From assembly GCA_013002625.1 (NCBI GenBank), contig JABDJE010000319.1, positions 1-58,544 on the forward strand: a DNA stretch of 58,544 bases. The letters run 5' to 3'. This DNA is from Saprospiraceae bacterium (GTDB taxonomy: Bacteria; Bacteroidota; Bacteroidia; Chitinophagales; Saprospiraceae). Position numbers and translations under genes: made by a program. The stretch's first letter is position 1, and the number at the start of each line of letters is the position of its first letter. Positions 1 to 58,544 of this stretch are shown piece after piece. Under the pieces are notes generated by a model. That model was not told the origin of the DNA. It saw only the letters and a program-made list of their open reading frames with translations, and made no database searches.

Positions 1-7
1 CCTAAAA

Positions 8-1066
8 ATGTTTGTATTAAATACGGAAATAATGGTTAGAATCAATGGTCATGGACATCTGCTACCGGAACCAAATCAGATTCCGGGCTTTATGAAAAAG
101 AAGGAGGTCTTCTGGATTTCAGAAGATAAAAAATTCATGCATCAAAAGGCATGGCAGCGTCCCATAGATCATCCTTCCTATTTTTTGGAAGATAGATTGG
201 TGTGGCAAAAGCACCACCATATTCAGCATGAGGTTATAATCACCTTGTCACAATTATATTGCAATGGTTTGCCCAAAAGTCTCGCCTATGATGTGATCAG
301 GTTTCAAAATGATTTTCAGGCCGAAATACAATCCCAATATCCCGAAAACTTTACATGTGGATTCACTGTCAATCCTTCATATACCGTATCCGCATTAAAA
401 GAAATTGAACGCTGTGTCCAGAATCTGGGTTTGAGTGTTTTATGCTTACCCACACATTTCTTAAATAAAAAAGGAGAATGGTTATCTATTGGCAATGAAA
501 AAGCGGATCCCATATTCCAACTGGCTGACAAGTATGAACTGGCTGTACAGATCCATCCTTATGACGCACCTAAAATGATCCCGCTGAGCAACCGGTACTG
601 GCGTTTTCATTTGATTTGGATGTGTGCACAAACTGCAGACGCGCATCATATGATCAGCAGCAGAGGGATAGATCAGGAGTTTAATAAAATTCGATACTGC
701 TTCGCCCATGGATCTCAATTTACACAAGCCAGTTATGGACGTAGAGTTCAAGGGTTCAAAGGCAGGCCTGATATATTTGAAAATGCCCATTCTCCTGAAG
801 AAAATGTATTGTCTAAAAATATCTTCTTCGATACGCTTGTGCATGATGTCTTGACAATGCAACTATTGATTGACAGATGCGGCAGCAGTCAGGTCGTGGC
901 GGGTCTTGATAATCCATATCCACTGGGTGAAATGGATTCTGTACAGGGCTCATATCCTGGCAAGGTAATTTTTGACGCTGAGATACATGGTATAATTACT
1001 CAGGAAGAAAAGAAAGCTATTTGGAAAGACAATGTTGAACGTTGGCTTGGTAAAACAATAAAATGA
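8..1066 (+). CDS. 2-amino-3-carboxymuconate-6-semialdehyde decarboxylase (ACMSD)-like amidohydrolase
   Basis: HxH near N-terminus (NGHGH), QIHPYD, CFAHG, FDTLVHD and GLDNPYPLGE match the ACMSD pattern; adjacent to kynureninase and KMO. Confidence 0.85.
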   Translation: MFVLNTEIMVRINGHGHLLPEPNQIPGFMKKKEVFWISEDKKFMHQKAWQRPIDHPSYFLEDRLVWQKHHHIQHEVIITLSQLYCNGLPKSLAYDVIRFQNDFQAEIQSQYPENFTCGFTVNPSYTVSALKEIERCVQNLGLSVLCLPTHFLNKKGEWLSIGNEKADPIFQLADKYELAVQIHPYDAPKMIPLSNRYWRFHLIWMCAQTADAHHMISSRGIDQEFNKIRYCFAHGSQFTQASYGRRVQGFKGRPDIFENAHSPEENVLSKNIFFDTLVHDVLTMQLLIDRCGSSQVVAGLDNPYPLGEMDSVQGSYPGKVIFDAEIHGIITQEEKKAIWKDNVERWLGKTIK

Positions 1067-1070
1067 TCAA

Positions 1071-2336
1071 ATGGAAAGTGTGCAATTAGATACAGGTGCT
1101 TATGCTGAAGCATTGGATCGAGCGGATCCACTGGCCAGATTCAGAGATAGGTTCAATCTGCCTATACAGGCCAATGGAGAACCACATATATATCTATGCG
1201 GTAATTCCTTAGGACTACAGCCAAAGAAGGCTAATGAATATGTGCAACAAGAAATGGAAGATTGGTCAAAATTGGGTGTTGAGGGTCATATTCATGCAAG
1301 ACATCCGTGGATGCCATATCATGAATTTTTAACTTCTTCGATGGCCAGGGTGGTAGGCGGCAAAGAAATAGAAGTCGTTGTAATGAATAGTTTGACCGTA
1401 AACCTCCATCTCCTCATGGTGTCTTTTTATCGCCCGACGCAAAAGCGGTTTAAGATTCTAATCGAATACTCACCATTCCCATCTGATCGCTTTGCTGTAG
1501 AATCCCAGGCCAGGTTTCATGGATTTGACCCGGCAGAGGCTGTTATTGAAATGCAGCCTGATGTTGACGACTATGTTTCTATGGCCCAGATAGAATCTGT
1601 TTTAAATGAACAGGGCGAAGAAATTGCACTTGTCCTCATCGGCGGGGTAAATTATTATTCCGGGCAAGCTTACAATATAAAATCCATTACCGAATTGGCA
1701 CATGCCAAAGGTGCCATGGTTGGGTTTGATCTGGCGCATGCCGCTGGCAACCTCCATCTCAACTTGCACGATGATGGACCTGACTTTGCAGCCTGGTGTT
1801 CCTATAAGTATCTGAATTCAGGTCCCGGAAGTTTATCGGGCATATTTGTCCATGAAAGACACGCCTATGATACCACGCTGCCAAGATTCCACGGATGGTG
1901 GGGACATAATAAATCGAATAGATTTAAAATGGGTCCCGTATTTGAACCTATGGCCGGAGCCGAAGCTTGGCAACTCAGCAATCCACCTATTTTACCCTTG
2001 GCAGCCATGCGGGCTTCCATGGAATTGTTCGATGAAGCAGGGATGTCTGCACTTAGAGAAAAGTCTGTAAAATTGACAAGTTATCTCCTCAAGCTTTTGG
2101 AGATTTTGGATCATCCAAAAATCAAAGTTATTACACCATCACGTTCAGAAGAAAGAGGATGCCAAATCTCTCTCCAAATCAAAGATGCTGACAAATCGAT
2201 GTTTGATGACATTACAAATCGAGGTGTTATTGCGGATTGGCGAGAACCAGATGTCATTAGAATTGCAACAGTTCCTTTATACAATAGTTATAAGGATGTC
2301 TATGACTTTTATTCGTTGTTAAAAGAAGCTTTGTAA
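1071..2336 (+). CDS. kynU: kynureninase
   Basis: PLP fold-type I protein with IYLCGNSLGLQPK, GFDLAHAAGN and WCSYKYLNSGPGS; kynurenine-pathway neighbours. Confidence 0.95.
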   Translation: MESVQLDTGAYAEALDRADPLARFRDRFNLPIQANGEPHIYLCGNSLGLQPKKANEYVQQEMEDWSKLGVEGHIHARHPWMPYHEFLTSSMARVVGGKEIEVVVMNSLTVNLHLLMVSFYRPTQKRFKILIEYSPFPSDRFAVESQARFHGFDPAEAVIEMQPDVDDYVSMAQIESVLNEQGEEIALVLIGGVNYYSGQAYNIKSITELAHAKGAMVGFDLAHAAGNLHLNLHDDGPDFAAWCSYKYLNSGPGSLSGIFVHERHAYDTTLPRFHGWWGHNKSNRFKMGPVFEPMAGAEAWQLSNPPILPLAAMRASMELFDEAGMSALREKSVKLTSYLLKLLEILDHPKIKVITPSRSEERGCQISLQIKDADKSMFDDITNRGVIADWREPDVIRIATVPLYNSYKDVYDFYSLLKEAL

Positions 2337-2337
2337 T

Positions 2338-3687
2338 ATGAAAGATGTTGTAATTATTGGAGCTGGCCTTGCTGGTACCTTAATGGCCATACGGCTTGCT
2401 CAAAGAGGCCACAAGGTTGACCTCTACGAAAAACGACCTGACTTAAGAAAAACAGATATCAGTGCCGGGCGCTCAATCAATCTTGCACTCTCGGACCGTG
2501 GATTACAAGCTTTGGCTATGGCCGACCTCGATGATAAAGCAAAAGAGCTCGTAATTCCGATGCATGGCAGAATGATTCACAGTATCGATGGACATAAAAC
2601 ATTATACCGGTACAGTGGAAGAGAAGAAGACTGGATTAATTCAATCTCGAGACCTGGTTTAAATTCATTATTACTGGATGAAACAGAGAAATATGATGGG
2701 CTTCAAGTGTATTTCGACCATGACGCAGCGCGCGTTGATACCATAAATAAAGACATCACAATAAAGACATCAGACGCTACCGCGAAGCTTGACGTAAGCG
2801 ACAAAATCGTAATCGGCGCAGATGGCGCAGGCTCTTCTTTAAGAAGAGAAATGCAAAGGCGCTCCAACCAGTTGAGATATAATTTTTCTCAAACATTCCT
2901 GGACACCGGTTATAAAGAGCTATGCCTTCCTGCTGGACCAGATGGCACATTTCAAATAGAAAAAAATGCGCTCCACATCTGGCCGCGCGATGGGTTTATG
3001 ATGATAGCCTTGCCAAATCTCGATGCCAGTTTCACCGTTACACTTTTCATGCGTTTTGATGGCCCCAATGGCTTTGACACCATTCAATCTGATGATCAGA
3101 TTCATGCACTATTTGATAAAAATTTTAAAAACGTCAAGAATTTCTTCCCTGATCTCATCCATGAATACAGGACCAACCCTTCCAGTTCTTTGGGGACAAT
3201 CAGGTGTTACCCATGGCAGATAGATGGACAATTTTTACTTATTGGAGATGCAGCACATGCGATAGTTCCATTTTATGGCCAGGGCATGAATTGCTCATTT
3301 GAAGATTGCCTTATTTTGGATCGTTGTATTGATGCAGATGAAGGCAATTGGGATGCTATCCTCAAGAACTTTCAATCTATAAGAAAACAAGACGCCGACG
3401 CTATTGCCGATCTGGCTGAAGATAATTTTTATGAAATGCGCGACGCCACTGCAGATCCTGTATTCAATAAAAAGAGACAAATTGAATTGGCGCTGGAGCA
3501 GGAATACCCCGAATACTATTCGAAATACAGCCTTGTAACTTTTAAAGAAGAAATACCATATCACAAAGCAATGGCGCTAGGTCGTAAACAGGATGAGGTA
3601 CTCATGAAGATTGCTGCAAATACAGATGATATTAGTCAAGTAGATCTTGCCTGGGTGTTTGAAACTGTTAAAGCTGTTGATGGGTGA
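2338..3687 (+). CDS. kmo: kynurenine 3-monooxygenase (FAD-dependent)
   Basis: GAGLAGTLMAIRLAQRG Rossmann motif, GADGAGSSLRREMQ, LLIGDAAHAIVPFYGQGMNCSFEDC. Confidence 0.93.
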   Translation: MKDVVIIGAGLAGTLMAIRLAQRGHKVDLYEKRPDLRKTDISAGRSINLALSDRGLQALAMADLDDKAKELVIPMHGRMIHSIDGHKTLYRYSGREEDWINSISRPGLNSLLLDETEKYDGLQVYFDHDAARVDTINKDITIKTSDATAKLDVSDKIVIGADGAGSSLRREMQRRSNQLRYNFSQTFLDTGYKELCLPAGPDGTFQIEKNALHIWPRDGFMMIALPNLDASFTVTLFMRFDGPNGFDTIQSDDQIHALFDKNFKNVKNFFPDLIHEYRTNPSSSLGTIRCYPWQIDGQFLLIGDAAHAIVPFYGQGMNCSFEDCLILDRCIDADEGNWDAILKNFQSIRKQDADAIADLAEDNFYEMRDATADPVFNKKRQIELALEQEYPEYYSKYSLVTFKEEIPYHKAMALGRKQDEVLMKIAANTDDISQVDLAWVFETVKAVDG

Positions 3688-4020
3688 GGGAAGGAATGAA
3701 GGAATGAAGGAATGACTGAATGAGGGAATGATTTAATGACCTAATGACCTAATGGGTTTAATGGTTTAATGGTTTAATGACTGAGTGAAGGAAGGAAGGA
3801 ATGATTGAATGATTGAATGATTGAATGATTTAATGACCTAATGACCTAATGACTTAATGACTGATTGATTGAGTGAATGATTGAATGAAGGAATGAAGGA
3901 AGGAATGATTTAATGACCTAATGGGTTTAATGGTTTAATGACTGATTGAGTGATTGAGTGAATGAGTGAATGAGTGAATGATTGAATGAGTGAATGAGTG
4001 AATGATTGAATGTGGGAATG
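3685..4020. repeat. degenerate tetra/octanucleotide tandem array (TGAA/TGAT/TGAC/TGAG, AATGATTG-type units)
   Basis: Direct reading: continuous GAATGAAG/GAATGATT/TAATGACC/TAATGGTT units from the kmo stop codon onward; a higher-order block recurs at about 3725-3784 and 3902-3945. Confidence 0.95.
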
Positions 4021-4157
4021 TATAGCTTCTTAATATCTAATCCTGAGTTTTAGATTTTAGTTATTGGTTAAAGTTTGAAATTTAAACCAAATAAACGCGA
4101 ATTCAACCATTCCCTCATTATTATATATATTAGTCTTTGAACCAAATTTCATAAGCC

Positions 4158-4688
4158 ATGCCTATAGCTAGACCTTTTAACCTTCAAAAGTGGATCGATG
4201 AACATCGCGATGAATTAAAACCACCTGTTGGCAACAGGAATCTATATAAAGATGCAGGAGATTACATCGTAATGATCGTTGCAGGCCCGAATGCCAGGAA
4301 AGATTATCATTACAATGAGACAGAAGAACTGTTTTACCAGATTGAAGGCGATATTACTGTTCGCATACAGGAAGATGGCAAAGCAGTTGACGTCCCGATT
4401 AAAGAAGGTGAAATGTTCTTACTTCCTGCCAAAGTGCCTCATTCTCCTATGCGATCGGAGGGGTCGATTGGCCTCGTTGTTGAATTGAAGCGTACTGCTG
4501 AAGAAAGGGATGGTTTGTTATGGTTTTGCGACAATTGTAATGAGAAATTGCATGAATCCTATTTCAAACTTGACAATATAGAAAAGGACTTCCTGCCTCG
4601 ATTTAGAGAGTATTATACAAATACCGAAATGCGTACTTGCAAGAATTGCGGGAACGTTATGGAAGCAGATCAACGTTTTGTTGGATAA
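4158..4688 (+). CDS. 3-hydroxyanthranilate 3,4-dioxygenase
   Basis: Cupin with DYHYNETEELFYQIEGD and LLPAKVPHSPMR; bacterial-type C-terminal CDNC/CKNC metal site; pathway context. Confidence 0.95.
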   Translation: MPIARPFNLQKWIDEHRDELKPPVGNRNLYKDAGDYIVMIVAGPNARKDYHYNETEELFYQIEGDITVRIQEDGKAVDVPIKEGEMFLLPAKVPHSPMRSEGSIGLVVELKRTAEERDGLLWFCDNCNEKLHESYFKLDNIEKDFLPRFREYYTNTEMRTCKNCGNVMEADQRFVG

Positions 4689-5431
4689 TGTCATACACCT
4701 ACTTTGCTTCAGATTTTCATTTAGGCCTAAACACCCCCCTTTCTTCAAGGGAGCGGGAAATAATAATTGTTTCCTGGTTAGAAGATATTATGTCATCATG
4801 CTCGACATTGTATTTATTGGGCGACTTATTTGATTTCTGGTTTGAATACAAAGAGGTTGTACCGAAAGGGCATTTCAGATTACTCACAATGCTATCAAAA
4901 TTCCATGATCAGGGCATTCCTGTTCATGTGTTCACCGGCAATCACGACATGTGGATGTTTGGCTATCTGGAAGAAGAGTGCGGTGTGACGATACACCGGT
5001 CTCCTATAACCGCAGAGATAAACCATAAAAAATTTCTATTGGGTCATGGCGATGGTTTGGGCCCTGGCGATCATGGCTACAAACTCATTAAGAAAGTCTT
5101 TAGGAATAGAATTAACCAATGGTTGTTTGCACGCTTGCACCCTAATTTCGCGATCAAACTTATGAAGATATCAAGTAAGACCTCAAGAGAAGCAGACAAT
5201 GAATCGCCAGAATTTATGGGTCCGGAAAAAGAATGGCTTGTCCAATATTGCGAACGAAAATTAGAGGATAGTTTTTTTGACTATTTTATTTTTGGTCATC
5301 GTCATATTCCAATTGACTATACATTAAGCAACCAAAAAAGCAGATATATAAATACCGGTGATTGGCTGAGTCACTTCAGTTACGCAAGATTTGATGGTAC
5401 GGATTTGCAATTATTGAAGTACACGCCTTAA
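4688..5431 (+). CDS. UDP-2,3-diacylglucosamine diphosphatase (LpxH-like calcineurin-type phosphoesterase)
   Basis: ASDFHLG, LLGDLFDFW, FTGNHDMWMF, LGHGDGLGPGD, FGHRHIP; ATG overlaps the preceding stop (TAATG), so the 4637 start in the track is likely too far upstream. Confidence 0.85.
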   Translation: MSYTYFASDFHLGLNTPLSSREREIIIVSWLEDIMSSCSTLYLLGDLFDFWFEYKEVVPKGHFRLLTMLSKFHDQGIPVHVFTGNHDMWMFGYLEEECGVTIHRSPITAEINHKKFLLGHGDGLGPGDHGYKLIKKVFRNRINQWLFARLHPNFAIKLMKISSKTSREADNESPEFMGPEKEWLVQYCERKLEDSFFDYFIFGHRHIPIDYTLSNQKSRYINTGDWLSHFSYARFDGTDLQLLKYTP

Positions 5432-5433
5432 GA

Positions 5434-6759
5434 CTAAAAATCTATCAATGCTGTCCAGACGCTGAGAGTGTCTTTGTTCAGTTGGGTCCATATCGGTCTT
5501 ACCATACCATCTTTTACACTGATATCATTGTAATCGCCAAAAAAGACATTTGGATTTGGAAGAAATGAACGGCTATTAATTTTCTTGTTTGTAAATGACT
5601 TTCCTCCATCCGTACTGTACGCCAAGTAAACATCTGTGGTATTGTCATCATGATGACGGCGATCATAAAACACAGTATAAATATAACCTGTGGATTCATC
5701 GATTGACATCCATGTTAAAAACTGCTGAGAACCGGCTTTGTCGTCGTTAACGCGTGTGGGTTCTGACCAACTTTGTCCATTGTCATTCGAATAGGTTAGC
5801 CAAATATCTGTATCCTCTTCGCCATTGCGTTGATCACTCCAATTGATATATAATGTGCCATGGTTTGGACCACCAGAACGATCTATCCCGGTTATAGGCA
5901 TCCCATTGCAACGCGCGATACCTGGAATATCGATAGACCATCCTCCAGGCTGCTCAGCGACCACAATATCCTCTTCCATCCATGTCTGACCGCCATCAAG
6001 AGATTTATCAAAATATATTTTATTATCGTATGACCATGCGACGTAGACCTCACCGTTCAGTCCGACACATGGTACAGCTCCTTCTGGTGTCTGATCATCA
6101 TCGATACAATCCCCCTCGAATTGATTGATCCGAAGCGGATCTGTCCAGGAGGCACCACCGTCTATTGACTTAGAAAAAAGAATTCTTGATTTATCTGAGG
6201 ATTTTTTGGATCCGTATAAGTCAAACTCAGTCCATGTAATATACACTGTATTGTCCTCTGGATCGATTGCTAACCAATGCTTATCCTGGTCTTTAGGTGA
6301 CCTTGGTTTTGTATATGAGCCATCATTCCAGCTCTGCCCGCCATCTTCTGATTTCTGAATTACAATCCGATCCAACCACGCTTCACTTCTGCGTAATCCA
6401 CCATCGGGATTTGATAAATGCGCATAATAAAAATTACCATCATAATCCGAACGTATAACAGGATCTCCATAGACCCCATAAGAAGATTTTAATCTATCCT
6501 TTGTCCAGCTTTTACCGCCGTCATTGGATACATATACATTGTCCAGCACAGCGCCAGCAACCACATTTTGACTGTTTGCGGAATTAATACAAATGGTTGG
6601 TTCACAGGGGCCCAAAGTACCGCTGGATGCATGAATTAAAACGGCCTCAATGGCATCCATTGAGCTGTCCTTGATTACAGAACTTGTTTTTTGGCTGCAG
6701 GCCAAAGCAATTACGGAACTTATAAGACTAAAACAGAGGAATAATCTAAGCATAATCAT
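5434..6759 (-). CDS. BNR/Asp-box repeat (sialidase-like) exported lipoprotein
   Basis: Lipobox-like IALAC; repeated Asp-boxes SNDGGKSWT, SEDGGQSWN, SIDGGASWT, SLDGGQTWM, SNDNGQSWS, STDGGKSFT. Confidence 0.8.
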   Translation of the reverse strand: MIMLRLFLCFSLISSVIALACSQKTSSVIKDSSMDAIEAVLIHASSGTLGPCEPTICINSANSQNVVAGAVLDNVYVSNDGGKSWTKDRLKSSYGVYGDPVIRSDYDGNFYYAHLSNPDGGLRRSEAWLDRIVIQKSEDGGQSWNDGSYTKPRSPKDQDKHWLAIDPEDNTVYITWTEFDLYGSKKSSDKSRILFSKSIDGGASWTDPLRINQFEGDCIDDDQTPEGAVPCVGLNGEVYVAWSYDNKIYFDKSLDGGQTWMEEDIVVAEQPGGWSIDIPGIARCNGMPITGIDRSGGPNHGTLYINWSDQRNGEEDTDIWLTYSNDNGQSWSEPTRVNDDKAGSQQFLTWMSIDESTGYIYTVFYDRRHHDDNTTDVYLAYSTDGGKSFTNKKINSRSFLPNPNVFFGDYNDISVKDGMVRPIWTQLNKDTLSVWTALIDF

Positions 6760-6762
6760 CGG

Positions 6763-7326
6763 TTACACTGTCATGATATCTTTTTCCTTGGCCTCAATCA
6801 ATTTGTTTACATCTTCTCCAAACTTATTCACAATATCCTGCACTTCTGACTCCCTGCGCTTGCCCTGATCCTCAGGATATCCATCTTTCACTTCACTTTT
6901 AATCACATCCAGCATTTTATGCCGTTCATTTCTCAAGCTAATCTTGGTTTCTTCACCAAGGTGTTTGGCATATTTCACCATTTCGCGTCTGCGCTCTTCT
7001 GTCAATGGTGGAATAGAAATACGCACAAATTCTCCATCATTCATAGGTGTCAAACCTAGGTTAGAGGCAAAAATTGCTTGTTCAATTACTCCCAGCATCG
7101 ATTTTTCCCATGGCTGAATAGATATGGTTTTTGAATCTGGTGTAGACAGATTCGCGACTTGCGAAAGCGGTGTTGGATTACCGTAATACTCCAACATAAT
7201 ATCTTTGAGGATACTCGTAGAAGCTTTGCCGGTCCGCACTTTCATCAATTCAGACTTTAAGTGGTCGATAGCTTTAACCATATTTTCACGGCCATCCTCA
7301 AATGCCATTTCAATTAACTCGCTCAT
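6763..7326 (-). CDS. frr: ribosome recycling factor
   Basis: KVRTGKAS, YYGNPTPLSQVANLSTPD, ISIPPLTEERRREMVK. Confidence 0.97.
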   Translation of the reverse strand: MSELIEMAFEDGRENMVKAIDHLKSELMKVRTGKASTSILKDIMLEYYGNPTPLSQVANLSTPDSKTISIQPWEKSMLGVIEQAIFASNLGLTPMNDGEFVRISIPPLTEERRREMVKYAKHLGEETKISLRNERHKMLDVIKSEVKDGYPEDQGKRRESEVQDIVNKFGEDVNKLIEAKEKDIMTV

Positions 7327-7364
7327 AATTTCCTTGTTAGTTTTTCTAAAATAAGGTATTCTTT

Positions 7365-8054
7365 CTAATCATTACCCATGAAACGCAAAAGGAAGAACAA
7401 GAATATTGCTAATGACATCAATGCATTATTGACATAGGTCATCGCTGCCCACCATAATGAATCTCTTGCGCCATCGTATTCTGCCCCATGTGTGATATTC
7501 GTATCATCCAACCAAGCCAATGCTCGTTTAGAGGCATCAAATTCTACCGGCAAGGTTATTAATGCAAATAATGCGGTTACGCCAAATGTAGCAGCAAAAA
7601 TACCCATCATCATATTACTTGAGAACATTGCAGTGCCACCTAATACAAACAGTCCAATAAATAAAAACTGCTGCACCGATGAAGAAAACTGAACAACGGG
7701 TACAAGATTTGATCTTAATGTTAACATTGAATAAGCTTCTGCATGCTGAACAGCATGGCCACATTCATGTGCGGCGACAGCTGCTGCTGCAACACTTCTG
7801 CTGTTATAAACCGGTTCGCTTAATGCAATGGTTTTTGTTAATGGATTGTAATGATCGGTCAACGCACCTCTACCAGGTACAATTTTCACATCATAAATAC
7901 CATAATGGTCAAGCATGGCTTTGGCAACTTCTGCCCCGGTCAATCCACTGCTCGTAGGAATCTTGCTATTCTTATTAAAAACAGATTTCAACCTACTGTT
8001 CAGAATTAAACCGATTCCAGTAAAAGCGAGTACTATGACAAAATAAAACGACAT
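7365..8054 (-). CDS. zinc metallopeptidase (YugP-like), membrane
   Basis: AAHECGHAVQHAEAY HExxH motif with flanking TM segments. Confidence 0.85.
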   Translation of the reverse strand: MSFYFVIVLAFTGIGLILNSRLKSVFNKNSKIPTSSGLTGAEVAKAMLDHYGIYDVKIVPGRGALTDHYNPLTKTIALSEPVYNSRSVAAAAVAAHECGHAVQHAEAYSMLTLRSNLVPVVQFSSSVQQFLFIGLFVLGGTAMFSSNMMMGIFAATFGVTALFALITLPVEFDASKRALAWLDDTNITHGAEYDGARDSLWWAAMTYVNNALMSLAIFLFFLLRFMGND

Positions 8055-8064
8055 AACTATTTCT

Positions 8065-9345
8065 TTAATTTAATTTTTTAAATCCTGTATAACTTTGAAG
8101 AACTTCAGGTATTAGAACGCCATCATCTGTTTGATTGTTCTCTAAAATCGCTGCAACTATTCGAGCCAATGCCAAAGCACTGCCATTTAAGGTATGTGCT
8201 AATTGGGTCTTCCCATCTTCATCTCGATACCTCAATTTCAAGCGATTACTTTGAAACGTTTCAAAATTCGAAACAGAGCTAACTTCCAACCATTTTTTTT
8301 GCGCTGCTGAAAACACTTCAAAATCATATGTTAGTGCAGACGCAAATGTTAAGTCTCCACCACATAAACGCAATATCCTATATGGCAGTTCCAGCTTTTG
8401 CAGTAATCCTTCTACATATTGGACCATTTCGTCTAAAGTTGTATAGGATTTATCTGGATGTTGGATTTGGACGATCTCAATTTTATCAAATTGGTGTACC
8501 CTATTCAATCCTTTTACGTCTGCTCCATAAGAGCCCGCTTCTCTCCTGAAACAAGGTGTAAATCCAGCTAACTTGATTGGAAAGTCCTTTTCTTTTACAA
8601 TATCGCCCCTGTATATATTTGTCAGTGGCACTTCAGCTGTAGGAATTAGATATAATTCATCTTTTTCCATGTGATACATCTGGCCTTCCTTGTCGGGCAA
8701 TTGTCCTGTTCCACGCGCTGAATCCTGATTAACCATTAGAGGCGGAATTATTTCTGTATATCCAGCCTTGATAGCTTCATCCAGGAAAAAATTTATCAAC
8801 GCCCTTTGAAGTCTAGATCCTTTATTTATAAATACAGGAAAACCTGACCCAGTTATTTTGACACCTAATTCAAAATCAAGAACATTATATTTTTTGCCAA
8901 TCTCCCAATGCGGAATAGCATCTTCCTCCAATTCTGGAATTGGAATAGAACCCATCTTCACTACTTCATTATCTTCTTCTGATGTTCCATCCGGAACTAA
9001 ATCGTGTGGAACATTGGGAATATTAAGTAACAGCTCTTCTACTACTTTCTTTGACTCATTTAATTGTTGTTCAGCTTCAGCAATTTTAGACTTTAGTTTT
9101 TCAACTTCATGCTTTGCAGCATTGGCTTCTTCAGCTTTGCCTTCTTTGAATAGTTGTCCTATTTGCTTTGAAATTGAATTGCGCTGTGCTAAATATCCAT
9201 CATTCTCGGTCTGAATGCGCTTGCGCGCATCATCTGCGTTGATTACTTTATCAAGCATGACCATTTTCTCACTGCCCCATCCTCTTTTTCTCAAGGCGTT
9301 TTCTATCTTAGCTTTCTCCGCTCTTATTTTTGAAACCTCCAGCAT
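8065..9345 (-). CDS. serS: seryl-tRNA synthetase
   Basis: N-terminal coiled coil, GTGQLPDKEGQMY, TAEVPLTNIY, FRREAGSYGADVKGLNRVHQFDKIE, NGSALALARIVAAILENNQ. Confidence 0.97.
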   Translation of the reverse strand: MLEVSKIRAEKAKIENALRKRGWGSEKMVMLDKVINADDARKRIQTENDGYLAQRNSISKQIGQLFKEGKAEEANAAKHEVEKLKSKIAEAEQQLNESKKVVEELLLNIPNVPHDLVPDGTSEEDNEVVKMGSIPIPELEEDAIPHWEIGKKYNVLDFELGVKITGSGFPVFINKGSRLQRALINFFLDEAIKAGYTEIIPPLMVNQDSARGTGQLPDKEGQMYHMEKDELYLIPTAEVPLTNIYRGDIVKEKDFPIKLAGFTPCFRREAGSYGADVKGLNRVHQFDKIEIVQIQHPDKSYTTLDEMVQYVEGLLQKLELPYRILRLCGGDLTFASALTYDFEVFSAAQKKWLEVSSVSNFETFQSNRLKLRYRDEDGKTQLAHTLNGSALALARIVAAILENNQTDDGVLIPEVLQSYTGFKKLN

Positions 9346-9367
9346 AATACATTTCTTAATTAGACGC

Positions 9368-9375
9368 CAAATATA
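9368..9375 (-). promoter_or_regulatory. possible Bacteroidota -7 element (TATATTTG) upstream of serS
   Basis: Plus strand CAAATATA matches TAnnTTTG on minus; no convincing -33 element. Confidence 0.35.
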
Positions 9376-9471
9376 CTAACTATCGTGCAGGGCTGTTACT
9401 CTTAGAGGTGTTAAGGGAAGGGATATGAGCCTTTTTTGAGATACTATATTTCATCTTTTATATATTAAGTA

Positions 9472-9479
9472 TATATTTG
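9472..9479 (+). promoter_or_regulatory. possible -7 element (TATATTTG) upstream of rho
   Basis: Match to TAnnTTTG in the divergent serS/rho intergenic region. Confidence 0.4.
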
Positions 9480-9592
9480 CAGTCGAGAAAACTTCATGAT
9501 CGCTAAATCTGAAGCGATTAGAATCAAATTTCCCACTACAATTTTCAGGATTAACAATTCAAATACACTAAATCTATTTCAATTTATATCTT

Positions 9593-11209
9593 ATGTATGA
9601 TATTCTTCAACTGAATGAAATGCTCGTTCCTGAGCTTAAAGAAATTGCAGAACAACTTGAATTAAAAGGGTACAAAAAATTAAGTAAGCAAGACCTTATC
9701 TATAAAATATTGGATCACCAGGCTGTCGTAGGCGGCAATGGAGATGCTAAAGCTGATGAAAAACCCGCGGAATCTCCTAAAGCCGAACAGAAAAAACCTG
9801 AACCTAGGAAAGCTGAGCCTAAACAAGCAGCTCCAAAGAGAGAGGTAAAAACTGAGAATAAAGAAGAAAAAGCTGAAACGCAGGAATCTGGTGAAGAGAA
9901 AAAGGAAGAAAGAAAAGACCGAAGACCTTCCGATGGGAGATCACGCCAAAATAGAAGAGATAATAACTCGAACCGTGACAGAAGAGATGACAGGGATGAC
10001 AGAGGAGATAGAGGCAACAGAAGAACCCGGCCAGAAAGAGATGAAAACAGAGATCAGGGTGAAAAGGTTAAGAAGTTCAATGTAGACATGGATGGCGTTA
10101 TCGAAGGATCTGGTATCCTTGAAATGATGTCTGATGGATATGGCTTTCTTCGTTCTTCAGACTACAATTACCTTACATCTCCAGATGATATTTATGTTTC
10201 ACCAAGTCAAATTAAATTATTTGGTTTGAAAACCGGTGATACTGTAACTGGCGCAATTAGACCTCCAAAAGAAGGTGAAAAGTATTTTGCGCTTCTGCGT
10301 GTATCCAAGATCAATGGACTTGACCCAGAAAAAACCAGAGAAAGAATACCATTCGATTACCTGACACCTCTTTTTCCGAATGAGAAGTTCAATTTGTGTT
10401 CTCATCCAGCCGGAAAGGACTATGGTAACAGAATGATTGATTTATTTACACCGATAGGAAAAGGTCAAAGAGGATTGATTGTAGCACAGCCTAAAACTGG
10501 TAAAACTTTCTTATTAAAAGATATTGCCAATGCGATTGCTGACAATCACCCGGAAAGTTATATGATCGTTCTATTGATCGATGAGCGTCCGGAAGAAGTA
10601 ACCGACATGCAGAGAAGTGTAAAAGCTGAAGTAATTGCTTCAACTTTCGATCAGCCTGCTGATAATCATGTACGTGTAGCCAATATCGTTATTGAGAAGG
10701 CAAAAAGAATGGTTGAAAGTGGTCATGATGTTGTAATCCTATTAGACTCAATTACCAGATTAGCAAGAGCATATAACACGGTAGCCCCTGCTTCAGGTAA
10801 GGTATTATCCGGTGGTGTTGAAGCCAATGCATTGCAAAAGCCTAAAAAATTCTTTGGTGCCGCAAGAAATATTGAAAATGGTGGTTCACTAACCATTCTG
10901 GCGACAGCACTTACAGAGACTGGATCCAAAATGGATGAAGTGATCTTCGAAGAATTTAAAGGAACGGGTAACATGGAGCTTCAATTGGATAGATCATTAT
11001 CTAACAAACGTATCTACCCTGCTATCGATCTTACCAAATCAAGCACACGTCGTGAAGACCTGTTGTTTGACGAAGGAATCATGGCAAGAATGCATGTATT
11101 GAGAAACCACCTGGCTGACATGAAACCGGATGAAGCCATGGCATTCCTTAAGAAGCACATGGTAGGCACAACAAGCAACGAGGAGTTTCTTGTAACGATG
11201 AACGGATAA
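9593..11209 (+). CDS. rho: transcription termination factor Rho with long charged insertion
   Basis: [52 protein letters not shown]; Arg/Asp/Lys/Glu-rich region about residues 50-160. Confidence 0.97.
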
Positions 11210-11244
11210 TTTTTCAAGAAATAATCTATTTTTTGCTTGGCATA

Positions 11245-11275
11245 TTGGTATTTATATAAATTAAGCATAACTTTG
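11245..11275 (+). promoter_or_regulatory. Bacteroidota-type promoter for rpmH (TTG-N20-TAACTTTG)
   Basis: TTG at 11245 and TAACTTTG at 11268-11275 with about 20-nt spacing. Confidence 0.6.
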
Positions 11276-11315
11276 CCGTCCTTTTGAAAAGGAACAAATA
11301 AGAAATACTTAGAAA

Positions 11316-11471
11316 ATGAAAAGAACTTTTCAACCATCAAGAAGAAAAAGAGTGAACAAGCACGGGTTCAGAGCTCGTATGGCTACTAAAAATGGTAGAA
11401 AGGTTTTAGCCAATCGCCGAGCAAAAGGTAGAGCTAAGCTTACCGTTTCTGACGAAATGCGCGTAAAATAA
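11316..11471 (+). CDS. rpmH: 50S ribosomal protein L34
   Basis: Translated by eye: [51 protein letters not shown]; absent from the ORF track because it is only 51 aa. Confidence 0.97.
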
Positions 11472-11588
11472 CCTTACATTTCCTCTTTTACATATCTGTT
11501 TTCTTCCCATTGTGATTGGTGCAGCGATCTATGCACTTTATATTACTTCGTGTATATTTAATCCTCAAGCCAATACCGAAGCTAGTTT

Positions 11589-11981
11589 ATGTCTGATTTT
11601 TCATTTTCAAAACAAGAAAAGCTCAAAAGCAAAAAACGTATCGAGCAAATCTTCGCTTGCGGTAAATCTCAATTCAAGTTTCCATTTAAACTGGCATATA
11701 TTATTGAACCGTTATCATCTGATGATCAACAGAACTGGTCATTCGGTATTTCAATTCCAAAAAAAAAGATCAAGTCGGCAGTCAAAAGAAATTTATTGAA
11801 AAGACGTGTTCGGGAAGCATTTAGGCTAAACAAACAGGTCCTATTTCCTGCTTTAAACGCGAGGAATCTTAAACTTTCTTTAATGTTCATTTATATCGCG
11901 GAAGATGTAAAAAATTATTCCGTTATTGAAAAAAGCATCCTCACACATCTGGATCTGTTAAAAAATGAACTGGACAATTAA
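11589..11981 (+). CDS. rnpA: ribonuclease P protein component
   Basis: Downstream of rpmH; RIEQIFACGK and KKIKSAVKRNLLKRRVREAFR motif. Confidence 0.9.
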   Translation: MSDFSFSKQEKLKSKKRIEQIFACGKSQFKFPFKLAYIIEPLSSDDQQNWSFGISIPKKKIKSAVKRNLLKRRVREAFRLNKQVLFPALNARNLKLSLMFIYIAEDVKNYSVIEKSILTHLDLLKNELDN

Positions 11982-12498
11982 AACGATATTCTTTTTCTTA
12001 ATCTTCACCTCAGCCGCCCACGCACAGGTATTCCTTCAGCTAGAGAAATACAACGATCCCAATACAATTAAGATTCAGGCCGGTGAATACCTAAGCTACA
12101 CACTCAAAGAATACCCCGATGTCTGGCGCAAAGCACAAATTCAAAGAATTGATTACGAAGGGAATCTCATAGTATTCGATGAAGGATTTCGAACCATTGA
12201 TGAATTCGAAAAAATCAGGTTATACAGGGGATGGGCAAAAGCGGTCGGTTATGGTCTGATGCAGTTTAGTGCGGGTTGGTATCTGTTTGGCGGCATCGCC
12301 ACTTTAACACAGTCTGATTATACCATGAGTGAACGCGAAATAATAATTGGAGGCATCTTCGCAGGTGTGGGGTTCTTGGTTAAGCAATTGTTTTATAAAA
12401 GAACGATAAAACTGGGGAAAAGGAATAGACTCCGCATCGTAGATATCAGGATGTTTGATCCATCTTATCAAGCTGAATTGCGCTCCAGTAATAACTGA
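11965..12498 (+). CDS. hypothetical membrane/exported protein
   Basis: Intact ORF with signal-like N-terminus, overlaps the rnpA end. Confidence 0.65.
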   Translation: MNWTIKTIFFFLIFTSAAHAQVFLQLEKYNDPNTIKIQAGEYLSYTLKEYPDVWRKAQIQRIDYEGNLIVFDEGFRTIDEFEKIRLYRGWAKAVGYGLMQFSAGWYLFGGIATLTQSDYTMSEREIIIGGIFAGVGFLVKQLFYKRTIKLGKRNRLRIVDIRMFDPSYQAELRSSNN

Positions 12499-12896
12499 AT
12501 ACCTTGCTTATACCCTTCAAGACCCTGCCCTATTATTTGATGCACGCAGACATCTTTGATATAGGAGTAGTGTCTGAATTCTTCTCTTGAATATATGTCT
12601 GAAATATGAACTTCAACAACCGGTGTGCTTATGGAAGCAATGGCATCCCGAATAGCAATAGAGGTATGTGTATATGCACCCGGATTTATAACGATGCCTT
12701 CTACTGTAAAGCCATGTTGATGTAGTGTATCTATTAAATCACCTTCATGATTGGATTGGACATATAGAATCTCATGGCCTGAAAAATGCTCTCTAAGATA
12801 TCCCAAGTATTCATCCATTGACACATCCCCATAGATTTCGGTTTCTCTCAAACCCAGCAGGTTGAGGTTGGGCCCATTTAAAACTAGAATTTTCAT
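12468..12896 (-). CDS. aroQ: type II 3-dehydroquinate dehydratase
   Basis: LNGPNLNLLGLRETEIYG, QSNHEGDLID, INPGAYTHTSIAIRDA, EVHISD. Confidence 0.96.
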   Translation of the reverse strand: MKILVLNGPNLNLLGLRETEIYGDVSMDEYLGYLREHFSGHEILYVQSNHEGDLIDTLHQHGFTVEGIVINPGAYTHTSIAIRDAIASISTPVVEVHISDIYSREEFRHYSYIKDVCVHQIIGQGLEGYKQGIQLLLERNSA

Positions 12897-12899
12897 CGA

Positions 12900-15116
12900 T
12901 TAGTTTGCCATTTCACTCATGAACTTAATCCTAATCATCTGAATTTCCTCCATTGTGATATCGTCTTCCTGTAACGCTTCAAATGCATCTGCTACCGTAT
13001 CGGTCTCGGCTTCACTGAAATAATCATAGACATCTTCAATAACCGATTCATCCAAATTATCATCGAGATAATAATTAATATCCAGTTTGGTGCCTGAATT
13101 AACGATATTATTCATTTCTGTCAGCAATTCTTCCAGAGATTTATTTAACCCTTCTGCGATGTCTTCAAGCGCCAATTTTCGATCAATCCCTTGAATGATG
13201 TGAATCTTAGACTTTGATTTATTGGCAAGTTGTTTTATGACAAAATCATCAGGTCGTTCAATTCCATTAGCTTCTACATATTCCTGAATCAGTTCGATAA
13301 ACGGTTGGGCATATTTTTTAGCCTTACCAGCACTGACACCTGAAATCTTCAGCATGTCCTCCATACTCAGCGGGTAATAGGTTGCCATATCCTGCAGTGC
13401 AGGTTCAAGAAACAAGACCCATGGTTGCAGATTTTTACGCTTAGCTTCAGATTTTCTTAAATCCTTTAGCATGGTCAGCAAGGTATTGTCCAATGCAGAC
13501 CCTGCACTAGCAGATGTTACAAAATCATCAGCACTGGTGTCAGAAAAGTCCCTGTTTAAAGGAATTTCAATTTTTGAAGGAGTATCAAGATAAGCTTCAC
13601 CCTTATCTGTCAACCTTAACAAGCCATATTCTTCGATCTCTTTGTAGATAAGATTATTTAAAATAGCATGCCGCAAAATAGAATGCCAAAAGAGCTCACC
13701 CCTTTCTTTACCTATGCCATAATTGGGCTTGGTATCAAAGTTAAATGTCTTTATTTCCTTGGATGCTTTACCAACTAAAAAATCAGCTATGACTTTTACA
13801 CCATAATTCTGATTTAAATCCTTGATTACCTGAATAGCTGTTTGCATTTCCTGCGTAACCAGTTGTTTTTCTTTTGGATGTTTGCAATTATCACACTTGT
13901 CATTGCAATTGGCATCATCAAAATTTTCACCGAAATAATGCAAAAGGAATTTACGACGACAAGAGCTTGTCTCTGCATAGGCAATGATCTCCTCCATTAA
14001 TTGTCCAGCCAATTCCTTCTCAGCGACACCTTTATCTCTGAGAAACTTCTCAAGTTTAAGGATATCCTTGTAGCTGTAAAATGTCAGACAATGTCCCTTT
14101 AATCCATCTCTACCTGCTCTACCTGTTTCTTGATAATAGTTCTCAATACTTTTGGGAATGTCATAATGTATCACAAATCGAACATCCGGCTTGTCAATAC
14201 CCATACCGAATGCTATGGTAGCCACGATCACCTCAATTTCCTCCATCAAAAAATCATCCTGTACTTTATTTCTCGTTTTAGAGTCCAGCCCTGCATGATA
14301 CGGAGCAGCATTGATCCCATTTAATCTAAGGACTTCTGCTACCTCTTCGGTGGCCTTTCTGGATTGGACATATATAATCCCCGATTCACCTTTGTGCTTG
14401 TTTATAAACTGGACGATTTGCTTGAAGGTTTCTGCCTTCTCCATCTTTGGCCGAACCTCGTAATAAAGATTATCTCTATTGAAGGAAGAGACAAAAATAT
14501 TTACATCCTTCATTTCAAGATTCTTGATGATATCGGATTGTACCTTCGGCGTTGCTGTAGCGGTTAAAGCAATCAAAGGAATATTGGATCCGATATTCTT
14601 CACCATTATTTTGATCTTTCTATATTCGGGTCTGAAATCATGACCCCATTCAGAAATACAATGGGCCTCATCAATCGCTATAAAGGATATATTGGAGTTT
14701 CTGAAAAATTCGATATTCTCCTCCTTGGTGAGTGTCTCCGGGGCGATAAAAACCATCTTGGTCACACCTGATTCAATATCATCTTTGACTTGTTTCATCT
14801 GCGTCTTATTCAAAGACGAATTCAGAAAATGTGCAACGGCGTCATTTTCACTAAACCCCCTGATACTATCAACCTGATTTTTCATCAAGGCGATCAGTGG
14901 ACTTACGATAAGTGCGATTCCCTCGGACATCAATGCCGGCAGTTGATAGCACATAGATTTACCACCTCCGGTTGGCATAATAACAAAGGTGTCACGACCC
15001 GAGAGAATACTTTGAATGATCTTCTCCTGGTTAAGTTTGAACTCATTGAATCCAAAAAAACTATGTAATGCGGACTTTATATCCATGTTTCCGATCTCTA
15101 CTTCTTGAACATCCAT
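12900..15116 (-). CDS. recQ: ATP-dependent DNA helicase RecQ
   Basis: MPTGGGKSMCYQLPA, DEAHCISEWGHDFRPEYR, YYQETGRAGRDG, Zn-binding Cys cluster, HRDC-like C-terminus. Confidence 0.95.
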   Translation of the reverse strand: MDVQEVEIGNMDIKSALHSFFGFNEFKLNQEKIIQSILSGRDTFVIMPTGGGKSMCYQLPALMSEGIALIVSPLIALMKNQVDSIRGFSENDAVAHFLNSSLNKTQMKQVKDDIESGVTKMVFIAPETLTKEENIEFFRNSNISFIAIDEAHCISEWGHDFRPEYRKIKIMVKNIGSNIPLIALTATATPKVQSDIIKNLEMKDVNIFVSSFNRDNLYYEVRPKMEKAETFKQIVQFINKHKGESGIIYVQSRKATEEVAEVLRLNGINAAPYHAGLDSKTRNKVQDDFLMEEIEVIVATIAFGMGIDKPDVRFVIHYDIPKSIENYYQETGRAGRDGLKGHCLTFYSYKDILKLEKFLRDKGVAEKELAGQLMEEIIAYAETSSCRRKFLLHYFGENFDDANCNDKCDNCKHPKEKQLVTQEMQTAIQVIKDLNQNYGVKVIADFLVGKASKEIKTFNFDTKPNYGIGKERGELFWHSILRHAILNNLIYKEIEEYGLLRLTDKGEAYLDTPSKIEIPLNRDFSDTSADDFVTSASAGSALDNTLLTMLKDLRKSEAKRKNLQPWVLFLEPALQDMATYYPLSMEDMLKISGVSAGKAKKYAQPFIELIQEYVEANGIERPDDFVIKQLANKSKSKIHIIQGIDRKLALEDIAEGLNKSLEELLTEMNNIVNSGTKLDINYYLDDNLDESVIEDVYDYFSEAETDTVADAFEALQEDDITMEEIQMIRIKFMSEMAN

Positions 15117-15364
15117 GGTTTATATATTACTGTGGCATCTGAAATCAATATCAAACTGTAGTGTGTAAATAAAAGTTGGGGAAGATTTGTTCTAAGAAAT
15201 GATTCCAGTTAGCCTTTATCACGTTTTGTTTAATAAAAGATACAACAATTAGAATGAAATTTGGCTTTAGGGCTTGTTTAAAAGCGCAAAAAAATCAAAA
15301 AAATTTAACCTGAAGTAAAGATTAAGTTTAATAATAAGACTATATCAAACAAATATGTAATTTA

Positions 15365-16756
15365 TCAGACAACCTGAGACTTCCACTTTCCTTTTCTAAA
15401 TAAATAAACAGCTGCAGTTGAGATAAAAATGGAGCTGATTGATATAGCCATATATACCCCCATTGAATTAAATTCAACGACATACGCAAGAATATACGCC
15501 AGTGGAATTTGCACCAACCACATAAAGATGAAGCTTAACATTGTAGGTGTGTAGGTATCCCCGGCGCCATTGAATGCTTGATTGATGACCATTTGATAGG
15601 CGAAAAAGATATAGCCCAAGCATATAATTTTTAAACACAAAGCAGACTCATTAATGACCAATACGTCTTGGGTGAAAATGCTGCTTATTGGTTTTGCAAA
15701 GAGGAAAAATATAATTGAAAGGACAAAAAGAAACATCATATTATAAAATCCAGCCGTCCAAACAGTTTTTTCAGCTCGGTCCGGTTCACCGGCCCCCAAA
15801 TTTTGACCCACCAGCGTTGCCGTAGCATTGGATAAGCCCCAGGAAGGCAGTATTGAAAAAATAATAATTCGTATGGCAATTGTATAGCCGGCTAAAACTG
15901 AACTACCAAAGGACGCCAAAATCCTGATAAGGAATATCCAACTGGCTGTTGAAATCAAGAATTGTCCTGCCCCACCTGCACTCACAGGAATCAAGGTGCG
16001 CATAACATCCATATTAACCCGCAGATGTTCACGATATATTTTTATAATTGAAGAATCAGATAACAGCACATACATCTGATAAAGTACCCCTACACCCCTT
16101 CCTATGCAAGTGGCTATTGCTGCACCTTCCACGCCCATGGCCGTAATTGGACCCAACCCGAGAATTAAAATTGGATCCAACACTATATTTAAGCCATTGG
16201 ATAACACCAGTGTTCTCATTGCAATAGCTGCATTTCCTGCTGCCCTAAATATTCCGTTGAAAACAAAAAGCAACATCAAAATGAGATTCAGGCCCAGAAT
16301 CAATCGTGTATAGCCTGCACCCTCTTCAATTAATGATTCGTCAGCGCCCATCAACCTTAATATGTCATCCGCAAAAGCAAATGACAACCCACCTGTAACA
16401 AGAGATACACCAACCCCAAGAATAATAGCCTGCACTGCCACATCTGATGCCTGCTTGATCTGCTTTTCACCAATTCTTCGTGCGATCATAGCCGTTGCGC
16501 CCATAGCGATTCCGATGGCAACAGATTCAATAAGCATCAACACACCCTCAGTCATTCCAATAGTGGCCACTGCATTTATACTGACCTGCGCAACAAAGAA
16601 TACGTCTACAATAGCAAACAAAGATTCCATGAGCATCTCAAGGATCATTGGGATGGCTAAAAGCACCAAAGCTTGATTTATACTACCTTTTGTAAAATCA
16701 TGCTCCTCACCTTTCACAGCTTTGGAAAATAATTTTATAAATTCGACTATACGCAT
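15365..16756 (-). CDS. MATE family efflux transporter
   Basis: 12-TM-like protein; ALVLLAIPMILEMLMESLFAIVDVFFVAQ, GLSNATATLVGQNLGAGEPDRAE. Confidence 0.92.
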   Translation of the reverse strand: MRIVEFIKLFSKAVKGEEHDFTKGSINQALVLLAIPMILEMLMESLFAIVDVFFVAQVSINAVATIGMTEGVLMLIESVAIGIAMGATAMIARRIGEKQIKQASDVAVQAIILGVGVSLVTGGLSFAFADDILRLMGADESLIEEGAGYTRLILGLNLILMLLFVFNGIFRAAGNAAIAMRTLVLSNGLNIVLDPILILGLGPITAMGVEGAAIATCIGRGVGVLYQMYVLLSDSSIIKIYREHLRVNMDVMRTLIPVSAGGAGQFLISTASWIFLIRILASFGSSVLAGYTIAIRIIIFSILPSWGLSNATATLVGQNLGAGEPDRAEKTVWTAGFYNMMFLFVLSIIFFLFAKPISSIFTQDVLVINESALCLKIICLGYIFFAYQMVINQAFNGAGDTYTPTMLSFIFMWLVQIPLAYILAYVVEFNSMGVYMAISISSIFISTAAVYLFRKGKWKSQVV

Positions 16757-16781
16757 TATTCGTATCTTTCGTTTGTAATTG

Positions 16782-17414
16782 TATATGCTTCAGACCCAAT
16801 CTATCGCTCATCAATATAAAGGAACACAAAGATTCCATTTTCCTGACATTAATTGTAATGCAGGAGAAACAATGTTAATTCTTGGACAATCCGGTGTGGG
16901 CAAATCCACCTTATTGCATATTCTTGCAGGAATTCTTCAACCCAAGGAAGGCAAGGTTCAAATTAATGACACTTCATTGTACAATCTTTCTGGTTCTAAA
17001 CGTGATAAATTTAGAGGAAAGGAAATTGGTTTGATATTCCAGAAACCTCATTTTGTTCAATCACTAAATGCATTTGATAATCTTATCCTGGCACAAAAAA
17101 TGGCCGGCCAATCACCAACGCCTCAAAAAATTAAAGCGCTGCTTGCCGGCTTGAATCTAGATCAGAGAATTCATGCCAAAGTCCATCAAATGAGTCAAGG
17201 AGAACTCCAAAGATTATCGATTGCACGTGCCCTCGTCAACGAACCCGGTTTGTTACTCGCTGATGAACCCACATCTGCATTGGATGATGCCAATTGTACC
17301 GAGGTAATCAAGTTAATGCAAAGCCATGCTCAGAAAGTCAATGCCGCATTAATCATTGTTACCCACGATAAGAGATTGAAAGACCTGTTTCCAAAAACAA
17401 TTGAATTGAAATGA
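16782..17414 (+). CDS. ABC transporter ATP-binding protein (LolD/MacB type)
   Basis: Walker A GQSGVGKST, signature MSQGELQRLSIARAL, Walker B LLLADEPTSALD. Confidence 0.93.
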   Translation, partial: YMLQTQSIAHQYKGTQRFHFPDINCNAGETMLILGQSGVGKSTLLHILAGILQPKEGKVQINDTSLYNLSGSKRDKFRGKEIGLIFQKPHFVQSLNAFDNLILAQKMAGQSPTPQKIKALLAGLNLDQRIHAKVHQMSQGELQRLSIARALVNEPGLLLADEPTSALDDANCTEVIKLMQSHAQKVNAALIIVTHDKRLKDLFPKTIELK

Positions 17415-18715
17415 ATCTCCTCAAACTAGCCTGGAAAAATATAATCCACAATCCACTCAACCTTTTGCTAAACCTGGTTTTGCTGGCCTTAGGCATTGGG
17501 CTTATTCATTTCATTTTCCTTTTGAACTTTCAACTAAAGGACAAATTCGATAAAAATCTTGCAGAAATAGACCTTGTTATTGGTGCCAAAGGAAGTCCAC
17601 TACAGCTCATTCTTTCTTCGATGTATCATATCGATGCGCCTACAGGAAATATTTCCATCAATGAAGCTAAACCCTTTCTTAGAGAAGGACATCCACTTAT
17701 CAAGCGCTCTGTCCCTCTATCCGTGGGTGATAGTTATAAAGGCTACAGAATTATTGGGACAGATTATTCCATTTTGGATCTCTATGAGGCACAAGTAGCG
17801 ACTGGAAAAAAATGGCAACATCTATATGAAGTCACTGCTGGGGCCGCAGTTGCTAAACGCCTAAACCTAAAAATTGGATCCACATTTTTTTCCTCACACG
17901 GACTTAATGATGACGAGGATTTGACCCATGAACATGGGCAGTTTAAGCTTGTTGGAATCATGGCCCCAACAGGTAGTGTAATCGATCAATTATTACTGAC
18001 CAGTAGCGAATCTGTGTGGGCAGTGCATGATCATGAGTCCGGCGGTACCGCAGAGCATGATGATCACGAGCATGATCATGATCATTCAGGTCATAATCAC
18101 GATCATAACCATGCTGATCACTCAAGCGACATGAGCAGATCCCATCTGCTTGAACATGGAGAAGAAGAAATCACTTCCATACTTATTCAATATCAAAACA
18201 GAACCAATTTTCAGGCCTTGAGCATGCCACGAAATATCAATGAGAATACAGACTTGCAAGCCGCATCACCGGCCATTGAAATAAACAGACTTTACGATAT
18301 GATGGGAACCGGAACAAAGGCATTACAACTCCTGGCATATTTGATAGCATTCGTTTCAGCTATTTCTATTTTTGTATCTCTGTTGAGCTCCTTGAAAACA
18401 CGTAAATATGAGCTGTCATTGATGCGTGTATTAGGGGGCACCCCTTCCACCTTGTTTACCCTTATCATCATGGAGGGTGTTATTATGGCTTTACTAGGAT
18501 GTTTACTCGGCTTGATTTTAAGTCAAACTGCAATGGCCACCTGGACAGAAGCGCTCACCGATAAATACAATTACCCATTCTCTGCTTGGCAAATGCACGG
18601 CAAAGAATTGTGGTTGATTGCAGGTAGTATGGTGATTGGATTTTTAGCATCTGTTGTTCCTGCGTTGATGGCCTATAAGACAGATATCCACGAAAGCCTG
18701 TCCTCCTCGAATTGA
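17411..18715 (+). CDS. ABC transporter permease (FtsX/MacB-like) with His-rich loop
   Basis: N-terminal TM, DLVIGAKGSPLQLILSSMYHIDAPTGNI, C-terminal FtsX-like TMs; loop HDHESGGTAEHDDHEHDHDHSGHNHDHNHADHSSD at about 18026-18140. Confidence 0.9.
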   Translation: MNLLKLAWKNIIHNPLNLLLNLVLLALGIGLIHFIFLLNFQLKDKFDKNLAEIDLVIGAKGSPLQLILSSMYHIDAPTGNISINEAKPFLREGHPLIKRSVPLSVGDSYKGYRIIGTDYSILDLYEAQVATGKKWQHLYEVTAGAAVAKRLNLKIGSTFFSSHGLNDDEDLTHEHGQFKLVGIMAPTGSVIDQLLLTSSESVWAVHDHESGGTAEHDDHEHDHDHSGHNHDHNHADHSSDMSRSHLLEHGEEEITSILIQYQNRTNFQALSMPRNINENTDLQAASPAIEINRLYDMMGTGTKALQLLAYLIAFVSAISIFVSLLSSLKTRKYELSLMRVLGGTPSTLFTLIIMEGVIMALLGCLLGLILSQTAMATWTEALTDKYNYPFSAWQMHGKELWLIAGSMVIGFLASVVPALMAYKTDIHESLSSSN

Positions 18716-18760
18716 TACCTATTGATCCTTGTTAGGGATAATTTTATATATTTAAACCAA

Positions 18761-18795
18761 GTAGTCGCCATTAGTCCATTAGTTTGTTCGACTAC
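18761..18795 (+). promoter_or_regulatory. candidate operator: 7-bp inverted repeat enclosing an 8-bp tandem direct repeat
   Basis: GTAGTCG (18761-18767), CCATTAGT x2 (18768-18783), CGACTAC (18789-18795), 35 bp upstream of an HTH gene start. Confidence 0.45.
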
Positions 18796-18829
18796 AAATC
18801 ATTATTTGTTAACCATTAAAACAACTTCT

Positions 18830-19027
18830 ATGCACAACTTACAACCTGTGACCCGTAAGGAACTCGCTTATTTGATGGGTATTCACACAAAAACTTTGTA
18901 TCGCTGGTTAAAGCAAGAGCGAATTATTCTTAAAAACAGACTCATTTCTCCTGTAGAGAAGAAAATGATCTTAAGACGTTTTGGCTATCAATTTGAAAAT
19001 GAAGCTGAAGCACAAGTACAGAATTAA
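18830..19027 (+). CDS. small helix-turn-helix DNA-binding protein
   Basis: VTRKELAYLMGIHTKTLYRWLKQE HTH pattern; ATG at 18830 in frame within the longer track ORF. Confidence 0.7.
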   Translation: MHNLQPVTRKELAYLMGIHTKTLYRWLKQERIILKNRLISPVEKKMILRRFGYQFENEAEAQVQN

Positions 19028-19115
19028 TTCAACTTGAACCAACAAGTCCTCCAATGTCTTGGGTTGCTATTTTAGATAGTTCGGTTTTATAATATGTTTG
19101 GCCTATACGATTTTT

Positions 19116-20222
19116 ATGCGCCATTATTATCTAACCCTATGCATTCTGATTATAACCAGTTGGCTTTTCAACTCAGAAAAACCTTCCGGTCAATTCAATC
19201 ATACGCCACCCTTCAAAGATGTTGGAGGACTCAATTCAAGTTATTCAGAAAATGACTTAGTCCGACTTCACGATATGGTATATCAACTCGAAACGAATAT
19301 AATGCGGCTTCAAAGCTATGTTGAGCTATCAGAACTGGCAAATCTGAGGGCCTTGAATTCCAATTTAGACAGGTATAGGAATGGCATCGACATTCTAAAA
19401 TTACTTTACGAAAAATTATTGGATCTGGATCATCACTTTACCTCAATCAATGCCTTTCACGAAATTCATGATATTACGAATCTTAATAATTACCCGGAAT
19501 TTATTGCAGTACGAGAATCTTTCATCGATGATACAAGACAAAAATCATCGGTGGAACTCCCTCAATTTCTACAACAGAATATTTTTGTTACCGTAGGGTA
19601 TACACTTCTTTCTTCGGTATTTGGTGATGGCGCTCCTGCGAAAAGAAACGAGGATATCAATGATATTGCCTGTCTTCTTGACTTCACTGTAAGCATGCAA
19701 TCTGACTTGAAGATGATCTATTATGAAACGACCTTTCTGCATCAAGCCACCAAAGCACTTCTTATAAGATGCCAGGGGCTATTCAAGGAATACACTTCAG
19801 TTCTTGACTATAAAAAATCAATTCAATGGTGTCGGGATAAAGATGAATGGGATCTTATTGATGAACGTATAAGTCGATTGTCAGAAAGGCACGGATTCAA
19901 TAAGACATTGACTATTGAGTCGGGCTTTAATCACCAACTCAATGATGTAAATACCAATGTTGAATTTCAAATCTCTCGGCTGATCAGTCTAATGGAAGCC
20001 TATGATACTTTCATAAGCCAGGGTATAAATTATTATTCAAAGTTTAACATCATCCTGGACAATTACGAAAATGAAAACATATGCGTAGATCAATTGCCTG
20101 ATGAAATTCAAAAACTGAAACAGAAAATTGATTTATCAATTCAAAAATATACAACCGCCTATAACCTGGCAGAATTACAAGGCTCTGAATTAAAGAATTT
20201 AATGTTTGCAAACACAAATTAA
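19116..20222 (+). CDS. hypothetical exported, predicted largely helical protein
   Basis: MRHYYLTLCILIITSWLF signal-like N-terminus; no recognised family. Confidence 0.65.
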   Translation: MRHYYLTLCILIITSWLFNSEKPSGQFNHTPPFKDVGGLNSSYSENDLVRLHDMVYQLETNIMRLQSYVELSELANLRALNSNLDRYRNGIDILKLLYEKLLDLDHHFTSINAFHEIHDITNLNNYPEFIAVRESFIDDTRQKSSVELPQFLQQNIFVTVGYTLLSSVFGDGAPAKRNEDINDIACLLDFTVSMQSDLKMIYYETTFLHQATKALLIRCQGLFKEYTSVLDYKKSIQWCRDKDEWDLIDERISRLSERHGFNKTLTIESGFNHQLNDVNTNVEFQISRLISLMEAYDTFISQGINYYSKFNIILDNYENENICVDQLPDEIQKLKQKIDLSIQKYTTAYNLAELQGSELKNLMFANTN

Positions 20223-20329
20223 TGGCGTACACAATTTTGATGAGGAATCATGTCGAACATCCTTAAAAAAGTAGGCAGGGAAAAATCCGAAACGCCCTTG
20301 TAGGAAGTAGGAATTATAAAAATTGTAAA

Positions 20330-20908
20330 ATGAACATACGCAACTTCTTATTAGTATTATTCACATGTTCGGGATTGGCCCTGAGCGCCCAAAACCCGAG
20401 CTCTAAAACTATTTATTTTGACAAGAATCCTACTGGAAAAATTAACCGTGTCCAACTCCAGGATGACAACTCGGATGTAATTGGTAGTTTTTCCCACAAA
20501 AGGCTTCCTAATGGAACTACTGAAATTGGTATTGACTATACTGCTCTGGGCTCAAGCGGCGTACGCGTCGAATTGAAAAAACAAGGCAGGACCATTTATC
20601 TGGAAGAGTATGCCGGAAACGGTCCCAACCCATTTGTTAAGACTTTAAGCAAAGCAGGTGAGACCTTGTACTCAAAAGAATTCATGCGAGAAGATATGAA
20701 TCAGGAAGAGGACTGGATCATATTCGTACTGGCGGTGGCCTATTGTTGTGTAGAGATTGAAGTGAGCCATAACGCAGATGATAGTTATTCATCTAGTATA
20801 ACATTTGATTGTGATTGTCTAAGTATTAGTTTGAGTAATTCATCCATTGTTACCAATGATGGTCAGGAATATAACGACGTCGACGAGATAATCCTGACAG
20901 CTTTATAA
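20330..20908 (+). CDS. hypothetical secreted protein
   Basis: Signal peptide MNIRNFLLVLFTCSGLALSAQ; followed by a hairpin terminator. Confidence 0.7.
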   Translation: MNIRNFLLVLFTCSGLALSAQNPSSKTIYFDKNPTGKINRVQLQDDNSDVIGSFSHKRLPNGTTEIGIDYTALGSSGVRVELKKQGRTIYLEEYAGNGPNPFVKTLSKAGETLYSKEFMREDMNQEEDWIIFVLAVAYCCVEIEVSHNADDSYSSSITFDCDCLSISLSNSSIVTNDGQEYNDVDEIILTAL

Positions 20909-20926
20909 TTAGTACAGATTAAGACA

Positions 20927-20956
20927 GGAGGGTATATATCCATACCCTCCATTTTT
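20927..20956 (+). terminator. rho-independent terminator
   Basis: GGAGGGTAT-ATATCC-ATACCCTCC followed by ATTTTT. Confidence 0.85.
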
Positions 20957-20977
20957 ATATATCTAAATTTTAAAATC

Positions 20978-21718
20978 ATGACAATCACAAACAACCAAGC
21001 TTATGCCCATCCATTAACCATCGGTTTACTCATAGTAACTTCCTATGCCACACTCGCGATTTTTATCCTGTGGCGATTGTTTAACAGAGTAATCGACACT
21101 TACAAACCAGAGCACATTTCATTTAAGAACGGCACATTCATTCTTCAGCCAGATGATAGGTCCGTATCCATTTTTGAACTGTATTCACTCAATGATTTTG
21201 TCTATCACTTCTTTATTCCTATCGCAGTAATAAGCATCTATGCACTAATAAAAAAATGGGATATTAAAATGTTTTTTGGCTTCAGTAGTTTAGTCAAGTT
21301 GAAGAATTGGGTTTACTTTCTTATTGCCGTAGTTGCAATTATCGGAATTAACTTAATGCTACCTCCTCCAGACGCTGAAGCCGCAAAACTTTTTGAAAGA
21401 ATTTCGCAAGGTCAAACCCTCTTTCATTTGATCTTAATAATAGGTGTACTGATCCCAATAATTGAAGAAGTTATTTTCAGACGTCTGTTCTATGATCTGT
21501 TAAACTTTTCTGTACCGGTGGCTTCCCCTTGGATTGGAATAATCGTTTCAGCGATTATTTTTGGGGCCTTGCACTATCAATATCAGGCAGCTGCCATGAT
21601 CGCTACATTGATTGTAAGTCTAATTCTATCCTACGGCAGATACTACACCAAGGGAATTGTATTCCCGATTTTGATCCATGTGATCATTAACACTTTAGGC
21701 TGCATTATGATTGCTTAA
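20978..21718 (+). CDS. CPBP family intramembrane metalloprotease (CAAX protease-like)
   Basis: IIEEVIFRRLFYDLL and IIFGALHYQYQ motifs with multiple TMs. Confidence 0.88.
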   Translation: MTITNNQAYAHPLTIGLLIVTSYATLAIFILWRLFNRVIDTYKPEHISFKNGTFILQPDDRSVSIFELYSLNDFVYHFFIPIAVISIYALIKKWDIKMFFGFSSLVKLKNWVYFLIAVVAIIGINLMLPPPDAEAAKLFERISQGQTLFHLILIIGVLIPIIEEVIFRRLFYDLLNFSVPVASPWIGIIVSAIIFGALHYQYQAAAMIATLIVSLILSYGRYYTKGIVFPILIHVIINTLGCIMIA

Positions 21719-21773
21719 GCTAAACTGTATAAGACCTAATCACGTTGTAATAGTATTTTACAATCTTTGCAGC

Positions 21774-22175
21774 ATGAAATTTTACAGTCGAAAATTAATT
21801 AAGCCAGGAGATCTGAATGCCAGGAATACGCTGTTTGGAGGTATGTTATTAAAGTGGATCGATGAGGAAGCCAGTATTTACGTAATGACAAGGCTGCGTT
21901 CAAAAAGCATTGTGACAAAAATTATATCTGAAATCGACTTTATCAGTTCCGCTGAACAGGGGAATGTCATTGAAATCGGTTTAGAATTAAAAAAAGTAGG
22001 TAGAACTTCGATTACAGTAGCTTGTGAAGTACGAAATCTATTCACAAAACAAACTATCATCAAGCTGGATAAAATAGTATTTGTGCATGTTGATGACAAT
22101 GAAAGACCTACGCCACACAACCGTACTATGGAGCAGATTATTGAAGAGGCTCAAAATCAGAGCCTCAACGATTAA
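21774..22175 (+). CDS. hotdog-fold acyl-CoA thioesterase
   Basis: DLNARNTLFGGMLLKWIDEEASI; start at 21774 more likely than 21711. Confidence 0.85.
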   Translation: MKFYSRKLIKPGDLNARNTLFGGMLLKWIDEEASIYVMTRLRSKSIVTKIISEIDFISSAEQGNVIEIGLELKKVGRTSITVACEVRNLFTKQTIIKLDKIVFVHVDDNERPTPHNRTMEQIIEEAQNQSLND

Positions 22176-22184
22176 ACCCCTCGA

Positions 22185-23849
22185 TCAATAGCTCGAATTG
22201 TGGACACTCTTAATGGCCCTACCGGATGGTTCATTCTGGTTCCTGAATGCTTCATCCCATTCCAGTGCAACAGGCGTACTGCAAGCAATGGAAGGAACAG
22301 ATGGTACACAAGACGCAGCTTGATCTGAAGAAAAGTGCTCAGAAAATATAGTTCGGTAGTAATACTCTTCTTTTGATTGGGGCGGATTGACCGGATATCG
22401 GAATGCACGCGCTTCAAATTGTTCGTCACTGACTTCCTTTTCCACTAAAGCTTTAAGAGAGTCAATCCAGCTGTAACCGACGCCATCTGAAAACTGCTCT
22501 TTCTGTCTCCAGGCGACTTCCTCTGGCAGGATATCTTCAAATGCTTTACGCAAAATATGCTTTTCAATTTTTCCATCAGTCGACATCTTATCGATAGGGT
22601 TTAAGCGCATTGCCACATCCATGAAAGTCTTATCCAAAAATGGCACCCTACCTTCGACGCCCCAAGCAGCCAATGACTTGTTGGCCCTAAGACAATCATA
22701 CTTATGCAAAGTTGATAACTTCCTCACGCTTTCTTCATGAAAGGCCCTGGCATTCGGGGCTTTGTGGAAGTATAGATAGCCCCCAAATATTTCATCTGCA
22801 CCTTCACCGGATAATACCATTTTTATACCCATTGACTTAATCACGCGCGCGAGCAAGTACATAGGAGTTGACGCTCTTACTGTGGTTATATCATAGGTTT
22901 CAAGGTGAAAAATAACATCTCTAATTGCATCCAATCCTTCCTGTACCGTATAATGTACAGAGTGGTGGATTGTGCCAATATGATCAGCGACCAATCGTGC
23001 TGCTCTTAGGTCAGGGGATCCTTCCAGTCCGATTGCAAAACTGTGCAGTTGAGGGTACCATGCCTCTTTTTGATCATTGGATTCGACACGTTTGGATGCA
23101 TATTTTTTTGCAATGGCGGATACTATGGATGAGTCCAATCCACCGGATAAAAGTACACCGTAAGGCACATCCGACATCAATTGTCTATGCACGGCATCTT
23201 CAAGGGCCTGTCTCAGTTCATTAATGTCTGATACATTGTCCTTGATATTATCATAATTCATCCAATCGCGCGTGTAATACTTTACAGGTTCAGAATCTTC
23301 ACTTTTGTAGTAGTTCCCTGGAAGAAACTCTTCAATCTTATTGCAAACCCCTTCTAATGCTTTAAGTTCTGAAGCCACATAGTAGTTTCCGAAGCTATCC
23401 CATCCCTGATAGAGCGGTATGATTCCCATGTGATCTCTTCCAATTAAGAACTTATTATTTTGAACATCGTATAATGCAAACGCAAATATTCCATTTAGTT
23501 CCTCCAGCAGGTTTTCGCCCATTTCCTCATATAAAGCTAAAATGACTTCGCAGTCAGAGGCTGTTTGGAAATTATATTTGTCTTTATATTGAGCTCTAAT
23601 CTCCTGATGATTATAAATTTCACCGTTTACGGCAAGCACCAACGACTTGTCTTCATTATATAAAGGCTGTCTACCTGAGATTGGGTCTACAATAGCCAGT
23701 CTCTCATGTGCCAAAATTGCTTTTTCATTTGCATAAATACCGGACCAATCGGGTCCTCTGTGTCTAAGCTTCTTTGACATTTCCAAGACAGTTTGTCTCA
23801 ATGCAGTGAGGTCAGATTTTACCTCAAATACACACGCTATACCGCACAT
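22185..23849 (-). CDS. asnB: asparagine synthetase B (glutamine-hydrolysing)
   Basis: MCGIACVFE, RHRGPDWSG, VNGEIYNHQEIR, LLSGGLDSSIVSAIA. Confidence 0.96.
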   Translation of the reverse strand: MCGIACVFEVKSDLTALRQTVLEMSKKLRHRGPDWSGIYANEKAILAHERLAIVDPISGRQPLYNEDKSLVLAVNGEIYNHQEIRAQYKDKYNFQTASDCEVILALYEEMGENLLEELNGIFAFALYDVQNNKFLIGRDHMGIIPLYQGWDSFGNYYVASELKALEGVCNKIEEFLPGNYYKSEDSEPVKYYTRDWMNYDNIKDNVSDINELRQALEDAVHRQLMSDVPYGVLLSGGLDSSIVSAIAKKYASKRVESNDQKEAWYPQLHSFAIGLEGSPDLRAARLVADHIGTIHHSVHYTVQEGLDAIRDVIFHLETYDITTVRASTPMYLLARVIKSMGIKMVLSGEGADEIFGGYLYFHKAPNARAFHEESVRKLSTLHKYDCLRANKSLAAWGVEGRVPFLDKTFMDVAMRLNPIDKMSTDGKIEKHILRKAFEDILPEEVAWRQKEQFSDGVGYSWIDSLKALVEKEVSDEQFEARAFRYPVNPPQSKEEYYYRTIFSEHFSSDQAASCVPSVPSIACSTPVALEWDEAFRNQNEPSGRAIKSVHNSSY

Positions 23850-24037
23850 AAATAATTAATTTTAATTCACTTGATCTTGATCAATAAATAAGAATAAACC
23901 AACAAAATTCTACCTTTTACATTTATAATACCAGTTATTGGCTTAAAAATATTGGCTTCGAGTTCGCATGGTCAAACTTTAACCTTGTTTTAACCGCTTA
24001 GAAGCATTTATTCTTTGCATTTTTGTGTTCTGAAATT

Positions 24038-24487
24038 ATGAGACAAATTCTGATAATATTATTTCTGGCGCTTACTGTACAATTATCGGCACAGGATAAT
24101 GTAGATCACTGGACTACTTTGGGAATGGTTGAACTAGAGTCCAAGTATGACGACTTGTTAGGGATGATCGTGCAAAAGGCTACGCCTACGGCAGTTCCGT
24201 TAGCTTTGAATGGCAAAGAAATTGAAATCAGAGGTTATATAATCGCACTTTCCGCAAAATCGAATCTCAAACATTTCATGTTCAGCCGCTATCCTCAGAA
24301 TATGTGCTTTTTTTGTGGCGCCGCAGGACCTGAATCTGCAATGCAGGTTTTTTTAAAAAGCGGTGATAGTATCGATTATACATCAGACAAGGTTGAACTT
24401 AAAGGCACGCTTTCTATTCAACAAGGGGATTCGAGTGGCTTGATTTACACATTAAATAATGCAGAGTTAATCAGAGTAATAAAATGA
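24038..24487 (+). CDS. secreted protein with CFFCGAAGPE motif (paralogue 1; possibly DUF3299-like)
   Basis: Signal peptide MRQILIILFLALTVQLSAQ; aligns with the next ORF; ATG at 24038 preferred over TTG at 24023. Confidence 0.75.
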   Translation: MRQILIILFLALTVQLSAQDNVDHWTTLGMVELESKYDDLLGMIVQKATPTAVPLALNGKEIEIRGYIIALSAKSNLKHFMFSRYPQNMCFFCGAAGPESAMQVFLKSGDSIDYTSDKVELKGTLSIQQGDSSGLIYTLNNAELIRVIK

Positions 24488-24927
24488 TTTTAAGAATTTT
24501 AATTAGCGTGACAATAATGTTGGGTGCATTTACAACACAGGCCCAAAGCAATCAAAATGTGTGGAAAACACTCTCAAAAATTACCTATAAGAAACAGTAT
24601 GATGAACTTATGGGTTTCAAAATTGATATTCCTGTATTCAGTGAACCTGTACAAGCTTTAAGTGGACAAGAAATTGAAATCAAAGGTTATATTATTCCCG
24701 TAGAGGGCTACAAATCTCACAAGGAATTCATATTCTCTGCCTATCCCTACAACATGTGTTTTTTCTGTGGTGGTGCAGGTCCCGAAACCGTAATGGAAGT
24801 ACAATCTGCTGAACCCGTTGAATACACTGCAGAACAAATCGTGCTCAGAGGCAAATTAGAGTTGAATGACTCCGACATCAATCGCCTCATGTATCTGATG
24901 ACCGAGGCACGACTCGTTAAGGACTAA
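24484..24927 (+). CDS. secreted protein with CFFCGGAGPE motif (paralogue 2; possibly DUF3299-like)
   Basis: EIEIKGYIIPVEGYKSHKEFIFSAYPYNMCFFCGGAGPETVMEV aligns with paralogue 1; overlaps it by 4 nt. Confidence 0.75.
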   Translation: MILRILISVTIMLGAFTTQAQSNQNVWKTLSKITYKKQYDELMGFKIDIPVFSEPVQALSGQEIEIKGYIIPVEGYKSHKEFIFSAYPYNMCFFCGGAGPETVMEVQSAEPVEYTAEQIVLRGKLELNDSDINRLMYLMTEARLVKD

Positions 24928-25416
24928 TCATTGTTTTTCCAACAGGTTTATAATTTCAAATAAGGCAGGGCAATGATTTATATTTTTCCGATGTAAATTC
25001 AAATGTTCGAAAAATTGCTTGCCGCCAGTGTGAGGATATTGTCTACAAGCAGCAGGTCTTACCTCATAAATTGAACAGCGGTTATCATCAAGTAAAAATG
25101 GACACGGAGCGCCATCAATAACATTATCTCCATCCTCGTCTACCCGAATAAATTTCTCTTTAAATACTTGCGGCGATAGGGATAGATGATTTGCAATGCG
25201 CTTAACGTCCCGATTTGACATTAAAGCTGGAAGGCTTTTACAACAATTAGCACAAGTCAGACAATCAAATTTTTGAAAAACTTCTGTGTGTGTTTCCTCT
25301 GCTTTCTGGTGCCTTGACCGTGATTTATCCGAAGCTATCTTTTTTAGCTTCTTCTGCATTTGAGATGTTGAGCTGGCGCCTTGCCAACGCTGAATCACTT
25401 TGAGGCTATAATCCAT
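24928..25416 (-). CDS. YkgJ-family cysteine cluster protein
   Basis: FDCLTCANCCKSLPALMS, CPFLLDDNRCSIYEVRPAACRQYP. Confidence 0.88.
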   Translation of the reverse strand: MDYSLKVIQRWQGASSTSQMQKKLKKIASDKSRSRHQKAEETHTEVFQKFDCLTCANCCKSLPALMSNRDVKRIANHLSLSPQVFKEKFIRVDEDGDNVIDGAPCPFLLDDNRCSIYEVRPAACRQYPHTGGKQFFEHLNLHRKNINHCPALFEIINLLEKQ

Positions 25417-25420
25417 ACAT

Positions 25421-25451
25421 AAAAAAGAAGGCCGGTAAAAAACCAGCCTTC
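25421..25451 (-). terminator. rho-independent terminator of the beta-helix gene
   Basis: Minus strand GAAGGCTGGT-TTTTT-ACCGGCCTTC followed by TTTTTT. Confidence 0.8.
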
Positions 25452-25458
25452 ATCCTGT

Positions 25459-28008
25459 TTATATTTTTATAAATTTTGCCTGAAACTTCTGTTCACCATT
25501 TATAAACATGTAGTATTCCCCATTAGTCAGAGATGCTACATTTATCTTATGTGCTTGCCCGTTAAAAGTAGTGTTAACGACAAGTCTACCCAGTTGGTCA
25601 AAGATCCAAACCTTGCTTTTGGAATTATATTCCGGTAATTGAATTTGTATTACATCTTCAACAGGATTAGGATGGATGTTCAGTAATTCAAATATGGGTG
25701 TTTCGTCCGTAGATACCATGGCGCCATATTCATAGGCTCCGATATCCGGCATTTCATCGCGCATGTTACCTTCTATATCTGTTGCTGGTGCGTTTTCCGG
25801 ATTTCCTGCATCGATACATGGGCTTCCTTCCAATAAATGAAAATCACCGCCAAATGGATCCTCAAACATTGGATCCTCCGAAAGGACATCAAGCAATGCA
25901 TCCAAATATAAACTCATGAATACATCTGAACTGAAGTTTCCTCCCCCAGAGATAAATTCCGGACTACCATCTTCTACAGCATAATCATTGCCGTTATCCA
26001 ATATTGTGTTTTGCACAACAATCTGGTTTGTAGCTATCGAATCTGTCCACGCTGCAATACCACTGACCAATAAACCAAGGTTATTGCTTATTGTAGAGTT
26101 GAGAATACTTATTTCGACATTTTGATCGTCAGAAGCATTGGCAGAAATAGCACCTCCTGTGCCTACATTTTCGGCAAAGTTACCATAGATCAATGTGTTT
26201 TCAATTACACCTGACTTATTGATAACATTTATAGCACCGCCTTGTGTTACAGCTGTGTTTTCAGCCATTGTACAGCCACTTATCGTGAAATAGGATGTGT
26301 CAATATTAGCTGCACCTGCTAAGTGCACAGCAGCGCCAAAGTCTGCTGTATTTTGCATGAATGTGGAATTAAGAAGATTTACATTTACGTCACCTGTAAA
26401 GGTGAAGAATCCACCACCACTGTTATTAGCAGTATTGCCCGTAAAATTACACCCATCTGCAGTCACCGTTGTAGAATCATTCTGGCAGGAAATACCACCT
26501 CCTACACTTGCAGTCCCTCCAATTATATCGCAGGATTCCAACCTTAAATTGGTTTTAAATCCAACGTTCATTGATCCGCCACCGGTACCAGCGGTGTTTG
26601 TTTGAAAGTCACAATTTCTCATTATGCCATTGGTGTTCTCGCCATAATGTGTCATGGCACCCCCATAATTCGCATTATTCAATCCCAAAAAGCAATCTTC
26701 CATCAGGTAGTTTTTATCATCACCGGTAATAAATACGGCACCCCCAGAATTAGACGCCAGATTACCAAGGAAATTGCAAGATCTTATGGTAAATGAAGAT
26801 CCTGAAAAATAACATGCCCCGCCGCCAAAAGTTAAGGCTTCATTTGTACCAAATTGACAGTCAGTCATTATGAAGTGATTAGGGTCTTGACCCGGTGTCT
26901 CGGTTCCATTGTATAAAATACATCCTGCACTGTTGCCACTATTTCGGGTAAACTCACACTCGTTAATGCGAATGTTGGTGCCTTGCCATAGTGTAAATGC
27001 CCCTGAAAAACCATCAGTGGCTGCATTACCAATAAAACTGCATCTTTCAATGGTAAGACTTGGTCCGAGCGTTACCGTATTACGAGCATCGTAATACATA
27101 CATGCCGCCTGCACAGATCGGTTATCTCTGAATGTACAGTCCGTGATGGACAAGTCGAAATTCTGCCAACTGAACAGCGCACCACCAAAACCAGTCGGGT
27201 TAACATTGCTGTCAAATTCACAATTTGATATTGCTACCGATTGGCATTCAACCGGGTAAACAACCCCTCGATTGGTTGTATTGTCAATAAATCTGCAATT
27301 ATCTATTATAACTTCATTTATACTATACACGACTATGCCAGCAGACTGGGATGTTGCAATATTATCAGAAAATGCGCAAGATCTAATTTCTACTGATTCC
27401 TGTATCCCGCCCGAATTATCAATGGCAATGCCGCCACCAGATCTTCCAAAATTGCCAGAGAAAGAACAATTGGCAACTGCTAAAGCCGAAAAGCTTAAAA
27501 TTCCACCACCAGCTCGGTTTGTGAAATCATGGTCACCATTATCGGATGTCTGGCCTCCACTGATAAAAAATCCATCAATGGTTATTTTGCCGCCCATACT
27601 GTCAACTGTAATGACATGTCGTACATTATCAGCCCGGAGTGCAGCATCGAACGATCCATCATCATTGGCCATAATATCACCACTTAATGTTGTTGTGTTG
27701 TTAACAAAATCTCGCTGGTCAACACTGGTTTCAGAACCAGAAAATCCTCCATAGAGATCAACCTGATGTGTAATTAGAAATGTAGAAGAAGTGTCTCCTG
27801 TGCCATCGCCTGGAACATAAGTGCCAGATGCAACCCATATTTCTGAAGCGGACATATCATTCAAAGCAGCTTCAAGGCTTGTATAAGCTGAAGCCCAACT
27901 TGTACCATCATTTGCACCTGAGGCAGAAGCATCAACATATACACGCTGCGCATCTAATCCTACTGTGGAAAGGAGAAATAAAACAAGAAAAATGTAAATA
28001 GATTTCAT
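25459..28008 (-). CDS. T9SS-sorted right-handed beta-helix (polymorphic outer-membrane-like) surface protein
   Basis: Signal peptide MKSIYIFLVLFLLSTVGLDAQ; repeated CxFxxNxAxxxGGA units; C-terminal sorting-like domain (HPNPVEDVIQIQ...NGEYYMFINGEQKFQAKFIKI). Confidence 0.88.
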   Translation of the reverse strand: MKSIYIFLVLFLLSTVGLDAQRVYVDASASGANDGTSWASAYTSLEAALNDMSASEIWVASGTYVPGDGTGDTSSTFLITHQVDLYGGFSGSETSVDQRDFVNNTTTLSGDIMANDDGSFDAALRADNVRHVITVDSMGGKITIDGFFISGGQTSDNGDHDFTNRAGGGILSFSALAVANCSFSGNFGRSGGGIAIDNSGGIQESVEIRSCAFSDNIATSQSAGIVVYSINEVIIDNCRFIDNTTNRGVVYPVECQSVAISNCEFDSNVNPTGFGGALFSWQNFDLSITDCTFRDNRSVQAACMYYDARNTVTLGPSLTIERCSFIGNAATDGFSGAFTLWQGTNIRINECEFTRNSGNSAGCILYNGTETPGQDPNHFIMTDCQFGTNEALTFGGGACYFSGSSFTIRSCNFLGNLASNSGGAVFITGDDKNYLMEDCFLGLNNANYGGAMTHYGENTNGIMRNCDFQTNTAGTGGGSMNVGFKTNLRLESCDIIGGTASVGGGISCQNDSTTVTADGCNFTGNTANNSGGGFFTFTGDVNVNLLNSTFMQNTADFGAAVHLAGAANIDTSYFTISGCTMAENTAVTQGGAINVINKSGVIENTLIYGNFAENVGTGGAISANASDDQNVEISILNSTISNNLGLLVSGIAAWTDSIATNQIVVQNTILDNGNDYAVEDGSPEFISGGGNFSSDVFMSLYLDALLDVLSEDPMFEDPFGGDFHLLEGSPCIDAGNPENAPATDIEGNMRDEMPDIGAYEYGAMVSTDETPIFELLNIHPNPVEDVIQIQLPEYNSKSKVWIFDQLGRLVVNTTFNGQAHKINVASLTNGEYYMFINGEQKFQAKFIKI

Positions 28009-28075
28009 ATTGTAGGTTGTTATTAGATAAATAGTAAGCCTTTCGAAGCTACAAAATTTATAGAACAACCCCAAT

Positions 28076-28103
28076 TAAAAAACCGTCTCGGGGAGGAGAC
28101 GGT
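28076..28103 (-). terminator. terminator-like hairpin upstream of the beta-helix gene
   Basis: Minus strand ACCGTCTC-CTCCCC-GAGACGGT followed by a T-run. Confidence 0.65.
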
Positions 28104-28222
28104 CCACTAAGCTTTTAAAAGAACCATTGAATAAGGCAAAACTCAATCTCACGATACAAATGACAAAGAGTATGCCAAATAATCGAAGAAATTGAGCGTT
28201 AGGATTTTGTGGCAAAAAAGTC

Positions 28223-28230
28223 TACTTTTG
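28223..28230 (+). promoter_or_regulatory. possible -7 element TACTTTTG upstream of PPIase gene
   Basis: TAnnTTTG match 50 bp upstream of the start; -33 not clear. Confidence 0.4.
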
Positions 28231-28279
28231 CATCACTTTTTTTGAATGTAATTATTAGTAAAGAACTAAGGATAAATAA

Positions 28280-30403
28280 ATGGCTCTAATAGGAACAATA
28301 CGTAAGAATTTCTGGTTCGTCCTCATCTTGTTGGGACTGGCTTTGGCTGCCTTCATTATTATGGATATGACCAGTGCCGGAAATGCAGGTAATACAATAA
28401 GTAGTTTGACACTTGCTGAGGTGAACGGAGATCCAATAGATTATCGAGAATTTCAACAGACTGAACAATCATACTATAGTGCTGCTGGAACTGATGTATT
28501 TGGTAAAAGGCAGACTGTTTGGGACTTCTATGTAGAACAAGCAGTCTTAAATGAGGAAGCAGACGCCATGGGATTACATGTGCCTACGGATGAATTAATG
28601 GAACTTCAATTTGGTCCAACACCAAGTCCAATTATTACAGCAAACTGGAGAAACCCACAAACGGGTCAGTTGGATGTTGCCAACCTGAATCAAATCAGGT
28701 CAAATATTGAAAACAACCAACCAATGGATCCTAGATTCATTGCTTATTGGGCAGAGCAGGAAAAACAAATTATCAAAGAAACAATTCAAGGGAAATTAAA
28801 TAACCTAATATCCAATTCGGTTTATACGCCTGCATTTATGGCGGAAGAATCCTATGCAATTGAAAATTCGAAAGTGGACTTTAATTATGTTAAAATTCCT
28901 TTTGATCAAATAGATGCTGCGGATATCGAAGTTACAGATGCTGATCTGCTGAATTATCTTGAAGAAAACAGATCTGAGTTTGAAAGTAAAACTGAAACAA
29001 GATCAATCAAATATGCTGTATTCGATGTAATTCCGACTCAGGAGGATTCAATGAATATCAAAACCAGACTGGAAGAATTGAACAAAGAATTTGCAATTAC
29101 AACCAACGATTCACTTTTCGTTTCTGTAAATAAAGGTTCTTACTCGCATTTATATTCCAAGCTATCAGATATTCCTGAAGAGCTGCAGGAAGGGATCAGC
29201 AATCTTGCTCAGGGTGAAATATACGGCCCAGTAGCGAGTAACGGGTATTATATCTCAGCAAAACTGTTGGACAAACGAGTTATACCTGATTCAGTAACTG
29301 CCAGACATATTCTGATCAGAGCGGATAGAAATGCACCTGCTACACTTGAGACAGCACAGGCAATGATTGATTCGATCAGAAGAGAATATACAAGCGGACG
29401 TTCAAGTTTTGATTCGCTTGCCATTAAGCACAGTGCAGATACACAATCCGGTCTTCAGGGCGGTGAACTGGGCACATTTGTTCAGGAAACCATGGTACCC
29501 GAATTCATGAAGGCATGCTTCGTATATGGTAAAAAAGGAGGTTTGTATGAAGTGACTACTCAATTCGGTATTCACCTCATTAGAGTCGATGATCAGATCT
29601 TTATCGATAGAGAGCCAAAATACAATGTTGCTACACTTGGTCTTGTTATAAAACCTTCTCAGGAAACACAAGACAACAAATATGATGAAGTTGCAGAATT
29701 GGTATCAGGTACCAAAGATATGGTTGCTTTCGAGGAAATGGTGAATGGCTTGGATGGTATCGTACTTGAGGATTTAAATAATTTAGGTATTAATGATTAT
29801 ACCGTGGGACCTCTTGGACCTGGCCAGACATCTCGTGAAATTGTTAAGTGGGCTTTTGATGCTTCCACCGAAGTTGCCGATGTATCCCCTGAAGTGTATT
29901 CATTCACTGATCCGATCAATTACTATGACAGCAAATATGTTCTTATTGCTTTAAATTCAATTACAGCACCTGGCTTACCAGATGTTGCAACTGTACGAAG
30001 TGATATCGAAACAGCTGTATTAAATAAAAAGAAAGGTGAGAAGTTAAAGTCTTCTCTCAATGTTACAAGCCTTCAGGATGTTGCCAACCAATTCGGCGTT
30101 GAAGTTGAAACAGCTTCCGATGTTGCCATGAATAACAGGTTTATTCCTGGAATGGGTAATGAACCAGATGTTGTAGGTAGTGCATTTGCTTTGACACCGC
30201 AATCTGTGTCTCAGCCTATCGTGGGCAACAGCGGCGTGTATGTTGTGTCTCCATTGAGCCAGCAAGCTGCGGGTGCTCCATCGAACATCCCGTTTTTACA
30301 AAACAGTTTATCTACCACGACGCAAAGTCAGGTGAATTTTATGATTATCCAAAACATGAAGGATAGGGCAAAGGTTAAAGACGATCGATACAAGTTCTTC
30401 TAG
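28280..30403 (+). CDS. PpiD/SurA-like peptidylprolyl isomerase
   Basis: N-terminal TM anchor; parvulin pattern VTARHILIRADR...FDSLAIKHSADTQSGLQGGELGTFVQETMVPEF...VTTQFGIHLIRVDD. Confidence 0.93.
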   Translation: MALIGTIRKNFWFVLILLGLALAAFIIMDMTSAGNAGNTISSLTLAEVNGDPIDYREFQQTEQSYYSAAGTDVFGKRQTVWDFYVEQAVLNEEADAMGLHVPTDELMELQFGPTPSPIITANWRNPQTGQLDVANLNQIRSNIENNQPMDPRFIAYWAEQEKQIIKETIQGKLNNLISNSVYTPAFMAEESYAIENSKVDFNYVKIPFDQIDAADIEVTDADLLNYLEENRSEFESKTETRSIKYAVFDVIPTQEDSMNIKTRLEELNKEFAITTNDSLFVSVNKGSYSHLYSKLSDIPEELQEGISNLAQGEIYGPVASNGYYISAKLLDKRVIPDSVTARHILIRADRNAPATLETAQAMIDSIRREYTSGRSSFDSLAIKHSADTQSGLQGGELGTFVQETMVPEFMKACFVYGKKGGLYEVTTQFGIHLIRVDDQIFIDREPKYNVATLGLVIKPSQETQDNKYDEVAELVSGTKDMVAFEEMVNGLDGIVLEDLNNLGINDYTVGPLGPGQTSREIVKWAFDASTEVADVSPEVYSFTDPINYYDSKYVLIALNSITAPGLPDVATVRSDIETAVLNKKKGEKLKSSLNVTSLQDVANQFGVEVETASDVAMNNRFIPGMGNEPDVVGSAFALTPQSVSQPIVGNSGVYVVSPLSQQAAGAPSNIPFLQNSLSTTTQSQVNFMIIQNMKDRAKVKDDRYKFF

Positions 30404-30427
30404 ACCTCATTGCTTGAGATCATCAAA

Positions 30428-30458
30428 AGCCATGTTATCCGAATAACATGGCTTTTTT
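30428..30458 (+). terminator. rho-independent terminator
   Basis: AGCCATGTTAT-CCGA-ATAACATGGCT followed by TTTTT. Confidence 0.9.
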
Positions 30459-30545
30459 GTTTTTATGCCTTTTCTCTTGAAGCATTAAAGCTTTCTTCAT
30501 ACCTTAGTCGAATAATTCGGTTATTTTAAGTCGTATTTTTCGTCT

Positions 30546-31718
30546 ATGTATCAACGCGCTATCCTACATATGGATCTTGATTCGTTCTTCGTCTCTGTTG
30601 AATGCCTGAAAAACAGCAGCTTTAAAGGTCTGCCACTTATTATTGGAGGGACCAGTAATAGAGGCGTTGTATCCTCTTGCAGCTATGAGGCACGAAGGTT
30701 TGGTGTGCATTCTGCTATGCCTATGAAAATGGCCCTGCGTTTATGCCCCGATGCTATTGTATTGAAGGGTGATATGGATAGTTATTCACAGTATTCACGA
30801 ATGGTAACAGAAATCATTGCTGAAGACGCTCCCATATATGAGAAAGCATCTATCGATGAATTCTATCTTGACCTAAGCGGGATGGACGAACACTTTGGAT
30901 GTTTTAGTTGGTCCAAAGAGCTGAGAGGACGTATTATAAAAGATACCGGGCTGCCCATTTCTTTCGGACTCTCCGTAAATAAATTGGTATCTAAAGTTGG
31001 TACAGGTGAAGCCAAACCCAATGGTGAAAAACAAATCAACAGAGGAAAAGAAAAAGCCTTTCTCTTTCCACTATCCGTTAGAAAGATTCCCGGTATCGGG
31101 AAAGAGACATACAAAAAGCTAAGCTTCATGGGTGTGCGAAAAATCAAAACACTCAGTGAAATCCCTCCACGTTTACTGGAGCGTGAGTTTGGCAAACACG
31201 GAAGGAAGTTGTGGGAAAAAGCACACGGACACGATAGCGCACCCGTTGTCCCCTACAGTGAACAAAAGTCTATGTCAAAGGAGAGAACCTTTACCGAAGA
31301 CACCCTGGATTTTCGCTTTATGCGTAATATGCTTTTAAAGATGGTGGACGAGTTGGCTTTTGACCTCCGTGCTTCCAATCGTCTAACATCTTGCGTAACA
31401 GTCAAAATCCGATATGCCGATTTTAACACCTATACACGCCAGCGACGGATTGCATATACCGCCAATGAAACCGTCTTGTCAAGACATATCTGTGAATTGT
31501 TCGACCAACTTAATGAACGCCGCCAGCTTATCCGTCTGATTGGCGTCAAGTTTAGCGGACTGGTCTACGGCAATTACCAGATTAGCATTTTCGATGATAC
31601 ACTGAAAGCCATTTCCCTTATGGAAAGAAAGGATCATATCCGGAAAAGATTCGGAAAAGATAAAATACTACGCGCATCATACCTGCCTCAAATAAAAAAA
31701 ATTGGTCGGAGTGGATAA
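30546..31718 (+). CDS. dinB: DNA polymerase IV (Y-family)
   Basis: ILHMDLDSFFVSVE, SSCSYEARRFGVHSAMP, YEKASIDEFYLDLSG, KIPGIGKETYKKL. Confidence 0.95.
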   Translation: MYQRAILHMDLDSFFVSVECLKNSSFKGLPLIIGGTSNRGVVSSCSYEARRFGVHSAMPMKMALRLCPDAIVLKGDMDSYSQYSRMVTEIIAEDAPIYEKASIDEFYLDLSGMDEHFGCFSWSKELRGRIIKDTGLPISFGLSVNKLVSKVGTGEAKPNGEKQINRGKEKAFLFPLSVRKIPGIGKETYKKLSFMGVRKIKTLSEIPPRLLEREFGKHGRKLWEKAHGHDSAPVVPYSEQKSMSKERTFTEDTLDFRFMRNMLLKMVDELAFDLRASNRLTSCVTVKIRYADFNTYTRQRRIAYTANETVLSRHICELFDQLNERRQLIRLIGVKFSGLVYGNYQISIFDDTLKAISLMERKDHIRKRFGKDKILRASYLPQIKKIGRSG

Positions 31719-31720
31719 GT

Positions 31721-32029
31721 TTAATCTAAACTATCCCTATCAAAGCGTTCAACCGTGCCAATAATGTGATCGGGCGCAATGGGTTTGGAAGGCCTTGAAG
31801 GGAAAATCAATGTATCCATTAGATCTGCATTGATCCATTGATCGATGAGCGAATCAACATGAGCTTCCGCATCAGCAAGGGCGCGCTCTACACATTCATC
31901 ATCCTTAAATGCAAACAATTGATTTTTGCGCTCTTCATACATAAGATTGATCAGCTCCTTTCTATCAGGCAAATCGGGTCCACAAGAGCAAAATAAAAAA
32001 CACAATAATATGGACACGAGGCTTTTCAT
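31721..32029 (-). CDS. small predicted lipoprotein
   Basis: [19 protein letters not shown] lipobox; ATGA overlap with upstream ORF. Confidence 0.6.
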   Translation of the reverse strand: MKSLVSILLCFLFCSCGPDLPDRKELINLMYEERKNQLFAFKDDECVERALADAEAHVDSLIDQWINADLMDTLIFPSRPSKPIAPDHIIGTVERFDRDSLD

Positions 32030-32277
32030 TTATTAATCAGATTGTTGATTTTTTCAATTTGAACAGCAGTTACAGAATCAATAGCTGACTGGAGATAATC
32101 CGAATAATTTAAGGCGCAAAGACTGTCCGCAATCGTAGATAAAGAATCTTTGTGCGCCCTGAATAAACTATCAGCTGTACGCTGACTGTCTTTCTCAATA
32201 GCCAAGCGCTCATACTCGCCACAGCCAAAACTGAGGTAGATGAAAAAACAGATAATATAAAAACCAATAGGCTTCAA
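32026..32277 (-). CDS. small predicted lipoprotein
   Basis: [16 protein letters not shown] lipobox; TTG start overlapping the lptB stop (TTGA). Confidence 0.55.
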
Positions 32278-33017
32278 TCCAGTGAAATGTTTTTCTTTTT
32301 CAATTCAAAATTACGTCCTAAATAAACCTTTCTGACAATCTCATCTTCAGCCAGTTGCTCAGCAGTACCAGTCTTTAGAATTTTACCCTCAAACATCAAA
32401 TAAGCCCGGTCAGTAATACTCAATGTCTCCTGAACATTATGATCAGTAATCAGGATGCCGATATTTTTTTGCTTTAGCTTAGAGACAATGGATTGAATGT
32501 CCTCAACAGCAATAGGATCAATACCTGCGAAAGGTTCATCGAGAAGAATAAACTTAGGAGAAGAAGCAAGGGCTCGTGCTATTTCCGTTCGTCGACGCTC
32601 GCCTCCAGATAGTGAATCACCAATATTATTACGCACCTTTTCCAAACCAAACTCATTGATCAGTTCATGCATCCGATCAACTTGTTCCGCTTTGGATAGA
32701 TCGGTCATTTCTAAAATGGCTTTTAGGTTGTCTTCAACTGTCAACTTGCGAAATACAGAAGCTTCCTGTGGCAAATATCCGATCCCTTTACGGGCACGCT
32801 TGTACATAGGATAAGAGGTAATATCAAGATCATCAACAAAAACATTTCCACCATCAGGTTTTACAAATCCTACCATCATATAAAAGGTAGTCGTCTTACC
32901 TGCACCGTTGGGCCCTAAAAGCCCTACAATCTCACCCTGCTTTACATCAATGGATACCGATTGTACTACAGTACGATGACCATATTTCTTAACTAAATTC
33001 TCAGATCTAAGCTCCAT
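32274..33017 (-). CDS. lptB: LPS export ABC transporter ATP-binding protein
   Basis: [78 protein letters not shown]. Confidence 0.96.
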
Positions 33018-34602
33018 CCAATAATGTTTTTAAATTCACTGTTAACTCAAGATCCCACCCTTCTTTCAGATCCTCTAAAGTTAATACACCCTGTCTTTCC
33101 GATCTGCGTCGATCGTAAAAACTTCCAGGCGACCAACGCCCATCTCCATTGCTGTCTTCAATAATCTTTAATTGATAACTTCCGGCTTTCATCTTGGTGA
33201 ACTCAAGATAGGAAGTATCAATGGACATTTCTCTGACCAAATTATTCTTATTCAGAAGTTGGGCAATATAAAGCCCATTGTCAAGGCTATCTAATGTAAT
33301 TCCAATGCGCCCGAACTTGGATGCATCATGAGTTTTAAGTGTGAGATCCAAAGTATCCGAATTAATCTGTCCGTATAAACCAGACAGGGCGCCCGGGTGT
33401 ACGGTTAATTCGTAATTGTTATTTGATTTTACCTCAGCAATAATTTCCAACTGTCTAACATTTGAAAATGCTTCCATCTTCACTTTATTCCCTGATGTGT
33501 CCCTTAATGAAATCAAGCTCGTGTCGATGCCCCTTAAAGGGATATTCATTTCGATTTTGACTGTATCATCTGCATGGAATTGAATCATTTTCATCCTCGG
33601 ATCAAAATATGAAATAGATGATGTATTCGGCCCTTTACGCGCCTTTTTGTACTTAAGTGTATCCGTCCTGTCCTCTAATTCAATAATTATGTCAAAGCTA
33701 TCCTGACGGGATGCATCATGATATAGAAAAAGCGTATCTCTTAAAATTTCGGTGAAATATTTGACGCTGTCCTCACTTAAACTTAAGCTATAATTGATAG
33801 GAGCTCGATCATACTTTATTTTGTAAATACCACTTTTGTCATGGCGATAATCCACCAGCCTTAACGCTTCCTCTTCATCAAAAAGGAATAGTTCAAGTGC
33901 ATTATTCATTGTGTCGCTTGTATATATGAGCCTATCAAAAAATGCAACCTGTTCTCCTGGTAAATCGTATGTATAGCTTACATTATTGTCTAGCAATCCA
34001 AATATTTGAAATGTATCGGACCGCATATTTTTTATTAAAAATTTTCCATCCTTGTCAGATTTGGCAAAATAAAACGGTTTTTGATTGTACAGTACAGAGT
34101 CTCCAAGATCATCATAAACCACCACAGTGGCATCTTTCACAGGTTTGCCTGAAAGTTCATCGAAGACAGTTCCTCCGATTTCAAGGGAATCAATGATATC
34201 CCCGGTTGAGAAAACAAAAACTTGATTTTTAAGTATGTTACCCGCTGAAAAATCCTTGATCGCATTTCCATAATTTATCTGGTAGGTCACGTCCTCCTTG
34301 AGAATCTCGTCTTCCGGAAATTCAAAAATGACCGCCTTCCCTTTTGTATTTACAGTAAATGGCTTTGTCAATGGCGGCGACACTACAATTTCTTTTAATG
34401 GATTTGAGACCGTCACCCATTCATTAAACTCAAGTCTGATTTCAGTTTTATTAAAATTGGTTTGGTAATTAGCATCCGAAAGAGCCCATAGAATTTCTGG
34501 TGGGGTTGTGTCATTGGGTCCACCTCCAGGTGCACCAAATTTTGCACAACCCATAACGATAACAGAGATTGTCAGTAGATAGTATTTTCCTTTTTCTAAC
34601 AC
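33007..34602 (-). CDS. Ig-like (SbsA-type) domain lipoprotein
   Basis: Lipobox [21 protein letters not shown]; beta-rich repeats; overlaps lptB by 11 nt. Confidence 0.8.
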
Positions 34603-34619
34603 GGCTATATAACTTGAAT

Positions 34620-35528
34620 TTAATCGGTTCTATTACGTGGATGATATATTAAAAGGGTGTCCCTTAGGTACTGTCGATCCACATGTGTATAAAATTCAGT
34701 AGTCAGAATGGATTCATGGCCCAGCATATCCTGAACAGCTCTTAAATCAGCTCCACCTTCAACCAAATGGGTAGCAAATGAATGCCTGAAAGTATGTGGG
34801 CTCACCTTCTTTTTTATACCAGCCAGAGCAGCCAGGTTTTTAATAATTGTAAATACCATTACTCTGGTAAGCGGCTTCCCCCTTCTATTTAAATAAACAT
34901 AATCTTCGAACCCATCCTGAATCTTTTGATTTGATCGATAATGATCTATATAAATCTGATTCTGACGAATCGCTTCTTTGGCAATTGGGATGATGCGTTC
35001 CTTATTATTCTTACCCAACACCTTTATGTATTCAATATCAGGATAAAATTCAGATAGTTTCAAATTGATTAATTCACTCACCCTCAACCCACATGCATAG
35101 AGGGTTTCGATCATAGCCTTATTGCGATGACCCAGGTCGTCAGATAAATCTATGGCCTGAATAATGGCATTGATCTCTTCATAAGAAAGGACTTCAGGAA
35201 TCTTACGTTTTAATTTCGGCCCTTCAATAAGTTCGGTAGGATCGTCGTTGATAAGATTCTCAATGAGCAGGTATTTATAAAATGCTTTTATACCTGAAAG
35301 TATTCTGGCTTGCGTCCGATCTCCCAATCCCAGATCATTGATGTAGTGTATAAACGCTACCAGATGATCGTGCTTGATGTGAGTTGGACCCGGATCTTTT
35401 TCAACTTCAGCCAAAAAATTTTGAAACTTACGAATGTCCCGAATATAAGCATCTACGGAATGCTTTGACATTGCCCGTTCTAACGCTAAATAAGATTCAA
35501 ATCCAGATATGGAAGAATTCCAGTCCAT
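34620..35528 (-). CDS. xerD: site-specific tyrosine recombinase XerD-like
   Basis: LYACGLRVSELINLKLSE, PHTFRHSFATHLVEGGADLRAVQDMLGHESILTTEFYTHV; start MDWNSS preferred over the track start. Confidence 0.9.
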   Translation of the reverse strand: MDWNSSISGFESYLALERAMSKHSVDAYIRDIRKFQNFLAEVEKDPGPTHIKHDHLVAFIHYINDLGLGDRTQARILSGIKAFYKYLLIENLINDDPTELIEGPKLKRKIPEVLSYEEINAIIQAIDLSDDLGHRNKAMIETLYACGLRVSELINLKLSEFYPDIEYIKVLGKNNKERIIPIAKEAIRQNQIYIDHYRSNQKIQDGFEDYVYLNRRGKPLTRVMVFTIIKNLAALAGIKKKVSPHTFRHSFATHLVEGGADLRAVQDMLGHESILTTEFYTHVDRQYLRDTLLIYHPRNRTD

Positions 35529-35598
35529 TTGCTGGTAAAGATGGAAAAAACACCGTGGAGGGAGAAGTAAACATTCTATAAAAGTGTATAAAAGCAAA

Positions 35599-35624
35599 AA
35601 ACCCTACCCGAGGGCAGAGTTTCT
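35599..35624 (-). terminator. possible terminator of the Gfo/Idh gene
   Basis: Minus strand AAACTCTGCCCTCGGGTAGGGTTTTTT: imperfect stem plus T-run. Confidence 0.5.
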
Positions 35625-35705
35625 TGTTAAATCCATTTTTCACTATCTGTTATTAAGACAGATCAATTGTCCTTTACCCCTATGCAAAAGCATAAAAACT
35701 TTGAT

Positions 35706-36860
35706 TTATTTCATTTTTATCCATTTCTGCTCTGAATTTCCTGATTCAATCGCTTTATAAATGAATTCCATTCCTCGAACACCATCCTCTATTTTGGGAA
35801 AATCATCAAAAATTGGATCAACCTGATAGCCTTCGATACGTGCTCTGATGCAATGCGCCACATTTCTATAAATATTTGCAAAAGCCTCTAGATATCCTTC
35901 GGGATGTCCCGCAGGTATTCTTGCATGTGCTTCTGCTTCAGGATAAAGATCTCCCACACCTGTTCTCAAAATTTGCATAGGCTTGTTCAACCATTTTACC
36001 TTAAGGCTGTTGGGTGACATTTGATGCCACTCCAGGCCTGCATGTTCACCGTAAACTCTTATAGAAAGTGCATTTTCTTCTCCCGCAGAAATTTGTGATG
36101 CATACAATATCCCCCGAGCACCATTTGAAAATCTGAGAAGAATATTACCATCATCATCCAGCCGCCGACCTTCAACCAAGGTGCTGATGTCAGCACAAAG
36201 CGCTTCAATTTTAAGCCCAGTAATATATTCTGCAAGGTTTTCGGCATGTGTGCCAATATCGCCCATTGCTCCAGCGATGCCTGACTTTGATGGATCTGTA
36301 CGCCAACTGGCTTGTTTCTGATCGGTCTCTTCAAGAAGCGTTGAAAGCCAGCCTTGTGGATATTCAACAACAACTTTTCTCACCTTGCCGATTTCACCAT
36401 GTTTGATCATTTGTCGAGCCTGCTTGACCATTGGGTAACCCGTGTAGTTATGCGTCAGCGCAAATATTTGATTTGAATTATTTACAATTTTATTTAACGC
36501 ATAAGCTTCCTCAAGATTAAAGCTGAGGGGTTTATCACAAATGACATGAAAACCATTCTGGATTGCCTTGGCAGCCGGTTCATAGTGCATGTGGTTTGGC
36601 GTCACAATAGAGACTAAATCCATACGCTTATCAGGTCCTAATTGATTTTCCTTTTCGAACATTTCGTCAAAACTTCCATAGATCCTGTCAGGTTCGAGAA
36701 AGAAGTCCAGACCGGATAACCTTGACTTTTCGGGGTTGCTGCTAAAAGCGCCACATACCAATTCAATTTGCCCATCCAATGCAGCCGCAATTCTATGAAC
36801 CTGGCCTATAAAAGCGCCACGACCACCTCCTACCATACCCATTCGAATTTTCCTGCTCAT
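35706..36860 (-). CDS. Gfo/Idh/MocA family oxidoreductase
   Basis: MGMVGGGRGAFIGQVHR, VSIVTPNHMHYEPA, VICDKPLSFNLEEA, GDIGTHAENLAEY. Confidence 0.93.
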   Translation of the reverse strand: MSRKIRMGMVGGGRGAFIGQVHRIAAALDGQIELVCGAFSSNPEKSRLSGLDFFLEPDRIYGSFDEMFEKENQLGPDKRMDLVSIVTPNHMHYEPAAKAIQNGFHVICDKPLSFNLEEAYALNKIVNNSNQIFALTHNYTGYPMVKQARQMIKHGEIGKVRKVVVEYPQGWLSTLLEETDQKQASWRTDPSKSGIAGAMGDIGTHAENLAEYITGLKIEALCADISTLVEGRRLDDDGNILLRFSNGARGILYASQISAGEENALSIRVYGEHAGLEWHQMSPNSLKVKWLNKPMQILRTGVGDLYPEAEAHARIPAGHPEGYLEAFANIYRNVAHCIRARIEGYQVDPIFDDFPKIEDGVRGMEFIYKAIESGNSEQKWIKMK

Positions 36861-36922
36861 ATCACACTGTATTTAAAATTGATTTTAAGTGAATTCAAAA
36901 TGCTTAAATATCATAATAATAA

Positions 36923-36930
36923 TACTTTTG
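36923..36930 (+). promoter_or_regulatory. possible -7 element TACTTTTG upstream of prfC
   Basis: TAnnTTTG match 16 bp upstream of the ATG. Confidence 0.4.
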
Positions 36931-36945
36931 CATTCATTTTAGCCT

Positions 36946-38526
36946 ATGTCATTAATTCAGGAAATAGAGAAGCGAAAAACCTTTGGCATCATTTCACATC
37001 CGGATGCAGGTAAAACTACTTTAACAGAAAAACTGCTGTTATTTGGTGGTGCCATCCAAGTTGCCGGTGCGGTGAAGTCCAATAAGATTAAAAAACACGC
37101 CACCTCAGACTTCATGGATATAGAAAGGCAAAGGGGGATTTCAGTGGCGACCTCTGTAATGGCTTTTGAATACAAGGGTAAAAAGATCAATATTCTTGAT
37201 ACGCCCGGTCACAAAGACTTCGCAGAAGATACCTATCGTACCTTGACAGCAGTAGACAGTGCTATTGTGGTAATCGACGTTGCCAAAGGTGTCGAAGAAC
37301 AAACAGAAAACCTCGTCGGTGTATGTCGTACAAGAAATACGCCCATGATCGTATTTATAAACAAACTCGATCGCGAAGGAAAAGATGGCTTCGATCTATT
37401 GGATGAAGTTGAAGGCAAATTAGGTATGAAAGTGTGTCCACTGTCCTGGCCCATCGGTATGGGGCAACGCTTCAAGGGCGTGTATAATATCTATGAAGGA
37501 AAGATACGCTTGTTCAGCGCTCATGGTAAGCAATCCGAAGAGGACACAATTGAGATCACAGACTTGTCAGATAAGATACTGGATGAAGTCCTTGGAGAGC
37601 GAGATGCAGACACCTTGCGTGAAGAAATCGAAATGATAACGGAAGTCTATCCTTCATTCGATAAGGAAGCTTATGCACAAGGGAAGTTGAACCCCGTATT
37701 TTTTGGAAGTGCCATCAATAATTTTGGTGTAAAGGAAATGCTTGATTGTTTCGTTGAAATAGCGCCTTCCCCACTCCCTCGTATTACAGAAGAAAGATCT
37801 ATTGAACCGACTGAAGATAAGTTTACAGGATTTGTTTTTAAGATTCATGCAAATATGGATCCCAAGCACAGGGATCGTATCGCCTTTATGCGAATATGTT
37901 CCGGGGTATTTAAGCGCAATACAAATTATCTTCATGTTAGACAAGGACGGAATATGAAGTTTCCGAATCCGACGATGTTTATGGCATCGAAGAAAAATAT
38001 TATTGAAGATGCTTATCCGGGTGATATTGTTGGTTTATATGATTCCGGCAACTTTAAAATAGGTGATGCGCTCACTGAAGGAGAAGAATTAAACTTCCTG
38101 GGGATTCCGTCATTCTCCCCAGAACAATTCAGATACATCAACAATGCTGATCCGATGAAGTCGAAGCAGTTAAACAAGGGTATCGATCAATTGATGGATG
38201 AAGGGGTGGCACAGCTGTTCACTAAACTGGATACCAATCGAAAAATTATTGGAACTGTCGGTGTTCTGCAATTCGATGTCATTCAATATCGATTGGAACA
38301 TGAATATGGTGCGAAATGTAATTTCGAGGGCCTGCCTATGCACAAGGCATGCTGGGTATCTTCTGACGATAAGGAGGCCATCGAAGAGCTTAAATCACGC
38401 CGAAAAAAGAATCTCGCAATCGATAAAGATGATCGCCTCGTGTATCTTGCAGAATCCGCCTGGACACTTCAAATGGCCCAGGATAATCATCCAAATGTCA
38501 ACTTCCATTTTTCAAGCGAGTTTTAA
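36946..38526 (+). CDS. prfC: peptide chain release factor 3
   Basis: [52 protein letters not shown]. Confidence 0.97.
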
Positions 38527-38589
38527 TGTATTGATAGTCCAAAAAGGCTTGATTTAGGTACAGCTTTATCAATATTTTCTTTTATCTAA

Positions 38590-40649
<2,060 letters not shown>

Positions 40650-40685
40650 GCGTTGAAATTGAATCACTTAAAGACTAATTTTAAA

Positions 40686-41999
40686 ATGATAGATACAACA
40701 GAGAAATTAAAGTATAAAGTAAAAGACATTTCTTTGGCTGCCTGGGGTAGAAAAGAAATAACACTTGCAGAAGCAGAAATGCCTGGATTGATGAGTTTGA
40801 GAGAAGAGTATAAAGGGCAAAAACCTCTGGCAGGCGCAAGAATAGCAGGTTGTCTGCATATGACAATTCAAACTGCCGTGCTCATCGAAACATTGGTAGA
40901 ATTGGGCGCAGACGTCACTTGGTCTTCTTGTAATATATTTTCAACGCAAGATCATGCTGCAGCGGCAATAGCAGAAGCCGGCGTTCCAGTATATGCCTGG
41001 AAAGGTATGAACGAAGAAGAATTTGATTGGTGCATCGAGCAAACATTGTTTGCATTCCCAGACAACCAGCCTCTGAATATGATTCTTGATGATGGTGGTG
41101 ACCTGACCAATATGGTATTGGATAGATTTCCGGAATTGGTACCAGGTATCAAGGGTTTGAGTGAGGAGACGACAACAGGTGTTCACAGGCTTCATGACAG
41201 AGAGAAAAATGGTACACTTCCGCTTCCAGCAATCAATATCAATGATTCTGTAACGAAATCTAAATTTGATAACAAATATGGTTGTAAGGAATCTTGTGTA
41301 GATGCTATTAGAAGAGCAACCGATATTATGATGGCTGGTAAAGTCGCAGTCGTGGCGGGATATGGTGATGTAGGAAAAGGTTCAGTGGCTTCATTAAGCG
41401 GTGCTGGTGCACGCGTCATCGTGACCGAGATTGATCCAATCTGTGCACTTCAAGCAGCTATGGATGGCTATGAGGTTAAAAAGATGATGGACGCAATTCC
41501 TGAAGCAGACATTATTGTCACTGCAACTGGAAATAAGGACATTATTTCTGCGGAGCATTTCAAAATTATGAAGGATAAGGCCATCGTTTGTAATATTGGC
41601 CATTTTGATAATGAAATCAATATGGCATGGCTTAATGAAAATTACGGTCATACAAAGGATGAAATCAAACCACAGGTGGATATGTACACACTTGATGGTA
41701 AAAATATCATTGTACTTGCAGAAGGAAGATTGGTAAATCTTGGCTGTGCAACTGGACACCCTTCATTTGTAATGTCTAACTCGTTCACTAATCAGACATT
41801 GGCTCAGCTTGAGTTATGGAACAATAGCGACCAATATGAAAACAAGGTTTATACACTACCAAAGCATCTGGATGAAAAAGTAGCCAGATTACACCTTGCA
41901 AAAATCGGTGTTGTACTGGATGTAATGACCGATGAACAATCTGAATATGTAGGGATTAAAAAAGAGGGACCTTACAAACCAGAATACTATCGATATTAA
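40686..41999 (+). CDS. ahcY: adenosylhomocysteinase
   Basis: [68 protein letters not shown]; start 40686 preferred. Confidence 0.97.
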
Positions 42000-42021
42000 T
42001 TATCGAATGAAATAAAAATGG

Positions 42022-42052
42022 AGGCTCCGGGATTTTATGTCGGAGCCTTTTT
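42022..42052 (+). terminator. rho-independent terminator of ahcY
   Basis: AGGCTCCG-N11-CGGAGCCT followed by TTTTC. Confidence 0.88.
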
Positions 42053-42057
42053 CATTT

Positions 42058-42210
42058 CTAGGCTTCCTTATCATTCCTCCAATCCGGATTGAATTTTCTT
42101 CCATCCTTAACAAATTGGGATTTTCTAATGACCTCAGTCATTTCTGATAAAAACCTTCTTGGTTTTAAACCTTTCATATAAGGGTTTGACGATCTGTTGA
42201 AATTTAACAT
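42058..42210 (-). CDS. candidate small protein (50 aa)
   Basis: Translated by eye: MLNFNRSSNPYMKGLKPRRFLSEMTEVIRKSQFVKDGRKFNPDWRNDKEA*; protein-like composition; absent from track due to length. Confidence 0.45.
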   Translation of the reverse strand: MLNFNRSSNPYMKGLKPRRFLSEMTEVIRKSQFVKDGRKFNPDWRNDKEA

Positions 42211-42238
42211 AGTAATTGATTTTAGCATTATAAAATTT

Positions 42239-42270
42239 TATTGTTTGATATTAAATTTCACCAAACAATA
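42239..42270. repeat. perfect 9-bp inverted repeat TATTGTTTG-N14-CAAACAATA
   Basis: Direct reading; 29 bp upstream of the small ORF start. Confidence 0.8.
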
Positions 42271-42332
42271 TTTTACAATGAATACGTCTGTGGGTCCCAA
42301 ATAGTTACATATTCTGTGGATTGCTCGCCATG

Positions 42333-42361
42333 TGCTAGGAATTAATCGATATGTCCTAGCA
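42333..42361. repeat. perfect 8-bp inverted repeat TGCTAGGA-N13-TCCTAGCA
   Basis: Direct reading; no T-tract, so not terminator-like. Confidence 0.8.
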
Positions 42362-42412
42362 GAAACCCGATGAAAAAGGAAGAGGTGAAATAGAGCGTAA
42401 AGGGCTAACGGA

Positions 42413-43063
42413 TCATTTTTGCCGCTTTTTTAACTTGTTTTCGTATTTGAATAGTCTTTCATTAATGGTCTGGGCTGCTTTATCCATATCTTCTTGATTA
42501 GCATCTTTTTGTGCCACAAAGAGGTTCAATACACGTTTAAACCCAGATTTATATTCACGAGGGAAAGCTTTTGGAAAAGGAATCTCTTCTGAAGACATCA
42601 TAATCCAGTGCAGGTCATTTTCACCCTGGACCAGAAGCATATGGGCTTGATTCTGGCTTATATCTATCTTTTGTCCATCTGCTGAAAACAACAATCCAAG
42701 TTTACCTGATTTGAAATCTTTATAATCATGATCATTGATGAAATATACTTCGGAAAAGAAATAAAACTTTTCAAAAGCTGATTTGACATATTTCACATAA
42801 TCCTGCCTTTCGCTTTTTAATTCATCATAGTCGGCTTGATAACTTGCCTTGTTATCTTCAGACGAAGCCAACTCAATCTGCTTTTTGTATGCATCTAAAG
42901 TCTTCTGCTTTAAATTAAGTCTTACAATTAAGGGCAAACTTTTAAAATATTGAAGATGGGCAGTAGGTCCGGCTAAATCTTCGTGAGAGCTTGTTGTTTG
43001 TACTTGGGAGAAGCCCAAAGCCGAAACAAAAACAACCAATATTAATGTCGTCAATAATTTCAA
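42413..43063 (-). CDS. hypothetical secreted protein
   Basis: Signal peptide MKLLTTLILVVFVSALGFSQ; no recognised family. Confidence 0.7.
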   Translation of the reverse strand: MKLLTTLILVVFVSALGFSQVQTTSSHEDLAGPTAHLQYFKSLPLIVRLNLKQKTLDAYKKQIELASSEDNKASYQADYDELKSERQDYVKYVKSAFEKFYFFSEVYFINDHDYKDFKSGKLGLLFSADGQKIDISQNQAHMLLVQGENDLHWIMMSSEEIPFPKAFPREYKSGFKRVLNLFVAQKDANQEDMDKAAQTINERLFKYENKLKKRQK

Positions 43064-43166
43064 TACAATACTATTTTTTGTGGCAAGTTATAATTTAAAA
43101 ATATCAACTGTTCCATTTTAAGAATACATTAAAATTTGAAAGGACCAATTATTAACTCAGATACGA

Positions 43167-43174
43167 TATTTTTG
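43167..43174 (+). promoter_or_regulatory. possible -7 element TATTTTTG upstream of the Bat-type operon
   Basis: TAnnTTTG match 20 bp upstream of moxR start. Confidence 0.4.
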
Positions 43175-43193
43175 CTAGGCAAAAATAAATGAT

Positions 43194-44192
43194 ATGCAAA
43201 CATCACTAGATATAGAAGCACTCAATCAACAAATCCATTTGGATAGTGCCTTTATCGATGACATAAAGAATGCCGCTTCACAAATCATAGTAGGTCAAGA
43301 GTATATGATTGAAAGGCTCTTGCTAGGTTTACTTTCAAAGGGACACGTTCTTCTTGAAGGATTGCCAGGATTGGCAAAGACACTTGCTATTAAAACTTTG
43401 GCCAGTGCAATCAATGGTGAATTTTCAAGAATACAGTTCACCCCGGATCTATTACCCGCAGATATTGTTGGTACGATGATTTACAATCCAAGTAAGAATG
43501 ATTTTACCGTTAGAAAGGGTCCCATCTTTGCCAACTTTATTTTGGCTGATGAAATAAACAGAGCCCCCGCAAAGGTTCAGTCTGCATTGCTTGAAGCTAT
43601 GCAGGAAAAACAAGTGACTATAGGCAAGTCAACTTTTACACTAGATGAACCTTTTCTTGTGCTTGCAACGCAAAACCCCATAGAGCAAGAAGGAACATAT
43701 CCCCTACCTGAGGCCCAAGTCGACAGATTCATGCTAAAAGTTAAAATTGATTATCCAAAACGGAATGAAGAAAGAGAAATTATCAAACGCTCGATATCTG
43801 GTGTGACCGAAAATGAAGTCCCCGCTGTTGTCAATTCCGACCAGATTTTAAAAGCAAGGCAGTTGGTGCGCAAGGTATATATGGATGAAAAAATTGAAAA
43901 CTATATTCTCGATATTGTTTTTGCGACCAGGGAGCCAGATCAATTTAATCTTTCAAAACTGAAACCACTGATATCATATGGAGGGTCTCCAAGGGCAAGT
44001 ATCAATCTAGCATTGGCATCAAAAGCTCAAGCCTTCCTGAACAGAAGAGGATTTGTGATTCCCGATGACGTAAGAAATGTATGTGCAGATGTGCTAAGGC
44101 ATCGAATTGGTCTGAGCTATGAAGCTGAAGCTGAGAATATTTCTCAAGAGGATATTATAAGCAGTATCATTAATTCAATCGAAGTGCCATAA
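43194..44192 (+). CDS. MoxR-family AAA+ ATPase
   Basis: LLEGLPGLAKTLAIKTLA, LADEINRAPAKVQSALLEAMQEKQVTIG, LATQNPIEQEGTYPLPEAQVDRFM. Confidence 0.96.
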   Translation: MQTSLDIEALNQQIHLDSAFIDDIKNAASQIIVGQEYMIERLLLGLLSKGHVLLEGLPGLAKTLAIKTLASAINGEFSRIQFTPDLLPADIVGTMIYNPSKNDFTVRKGPIFANFILADEINRAPAKVQSALLEAMQEKQVTIGKSTFTLDEPFLVLATQNPIEQEGTYPLPEAQVDRFMLKVKIDYPKRNEEREIIKRSISGVTENEVPAVVNSDQILKARQLVRKVYMDEKIENYILDIVFATREPDQFNLSKLKPLISYGGSPRASINLALASKAQAFLNRRGFVIPDDVRNVCADVLRHRIGLSYEAEAENISQEDIISSIINSIEVP

Positions 44193-45061
44193 TGGATGCC
44201 TCCGAAATATTGAAACGGGTCCGGAAAATTGAAATACGCACAAAAGGATTAAGCAAGCATATATTTTCCGGAGAATATCACAGTGCATTTAAGGGGCGAG
44301 GTATGTCATTTTCGGAGGTGCGCGAATATCAATATGGTGATGACGTGAGAAATATCGACTGGAATGTAACCGCAAGAACGGGCGATCCACATATTAAGGT
44401 ATATGAGGAAGATCGCGAACTCACAGTTATGCTAATGATCGATATCAGCAGGTCCTCTCTTTTTGGTACTATCCAGCAATTTAAAAATGACCTGATAACA
44501 GAAATCTCAGCAATTATTGCTTTTTCGGCCATCACAAATAATGATAAGGTGGGTGCTATTTTGTTTTCGGATCAAGTTGAAAAATATGTTCCGCCCAAGA
44601 AAGGTAAAAAACACATACTCAGAATTATCCGTGAGATCATTTACCATGAAGCTTCAAGTTCTGGTACACAGTTATCGACCGCTTTAAGGTATCTTAATAA
44701 TACGCAGAAGAAACGCACCATCAGCTTTGTTTTGTCAGACTTTGTTGATCATGATTATGAATCTGCCCTATCGGTAGCGAGTAAGCGACACGATATTATC
44801 GGCATGCATATTTACGACCCGTTTGAAAAAGAGTTGCCTAATCTGGGCATTATCAGGGCCAGAGATCCCGAGACGGGAGAAGCTTTAATATTGGATAGTA
44901 GTTCTTCACGTATACGCAATGCACATGCTGCACGGTTCAATAATCATTTCAATTACTTTGATTCAACTTTTAATAAGTGCAGGTCAGATCATTTAAGCAT
45001 CGCTACCAATGATGATCACATAAAACGTTTATTACAATTCTTTAAACGTCGGTCCAAGTGA
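44192..45061 (+). CDS. DUF58 domain protein
   Basis: FKGRGMSFSEVREYQYGDDVRNIDWNVTARTGDPHIKVYEEDRELTVMLMID. Confidence 0.95.
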   Translation: MDASEILKRVRKIEIRTKGLSKHIFSGEYHSAFKGRGMSFSEVREYQYGDDVRNIDWNVTARTGDPHIKVYEEDRELTVMLMIDISRSSLFGTIQQFKNDLITEISAIIAFSAITNNDKVGAILFSDQVEKYVPPKKGKKHILRIIREIIYHEASSSGTQLSTALRYLNNTQKKRTISFVLSDFVDHDYESALSVASKRHDIIGMHIYDPFEKELPNLGIIRARDPETGEALILDSSSSRIRNAHAARFNNHFNYFDSTFNKCRSDHLSIATNDDHIKRLLQFFKRRSK

Positions 45062-46101
45062 GAAGATATTTGATATACATATTGTTGCTCATCATGCTTC
45101 CAATCTGTGGCTACGCCCAAGCACTTGTAGGTCTTGAAATCCAGCCTGATAGTATTTCGATCGGAGAAGAGACACAGTTTATAATCTCAATTCAATATCC
45201 ACAAGATTTCCCTCTGCGCTATATAGACTTAAGCGCCTGGGATAGTTTAGAATTAATGTCAAATCCAACTGGAGAATCCGATTTCAAATATTATGCAGAC
45301 GTCGAATGGAAAGATCAATTTCCAGAAGATTACAGGATTACATTAAAGCCTGAAAATATAATCAGCACAAACGATGGCTATTTGTATAAAGATACTTTCC
45401 CTCTTCGTATATGGGATATAGGTGTGTTTATGCCTGAACCGATAAAGCTCTATGAAAACGACACATTAAGCATCACAAATATCAAGTATCTACAAGCTGG
45501 AATCATAGCTGTGTATCCACCAATGGATATCGAAAACCCCGACACCACGAAACAAATTCTACCATTAGAAGACATTGTACTTGAAGAAGATACCCTTGAG
45601 GATTATATCCATATTATTTATGGTCTGGCTCTATTATTTGGCATCGTGCTCTTTGTATATCTATACAGGAAATTCACAAAAGCCAAAGAAGCATCTGAAT
45701 TGGAACAAGCTGAAAAAGAAATTATCCCGGCCCATATAATTGCACTGGAAGCCTTAGACAAGCTTGAATCTAAACAGTTATGGCTAAATAATAAGGAAAA
45801 AGAGCATCAATCTGAATTGACCTATATTCTTCGCGCCTATCTGGAAAACCAATTCGGAATCCCCGCTCTGGAATCAACAACAGATGAAATTAAAAGAGCG
45901 TTGAATCAGGTCAATTGGGATGTTGTAAGGATTAATGATGTCAATGAAATTCTGCAAATTGCAGATTTGGTCAAGTTTGCAAAAGCGAAACCTGACGAAG
46001 ATATTCATCAGGCATTTCTGGATAGAACCAGACAATTGGTGACCGACACAAGTTCAGAGCTTGAGGAATTGAATGATCAAAAAGCAGATGATGATGAATA
46101 G
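45058..46101 (+). CDS. exported/membrane protein in Bat-type operon
   Basis: Signal peptide, central TM at about YIHIIYGLALLFGIVLFVYLYRK; overlaps neighbours. Confidence 0.75.
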   Translation: MRRYLIYILLLIMLPICGYAQALVGLEIQPDSISIGEETQFIISIQYPQDFPLRYIDLSAWDSLELMSNPTGESDFKYYADVEWKDQFPEDYRITLKPENIISTNDGYLYKDTFPLRIWDIGVFMPEPIKLYENDTLSITNIKYLQAGIIAVYPPMDIENPDTTKQILPLEDIVLEEDTLEDYIHIIYGLALLFGIVLFVYLYRKFTKAKEASELEQAEKEIIPAHIIALEALDKLESKQLWLNNKEKEHQSELTYILRAYLENQFGIPALESTTDEIKRALNQVNWDVVRINDVNEILQIADLVKFAKAKPDEDIHQAFLDRTRQLVTDTSSELEELNDQKADDDE

Positions 46102-47086
46102 CTTTGAATTTCAACATCCCTGGTTTTTCTTACTATTTATAATCATTGCAATAATGATATGGCAGCAATATTTTAAGCCATCAAAGATGGTCGAAATTGC
46201 TGTCCCTGGAGTGCGTGAACTTAAATACAAATATTCTTTAAAATCACTTTTATTTAAATACTTGCCCCTATTAAGAATATTGGCACTCAGTGCTTTCATC
46301 TTTGCTCTTGCCAGACCGCAATCAGTTTTAAAGGAAGAGGAAGTCAAGGCTGAAGGTATTGACATCATGCTTGTAATGGACCTCTCAAGTTCAATGCTTG
46401 CAAGGGATTTTGATCCGGATAGGTTAACGGTGAGCAAACAAATGGCTCAAGATTTTATTGACAAAAGAAGCTATGACAGAATAGGGCTTGTGGTTTTTGC
46501 CGGTGAAAGTTTTACGCAAAGCCCACTGACTACAGATCATCGTGTACTGAAAAATTTTCTAGGCCAGCTCGAATCCGGATTATTGGATGATGGTACAGCA
46601 ATCGGTATGGGTTTGGCTTCAGCCGTAAACAGATTAAAAGAAAGTGAAGCTAAAAGCAAGGTTGTGATTCTTTTAACAGATGGTGTTAATAATGCAGGAT
46701 ATATCAAACCCATGACGGCTGCAGAAATTGCCAAATCAATGGGTGTTAAAGTGTATACAATTGGTGTAGGCTCAATGGGTAATGCCATTTCACCAACCAG
46801 GCGAAGAAGTGATGGTGTATATGTTTTTGCAAATACGCGCGTTGAAATTGATGAAGCTTTACTTACAGAAATTTCAAAGCTAACAGGCGGTCAATATTTT
46901 CGAGCAACAGATGAAGCAAGTCTACAAAGTATATATGAGCAAATTGATCAATTTGAAAAAACCGAAATTGAAGTCTCAGTATTTAAAAGATATTCCGAAG
47001 AGTTCAGGTTCTTTTTATTCATTGGACTTATTTGTCTGATACTTGAGTGGCTTTTTAAAAATACAATTTTGAGATCCGTACCATAG
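46094..47086 (+). CDS. VWA-domain BatA-like membrane protein
   Basis: DIMLVMDLSSSMLARDFDP (MIDAS DxSxS), two flanking TM regions. Confidence 0.9.
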   Translation: MNSFEFQHPWFFLLFIIIAIMIWQQYFKPSKMVEIAVPGVRELKYKYSLKSLLFKYLPLLRILALSAFIFALARPQSVLKEEEVKAEGIDIMLVMDLSSSMLARDFDPDRLTVSKQMAQDFIDKRSYDRIGLVVFAGESFTQSPLTTDHRVLKNFLGQLESGLLDDGTAIGMGLASAVNRLKESEAKSKVVILLTDGVNNAGYIKPMTAAEIAKSMGVKVYTIGVGSMGNAISPTRRRSDGVYVFANTRVEIDEALLTEISKLTGGQYFRATDEASLQSIYEQIDQFEKTEIEVSVFKRYSEEFRFFLFIGLICLILEWLFKNTILRSVP

Positions 47087-47090
47087 CATT

Positions 47091-48119
47091 ATGTTTCAAT
47101 TTGAAGAATATCAAATATTATGGTTTCTACTTTTACTGCCCCTGGCAGTAGGTTGGTTTGCTATTGTTCAATTTCTCAAAAAGAAAGCCATCAAGAAACA
47201 CACCGACCTCAAGGTCTTTAGACGTTTATATCAAGGATGGTCGGAAAAGCTGGAATGGTTAAAGGTATTATTTGTAATCACAGGAATTGGTCTGGCAATT
47301 GTGGCTTGGTCTAATCCACAATGGGGAACACGCAAAGAAAAAGTAAAAGCGCAGAGTTCGGATGTCATCATTGCTCTGGACATATCACAATCTATGCTGG
47401 CAGAAGACATTTCCCCCAACAGGATGGAAAGGTCCAAAAGATTTGTTTCTGAATTAATAAACGCACTAAGAACTGAACGCATCGGCTTGGTGTTTTTCGC
47501 TGGTGGGGCATATTTGCAAATGCCATTAAGCTCTGACTATGCCTCAGCAAAATTATTTGTCCAATCAGCCAATCCACAACAGGCAGGAACGCAAGGTACC
47601 GTTATCGCCGACGCGATAAAATTATCTGAACAGGTCTTTGGCCAAGACAACCCAACGCAGAAGGCACTCATTATTATATCAGATGGTGAAAATCATGATA
47701 CCGAAGCTATAGAAGCTGCCAAAGCTGCTAATTCAAAAGGTACATTTGTATTTACCCTCGGTATCGGTAGTGATGAAGGGGCCTACATTCCTGTAATTGA
47801 ACGTGGTAAAAAGGTCTATAAAAAAGATAACAATGGCGTTATTGTAAAATCAATCTTAAATAAACAATTGTTGCAAGATATCGCCGAAGCTGGGGGTGGC
47901 GAATTCTATATGATTGATCAGACATTAAGCGCAGTTGAAAATCTCAAGTCTGAAATTGCACGACTTGAAAAACAAGAGGTAGAACAAAAATCATTTACGG
48001 ATTACAACAGCTATTTCCAATATTTCTTATTACTGGGCTGGATTCTCCTCGTACTTGAATTCTTCATTCCTAATAAGTTTAAAAACAAGAACAAATGGAA
48101 AGAAAGATTGAGTTTATAA
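47091..48119 (+). CDS. VWA-domain BatB-like membrane protein
   Basis: DVIIALDISQSMLAEDISPNRMERSKRF MIDAS; follows BatA. Confidence 0.9.
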   Translation: MFQFEEYQILWFLLLLPLAVGWFAIVQFLKKKAIKKHTDLKVFRRLYQGWSEKLEWLKVLFVITGIGLAIVAWSNPQWGTRKEKVKAQSSDVIIALDISQSMLAEDISPNRMERSKRFVSELINALRTERIGLVFFAGGAYLQMPLSSDYASAKLFVQSANPQQAGTQGTVIADAIKLSEQVFGQDNPTQKALIIISDGENHDTEAIEAAKAANSKGTFVFTLGIGSDEGAYIPVIERGKKVYKKDNNGVIVKSILNKQLLQDIAEAGGGEFYMIDQTLSAVENLKSEIARLEKQEVEQKSFTDYNSYFQYFLLLGWILLVLEFFIPNKFKNKNKWKERLSL

Positions 48120-48871
48120 TTAAAATATATGTTCTGTTGGCTTTAGTCCTTCTTACTTCAGGATCTGTTGAATGTCAGACTACTCATGATTTACTTAAAG
48201 CTGGCGATGCCAACTACAAGGCGGAAGACTTTCAACAAGCAGAAATATACTATCGTAAGGCAGATAACCAGAACGCAAAATATTCCTCCAAGTTCAACTT
48301 AGGGAATAGTATATATAAGCAAGGTAGATATGAGGAATCTGTAGAATTCTATGACGCCTCCACCAGCAAAGCAAAAACTGCAGAAGAGGTATCAAATGCC
48401 TATTATAATAAAGGCAATGCCTTATTTGAACAACAACAATTTTATAAAGCTGTTGATGCCTACAAAGAGGCCATTAAAACAAACCCGTCAAATAAAAAAG
48501 CACAATATAATCTTGCTGTGACAAAGGAAATCATAAAGCAAATTCAACAGCAACAACAGGAGCAAGAGCAAAACCAAGAGGAGAATGAAGAGAATTCTGA
48601 AAACCAGGATAAGGAAAATCAGAACAATGAAGAGCAACAATCCGGCGAGTCGGAACAGAATAATGAAGAGCAACAAGAACAAGATTCTGAGAAACAGGAC
48701 AGCTCAATTCAAAATCAAAATAGTTTTGATTCAACACGATTAGAGAAGCAATCATTGGATAGTCTTGATGCAGCCAAACTTCTTCAGATTATTCAAAGTG
48801 AAGAACAGAAGGTCCAAGAGAAGATGCGCAAGTTCAATTCAAACCGTAAAAAACAAGAAAAAGATTGGTAG
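48095..48871 (+). CDS. TPR-repeat BatC-like protein with Gln/Glu/Asn-rich tract
   Basis: TPR pattern AYYNKGNALFEQQQFYKAVDAYKEAIKTNPSNKKAQYNL; QQQQQEQEQNQEENEEN tract. Confidence 0.85.
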   Translation: MERKIEFIIKIYVLLALVLLTSGSVECQTTHDLLKAGDANYKAEDFQQAEIYYRKADNQNAKYSSKFNLGNSIYKQGRYEESVEFYDASTSKAKTAEEVSNAYYNKGNALFEQQQFYKAVDAYKEAIKTNPSNKKAQYNLAVTKEIIKQIQQQQQEQEQNQEENEENSENQDKENQNNEEQQSGESEQNNEEQQEQDSEKQDSSIQNQNSFDSTRLEKQSLDSLDAAKLLQIIQSEEQKVQEKMRKFNSNRKKQEKDW

Positions 48872-49023
48872 GCATATCTAGGTTATGATTTAATAATTAG
48901 ACAAAGTCATTCATAATTTTAAATAAATTTTACCTAGATTCTCAGTTCAATATTCTGGAATTTGCCTCATCAATCTGCAGTTCCACCTTATTGATCAGTT
49001 AAGTGTGTTAAATCAAATAATTA

Positions 49024-49986
49024 ATGTCTATACCTACAATTCTCGTCATTGATGATCAAGCAACTGACAGATTGATCTATCGACGATTTCTTGGTGAGCA
49101 TTATTATCGGTTTTTAGAATTGAATAGTGGCGCACAAGTTCTTGAATATCTTTCCGAAAATACAATAGATCTAATATTACTGGATTGGCAAATGCCAAAG
49201 GTGGATGGCCTCGAAACACTTAAAGCGATAAGACGAGGACCAGATTACACGCATATTCCTATCATAGTCATTACAGGAAAGGATGATTCAGAAAGTCTGG
49301 AATTGGCCTTCAATTTTGGATGCACTGATTATATAAGAAAACCAGTTGATAAAATTGAACTTGCTGCACGGGTGCAAAATGTCATGGAACTGAATAAATC
49401 CCAGGAAACCTTAATCCAACAATCAAAGGAATTACTTCGGCTTTATAAAATTATTCAGGATCAGAAGTATACGCTTGAGGAAAGTCTGGGATTTAAGCGC
49501 GCAGCAATTGAAGCACATGAAGAAAAGATAACAGCTGAAAAGGAAATATTGGAACGGGATATCAAGACATTAAGCCTTCAGATTAGTAAGACAATCAATC
49601 ATGTACGTCAAATCAAACAAGTGGTTCAGGAACTTCTCAATGCTGCCAATAAAAATGGCCAGCATGAATCCATTATTGATGGGTTGAAAACCGTAGAGAA
49701 ATCTATTAATAAAATTATCTCCAACAACCAAAGTAACCTCGAGGTTAAACGTATAATTGAAATTTCAGATAAAGATTTGAATCGCAAACTATTAAGCATA
49801 AATCCAAAATTGACCAACCTGGAATTACGACACTGTAATTACCTCAATATGAACTTATCCAATCATGAAATTGCGGATATTATGAATGTGGAACTGAAGA
49901 GTCTGCAGATGAGCCGATACAGAATCAAGAAAAAACTACAAATCGAATCCGATAAAACACTGCGCGAATTTATACTCTCGATTTGA
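49024..49986 (+). CDS. response regulator with long central helical region and C-terminal HTH
   Basis: Receiver domain VIDDQATDRLIYRR...LILLDWQMPKVDG...VITGKDD...YIRKPVD; C-terminal LSNHEIADIMNVELKSLQMSRYRIKKKLQI. Confidence 0.9.
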   Translation: MSIPTILVIDDQATDRLIYRRFLGEHYYRFLELNSGAQVLEYLSENTIDLILLDWQMPKVDGLETLKAIRRGPDYTHIPIIVITGKDDSESLELAFNFGCTDYIRKPVDKIELAARVQNVMELNKSQETLIQQSKELLRLYKIIQDQKYTLEESLGFKRAAIEAHEEKITAEKEILERDIKTLSLQISKTINHVRQIKQVVQELLNAANKNGQHESIIDGLKTVEKSINKIISNNQSNLEVKRIIEISDKDLNRKLLSINPKLTNLELRHCNYLNMNLSNHEIADIMNVELKSLQMSRYRIKKKLQIESDKTLREFILSI

Positions 49987-49997
49987 TTAAAATAAAT

Positions 49998-50022
49998 AGG
50001 ACTGACTAAAAAAGTCAGCCCT
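49998..50022. terminator. hairpin after response regulator (possible terminator)
   Basis: AGGACTGACT-AAAAA-AGTCAGCCCT with one mismatch; no clean T-run. Confidence 0.4.
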
Positions 50023-50295
50023 ACCTCTAACACCCTTAAATATACTACCGCCCAACCTTACCTGTAGATAAAGTTGATGCTGTAATTTTATGCAAATTAA
50101 TCAAACTGAAATCAGGAAGACTTTACACTTACCATATAAGTCCTCTACAAAAGCTATACAAATGAGCTTGCCGTAGTGATTTTAAGTTCTAAAATCGGGC
50201 CTTTATCCCTCAAAATGAATTTTTTATACATTAAATGATGTCATAATGTGTTTCATACTCCTCTCCTTTGCCAGAATTGAACGCACGCAAGCAAT

Positions 50296-50805
50296 TCAGT
50301 CTAAAGAAAGTGTATACCATTCAATGGAGGCCATATCAAGGTTCGGTCTTCGGCCTGTCTCTTTAGGCGCGTAGTGCTTGGCTAGATAGTCGAGAATTTG
50401 GGGCTCCTTGTCCCCCAGATCAGCTAGACCCTGCGTTGCTTGCATCCACCTGATGATTTCCAACCAACCCTCTTTTGTAGCCCTGTTCTGAATAATTAAT
50501 TGAGCAGAATGACAAGTTACGCATGCCGATCTTACAACTTGAAAATTGTCATCATAAGCCAAACCTGTTGCAACATGAATTCCATTTTCAACTTTATCAA
50601 AATCATCTTCCTCAAGTACTATTGCTTGCTTATTCTGTGCAGCGCGTGCTTCGTGAAATTCGATGTCATCTTTGAAAGCGATATAAAAAAAGAAAATTAT
50701 AATCGAAATGAGGATAACGGAAACAGCAGTTATAAGCAATCCAATTGATCGATAAAATTCAATATCGATTAAGGTGTCCTTATCCTGCTTCGGTTTATTG
50801 CTCAT
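50296..50805 (-). CDS. membrane-anchored monohaem cytochrome c-like protein
   Basis: N-terminal TM; CVTCH haem motif. Confidence 0.82.
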   Translation of the reverse strand: MSNKPKQDKDTLIDIEFYRSIGLLITAVSVILISIIIFFFYIAFKDDIEFHEARAAQNKQAIVLEEDDFDKVENGIHVATGLAYDDNFQVVRSACVTCHSAQLIIQNRATKEGWLEIIRWMQATQGLADLGDKEPQILDYLAKHYAPKETGRRPNLDMASIEWYTLSLD

Positions 50806-50811
50806 TCTTGC

Positions 50812-52110
50812 TTATATAACTTTTACAGCAATTCTATGACAAGCATTATTCAAATATCCCCGCGGGTTCCATCCGGGAAGGAGCATAGGTTGGCTTTCTC
50901 CTTTATCGTCTGTAGCCTTTGCCCATACTTCATAATAGCCCTTATCGGGAAATTTCAATTTGCCTTCAAAATGCTGCCAAGCAAATTTATTGACAGCTTT
51001 GGTCAGATTACATGGCTGCCATGTCTTTCCAAAATCAATCGATAGGGCCATTGTCTGAACATTTCTTTCACCAGCCCAAGCATGCCCCTTGATTGGAAGT
51101 GTATCCCCCAATTTGATTGTGGCACCTGTTTTAGGGTAGGTTATAAGAGATTTTACAGGCATCTGCTCGATAATGCACATATCCTCATCTGCAACTTTAC
51201 TGCCCGGTGCAACGGGTTTACATGGCACGCGGTAGGATTGTCCTCCCATTTTACTGCCATCATGTATCCGGTCTCTAACTGAGATTCCAGTCAACCATTT
51301 TCCTGAGCATGATGCAGGATATCCTCCAATCACCAATCTCAATGGATAACCATTCAAAACGGGTAAATCTTCGCCATTCATAGCCCAGGCAATAATCGTT
51401 TCTGGTTCCATGGCTTTTTCAATCGGGACGCCTCTTGAAATTACCTCCTTGTTAGGATCGCCACTTAAATGCAGATCAGCACCATGATATCCAATGTAGA
51501 CGGCATTGTTTTTAATACCAACATCCTCTAATACATCTCTCAAACGGACGCCTGTCCATTCGGCGCAACCTACGGCTCCAACAGTCCATTGGTTGCCTTT
51601 TGCAGGTGGGTTAAATTCTTGCCGACCATTGCCCCCGCATTCAAGAGTAATCTGATAACGCACATTTTCAAATCGCGTTTTTAATTCCTGAAGAGCATAA
51701 GTCTTCGTTCTGGATACCGCTTCTCCGTCAATAGTAAGTTTCCAAGTGTCTGCATTTATATTGGTAGGAACCAACCCATTGTTACGAACAAAAAATAAAT
51801 CTGCAGGTGTAACCAAATCCTTGAGAAGGTGTGCTGGAGTCTCAGCATTTATAGGCCTGTCATTCAATACACGCATGCCGGGGTGCTTTCCTTCAATTTG
51901 AGACAACAAACTTTTAAGTTGAGCGTGTTGGTTTAAATTCAAACTAGAACTCCCATTCAGAAGATGCGCCCCAATGGCCAGTTGTATTGCGGAAAGACTT
52001 GAGTTTTTAAGAAAACGTCGCCGCCCTTGCATCAATGCCCTACTCCGCTCATTTCTCTCTTCTGATGAATTGCCTGTTTTTTTTATTTCCTTTGGCCTTT
52101 TCATATCCAT
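50812..52110 (-). CDS. sulfite oxidase-family molybdopterin enzyme (SorA-like), Tat-exported
   Basis: GRRRFLKNSS Tat-like motif; ITLECGGNGRQEF, GAVGCAEWTGVRLRDVL, NGYPLRLVIGGYPASCSGKWLTGI. Confidence 0.88.
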   Translation of the reverse strand: MDMKRPKEIKKTGNSSEERNERSRALMQGRRRFLKNSSLSAIQLAIGAHLLNGSSSLNLNQHAQLKSLLSQIEGKHPGMRVLNDRPINAETPAHLLKDLVTPADLFFVRNNGLVPTNINADTWKLTIDGEAVSRTKTYALQELKTRFENVRYQITLECGGNGRQEFNPPAKGNQWTVGAVGCAEWTGVRLRDVLEDVGIKNNAVYIGYHGADLHLSGDPNKEVISRGVPIEKAMEPETIIAWAMNGEDLPVLNGYPLRLVIGGYPASCSGKWLTGISVRDRIHDGSKMGGQSYRVPCKPVAPGSKVADEDMCIIEQMPVKSLITYPKTGATIKLGDTLPIKGHAWAGERNVQTMALSIDFGKTWQPCNLTKAVNKFAWQHFEGKLKFPDKGYYEVWAKATDDKGESQPMLLPGWNPRGYLNNACHRIAVKVI

Positions 52111-52116
52111 TTATAT

Positions 52117-53196
52117 TTACTTGGACGGTAAATCATTAGGTTGCACACGATCATATTGATTTTTTTCAAAGTCTGTTTGTCCGAATCCCAGACTACTTTG
52201 AACCAGAAAGTTATGTGGATATTTTTCTACACCCGGAAATCCCAGTTTGATATCCTTTCCTTCATAAGGCAGATAGGCTGTACCAAACAGATAATCCCAG
52301 ACAGCCAGCGTTAGCGCAAAATTAATTCCATATCTTTTGTCTTCTGGCAGTTCAAATGAATGATGCCAAATATGTAATTCCGGACTGTTGAAAATATATT
52401 TCATGAATGGTCCCAGAATAAATGCGCCTACAATTATACACCCCAGAAATGTAGCTATTTGAACCATCAGTTCAGGATCAGTTAACAGATTGACATCAAG
52501 TAAACCATTGGCGATGACAATTCCGATCAAGCCACCAACAATTCCCCCTGTGACCTTTCCATTCACCGAGATATTCGCATGATTATAATGACCCCATGCC
52601 AGCGCAAATATGTGGATCACGAAAAAATCATAAAGACCGATACCCAGTAAAGCGAGTGGAACATATTCAATAGATCGATATACAATATTCTCCATCCAAT
52701 GATATCTTAAATGCGCTGCAAAACCCATTTCCTCAACCGAATGATGCACCTTATGAAATTCCCATAATTTGTCGCTTTTGTGAAGCAATCTATGGACCCA
52801 CCACTGGACAAAATCTCTCACAACAAATCCAATAATCAAAATGGACCAGTATGGAAGTGTTCTTAATGGGTTGTTGGCTTGCAAATCGAAACCTCCGGAT
52901 ATTGTTTTTATGCCGTCATTGAAAAAGTTTACAACTACATCTGATGCCGCATTGTATATTATCAATGAAAAAAGAAAGAAGTTGAAGAACATGTAAAAGA
53001 CATCCAACCAGAAATCTTTTCGCCATAATTTTTGATCCTTCCGCCAGGGCATGATTATTTCCAGAATAAAAAATGCCACAGATACAAGTATCAACCAATA
53101 GAAGTAAGAATTCCAGGAAGGGTTTGTTATATCATTCCAAAGATATCCTGCATATCCTTTATATCCATTTACAAATATTTCCCAATAATTATCCAT
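52117..53196 (-). CDS. sterol desaturase/fatty acid hydroxylase-family protein
   Basis: HRLLHKSDKLWEFHKVHHSVEEM, HIWHHSFELPEDKRYGINFALTLAVWDYLFGT. Confidence 0.92.
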   Translation of the reverse strand: MDNYWEIFVNGYKGYAGYLWNDITNPSWNSYFYWLILVSVAFFILEIIMPWRKDQKLWRKDFWLDVFYMFFNFFLFSLIIYNAASDVVVNFFNDGIKTISGGFDLQANNPLRTLPYWSILIIGFVVRDFVQWWVHRLLHKSDKLWEFHKVHHSVEEMGFAAHLRYHWMENIVYRSIEYVPLALLGIGLYDFFVIHIFALAWGHYNHANISVNGKVTGGIVGGLIGIVIANGLLDVNLLTDPELMVQIATFLGCIIVGAFILGPFMKYIFNSPELHIWHHSFELPEDKRYGINFALTLAVWDYLFGTAYLPYEGKDIKLGFPGVEKYPHNFLVQSSLGFGQTDFEKNQYDRVQPNDLPSK

Positions 53197-54190
53197 TGTT
53201 ATTAACCATTTCTTGTTTGAGTTTACTTAAAATTCTATCATTTTCCGCAGGGGCAGAAATTTGCCTGATCATCTTTGGATTTGTTGCATACCTTGCAGAC
53301 CACTCAATCCATGAACCATCATAATTTTTAACCTTATTATTACCTAAGATATATTTTAATGCAAAAAATGTATGTGAGGATCTGGCTCCAGATTGGCAAA
53401 AGAGTATCATTTCACCATAGGGATCTATGCCATCCTTTTCCAGCTCATGAATTATATCTTTTTTTGACTTAAAGCCAAATGGTTCTTCATAGGACTGAAG
53501 TCTTGTCCAATGAATATGCTTGGCAGTAGGTATTGTTCCATTAATCACTGCACCGCTCTTCCAGTGCACAACTTTGCCTTTATTAACAAATGGTTCCCCA
53601 GAATATTCTTCACTACTCCTCGTATCGATAATTTGTATGTCTTCATCTTGAACAGCCCGCAACACATCTTCGATCTCTGCCAATTGGCTCATTGGGTTAT
53701 CACCAGTAGGGAATTTATACTTGCCAGGGATTGGCATGTCCTTAATCATAGTGTCCAGAGGATAATACTCAGACCAGGCTTTTTTACCCCCGTCCATTAT
53801 AAAAACCGATGGGTGCCCATAGCATTTTAAGATCCAAAAAAATCGACAGGCATCCACATTGGTCTGTTCACCATATAATATTAATGTATCATTGGCTTGA
53901 ACTGCCATGCGTTGCAACAGACTTTCAATATGCGATTTGGAAGCCATCATACCGTCTAAGACATGGGTTGTATCAGCATAGTCCTTGCGCTCAAGTAGAT
54001 AAGCATTGTTTAGATGGCCTTTTATATACTGCTCATAGTTACTCAGTTCAATTATTTTAACGCCTTTACTTGTAGATAGTAAATCCTGCACCTCATCAGG
54101 ATTCAATAAGTATGGGGAGGTCTTCTCTGTAGTTTCGGTTAGGCTACAGGAAGAAATAAATAGCGTAATTAATATAATGAACCCGCGCAC
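53189..54190 (-). CDS. two-domain rhodanese-like sulfurtransferase lipoprotein
   Basis: Lipobox FISSCS; IIDTRSSEEYSGEPF, active loop FCQSGARSS, YDGSWIEWS. Confidence 0.9.
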   Translation of the reverse strand: MRGFIILITLFISSCSLTETTEKTSPYLLNPDEVQDLLSTSKGVKIIELSNYEQYIKGHLNNAYLLERKDYADTTHVLDGMMASKSHIESLLQRMAVQANDTLILYGEQTNVDACRFFWILKCYGHPSVFIMDGGKKAWSEYYPLDTMIKDMPIPGKYKFPTGDNPMSQLAEIEDVLRAVQDEDIQIIDTRSSEEYSGEPFVNKGKVVHWKSGAVINGTIPTAKHIHWTRLQSYEEPFGFKSKKDIIHELEKDGIDPYGEMILFCQSGARSSHTFFALKYILGNNKVKNYDGSWIEWSARYATNPKMIRQISAPAENDRILSKLKQEMVNNNG

Positions 54191-54263
54191 AATCTTAAAG
54201 GTACAATTGTCCTGTGATTTTAATGTAACCGAAGTTACCGTGCCTTGTTTGAAATCCTTGTGA

Positions 54264-54575
54264 TTAGCAGTTTAACAATGATATGCCGGTTTCTGAAGTC
54301 TGAACAAAGTTGTTATATTCTAATTGTAAGTCTGAGTCAAACGCACAATCTTCGTATACTTGTAAAGCATCCAGGATCAATTCAAACGAGCTTTTTAATG
54401 TTAAGCAATTCTCCATGGATGGGTCAATTGTATAGGCTATCAATGCTTGATTATTGGACTCGATTTCAGATGACAACAACTCCATAAAATTAACATCCTC
54501 GCAGTTAACTTCATCACTGCTACAAGATATACAGAGGACGACAAGGACAGCTCCGAGCAGAAATAAGTTTTTCAT
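54264..54575 (-). CDS. small hypothetical lipoprotein
   Basis: MKNLFLLGAVLVVLCISCSSDE lipobox. Confidence 0.65.
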   Translation of the reverse strand: MKNLFLLGAVLVVLCISCSSDEVNCEDVNFMELLSSEIESNNQALIAYTIDPSMENCLTLKSSFELILDALQVYEDCAFDSDLQLEYNNFVQTSETGISLLNC

Positions 54576-54616
54576 GTGTTAAGTTTTAATCCGTATAAAT
54601 GCCTCGCAATCTGCGG

Positions 54617-55834
54617 TTATTTGAACGCATTCAATCCTGTTACATCCATACCAGTAATCAACAAATGTATATCATGCGTACCTTCATAAGTAAGTACCGT
54701 CTCCAAATTCATCATATGCCTCATGATTGGATATTCATTGGTTATACCCATCCCGCCATGAATTTGTCTAGCCTCTCTAGCCACCTCCAATGCCATATGA
54801 ACATTGTTGCGCTTAGCCATGCTTATTTGTGCAGGTGTTGCATTGCCCTCATTAGCAAGGCTTCCCAATCGCCAGACCAACAACTGCGCCTTGGTAATTT
54901 CGGTGATCATCTCAGCCAACTTCTTTTGTGTCAATTGAAACTGTCCGATTGGTTTATCAAACTGAATTCGTTCTTTACTATATCTCAATGCTGAGTCGTA
55001 ACAATCTAAAGCAGCTCCAATTGCTCCCCATGCTATGCCATATCTTGCTTTGGACAAACATGATAAAGGCCCTTTCAAACCAACAACACCTGGAAGAATG
55101 TTTTTCTTTGGGACACGGACGTCTTCGAATACAAGTTCTCCGGTTATACTCGCTCGCAAAGACCATTTACCATGTATCTTCGGCGCACTGAAACCCGGCA
55201 TATCTTTTTCAAAAATCAGGCCTTGAATTTTACCTTCAGGATTACGTGCCCAAACAACTGCAATATCTGCAACAGGAGAATTGGTAATCCACATTTTTGA
55301 TCCATTCAAAATTACATGATCCCCATCATCCACAAAATGTGTAAGCATACCACTGGGATTAGAACCGTGATCAGGTTCTGTTAATCCGAAACAACCAATA
55401 TACTCGCCCGAGCCCAGTTTTGGGAGAAAATGTTGCTTCTGCTCTTCGCTACCAAATCTAAAAATAGGATACATCACCAGTGAACCCTGAACCGATGCCA
55501 TACTTCGAATACCAGAATCCCCTCTCTCTAACTCTTGCATGATGACGCCGTAAGCGATTTCATCCATGCCGCCTCCGCCATATTCAACAGGTAAACTAGG
55601 TCCAAAAGCACCAATATCCGCTAATCCTTTAAATAGGTGATGTGGACATTCGGCTTTTTCAGTATAATCTTCAATAATGGGAGAAACTTCTTTTTTAACC
55701 CAATCTCTGACAGCATCCCTTGCCAATATATGATCTTCGGATAATAAGTCATCTACTCCATAATAATCGTGATGCTGGTATTGATCTGTCTTCACGCTCT
55801 TGTGTACCCCGTTCTCTTGCATATTTGATTTCAT
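54617..55834 (-). CDS. acyl-CoA dehydrogenase, glutaryl-CoA dehydrogenase-like
   Basis: YGVIMQELERGDSGIRSMASVQGSLVMYPIFRFGSEEQKQ, CFGLTEPDHGSNPSGM, LTYEGTHDIH. Confidence 0.9.
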   Translation of the reverse strand: MKSNMQENGVHKSVKTDQYQHHDYYGVDDLLSEDHILARDAVRDWVKKEVSPIIEDYTEKAECPHHLFKGLADIGAFGPSLPVEYGGGGMDEIAYGVIMQELERGDSGIRSMASVQGSLVMYPIFRFGSEEQKQHFLPKLGSGEYIGCFGLTEPDHGSNPSGMLTHFVDDGDHVILNGSKMWITNSPVADIAVVWARNPEGKIQGLIFEKDMPGFSAPKIHGKWSLRASITGELVFEDVRVPKKNILPGVVGLKGPLSCLSKARYGIAWGAIGAALDCYDSALRYSKERIQFDKPIGQFQLTQKKLAEMITEITKAQLLVWRLGSLANEGNATPAQISMAKRNNVHMALEVAREARQIHGGMGITNEYPIMRHMMNLETVLTYEGTHDIHLLITGMDVTGLNAFK

Positions 55835-55979
55835 TTATAGTTCAAAGTTATCCAAACTACTGCACAAATAGTGGAATTTAAAGGTAAAACCATTGTCAAA
55901 ATTTAATGTTGAAATGGAAATGTTGTGATTCTACTTATCACCAGTTTGAATTCTTATTTTTAGCTATCAATACTATTAT

Positions 55980-56327
55980 ATGAAAACAAGGGTTTCGATA
56001 CAGGGTTTAAAGTTTTTCGCATATCACGGGTTTTATGATGAAGAGCGTAAAAAGGGCAATGACTTTACCTGTGATGTTGAAGTTGAATTAAAAAGTTTTG
56101 ATTCTCTGGATGACAATATTTATGACACGGTCAATTATGAGGATATCTATACGATTGTTCAGGATGAGATGCAACAAACAAAAAAACTTATTGAGACAGT
56201 GGCATATTGCATTATGACAAGAATTCGGGAACTTGAAAACGTGACAGCTGCAACGGTTAAAATCAAAAAGCACAATCCTCCAATTAATGGGAAAGTTGAA
56301 CAGGCTGTGGTAGAAATGAAGTTTTAG
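55980..56327 (+). CDS. folB: dihydroneopterin aldolase
   Basis: IQGLKFFAYHGFYDEERKKGNDFTCDVEVE, TVNYEDIYTIVQ. Confidence 0.93.
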   Translation: MKTRVSIQGLKFFAYHGFYDEERKKGNDFTCDVEVELKSFDSLDDNIYDTVNYEDIYTIVQDEMQQTKKLIETVAYCIMTRIRELENVTAATVKIKKHNPPINGKVEQAVVEMKF

Positions 56328-56330
56328 TCT

Positions 56331-56969
56331 ATGTCATACTTCCAAGTAAATATCGACGCCTGGGTCCGAAAGAACACTTATAATTATTACAAGGATTATG
56401 ATGATCCATACTTTAATTTCACGGTCAATGTTGATGTCTCAAATTTATACCATAAAGCCAAATCAAATAACTTATCCTTTTTCTTGAGTTGCCTTCACAC
56501 CAGTCTGGTTGCAGCAAATAGAATTGAAAACTTCAAGATGCGTATTGAAGAAGGTAAGCTAATTCAATATGATATTATTAATGGGGGCTCTACCGTTCTG
56601 TATGATGATGGTAGTTTTGGTTTTGCGTATTATTCCTTTAAAGAGGATATTTTCGACTTTGTAAGAGGAGGAATGGCCGAAATTGAAGAGAGAAAAAAAA
56701 CCAAATCATTTTTACCCAATGAAAAAGGGGATCATTCCAATTTAATCTATTTTTCATCAATACCCTGGTTTAGTTTTACAAGCACCAAACATGCCAATCA
56801 TCACACCATCAACAAATCAATTCCAAGAATCAGTTTTGGAAAATACTTCAAGCACAATGATGTTTTACTCATGCCGATGTCGATTGAAGCCAATCATGCC
56901 ATAATGGATGGCTATCATTTTAGCTTATTTCTTGAGGAATTTGATAAAACAATTTCTTCATTGAATTGA
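56331..56969 (+). CDS. chloramphenicol acetyltransferase-like protein
   Basis: Full-length CAT-like fold pattern; NHAIMDGYHFSLFLEEF corresponds to the HxxxDG catalytic motif. Confidence 0.8.
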   Translation: MSYFQVNIDAWVRKNTYNYYKDYDDPYFNFTVNVDVSNLYHKAKSNNLSFFLSCLHTSLVAANRIENFKMRIEEGKLIQYDIINGGSTVLYDDGSFGFAYYSFKEDIFDFVRGGMAEIEERKKTKSFLPNEKGDHSNLIYFSSIPWFSFTSTKHANHHTINKSIPRISFGKYFKHNDVLLMPMSIEANHAIMDGYHFSLFLEEFDKTISSLN

Positions 56970-57012
56970 TGATTTTTTATTTTTAAAAGACCTCATACCC
57001 AACACACGTCCA

Positions 57013-57660
57013 ATGGCTAAGGTAAAAATTTGCTGTATTGCCAATATAGAGGAAGCCAGGCTGGCTTTAAAGTATGGTGCGTATGCAATTGGTTTGGTTG
57101 GGCCAATGCCCAGTGGTCCTGGTCCCATCAGTCCCGTTGAAGCGGGGAATATAGTGTCTCAACTACCTTCAAATACAAATACCTTCTACCTAACCAGTAA
57201 GGTAACCCTCGAAGAAATATTGATCGAATATCAAGTTGTGAAGTCTTCCCATATACAGTTAACGGATGCGACATCATCAACTGTTAGGAAAGAGCTCAAG
57301 TTGGTCTACCCCAGGCTTGAAGTTGTTCAAGTGATACATGTAGTTGACGATACTTCAATAGCTGAAGCACGAGAGGCTGCCAAAACCTCTGATGCGTTAC
57401 TCTTAGACAGTGGCGCACCTGACAAACTTATTAAAGAACTTGGAGGAACTGGACGGACGCATAATTGGGAGATCAGTCAACAAATAGTTAATACCGTTAA
57501 GCTCCCTGTCTACCTGGCAGGGGGACTTAAAAACACCAATGTCGCCAAAGCTGTAAAAAAGGTAACACCTTATGCAGTGGACCTCTGTTCAGGAGTCCGT
57601 ACCAACGGCAAACTAGATAGGGCCAAATTGGATTCTTTTTTTAAGGCACTGTCTGTTTAG
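57013..57660 (+). CDS. divergent phosphoribosylanthranilate isomerase (TrpF)-like TIM barrel
   Basis: KICCI at N-terminus, LLLDSG, GGTGRTHNWEIS, PVYLAGGL, VDLCSGVRTNGKLD. Confidence 0.8.
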   Translation: MAKVKICCIANIEEARLALKYGAYAIGLVGPMPSGPGPISPVEAGNIVSQLPSNTNTFYLTSKVTLEEILIEYQVVKSSHIQLTDATSSTVRKELKLVYPRLEVVQVIHVVDDTSIAEAREAAKTSDALLLDSGAPDKLIKELGGTGRTHNWEISQQIVNTVKLPVYLAGGLKNTNVAKAVKKVTPYAVDLCSGVRTNGKLDRAKLDSFFKALSV

Positions 57661-57729
57661 CAACAGAAGGAATATTATGTCGTTTGTTATTGAATTACTT
57701 ATCTTGAGTGACACAAGAAGTAAAATCAA

Positions 57730-58544
57730 ATGGTGTCTGAAGATCTGAAAACAAACAAGGAGCTGAACATATATGAAGCACTAATCCCATTGGTATTTTT
57801 AATTATTGCGCTTGCGACCAATGTATTTATTTATGGTGATGATGGTTTGAGTGGATCCAATCAGTTTATCCTCTTGTTATCAGGTGCCGTGGCTGCAATA
57901 GTTGGATTTGCTAACAAGGTGCGTTACAAGGAAATGATTGATGCTGTAGCTTCTAATTTTAAAACAACTACAGGCGCCTTTATTATTCTATTGCTAGTGG
58001 GTGCATTGACCGGTACATGGTTGTTGAGTGGCATTATCCCTGCTATGGTGTATTACGGGTTATTAATATTAAAGCCTGCTATTTTTCTGCCTGCCACACT
58101 AATTATTTGTATTCTGATTTCGCTGGCTACAGGGAGTTCTTGGACAACCTCCGCAACAGTAGGTATCGCACTGATTGGAATTGGAGCAGCAAATGGAATT
58201 CCTGCGGGGATGACTGCTGGTGCAGTATTGTCAGGGGCTTATTTTGGAGATAAAATGTCGCCTTTATCTGATACCACAAATCTGGCTGCAGTAATGGCAG
58301 ATGCTGATTTGTTTACACATATTCGATACATGAGCATTACGACAATTCCATCCATTTCTATTGCACTCATTGTATTCGTAATGCTCAGTTTTACAGTCGA
58401 CCCAAATGGAGCTGCAGATACAGCGTCGCTTCTAATTTCAATCAAAGAAAGCTTTAATATCAATCCTCTATTATTCCTTGTTCCAATTGCCGTAATTTAT
58501 ATGATCATTAAGAAAACCAAACCGATAATTGCATTGCTTATTGG
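57730..58544 (+). CDS. NhaC-type Na+/H+ antiporter, truncated at window end
   Basis: Translated by eye from ATG 57730: GSSWTTSATVGIALIGIGAANGIPAGMTAGAVLSGAYFGDKMSPLSDTTNLA; open to the window edge. Confidence 0.85.
   Translation, partial: MVSEDLKTNKELNIYEALIPLVFLIIALATNVFIYGDDGLSGSNQFILLLSGAVAAIVGFANKVRYKEMIDAVASNFKTTTGAFIILLLVGALTGTWLLSGIIPAMVYYGLLILKPAIFLPATLIICILISLATGSSWTTSATVGIALIGIGAANGIPAGMTAGAVLSGAYFGDKMSPLSDTTNLAAVMADADLFTHIRYMSITTIPSISIALIVFVMLSFTVDPNGAADTASLLISIKESFNINPLLFLVPIAVIYMIIKKTKPIIALLI

Follow-up and report, generated by a model that had tools for sequence, protein, structure and literature searches.

The 336-bp array of degenerate tetra- and octanucleotide units that begins at the stop codon of a putative kynurenine 3-monooxygenase gene (kmo) is probably a slippage-grown intergenic repeat at the native stop codon, tolerated where it is harmless and belonging with the AATGANNN/TGAN arrays found throughout the genome. 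Taken alone, the focal array is unremarkable, a repeat peculiar to its lineage. The rule that governs its position (a 5′ end that abuts a stop codon, a coding strand poor in C, and inverted partners located 3′ of the array) recurs in a distant phylum with another unit, in Xanthomonas and partly in Nostoc, and a general cause therefore becomes testable, be it a mutational process at gene ends or a shared selection filter.

The analysis concerned a contig of a Saprospiraceae bacterium (the window, 58,544 nt) together with its own genome and related genomes. A first-pass annotation had considered slipped-strand expansion with an effect on readthrough, reinitiation or spacing in the pathway, or else neutral drift; slippage has been retained and neutral or near-neutral drift has emerged as the better supported alternative, while reinitiation and spacing have lost ground. 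The 17 matches elsewhere in the genome, the inverted partner at 4101-4119 and a strong positional rule, joined here to the drift reading, go beyond that description.

The kmo-haao region and the focal array

The genes lie in the order amidohydrolase, kynureninase, FAD monooxygenase (kmo), haao and LpxH-like phosphoesterase, those upstream of the array being co-directional and separated by gaps of 1-4 nt. Kynureninase and 3-hydroxyanthranilate 3,4-dioxygenase each score above the cut-off of an equivalog model; kmo encodes a predicted FAD-binding monooxygenase, its name being taken from the gene context and from relatives located beside haao rather than from an equivalog model. The closest kmo relatives among named records are from Saprospiraceae. 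The C-terminus of the kmo product ends within a few residues of those of aligned relatives. The features of the region are as follows.

2338-3687, plus strand: kmo (putative kynurenine 3-monooxygenase, 449 amino acids), an ORF with FAD_binding_3 and VioC-type monooxygenase matches; native TGA stop at 3685-3687
3685-4020, plus strand: array of degenerate tetra- and octanucleotide units (AATGANNN / TGAN), its coding strand being poor in C and having stops in all three sense frames
3685-3851, plus strand: higher-order duplication at offset 97 (3685-3754 matches 3782-3851)
3742-3997, plus strand: higher-order duplication at offset 169 (3742-3828 matches 3911-3997)
4021-4157, plus strand: the 137 nt of the kmo-haao spacer that lie beyond the array, with no match to a sigma-70-type or Bacteroidetes-type promoter
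4101-4119, minus strand: short inverted partner (ATTCAACCATTCCCTCATT), 19 nt, its score reached by none of 60 shuffles
4158-4688, plus strand: haao (3-hydroxyanthranilate 3,4-dioxygenase, 176 amino acids); NF009763 and TIGR03037 above cut-off, PF06052

The array occupies the place given to it by the first-pass annotation, from the kmo stop codon to about position 4020, with the reservation that its length may be misassembled because it comes from a single fragmented assembly (89% complete, 365 contigs). Tandem Repeats Finder, one of the checks that had been proposed, delimits it to 3694-4012 with a period of 8 and 39.6 copies, and the period-8 identity is 0.80, compared with a mean of 0.31 over 1000 shuffles, none of which exceeds 0.38. 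The typical unit is AATGANNN (AATGATTG, AATGACCT, AATGAAGG, AATGATTT), accompanied by half units (AGTG, AATG) and two 9-mers, and C is found at 15 of the 336 positions. The higher-order block reported earlier is real, consisting of the duplications at offsets 97 and 169, whose copies differ by 8-nt gains and losses. Also borne out are the TGA stops in all three forward frames and the abundance of ATGA: stops number 23, 19 and 23 in the sense frames and 4, 5 and 5 in the antisense frames, and 28 ATGA motifs are present versus 3.7 in shuffles. No structured RNA family reached the gathering score in an Rfam search of positions 1-8000 of the window. Folding of the entire array gave a z of -5.4, which was discounted because repeats fold upon themselves and dinucleotide shuffles lose that property.

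Two crude consensus scans, one for sigma-70-type promoters and one for TTG-N17-23-TANNTTTG with at most one mismatch, returned no match in the kmo-haao spacer (3685-4160). The sole candidate in a search for intrinsic terminators behind kmo is on the minus strand within haao, and the stretch 4020-4160 alone folds no better than its shuffles (z 0.24). The 3′ end of the array (4008-4020, GAATGTGGGAATG) can pair with the inverted partner at 4101-4119, enclosing a weak hairpin; the fold of 4005-4125 is modest (z = -2.65), with three of 200 shuffles folding as well.

Sister arrays and growth within the lineage

Used as a query against its own genome, the focal array yielded 17 further matches (E <= 0.001) on 16 other contigs, or about 18 related repeats with the focal one included, contrary to the absence of other genomic copies that was among the conditions under which the first-pass annotation would have reduced the array to a neutral repeat. 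As several arrays lie at contig ends (C139, C312, C136), this count is a lower bound; these contigs (L219, L226, L228) break within the arrays, which are probably longer in reality and undercounted. The focal array is the only one above a score of 70 in a 237 kb repeat-blind sample of the own genome that includes the window. Arrays of short units are nearly all outside called genes. At L227:662-729 and L229:170-199 and 347-376 the arrays adjoin tRNA-like sequences on their 5′ side, with the C-poor strand directed away from the tRNA. Repeats of another class, with a period of 7/14 (GGTTACG, GTTTCGA and AGAGGTA as read on one strand, and ACTTGCAACCCGAA), often occur near the AATGA arrays and likewise at contig ends (L217:3982-4116, L217:7557-7631, L231:1-44, L232:2611-2650, L233:1-117).

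Among relatives, own genome aside, AATGANNN arrays of at least four units were found in 10 of 60 genomes; arrays of at least five units occur in 25 of 248 family genomes and in 8 of 248 genomes sampled phylum-wide, the own genome being counted in each set. The last three letters of the unit vary by genome, being AGG-type in G033, AAC/AGC in G036 and G136 and AAT/AGT in G054, as independent expansions would give. Within the genus, no array was found at the ends of orthologous kmo genes (0/10), of the ABC-type gene of contig C344 (0/11) or of the C139 gene (0/4 usable, one further relative being cut at a contig end), and seven more distant kmo-haao loci have spacers of 28-259 nt, none of them with an array. 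In protein alignments, the stop codons of these three array-bearing genes fall close to those of their relatives, mostly within a few residues, with a largest shift of about 17. The absence of the array from relatives and the matching stop position thus point to growth at a stop codon that was already present; on the strength of these alignments, the focal array arose by expansion at the native end of kmo and is specific to this lineage. Slipped-strand expansion, the process suggested in the first pass, is supported by this absence, by the 8-nt gains and losses, by the 97- and 169-bp duplications and by the other genomic copies. In a relative from the same genus (G013, L254), a different purine-rich, C-poor degenerate stretch is located behind the ABC-type gene that carries an AATGA array in the own genome.

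Position and orientation across five genomes

The placement of Tandem Repeats Finder arrays with a clear excess of G over C on one strand was measured relative to neighbouring genes in five genomes, the arrays of G033 being sampled in contig order from the list; genes were called with a codon-usage model trained on each genome, not taken from curated annotation, and the neighbours of some arrays may be miscalled. In 37 of 73 arrays, no more than 10 nt separate a gene edge from the 5′ end of the C-poor strand, compared with 9.8 expected from uniform placement in gaps; for the 3′ end the corresponding number is four of 73. The effect resides mainly at stop codons: with a sense gene upstream, 32 of 51 arrays have their 5′ end within 10 nt (7.7 expected), and at the starts of antisense genes the effect is weak (five of 22, 2.1 expected). 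Convergent regions are enriched in arrays (20/58 array regions versus 5/67 background regions, p = 2e-4) and divergent regions are depleted (6/58 versus 23/67, p = 0.0015), counting one array per region; the p-values serve only as guides, since the tests were picked while viewing the data and the background came from the own genome alone whereas the arrays were pooled from five. Tandem regions contain sense and antisense arrays about equally (19 and 15), with the sense arrays abutting the stop codon and the antisense arrays some 65 nt off.

Two generalizations were rejected. Such units are not carried by all gene ends, being present at about two of 109 ends in some 194 kb of repeat-blind G033 contigs, and the arrays are therefore sparse additions rather than a standard 3′ feature. 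Nor are 3′ regions C-poor in general, C and G making up fractions of 0.166 and 0.153, respectively, of the 60 nt that follow stop codons in unselected contigs of the own genome. In unselected G033 contigs (L291-L310), 6-mers of a TTTGATG-type unit are strongly sense-biased within 60 nt behind stops (TTTGAT 22 versus 1), hinting at another polarized repeat family. A period-24 G-rich array in G033 (L173:73-187), unlike the intergenic arrays, is located within an antisense reading frame.

The genes adjoining a sense array (28 in the five genomes) end in TGA, TAG and TAA in 19, 7 and 2 cases, respectively, while the corresponding numbers for 426 other genes are 97, 80 and 249. In G033 (L163, L169, L170 and L175) the reading frame runs into the array and terminates on one of its TGA codons; the supply of TGA by arrays is only a partial cause of the TGA excess, because nine of the 28 genes end in TAG or TAA. 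Beside the arrays TAA is strongly depleted and TAG is not, for which array-supplied TGA accounts only in part.

On the most likely reading, replication slippage and unequal duplication would generate the arrays, and selection would clear them from coding sequence and promoters, tolerance acting as a filter. The survivors would be those located behind stop codons, with the C-poor strand coding, and remote from promoters. Since a sense array stops every frame, it could reach the end of a gene or enter it by a few codons without producing a long fusion, whereas an antisense array could not advance in the same manner. Inverted partner arrays facing the 3′ end would then give rise to 3′ hairpins, which are conspicuous in G033 and at a rudimentary stage beside the focal array.

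Alternative explanations

Tolerance alone fails to account for those 5′ ends that touch TAG or TAA stops (9/28) and for inverted partners that are situated on the 3′ side and hardly ever on the 5′ side, and it is strained by the equal polarity of the Xanthomonas GGGAATC repeat, a stop-free unit (PMC4692102). The arrays might instead be functional 3′-end elements, the hairpins of facing arrays ending transcription or protecting mRNA 3′ ends and single arrays being half-built or decaying, which is doubtful. In G033, 15 of 30 AATG arrays have an inverted partner within 150 nt on the 3′ side, as judged by a score that fewer than 2% of shuffled flanks reach, and the scores on the 5′ side are low. 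The paired layout reads stopA - (GGAATGAA)n - core - (TTCATTCC)n - stopB, the core measuring about 10-60 nt, and of the five stretches folded, L167, L170 and L159 give -39 to -57 kcal/mol on both strands and L176 gives -34 and -42 kcal/mol. The enrichment of convergent regions is in keeping with such a role, as is the report that in Xanthomonas transcript starts and ends are more frequent at repeats able to form G-quadruplexes (PMC4692102). On the other hand, most genes have no array, as the count of gene ends in unselected G033 contigs illustrates, no U-tract is seen behind the arms, the same genes in relatives lack arrays and the fifth stretch, L160, folds weakly (-8 and -10 kcal/mol), probably without its partner in the folded segment. 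In the own genome four of 14 arrays, the focal one included, pass the inverted-partner cut, one of the four, L218, representing a flanking direct repeat and no true partner, and the focal partner itself is only 19 nt long and its fold weak. Tentatively, and with rather low probability, the strand-polarized arrays, anchored at gene edges and meeting as inverted pairs, may constitute a convergently evolved class of 3′-end elements acting on transcript ends, with 7-mer units in Xanthomonas and 8-mers in Saprospiraceae, of which the focal array would be a single-armed member. The array may have a role in 3′-end formation or in HAAO expression.

It is improbable that the array is a rheostat for HAAO, its copy number tuning translation or transcription through termination-reinitiation at ATGA or through spacing. 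Its abundant ATGA motifs, the TGA codons in all frames and its location within a closely spaced, co-directional run of kynurenine genes speak for this idea; however, with 137 repeat-free nt between the last array unit and the HAAO ATG, reinitiation there is unlikely, and the spacing argument is weak because the distance between kmo and haao varies from 28 to 259 nt in relatives without any array. Moreover, the genes beside other arrays, where examined, are outside the kynurenine pathway, that of C344 belonging to a large family with seven matches in the own genome. On the favoured reading, the effect of the array on HAAO would be small.

Slightly harder still to credit is an antisense insulator as the reason for the polarity: any transcript that enters a gene against its direction would be rich in C, devoid of G and thus a good substrate for Rho loading, whereas the C-poor transcript of the gene itself would be spared. 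The coding orientation of the C-poor strand behind stops and a putative Rho-like protein encoded in the window (9593-11209, from ORF reading) agree with it, but sense and antisense arrays are about equally frequent in tandem regions and arrays are rare among gene ends; the idea is further weakened because Nostoc has similar gene-edge repeats (PMC4692102), yet cyanobacteria lack Rho (PMC13289151). Least probable is that the sense orientation is solely an effect of ORF calling, array stops ending whatever frame meets them: the enrichment of TGA beside arrays and the several G033 ORFs that enter an array before stopping leave it a partial contribution, but the three genes compared stop close to the position used in array-free relatives, nine of 28 adjoining genes end in TAG or TAA, distances of 1-9 nt from the preceding stop are also seen for arrays whose main unit has no stop codon (L157, L180), and neither convergent enrichment nor inverted partners could result from it.

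Comparison with known repeat systems

A search of the literature for repeats in Saprospiraceae or Bacteroidetes found no paper. Phase-variation microsatellites have tetranucleotide-like units, change by slippage, differ in copy number among or within isolates and are located within the reading frame or between the promoter elements of the gene that they switch. The focal array differs from them in being wholly behind the kmo coding sequence, in not spanning a recognized promoter spacer and in being degenerate rather than pure.

The long simple-sequence repeats of prokaryotes are, as described by Mrazek (2007) in the citation given in PMC4679880, rich in tandem units, confined to scattered lineages and attributed to polymerase slippage. 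They favour heptamers, in contrast to the 4/8-nt unit of the focal array; period-7 arrays are present in the same genome. A further parallel is offered by the TAACTGA direct repeats, which are intergenic and occur in Beggiatoaceae, Cyanobacteria and five Bacteroidetes (PMC4679880). In the forward orientation they stop all frames and hence must sit at ORF ends; in some Bacteroidetes they form long arrays where the spacers of close relatives are shorter and repeat-free, other heptamers accompany them and contigs often terminate in them (PMC4679880). The arrays described here resemble them in their intergenic location, all-frame stops, absence from relatives, accompanying heptamers and presence at contig ends. 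However, the Beggiatoaceae repeats are mostly just upstream of starts and have an exact 7-nt unit, whereas those studied here are mainly behind stops and have a degenerate 8-nt unit; the exact TAACTGA heptamer is not the unit of the focal array (AATGANNN/TGAN, period 8).

The GGGAATC repeats of Xanthomonas and the GGGGA(C/T)T repeats of Nostoc/Anabaena are distributed genome-wide and are mostly intergenic, with the G-rich strand coding and lying 0-50 bp from stop codons, some of which are overlapped; they are scarce between divergent genes, their lengths differ among relatives and their function was left unresolved (PMC4692102). The Xanthomonas repeat additionally forms convergent inverted pairs and, in a comparison of two species, is mostly retained beside the same genes (PMC4692102). 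In this last respect the present arrays differ, no retention at orthologous sites having been found. The unit is of 7 nt there and of 4/8 nt here, in a Saprospiraceae host, and each AATGA unit contains a TGA stop whereas GGGAATC contains none. The Xanthomonas and Nostoc units are also capable of forming G-quadruplexes, while AATGANNN units on the array strand mostly lack a run of three Gs; this capacity is a trait of the GGGAATC subclass and not of the general kind. As in Xanthomonas, a short tandem unit is repeated at many intergenic loci, adjacent to stops, poor between divergent genes and arranged in convergent inverted pairs, and the focal array fits the Xanthomonas GGGAATC kind of intergenic long simple-sequence repeats.
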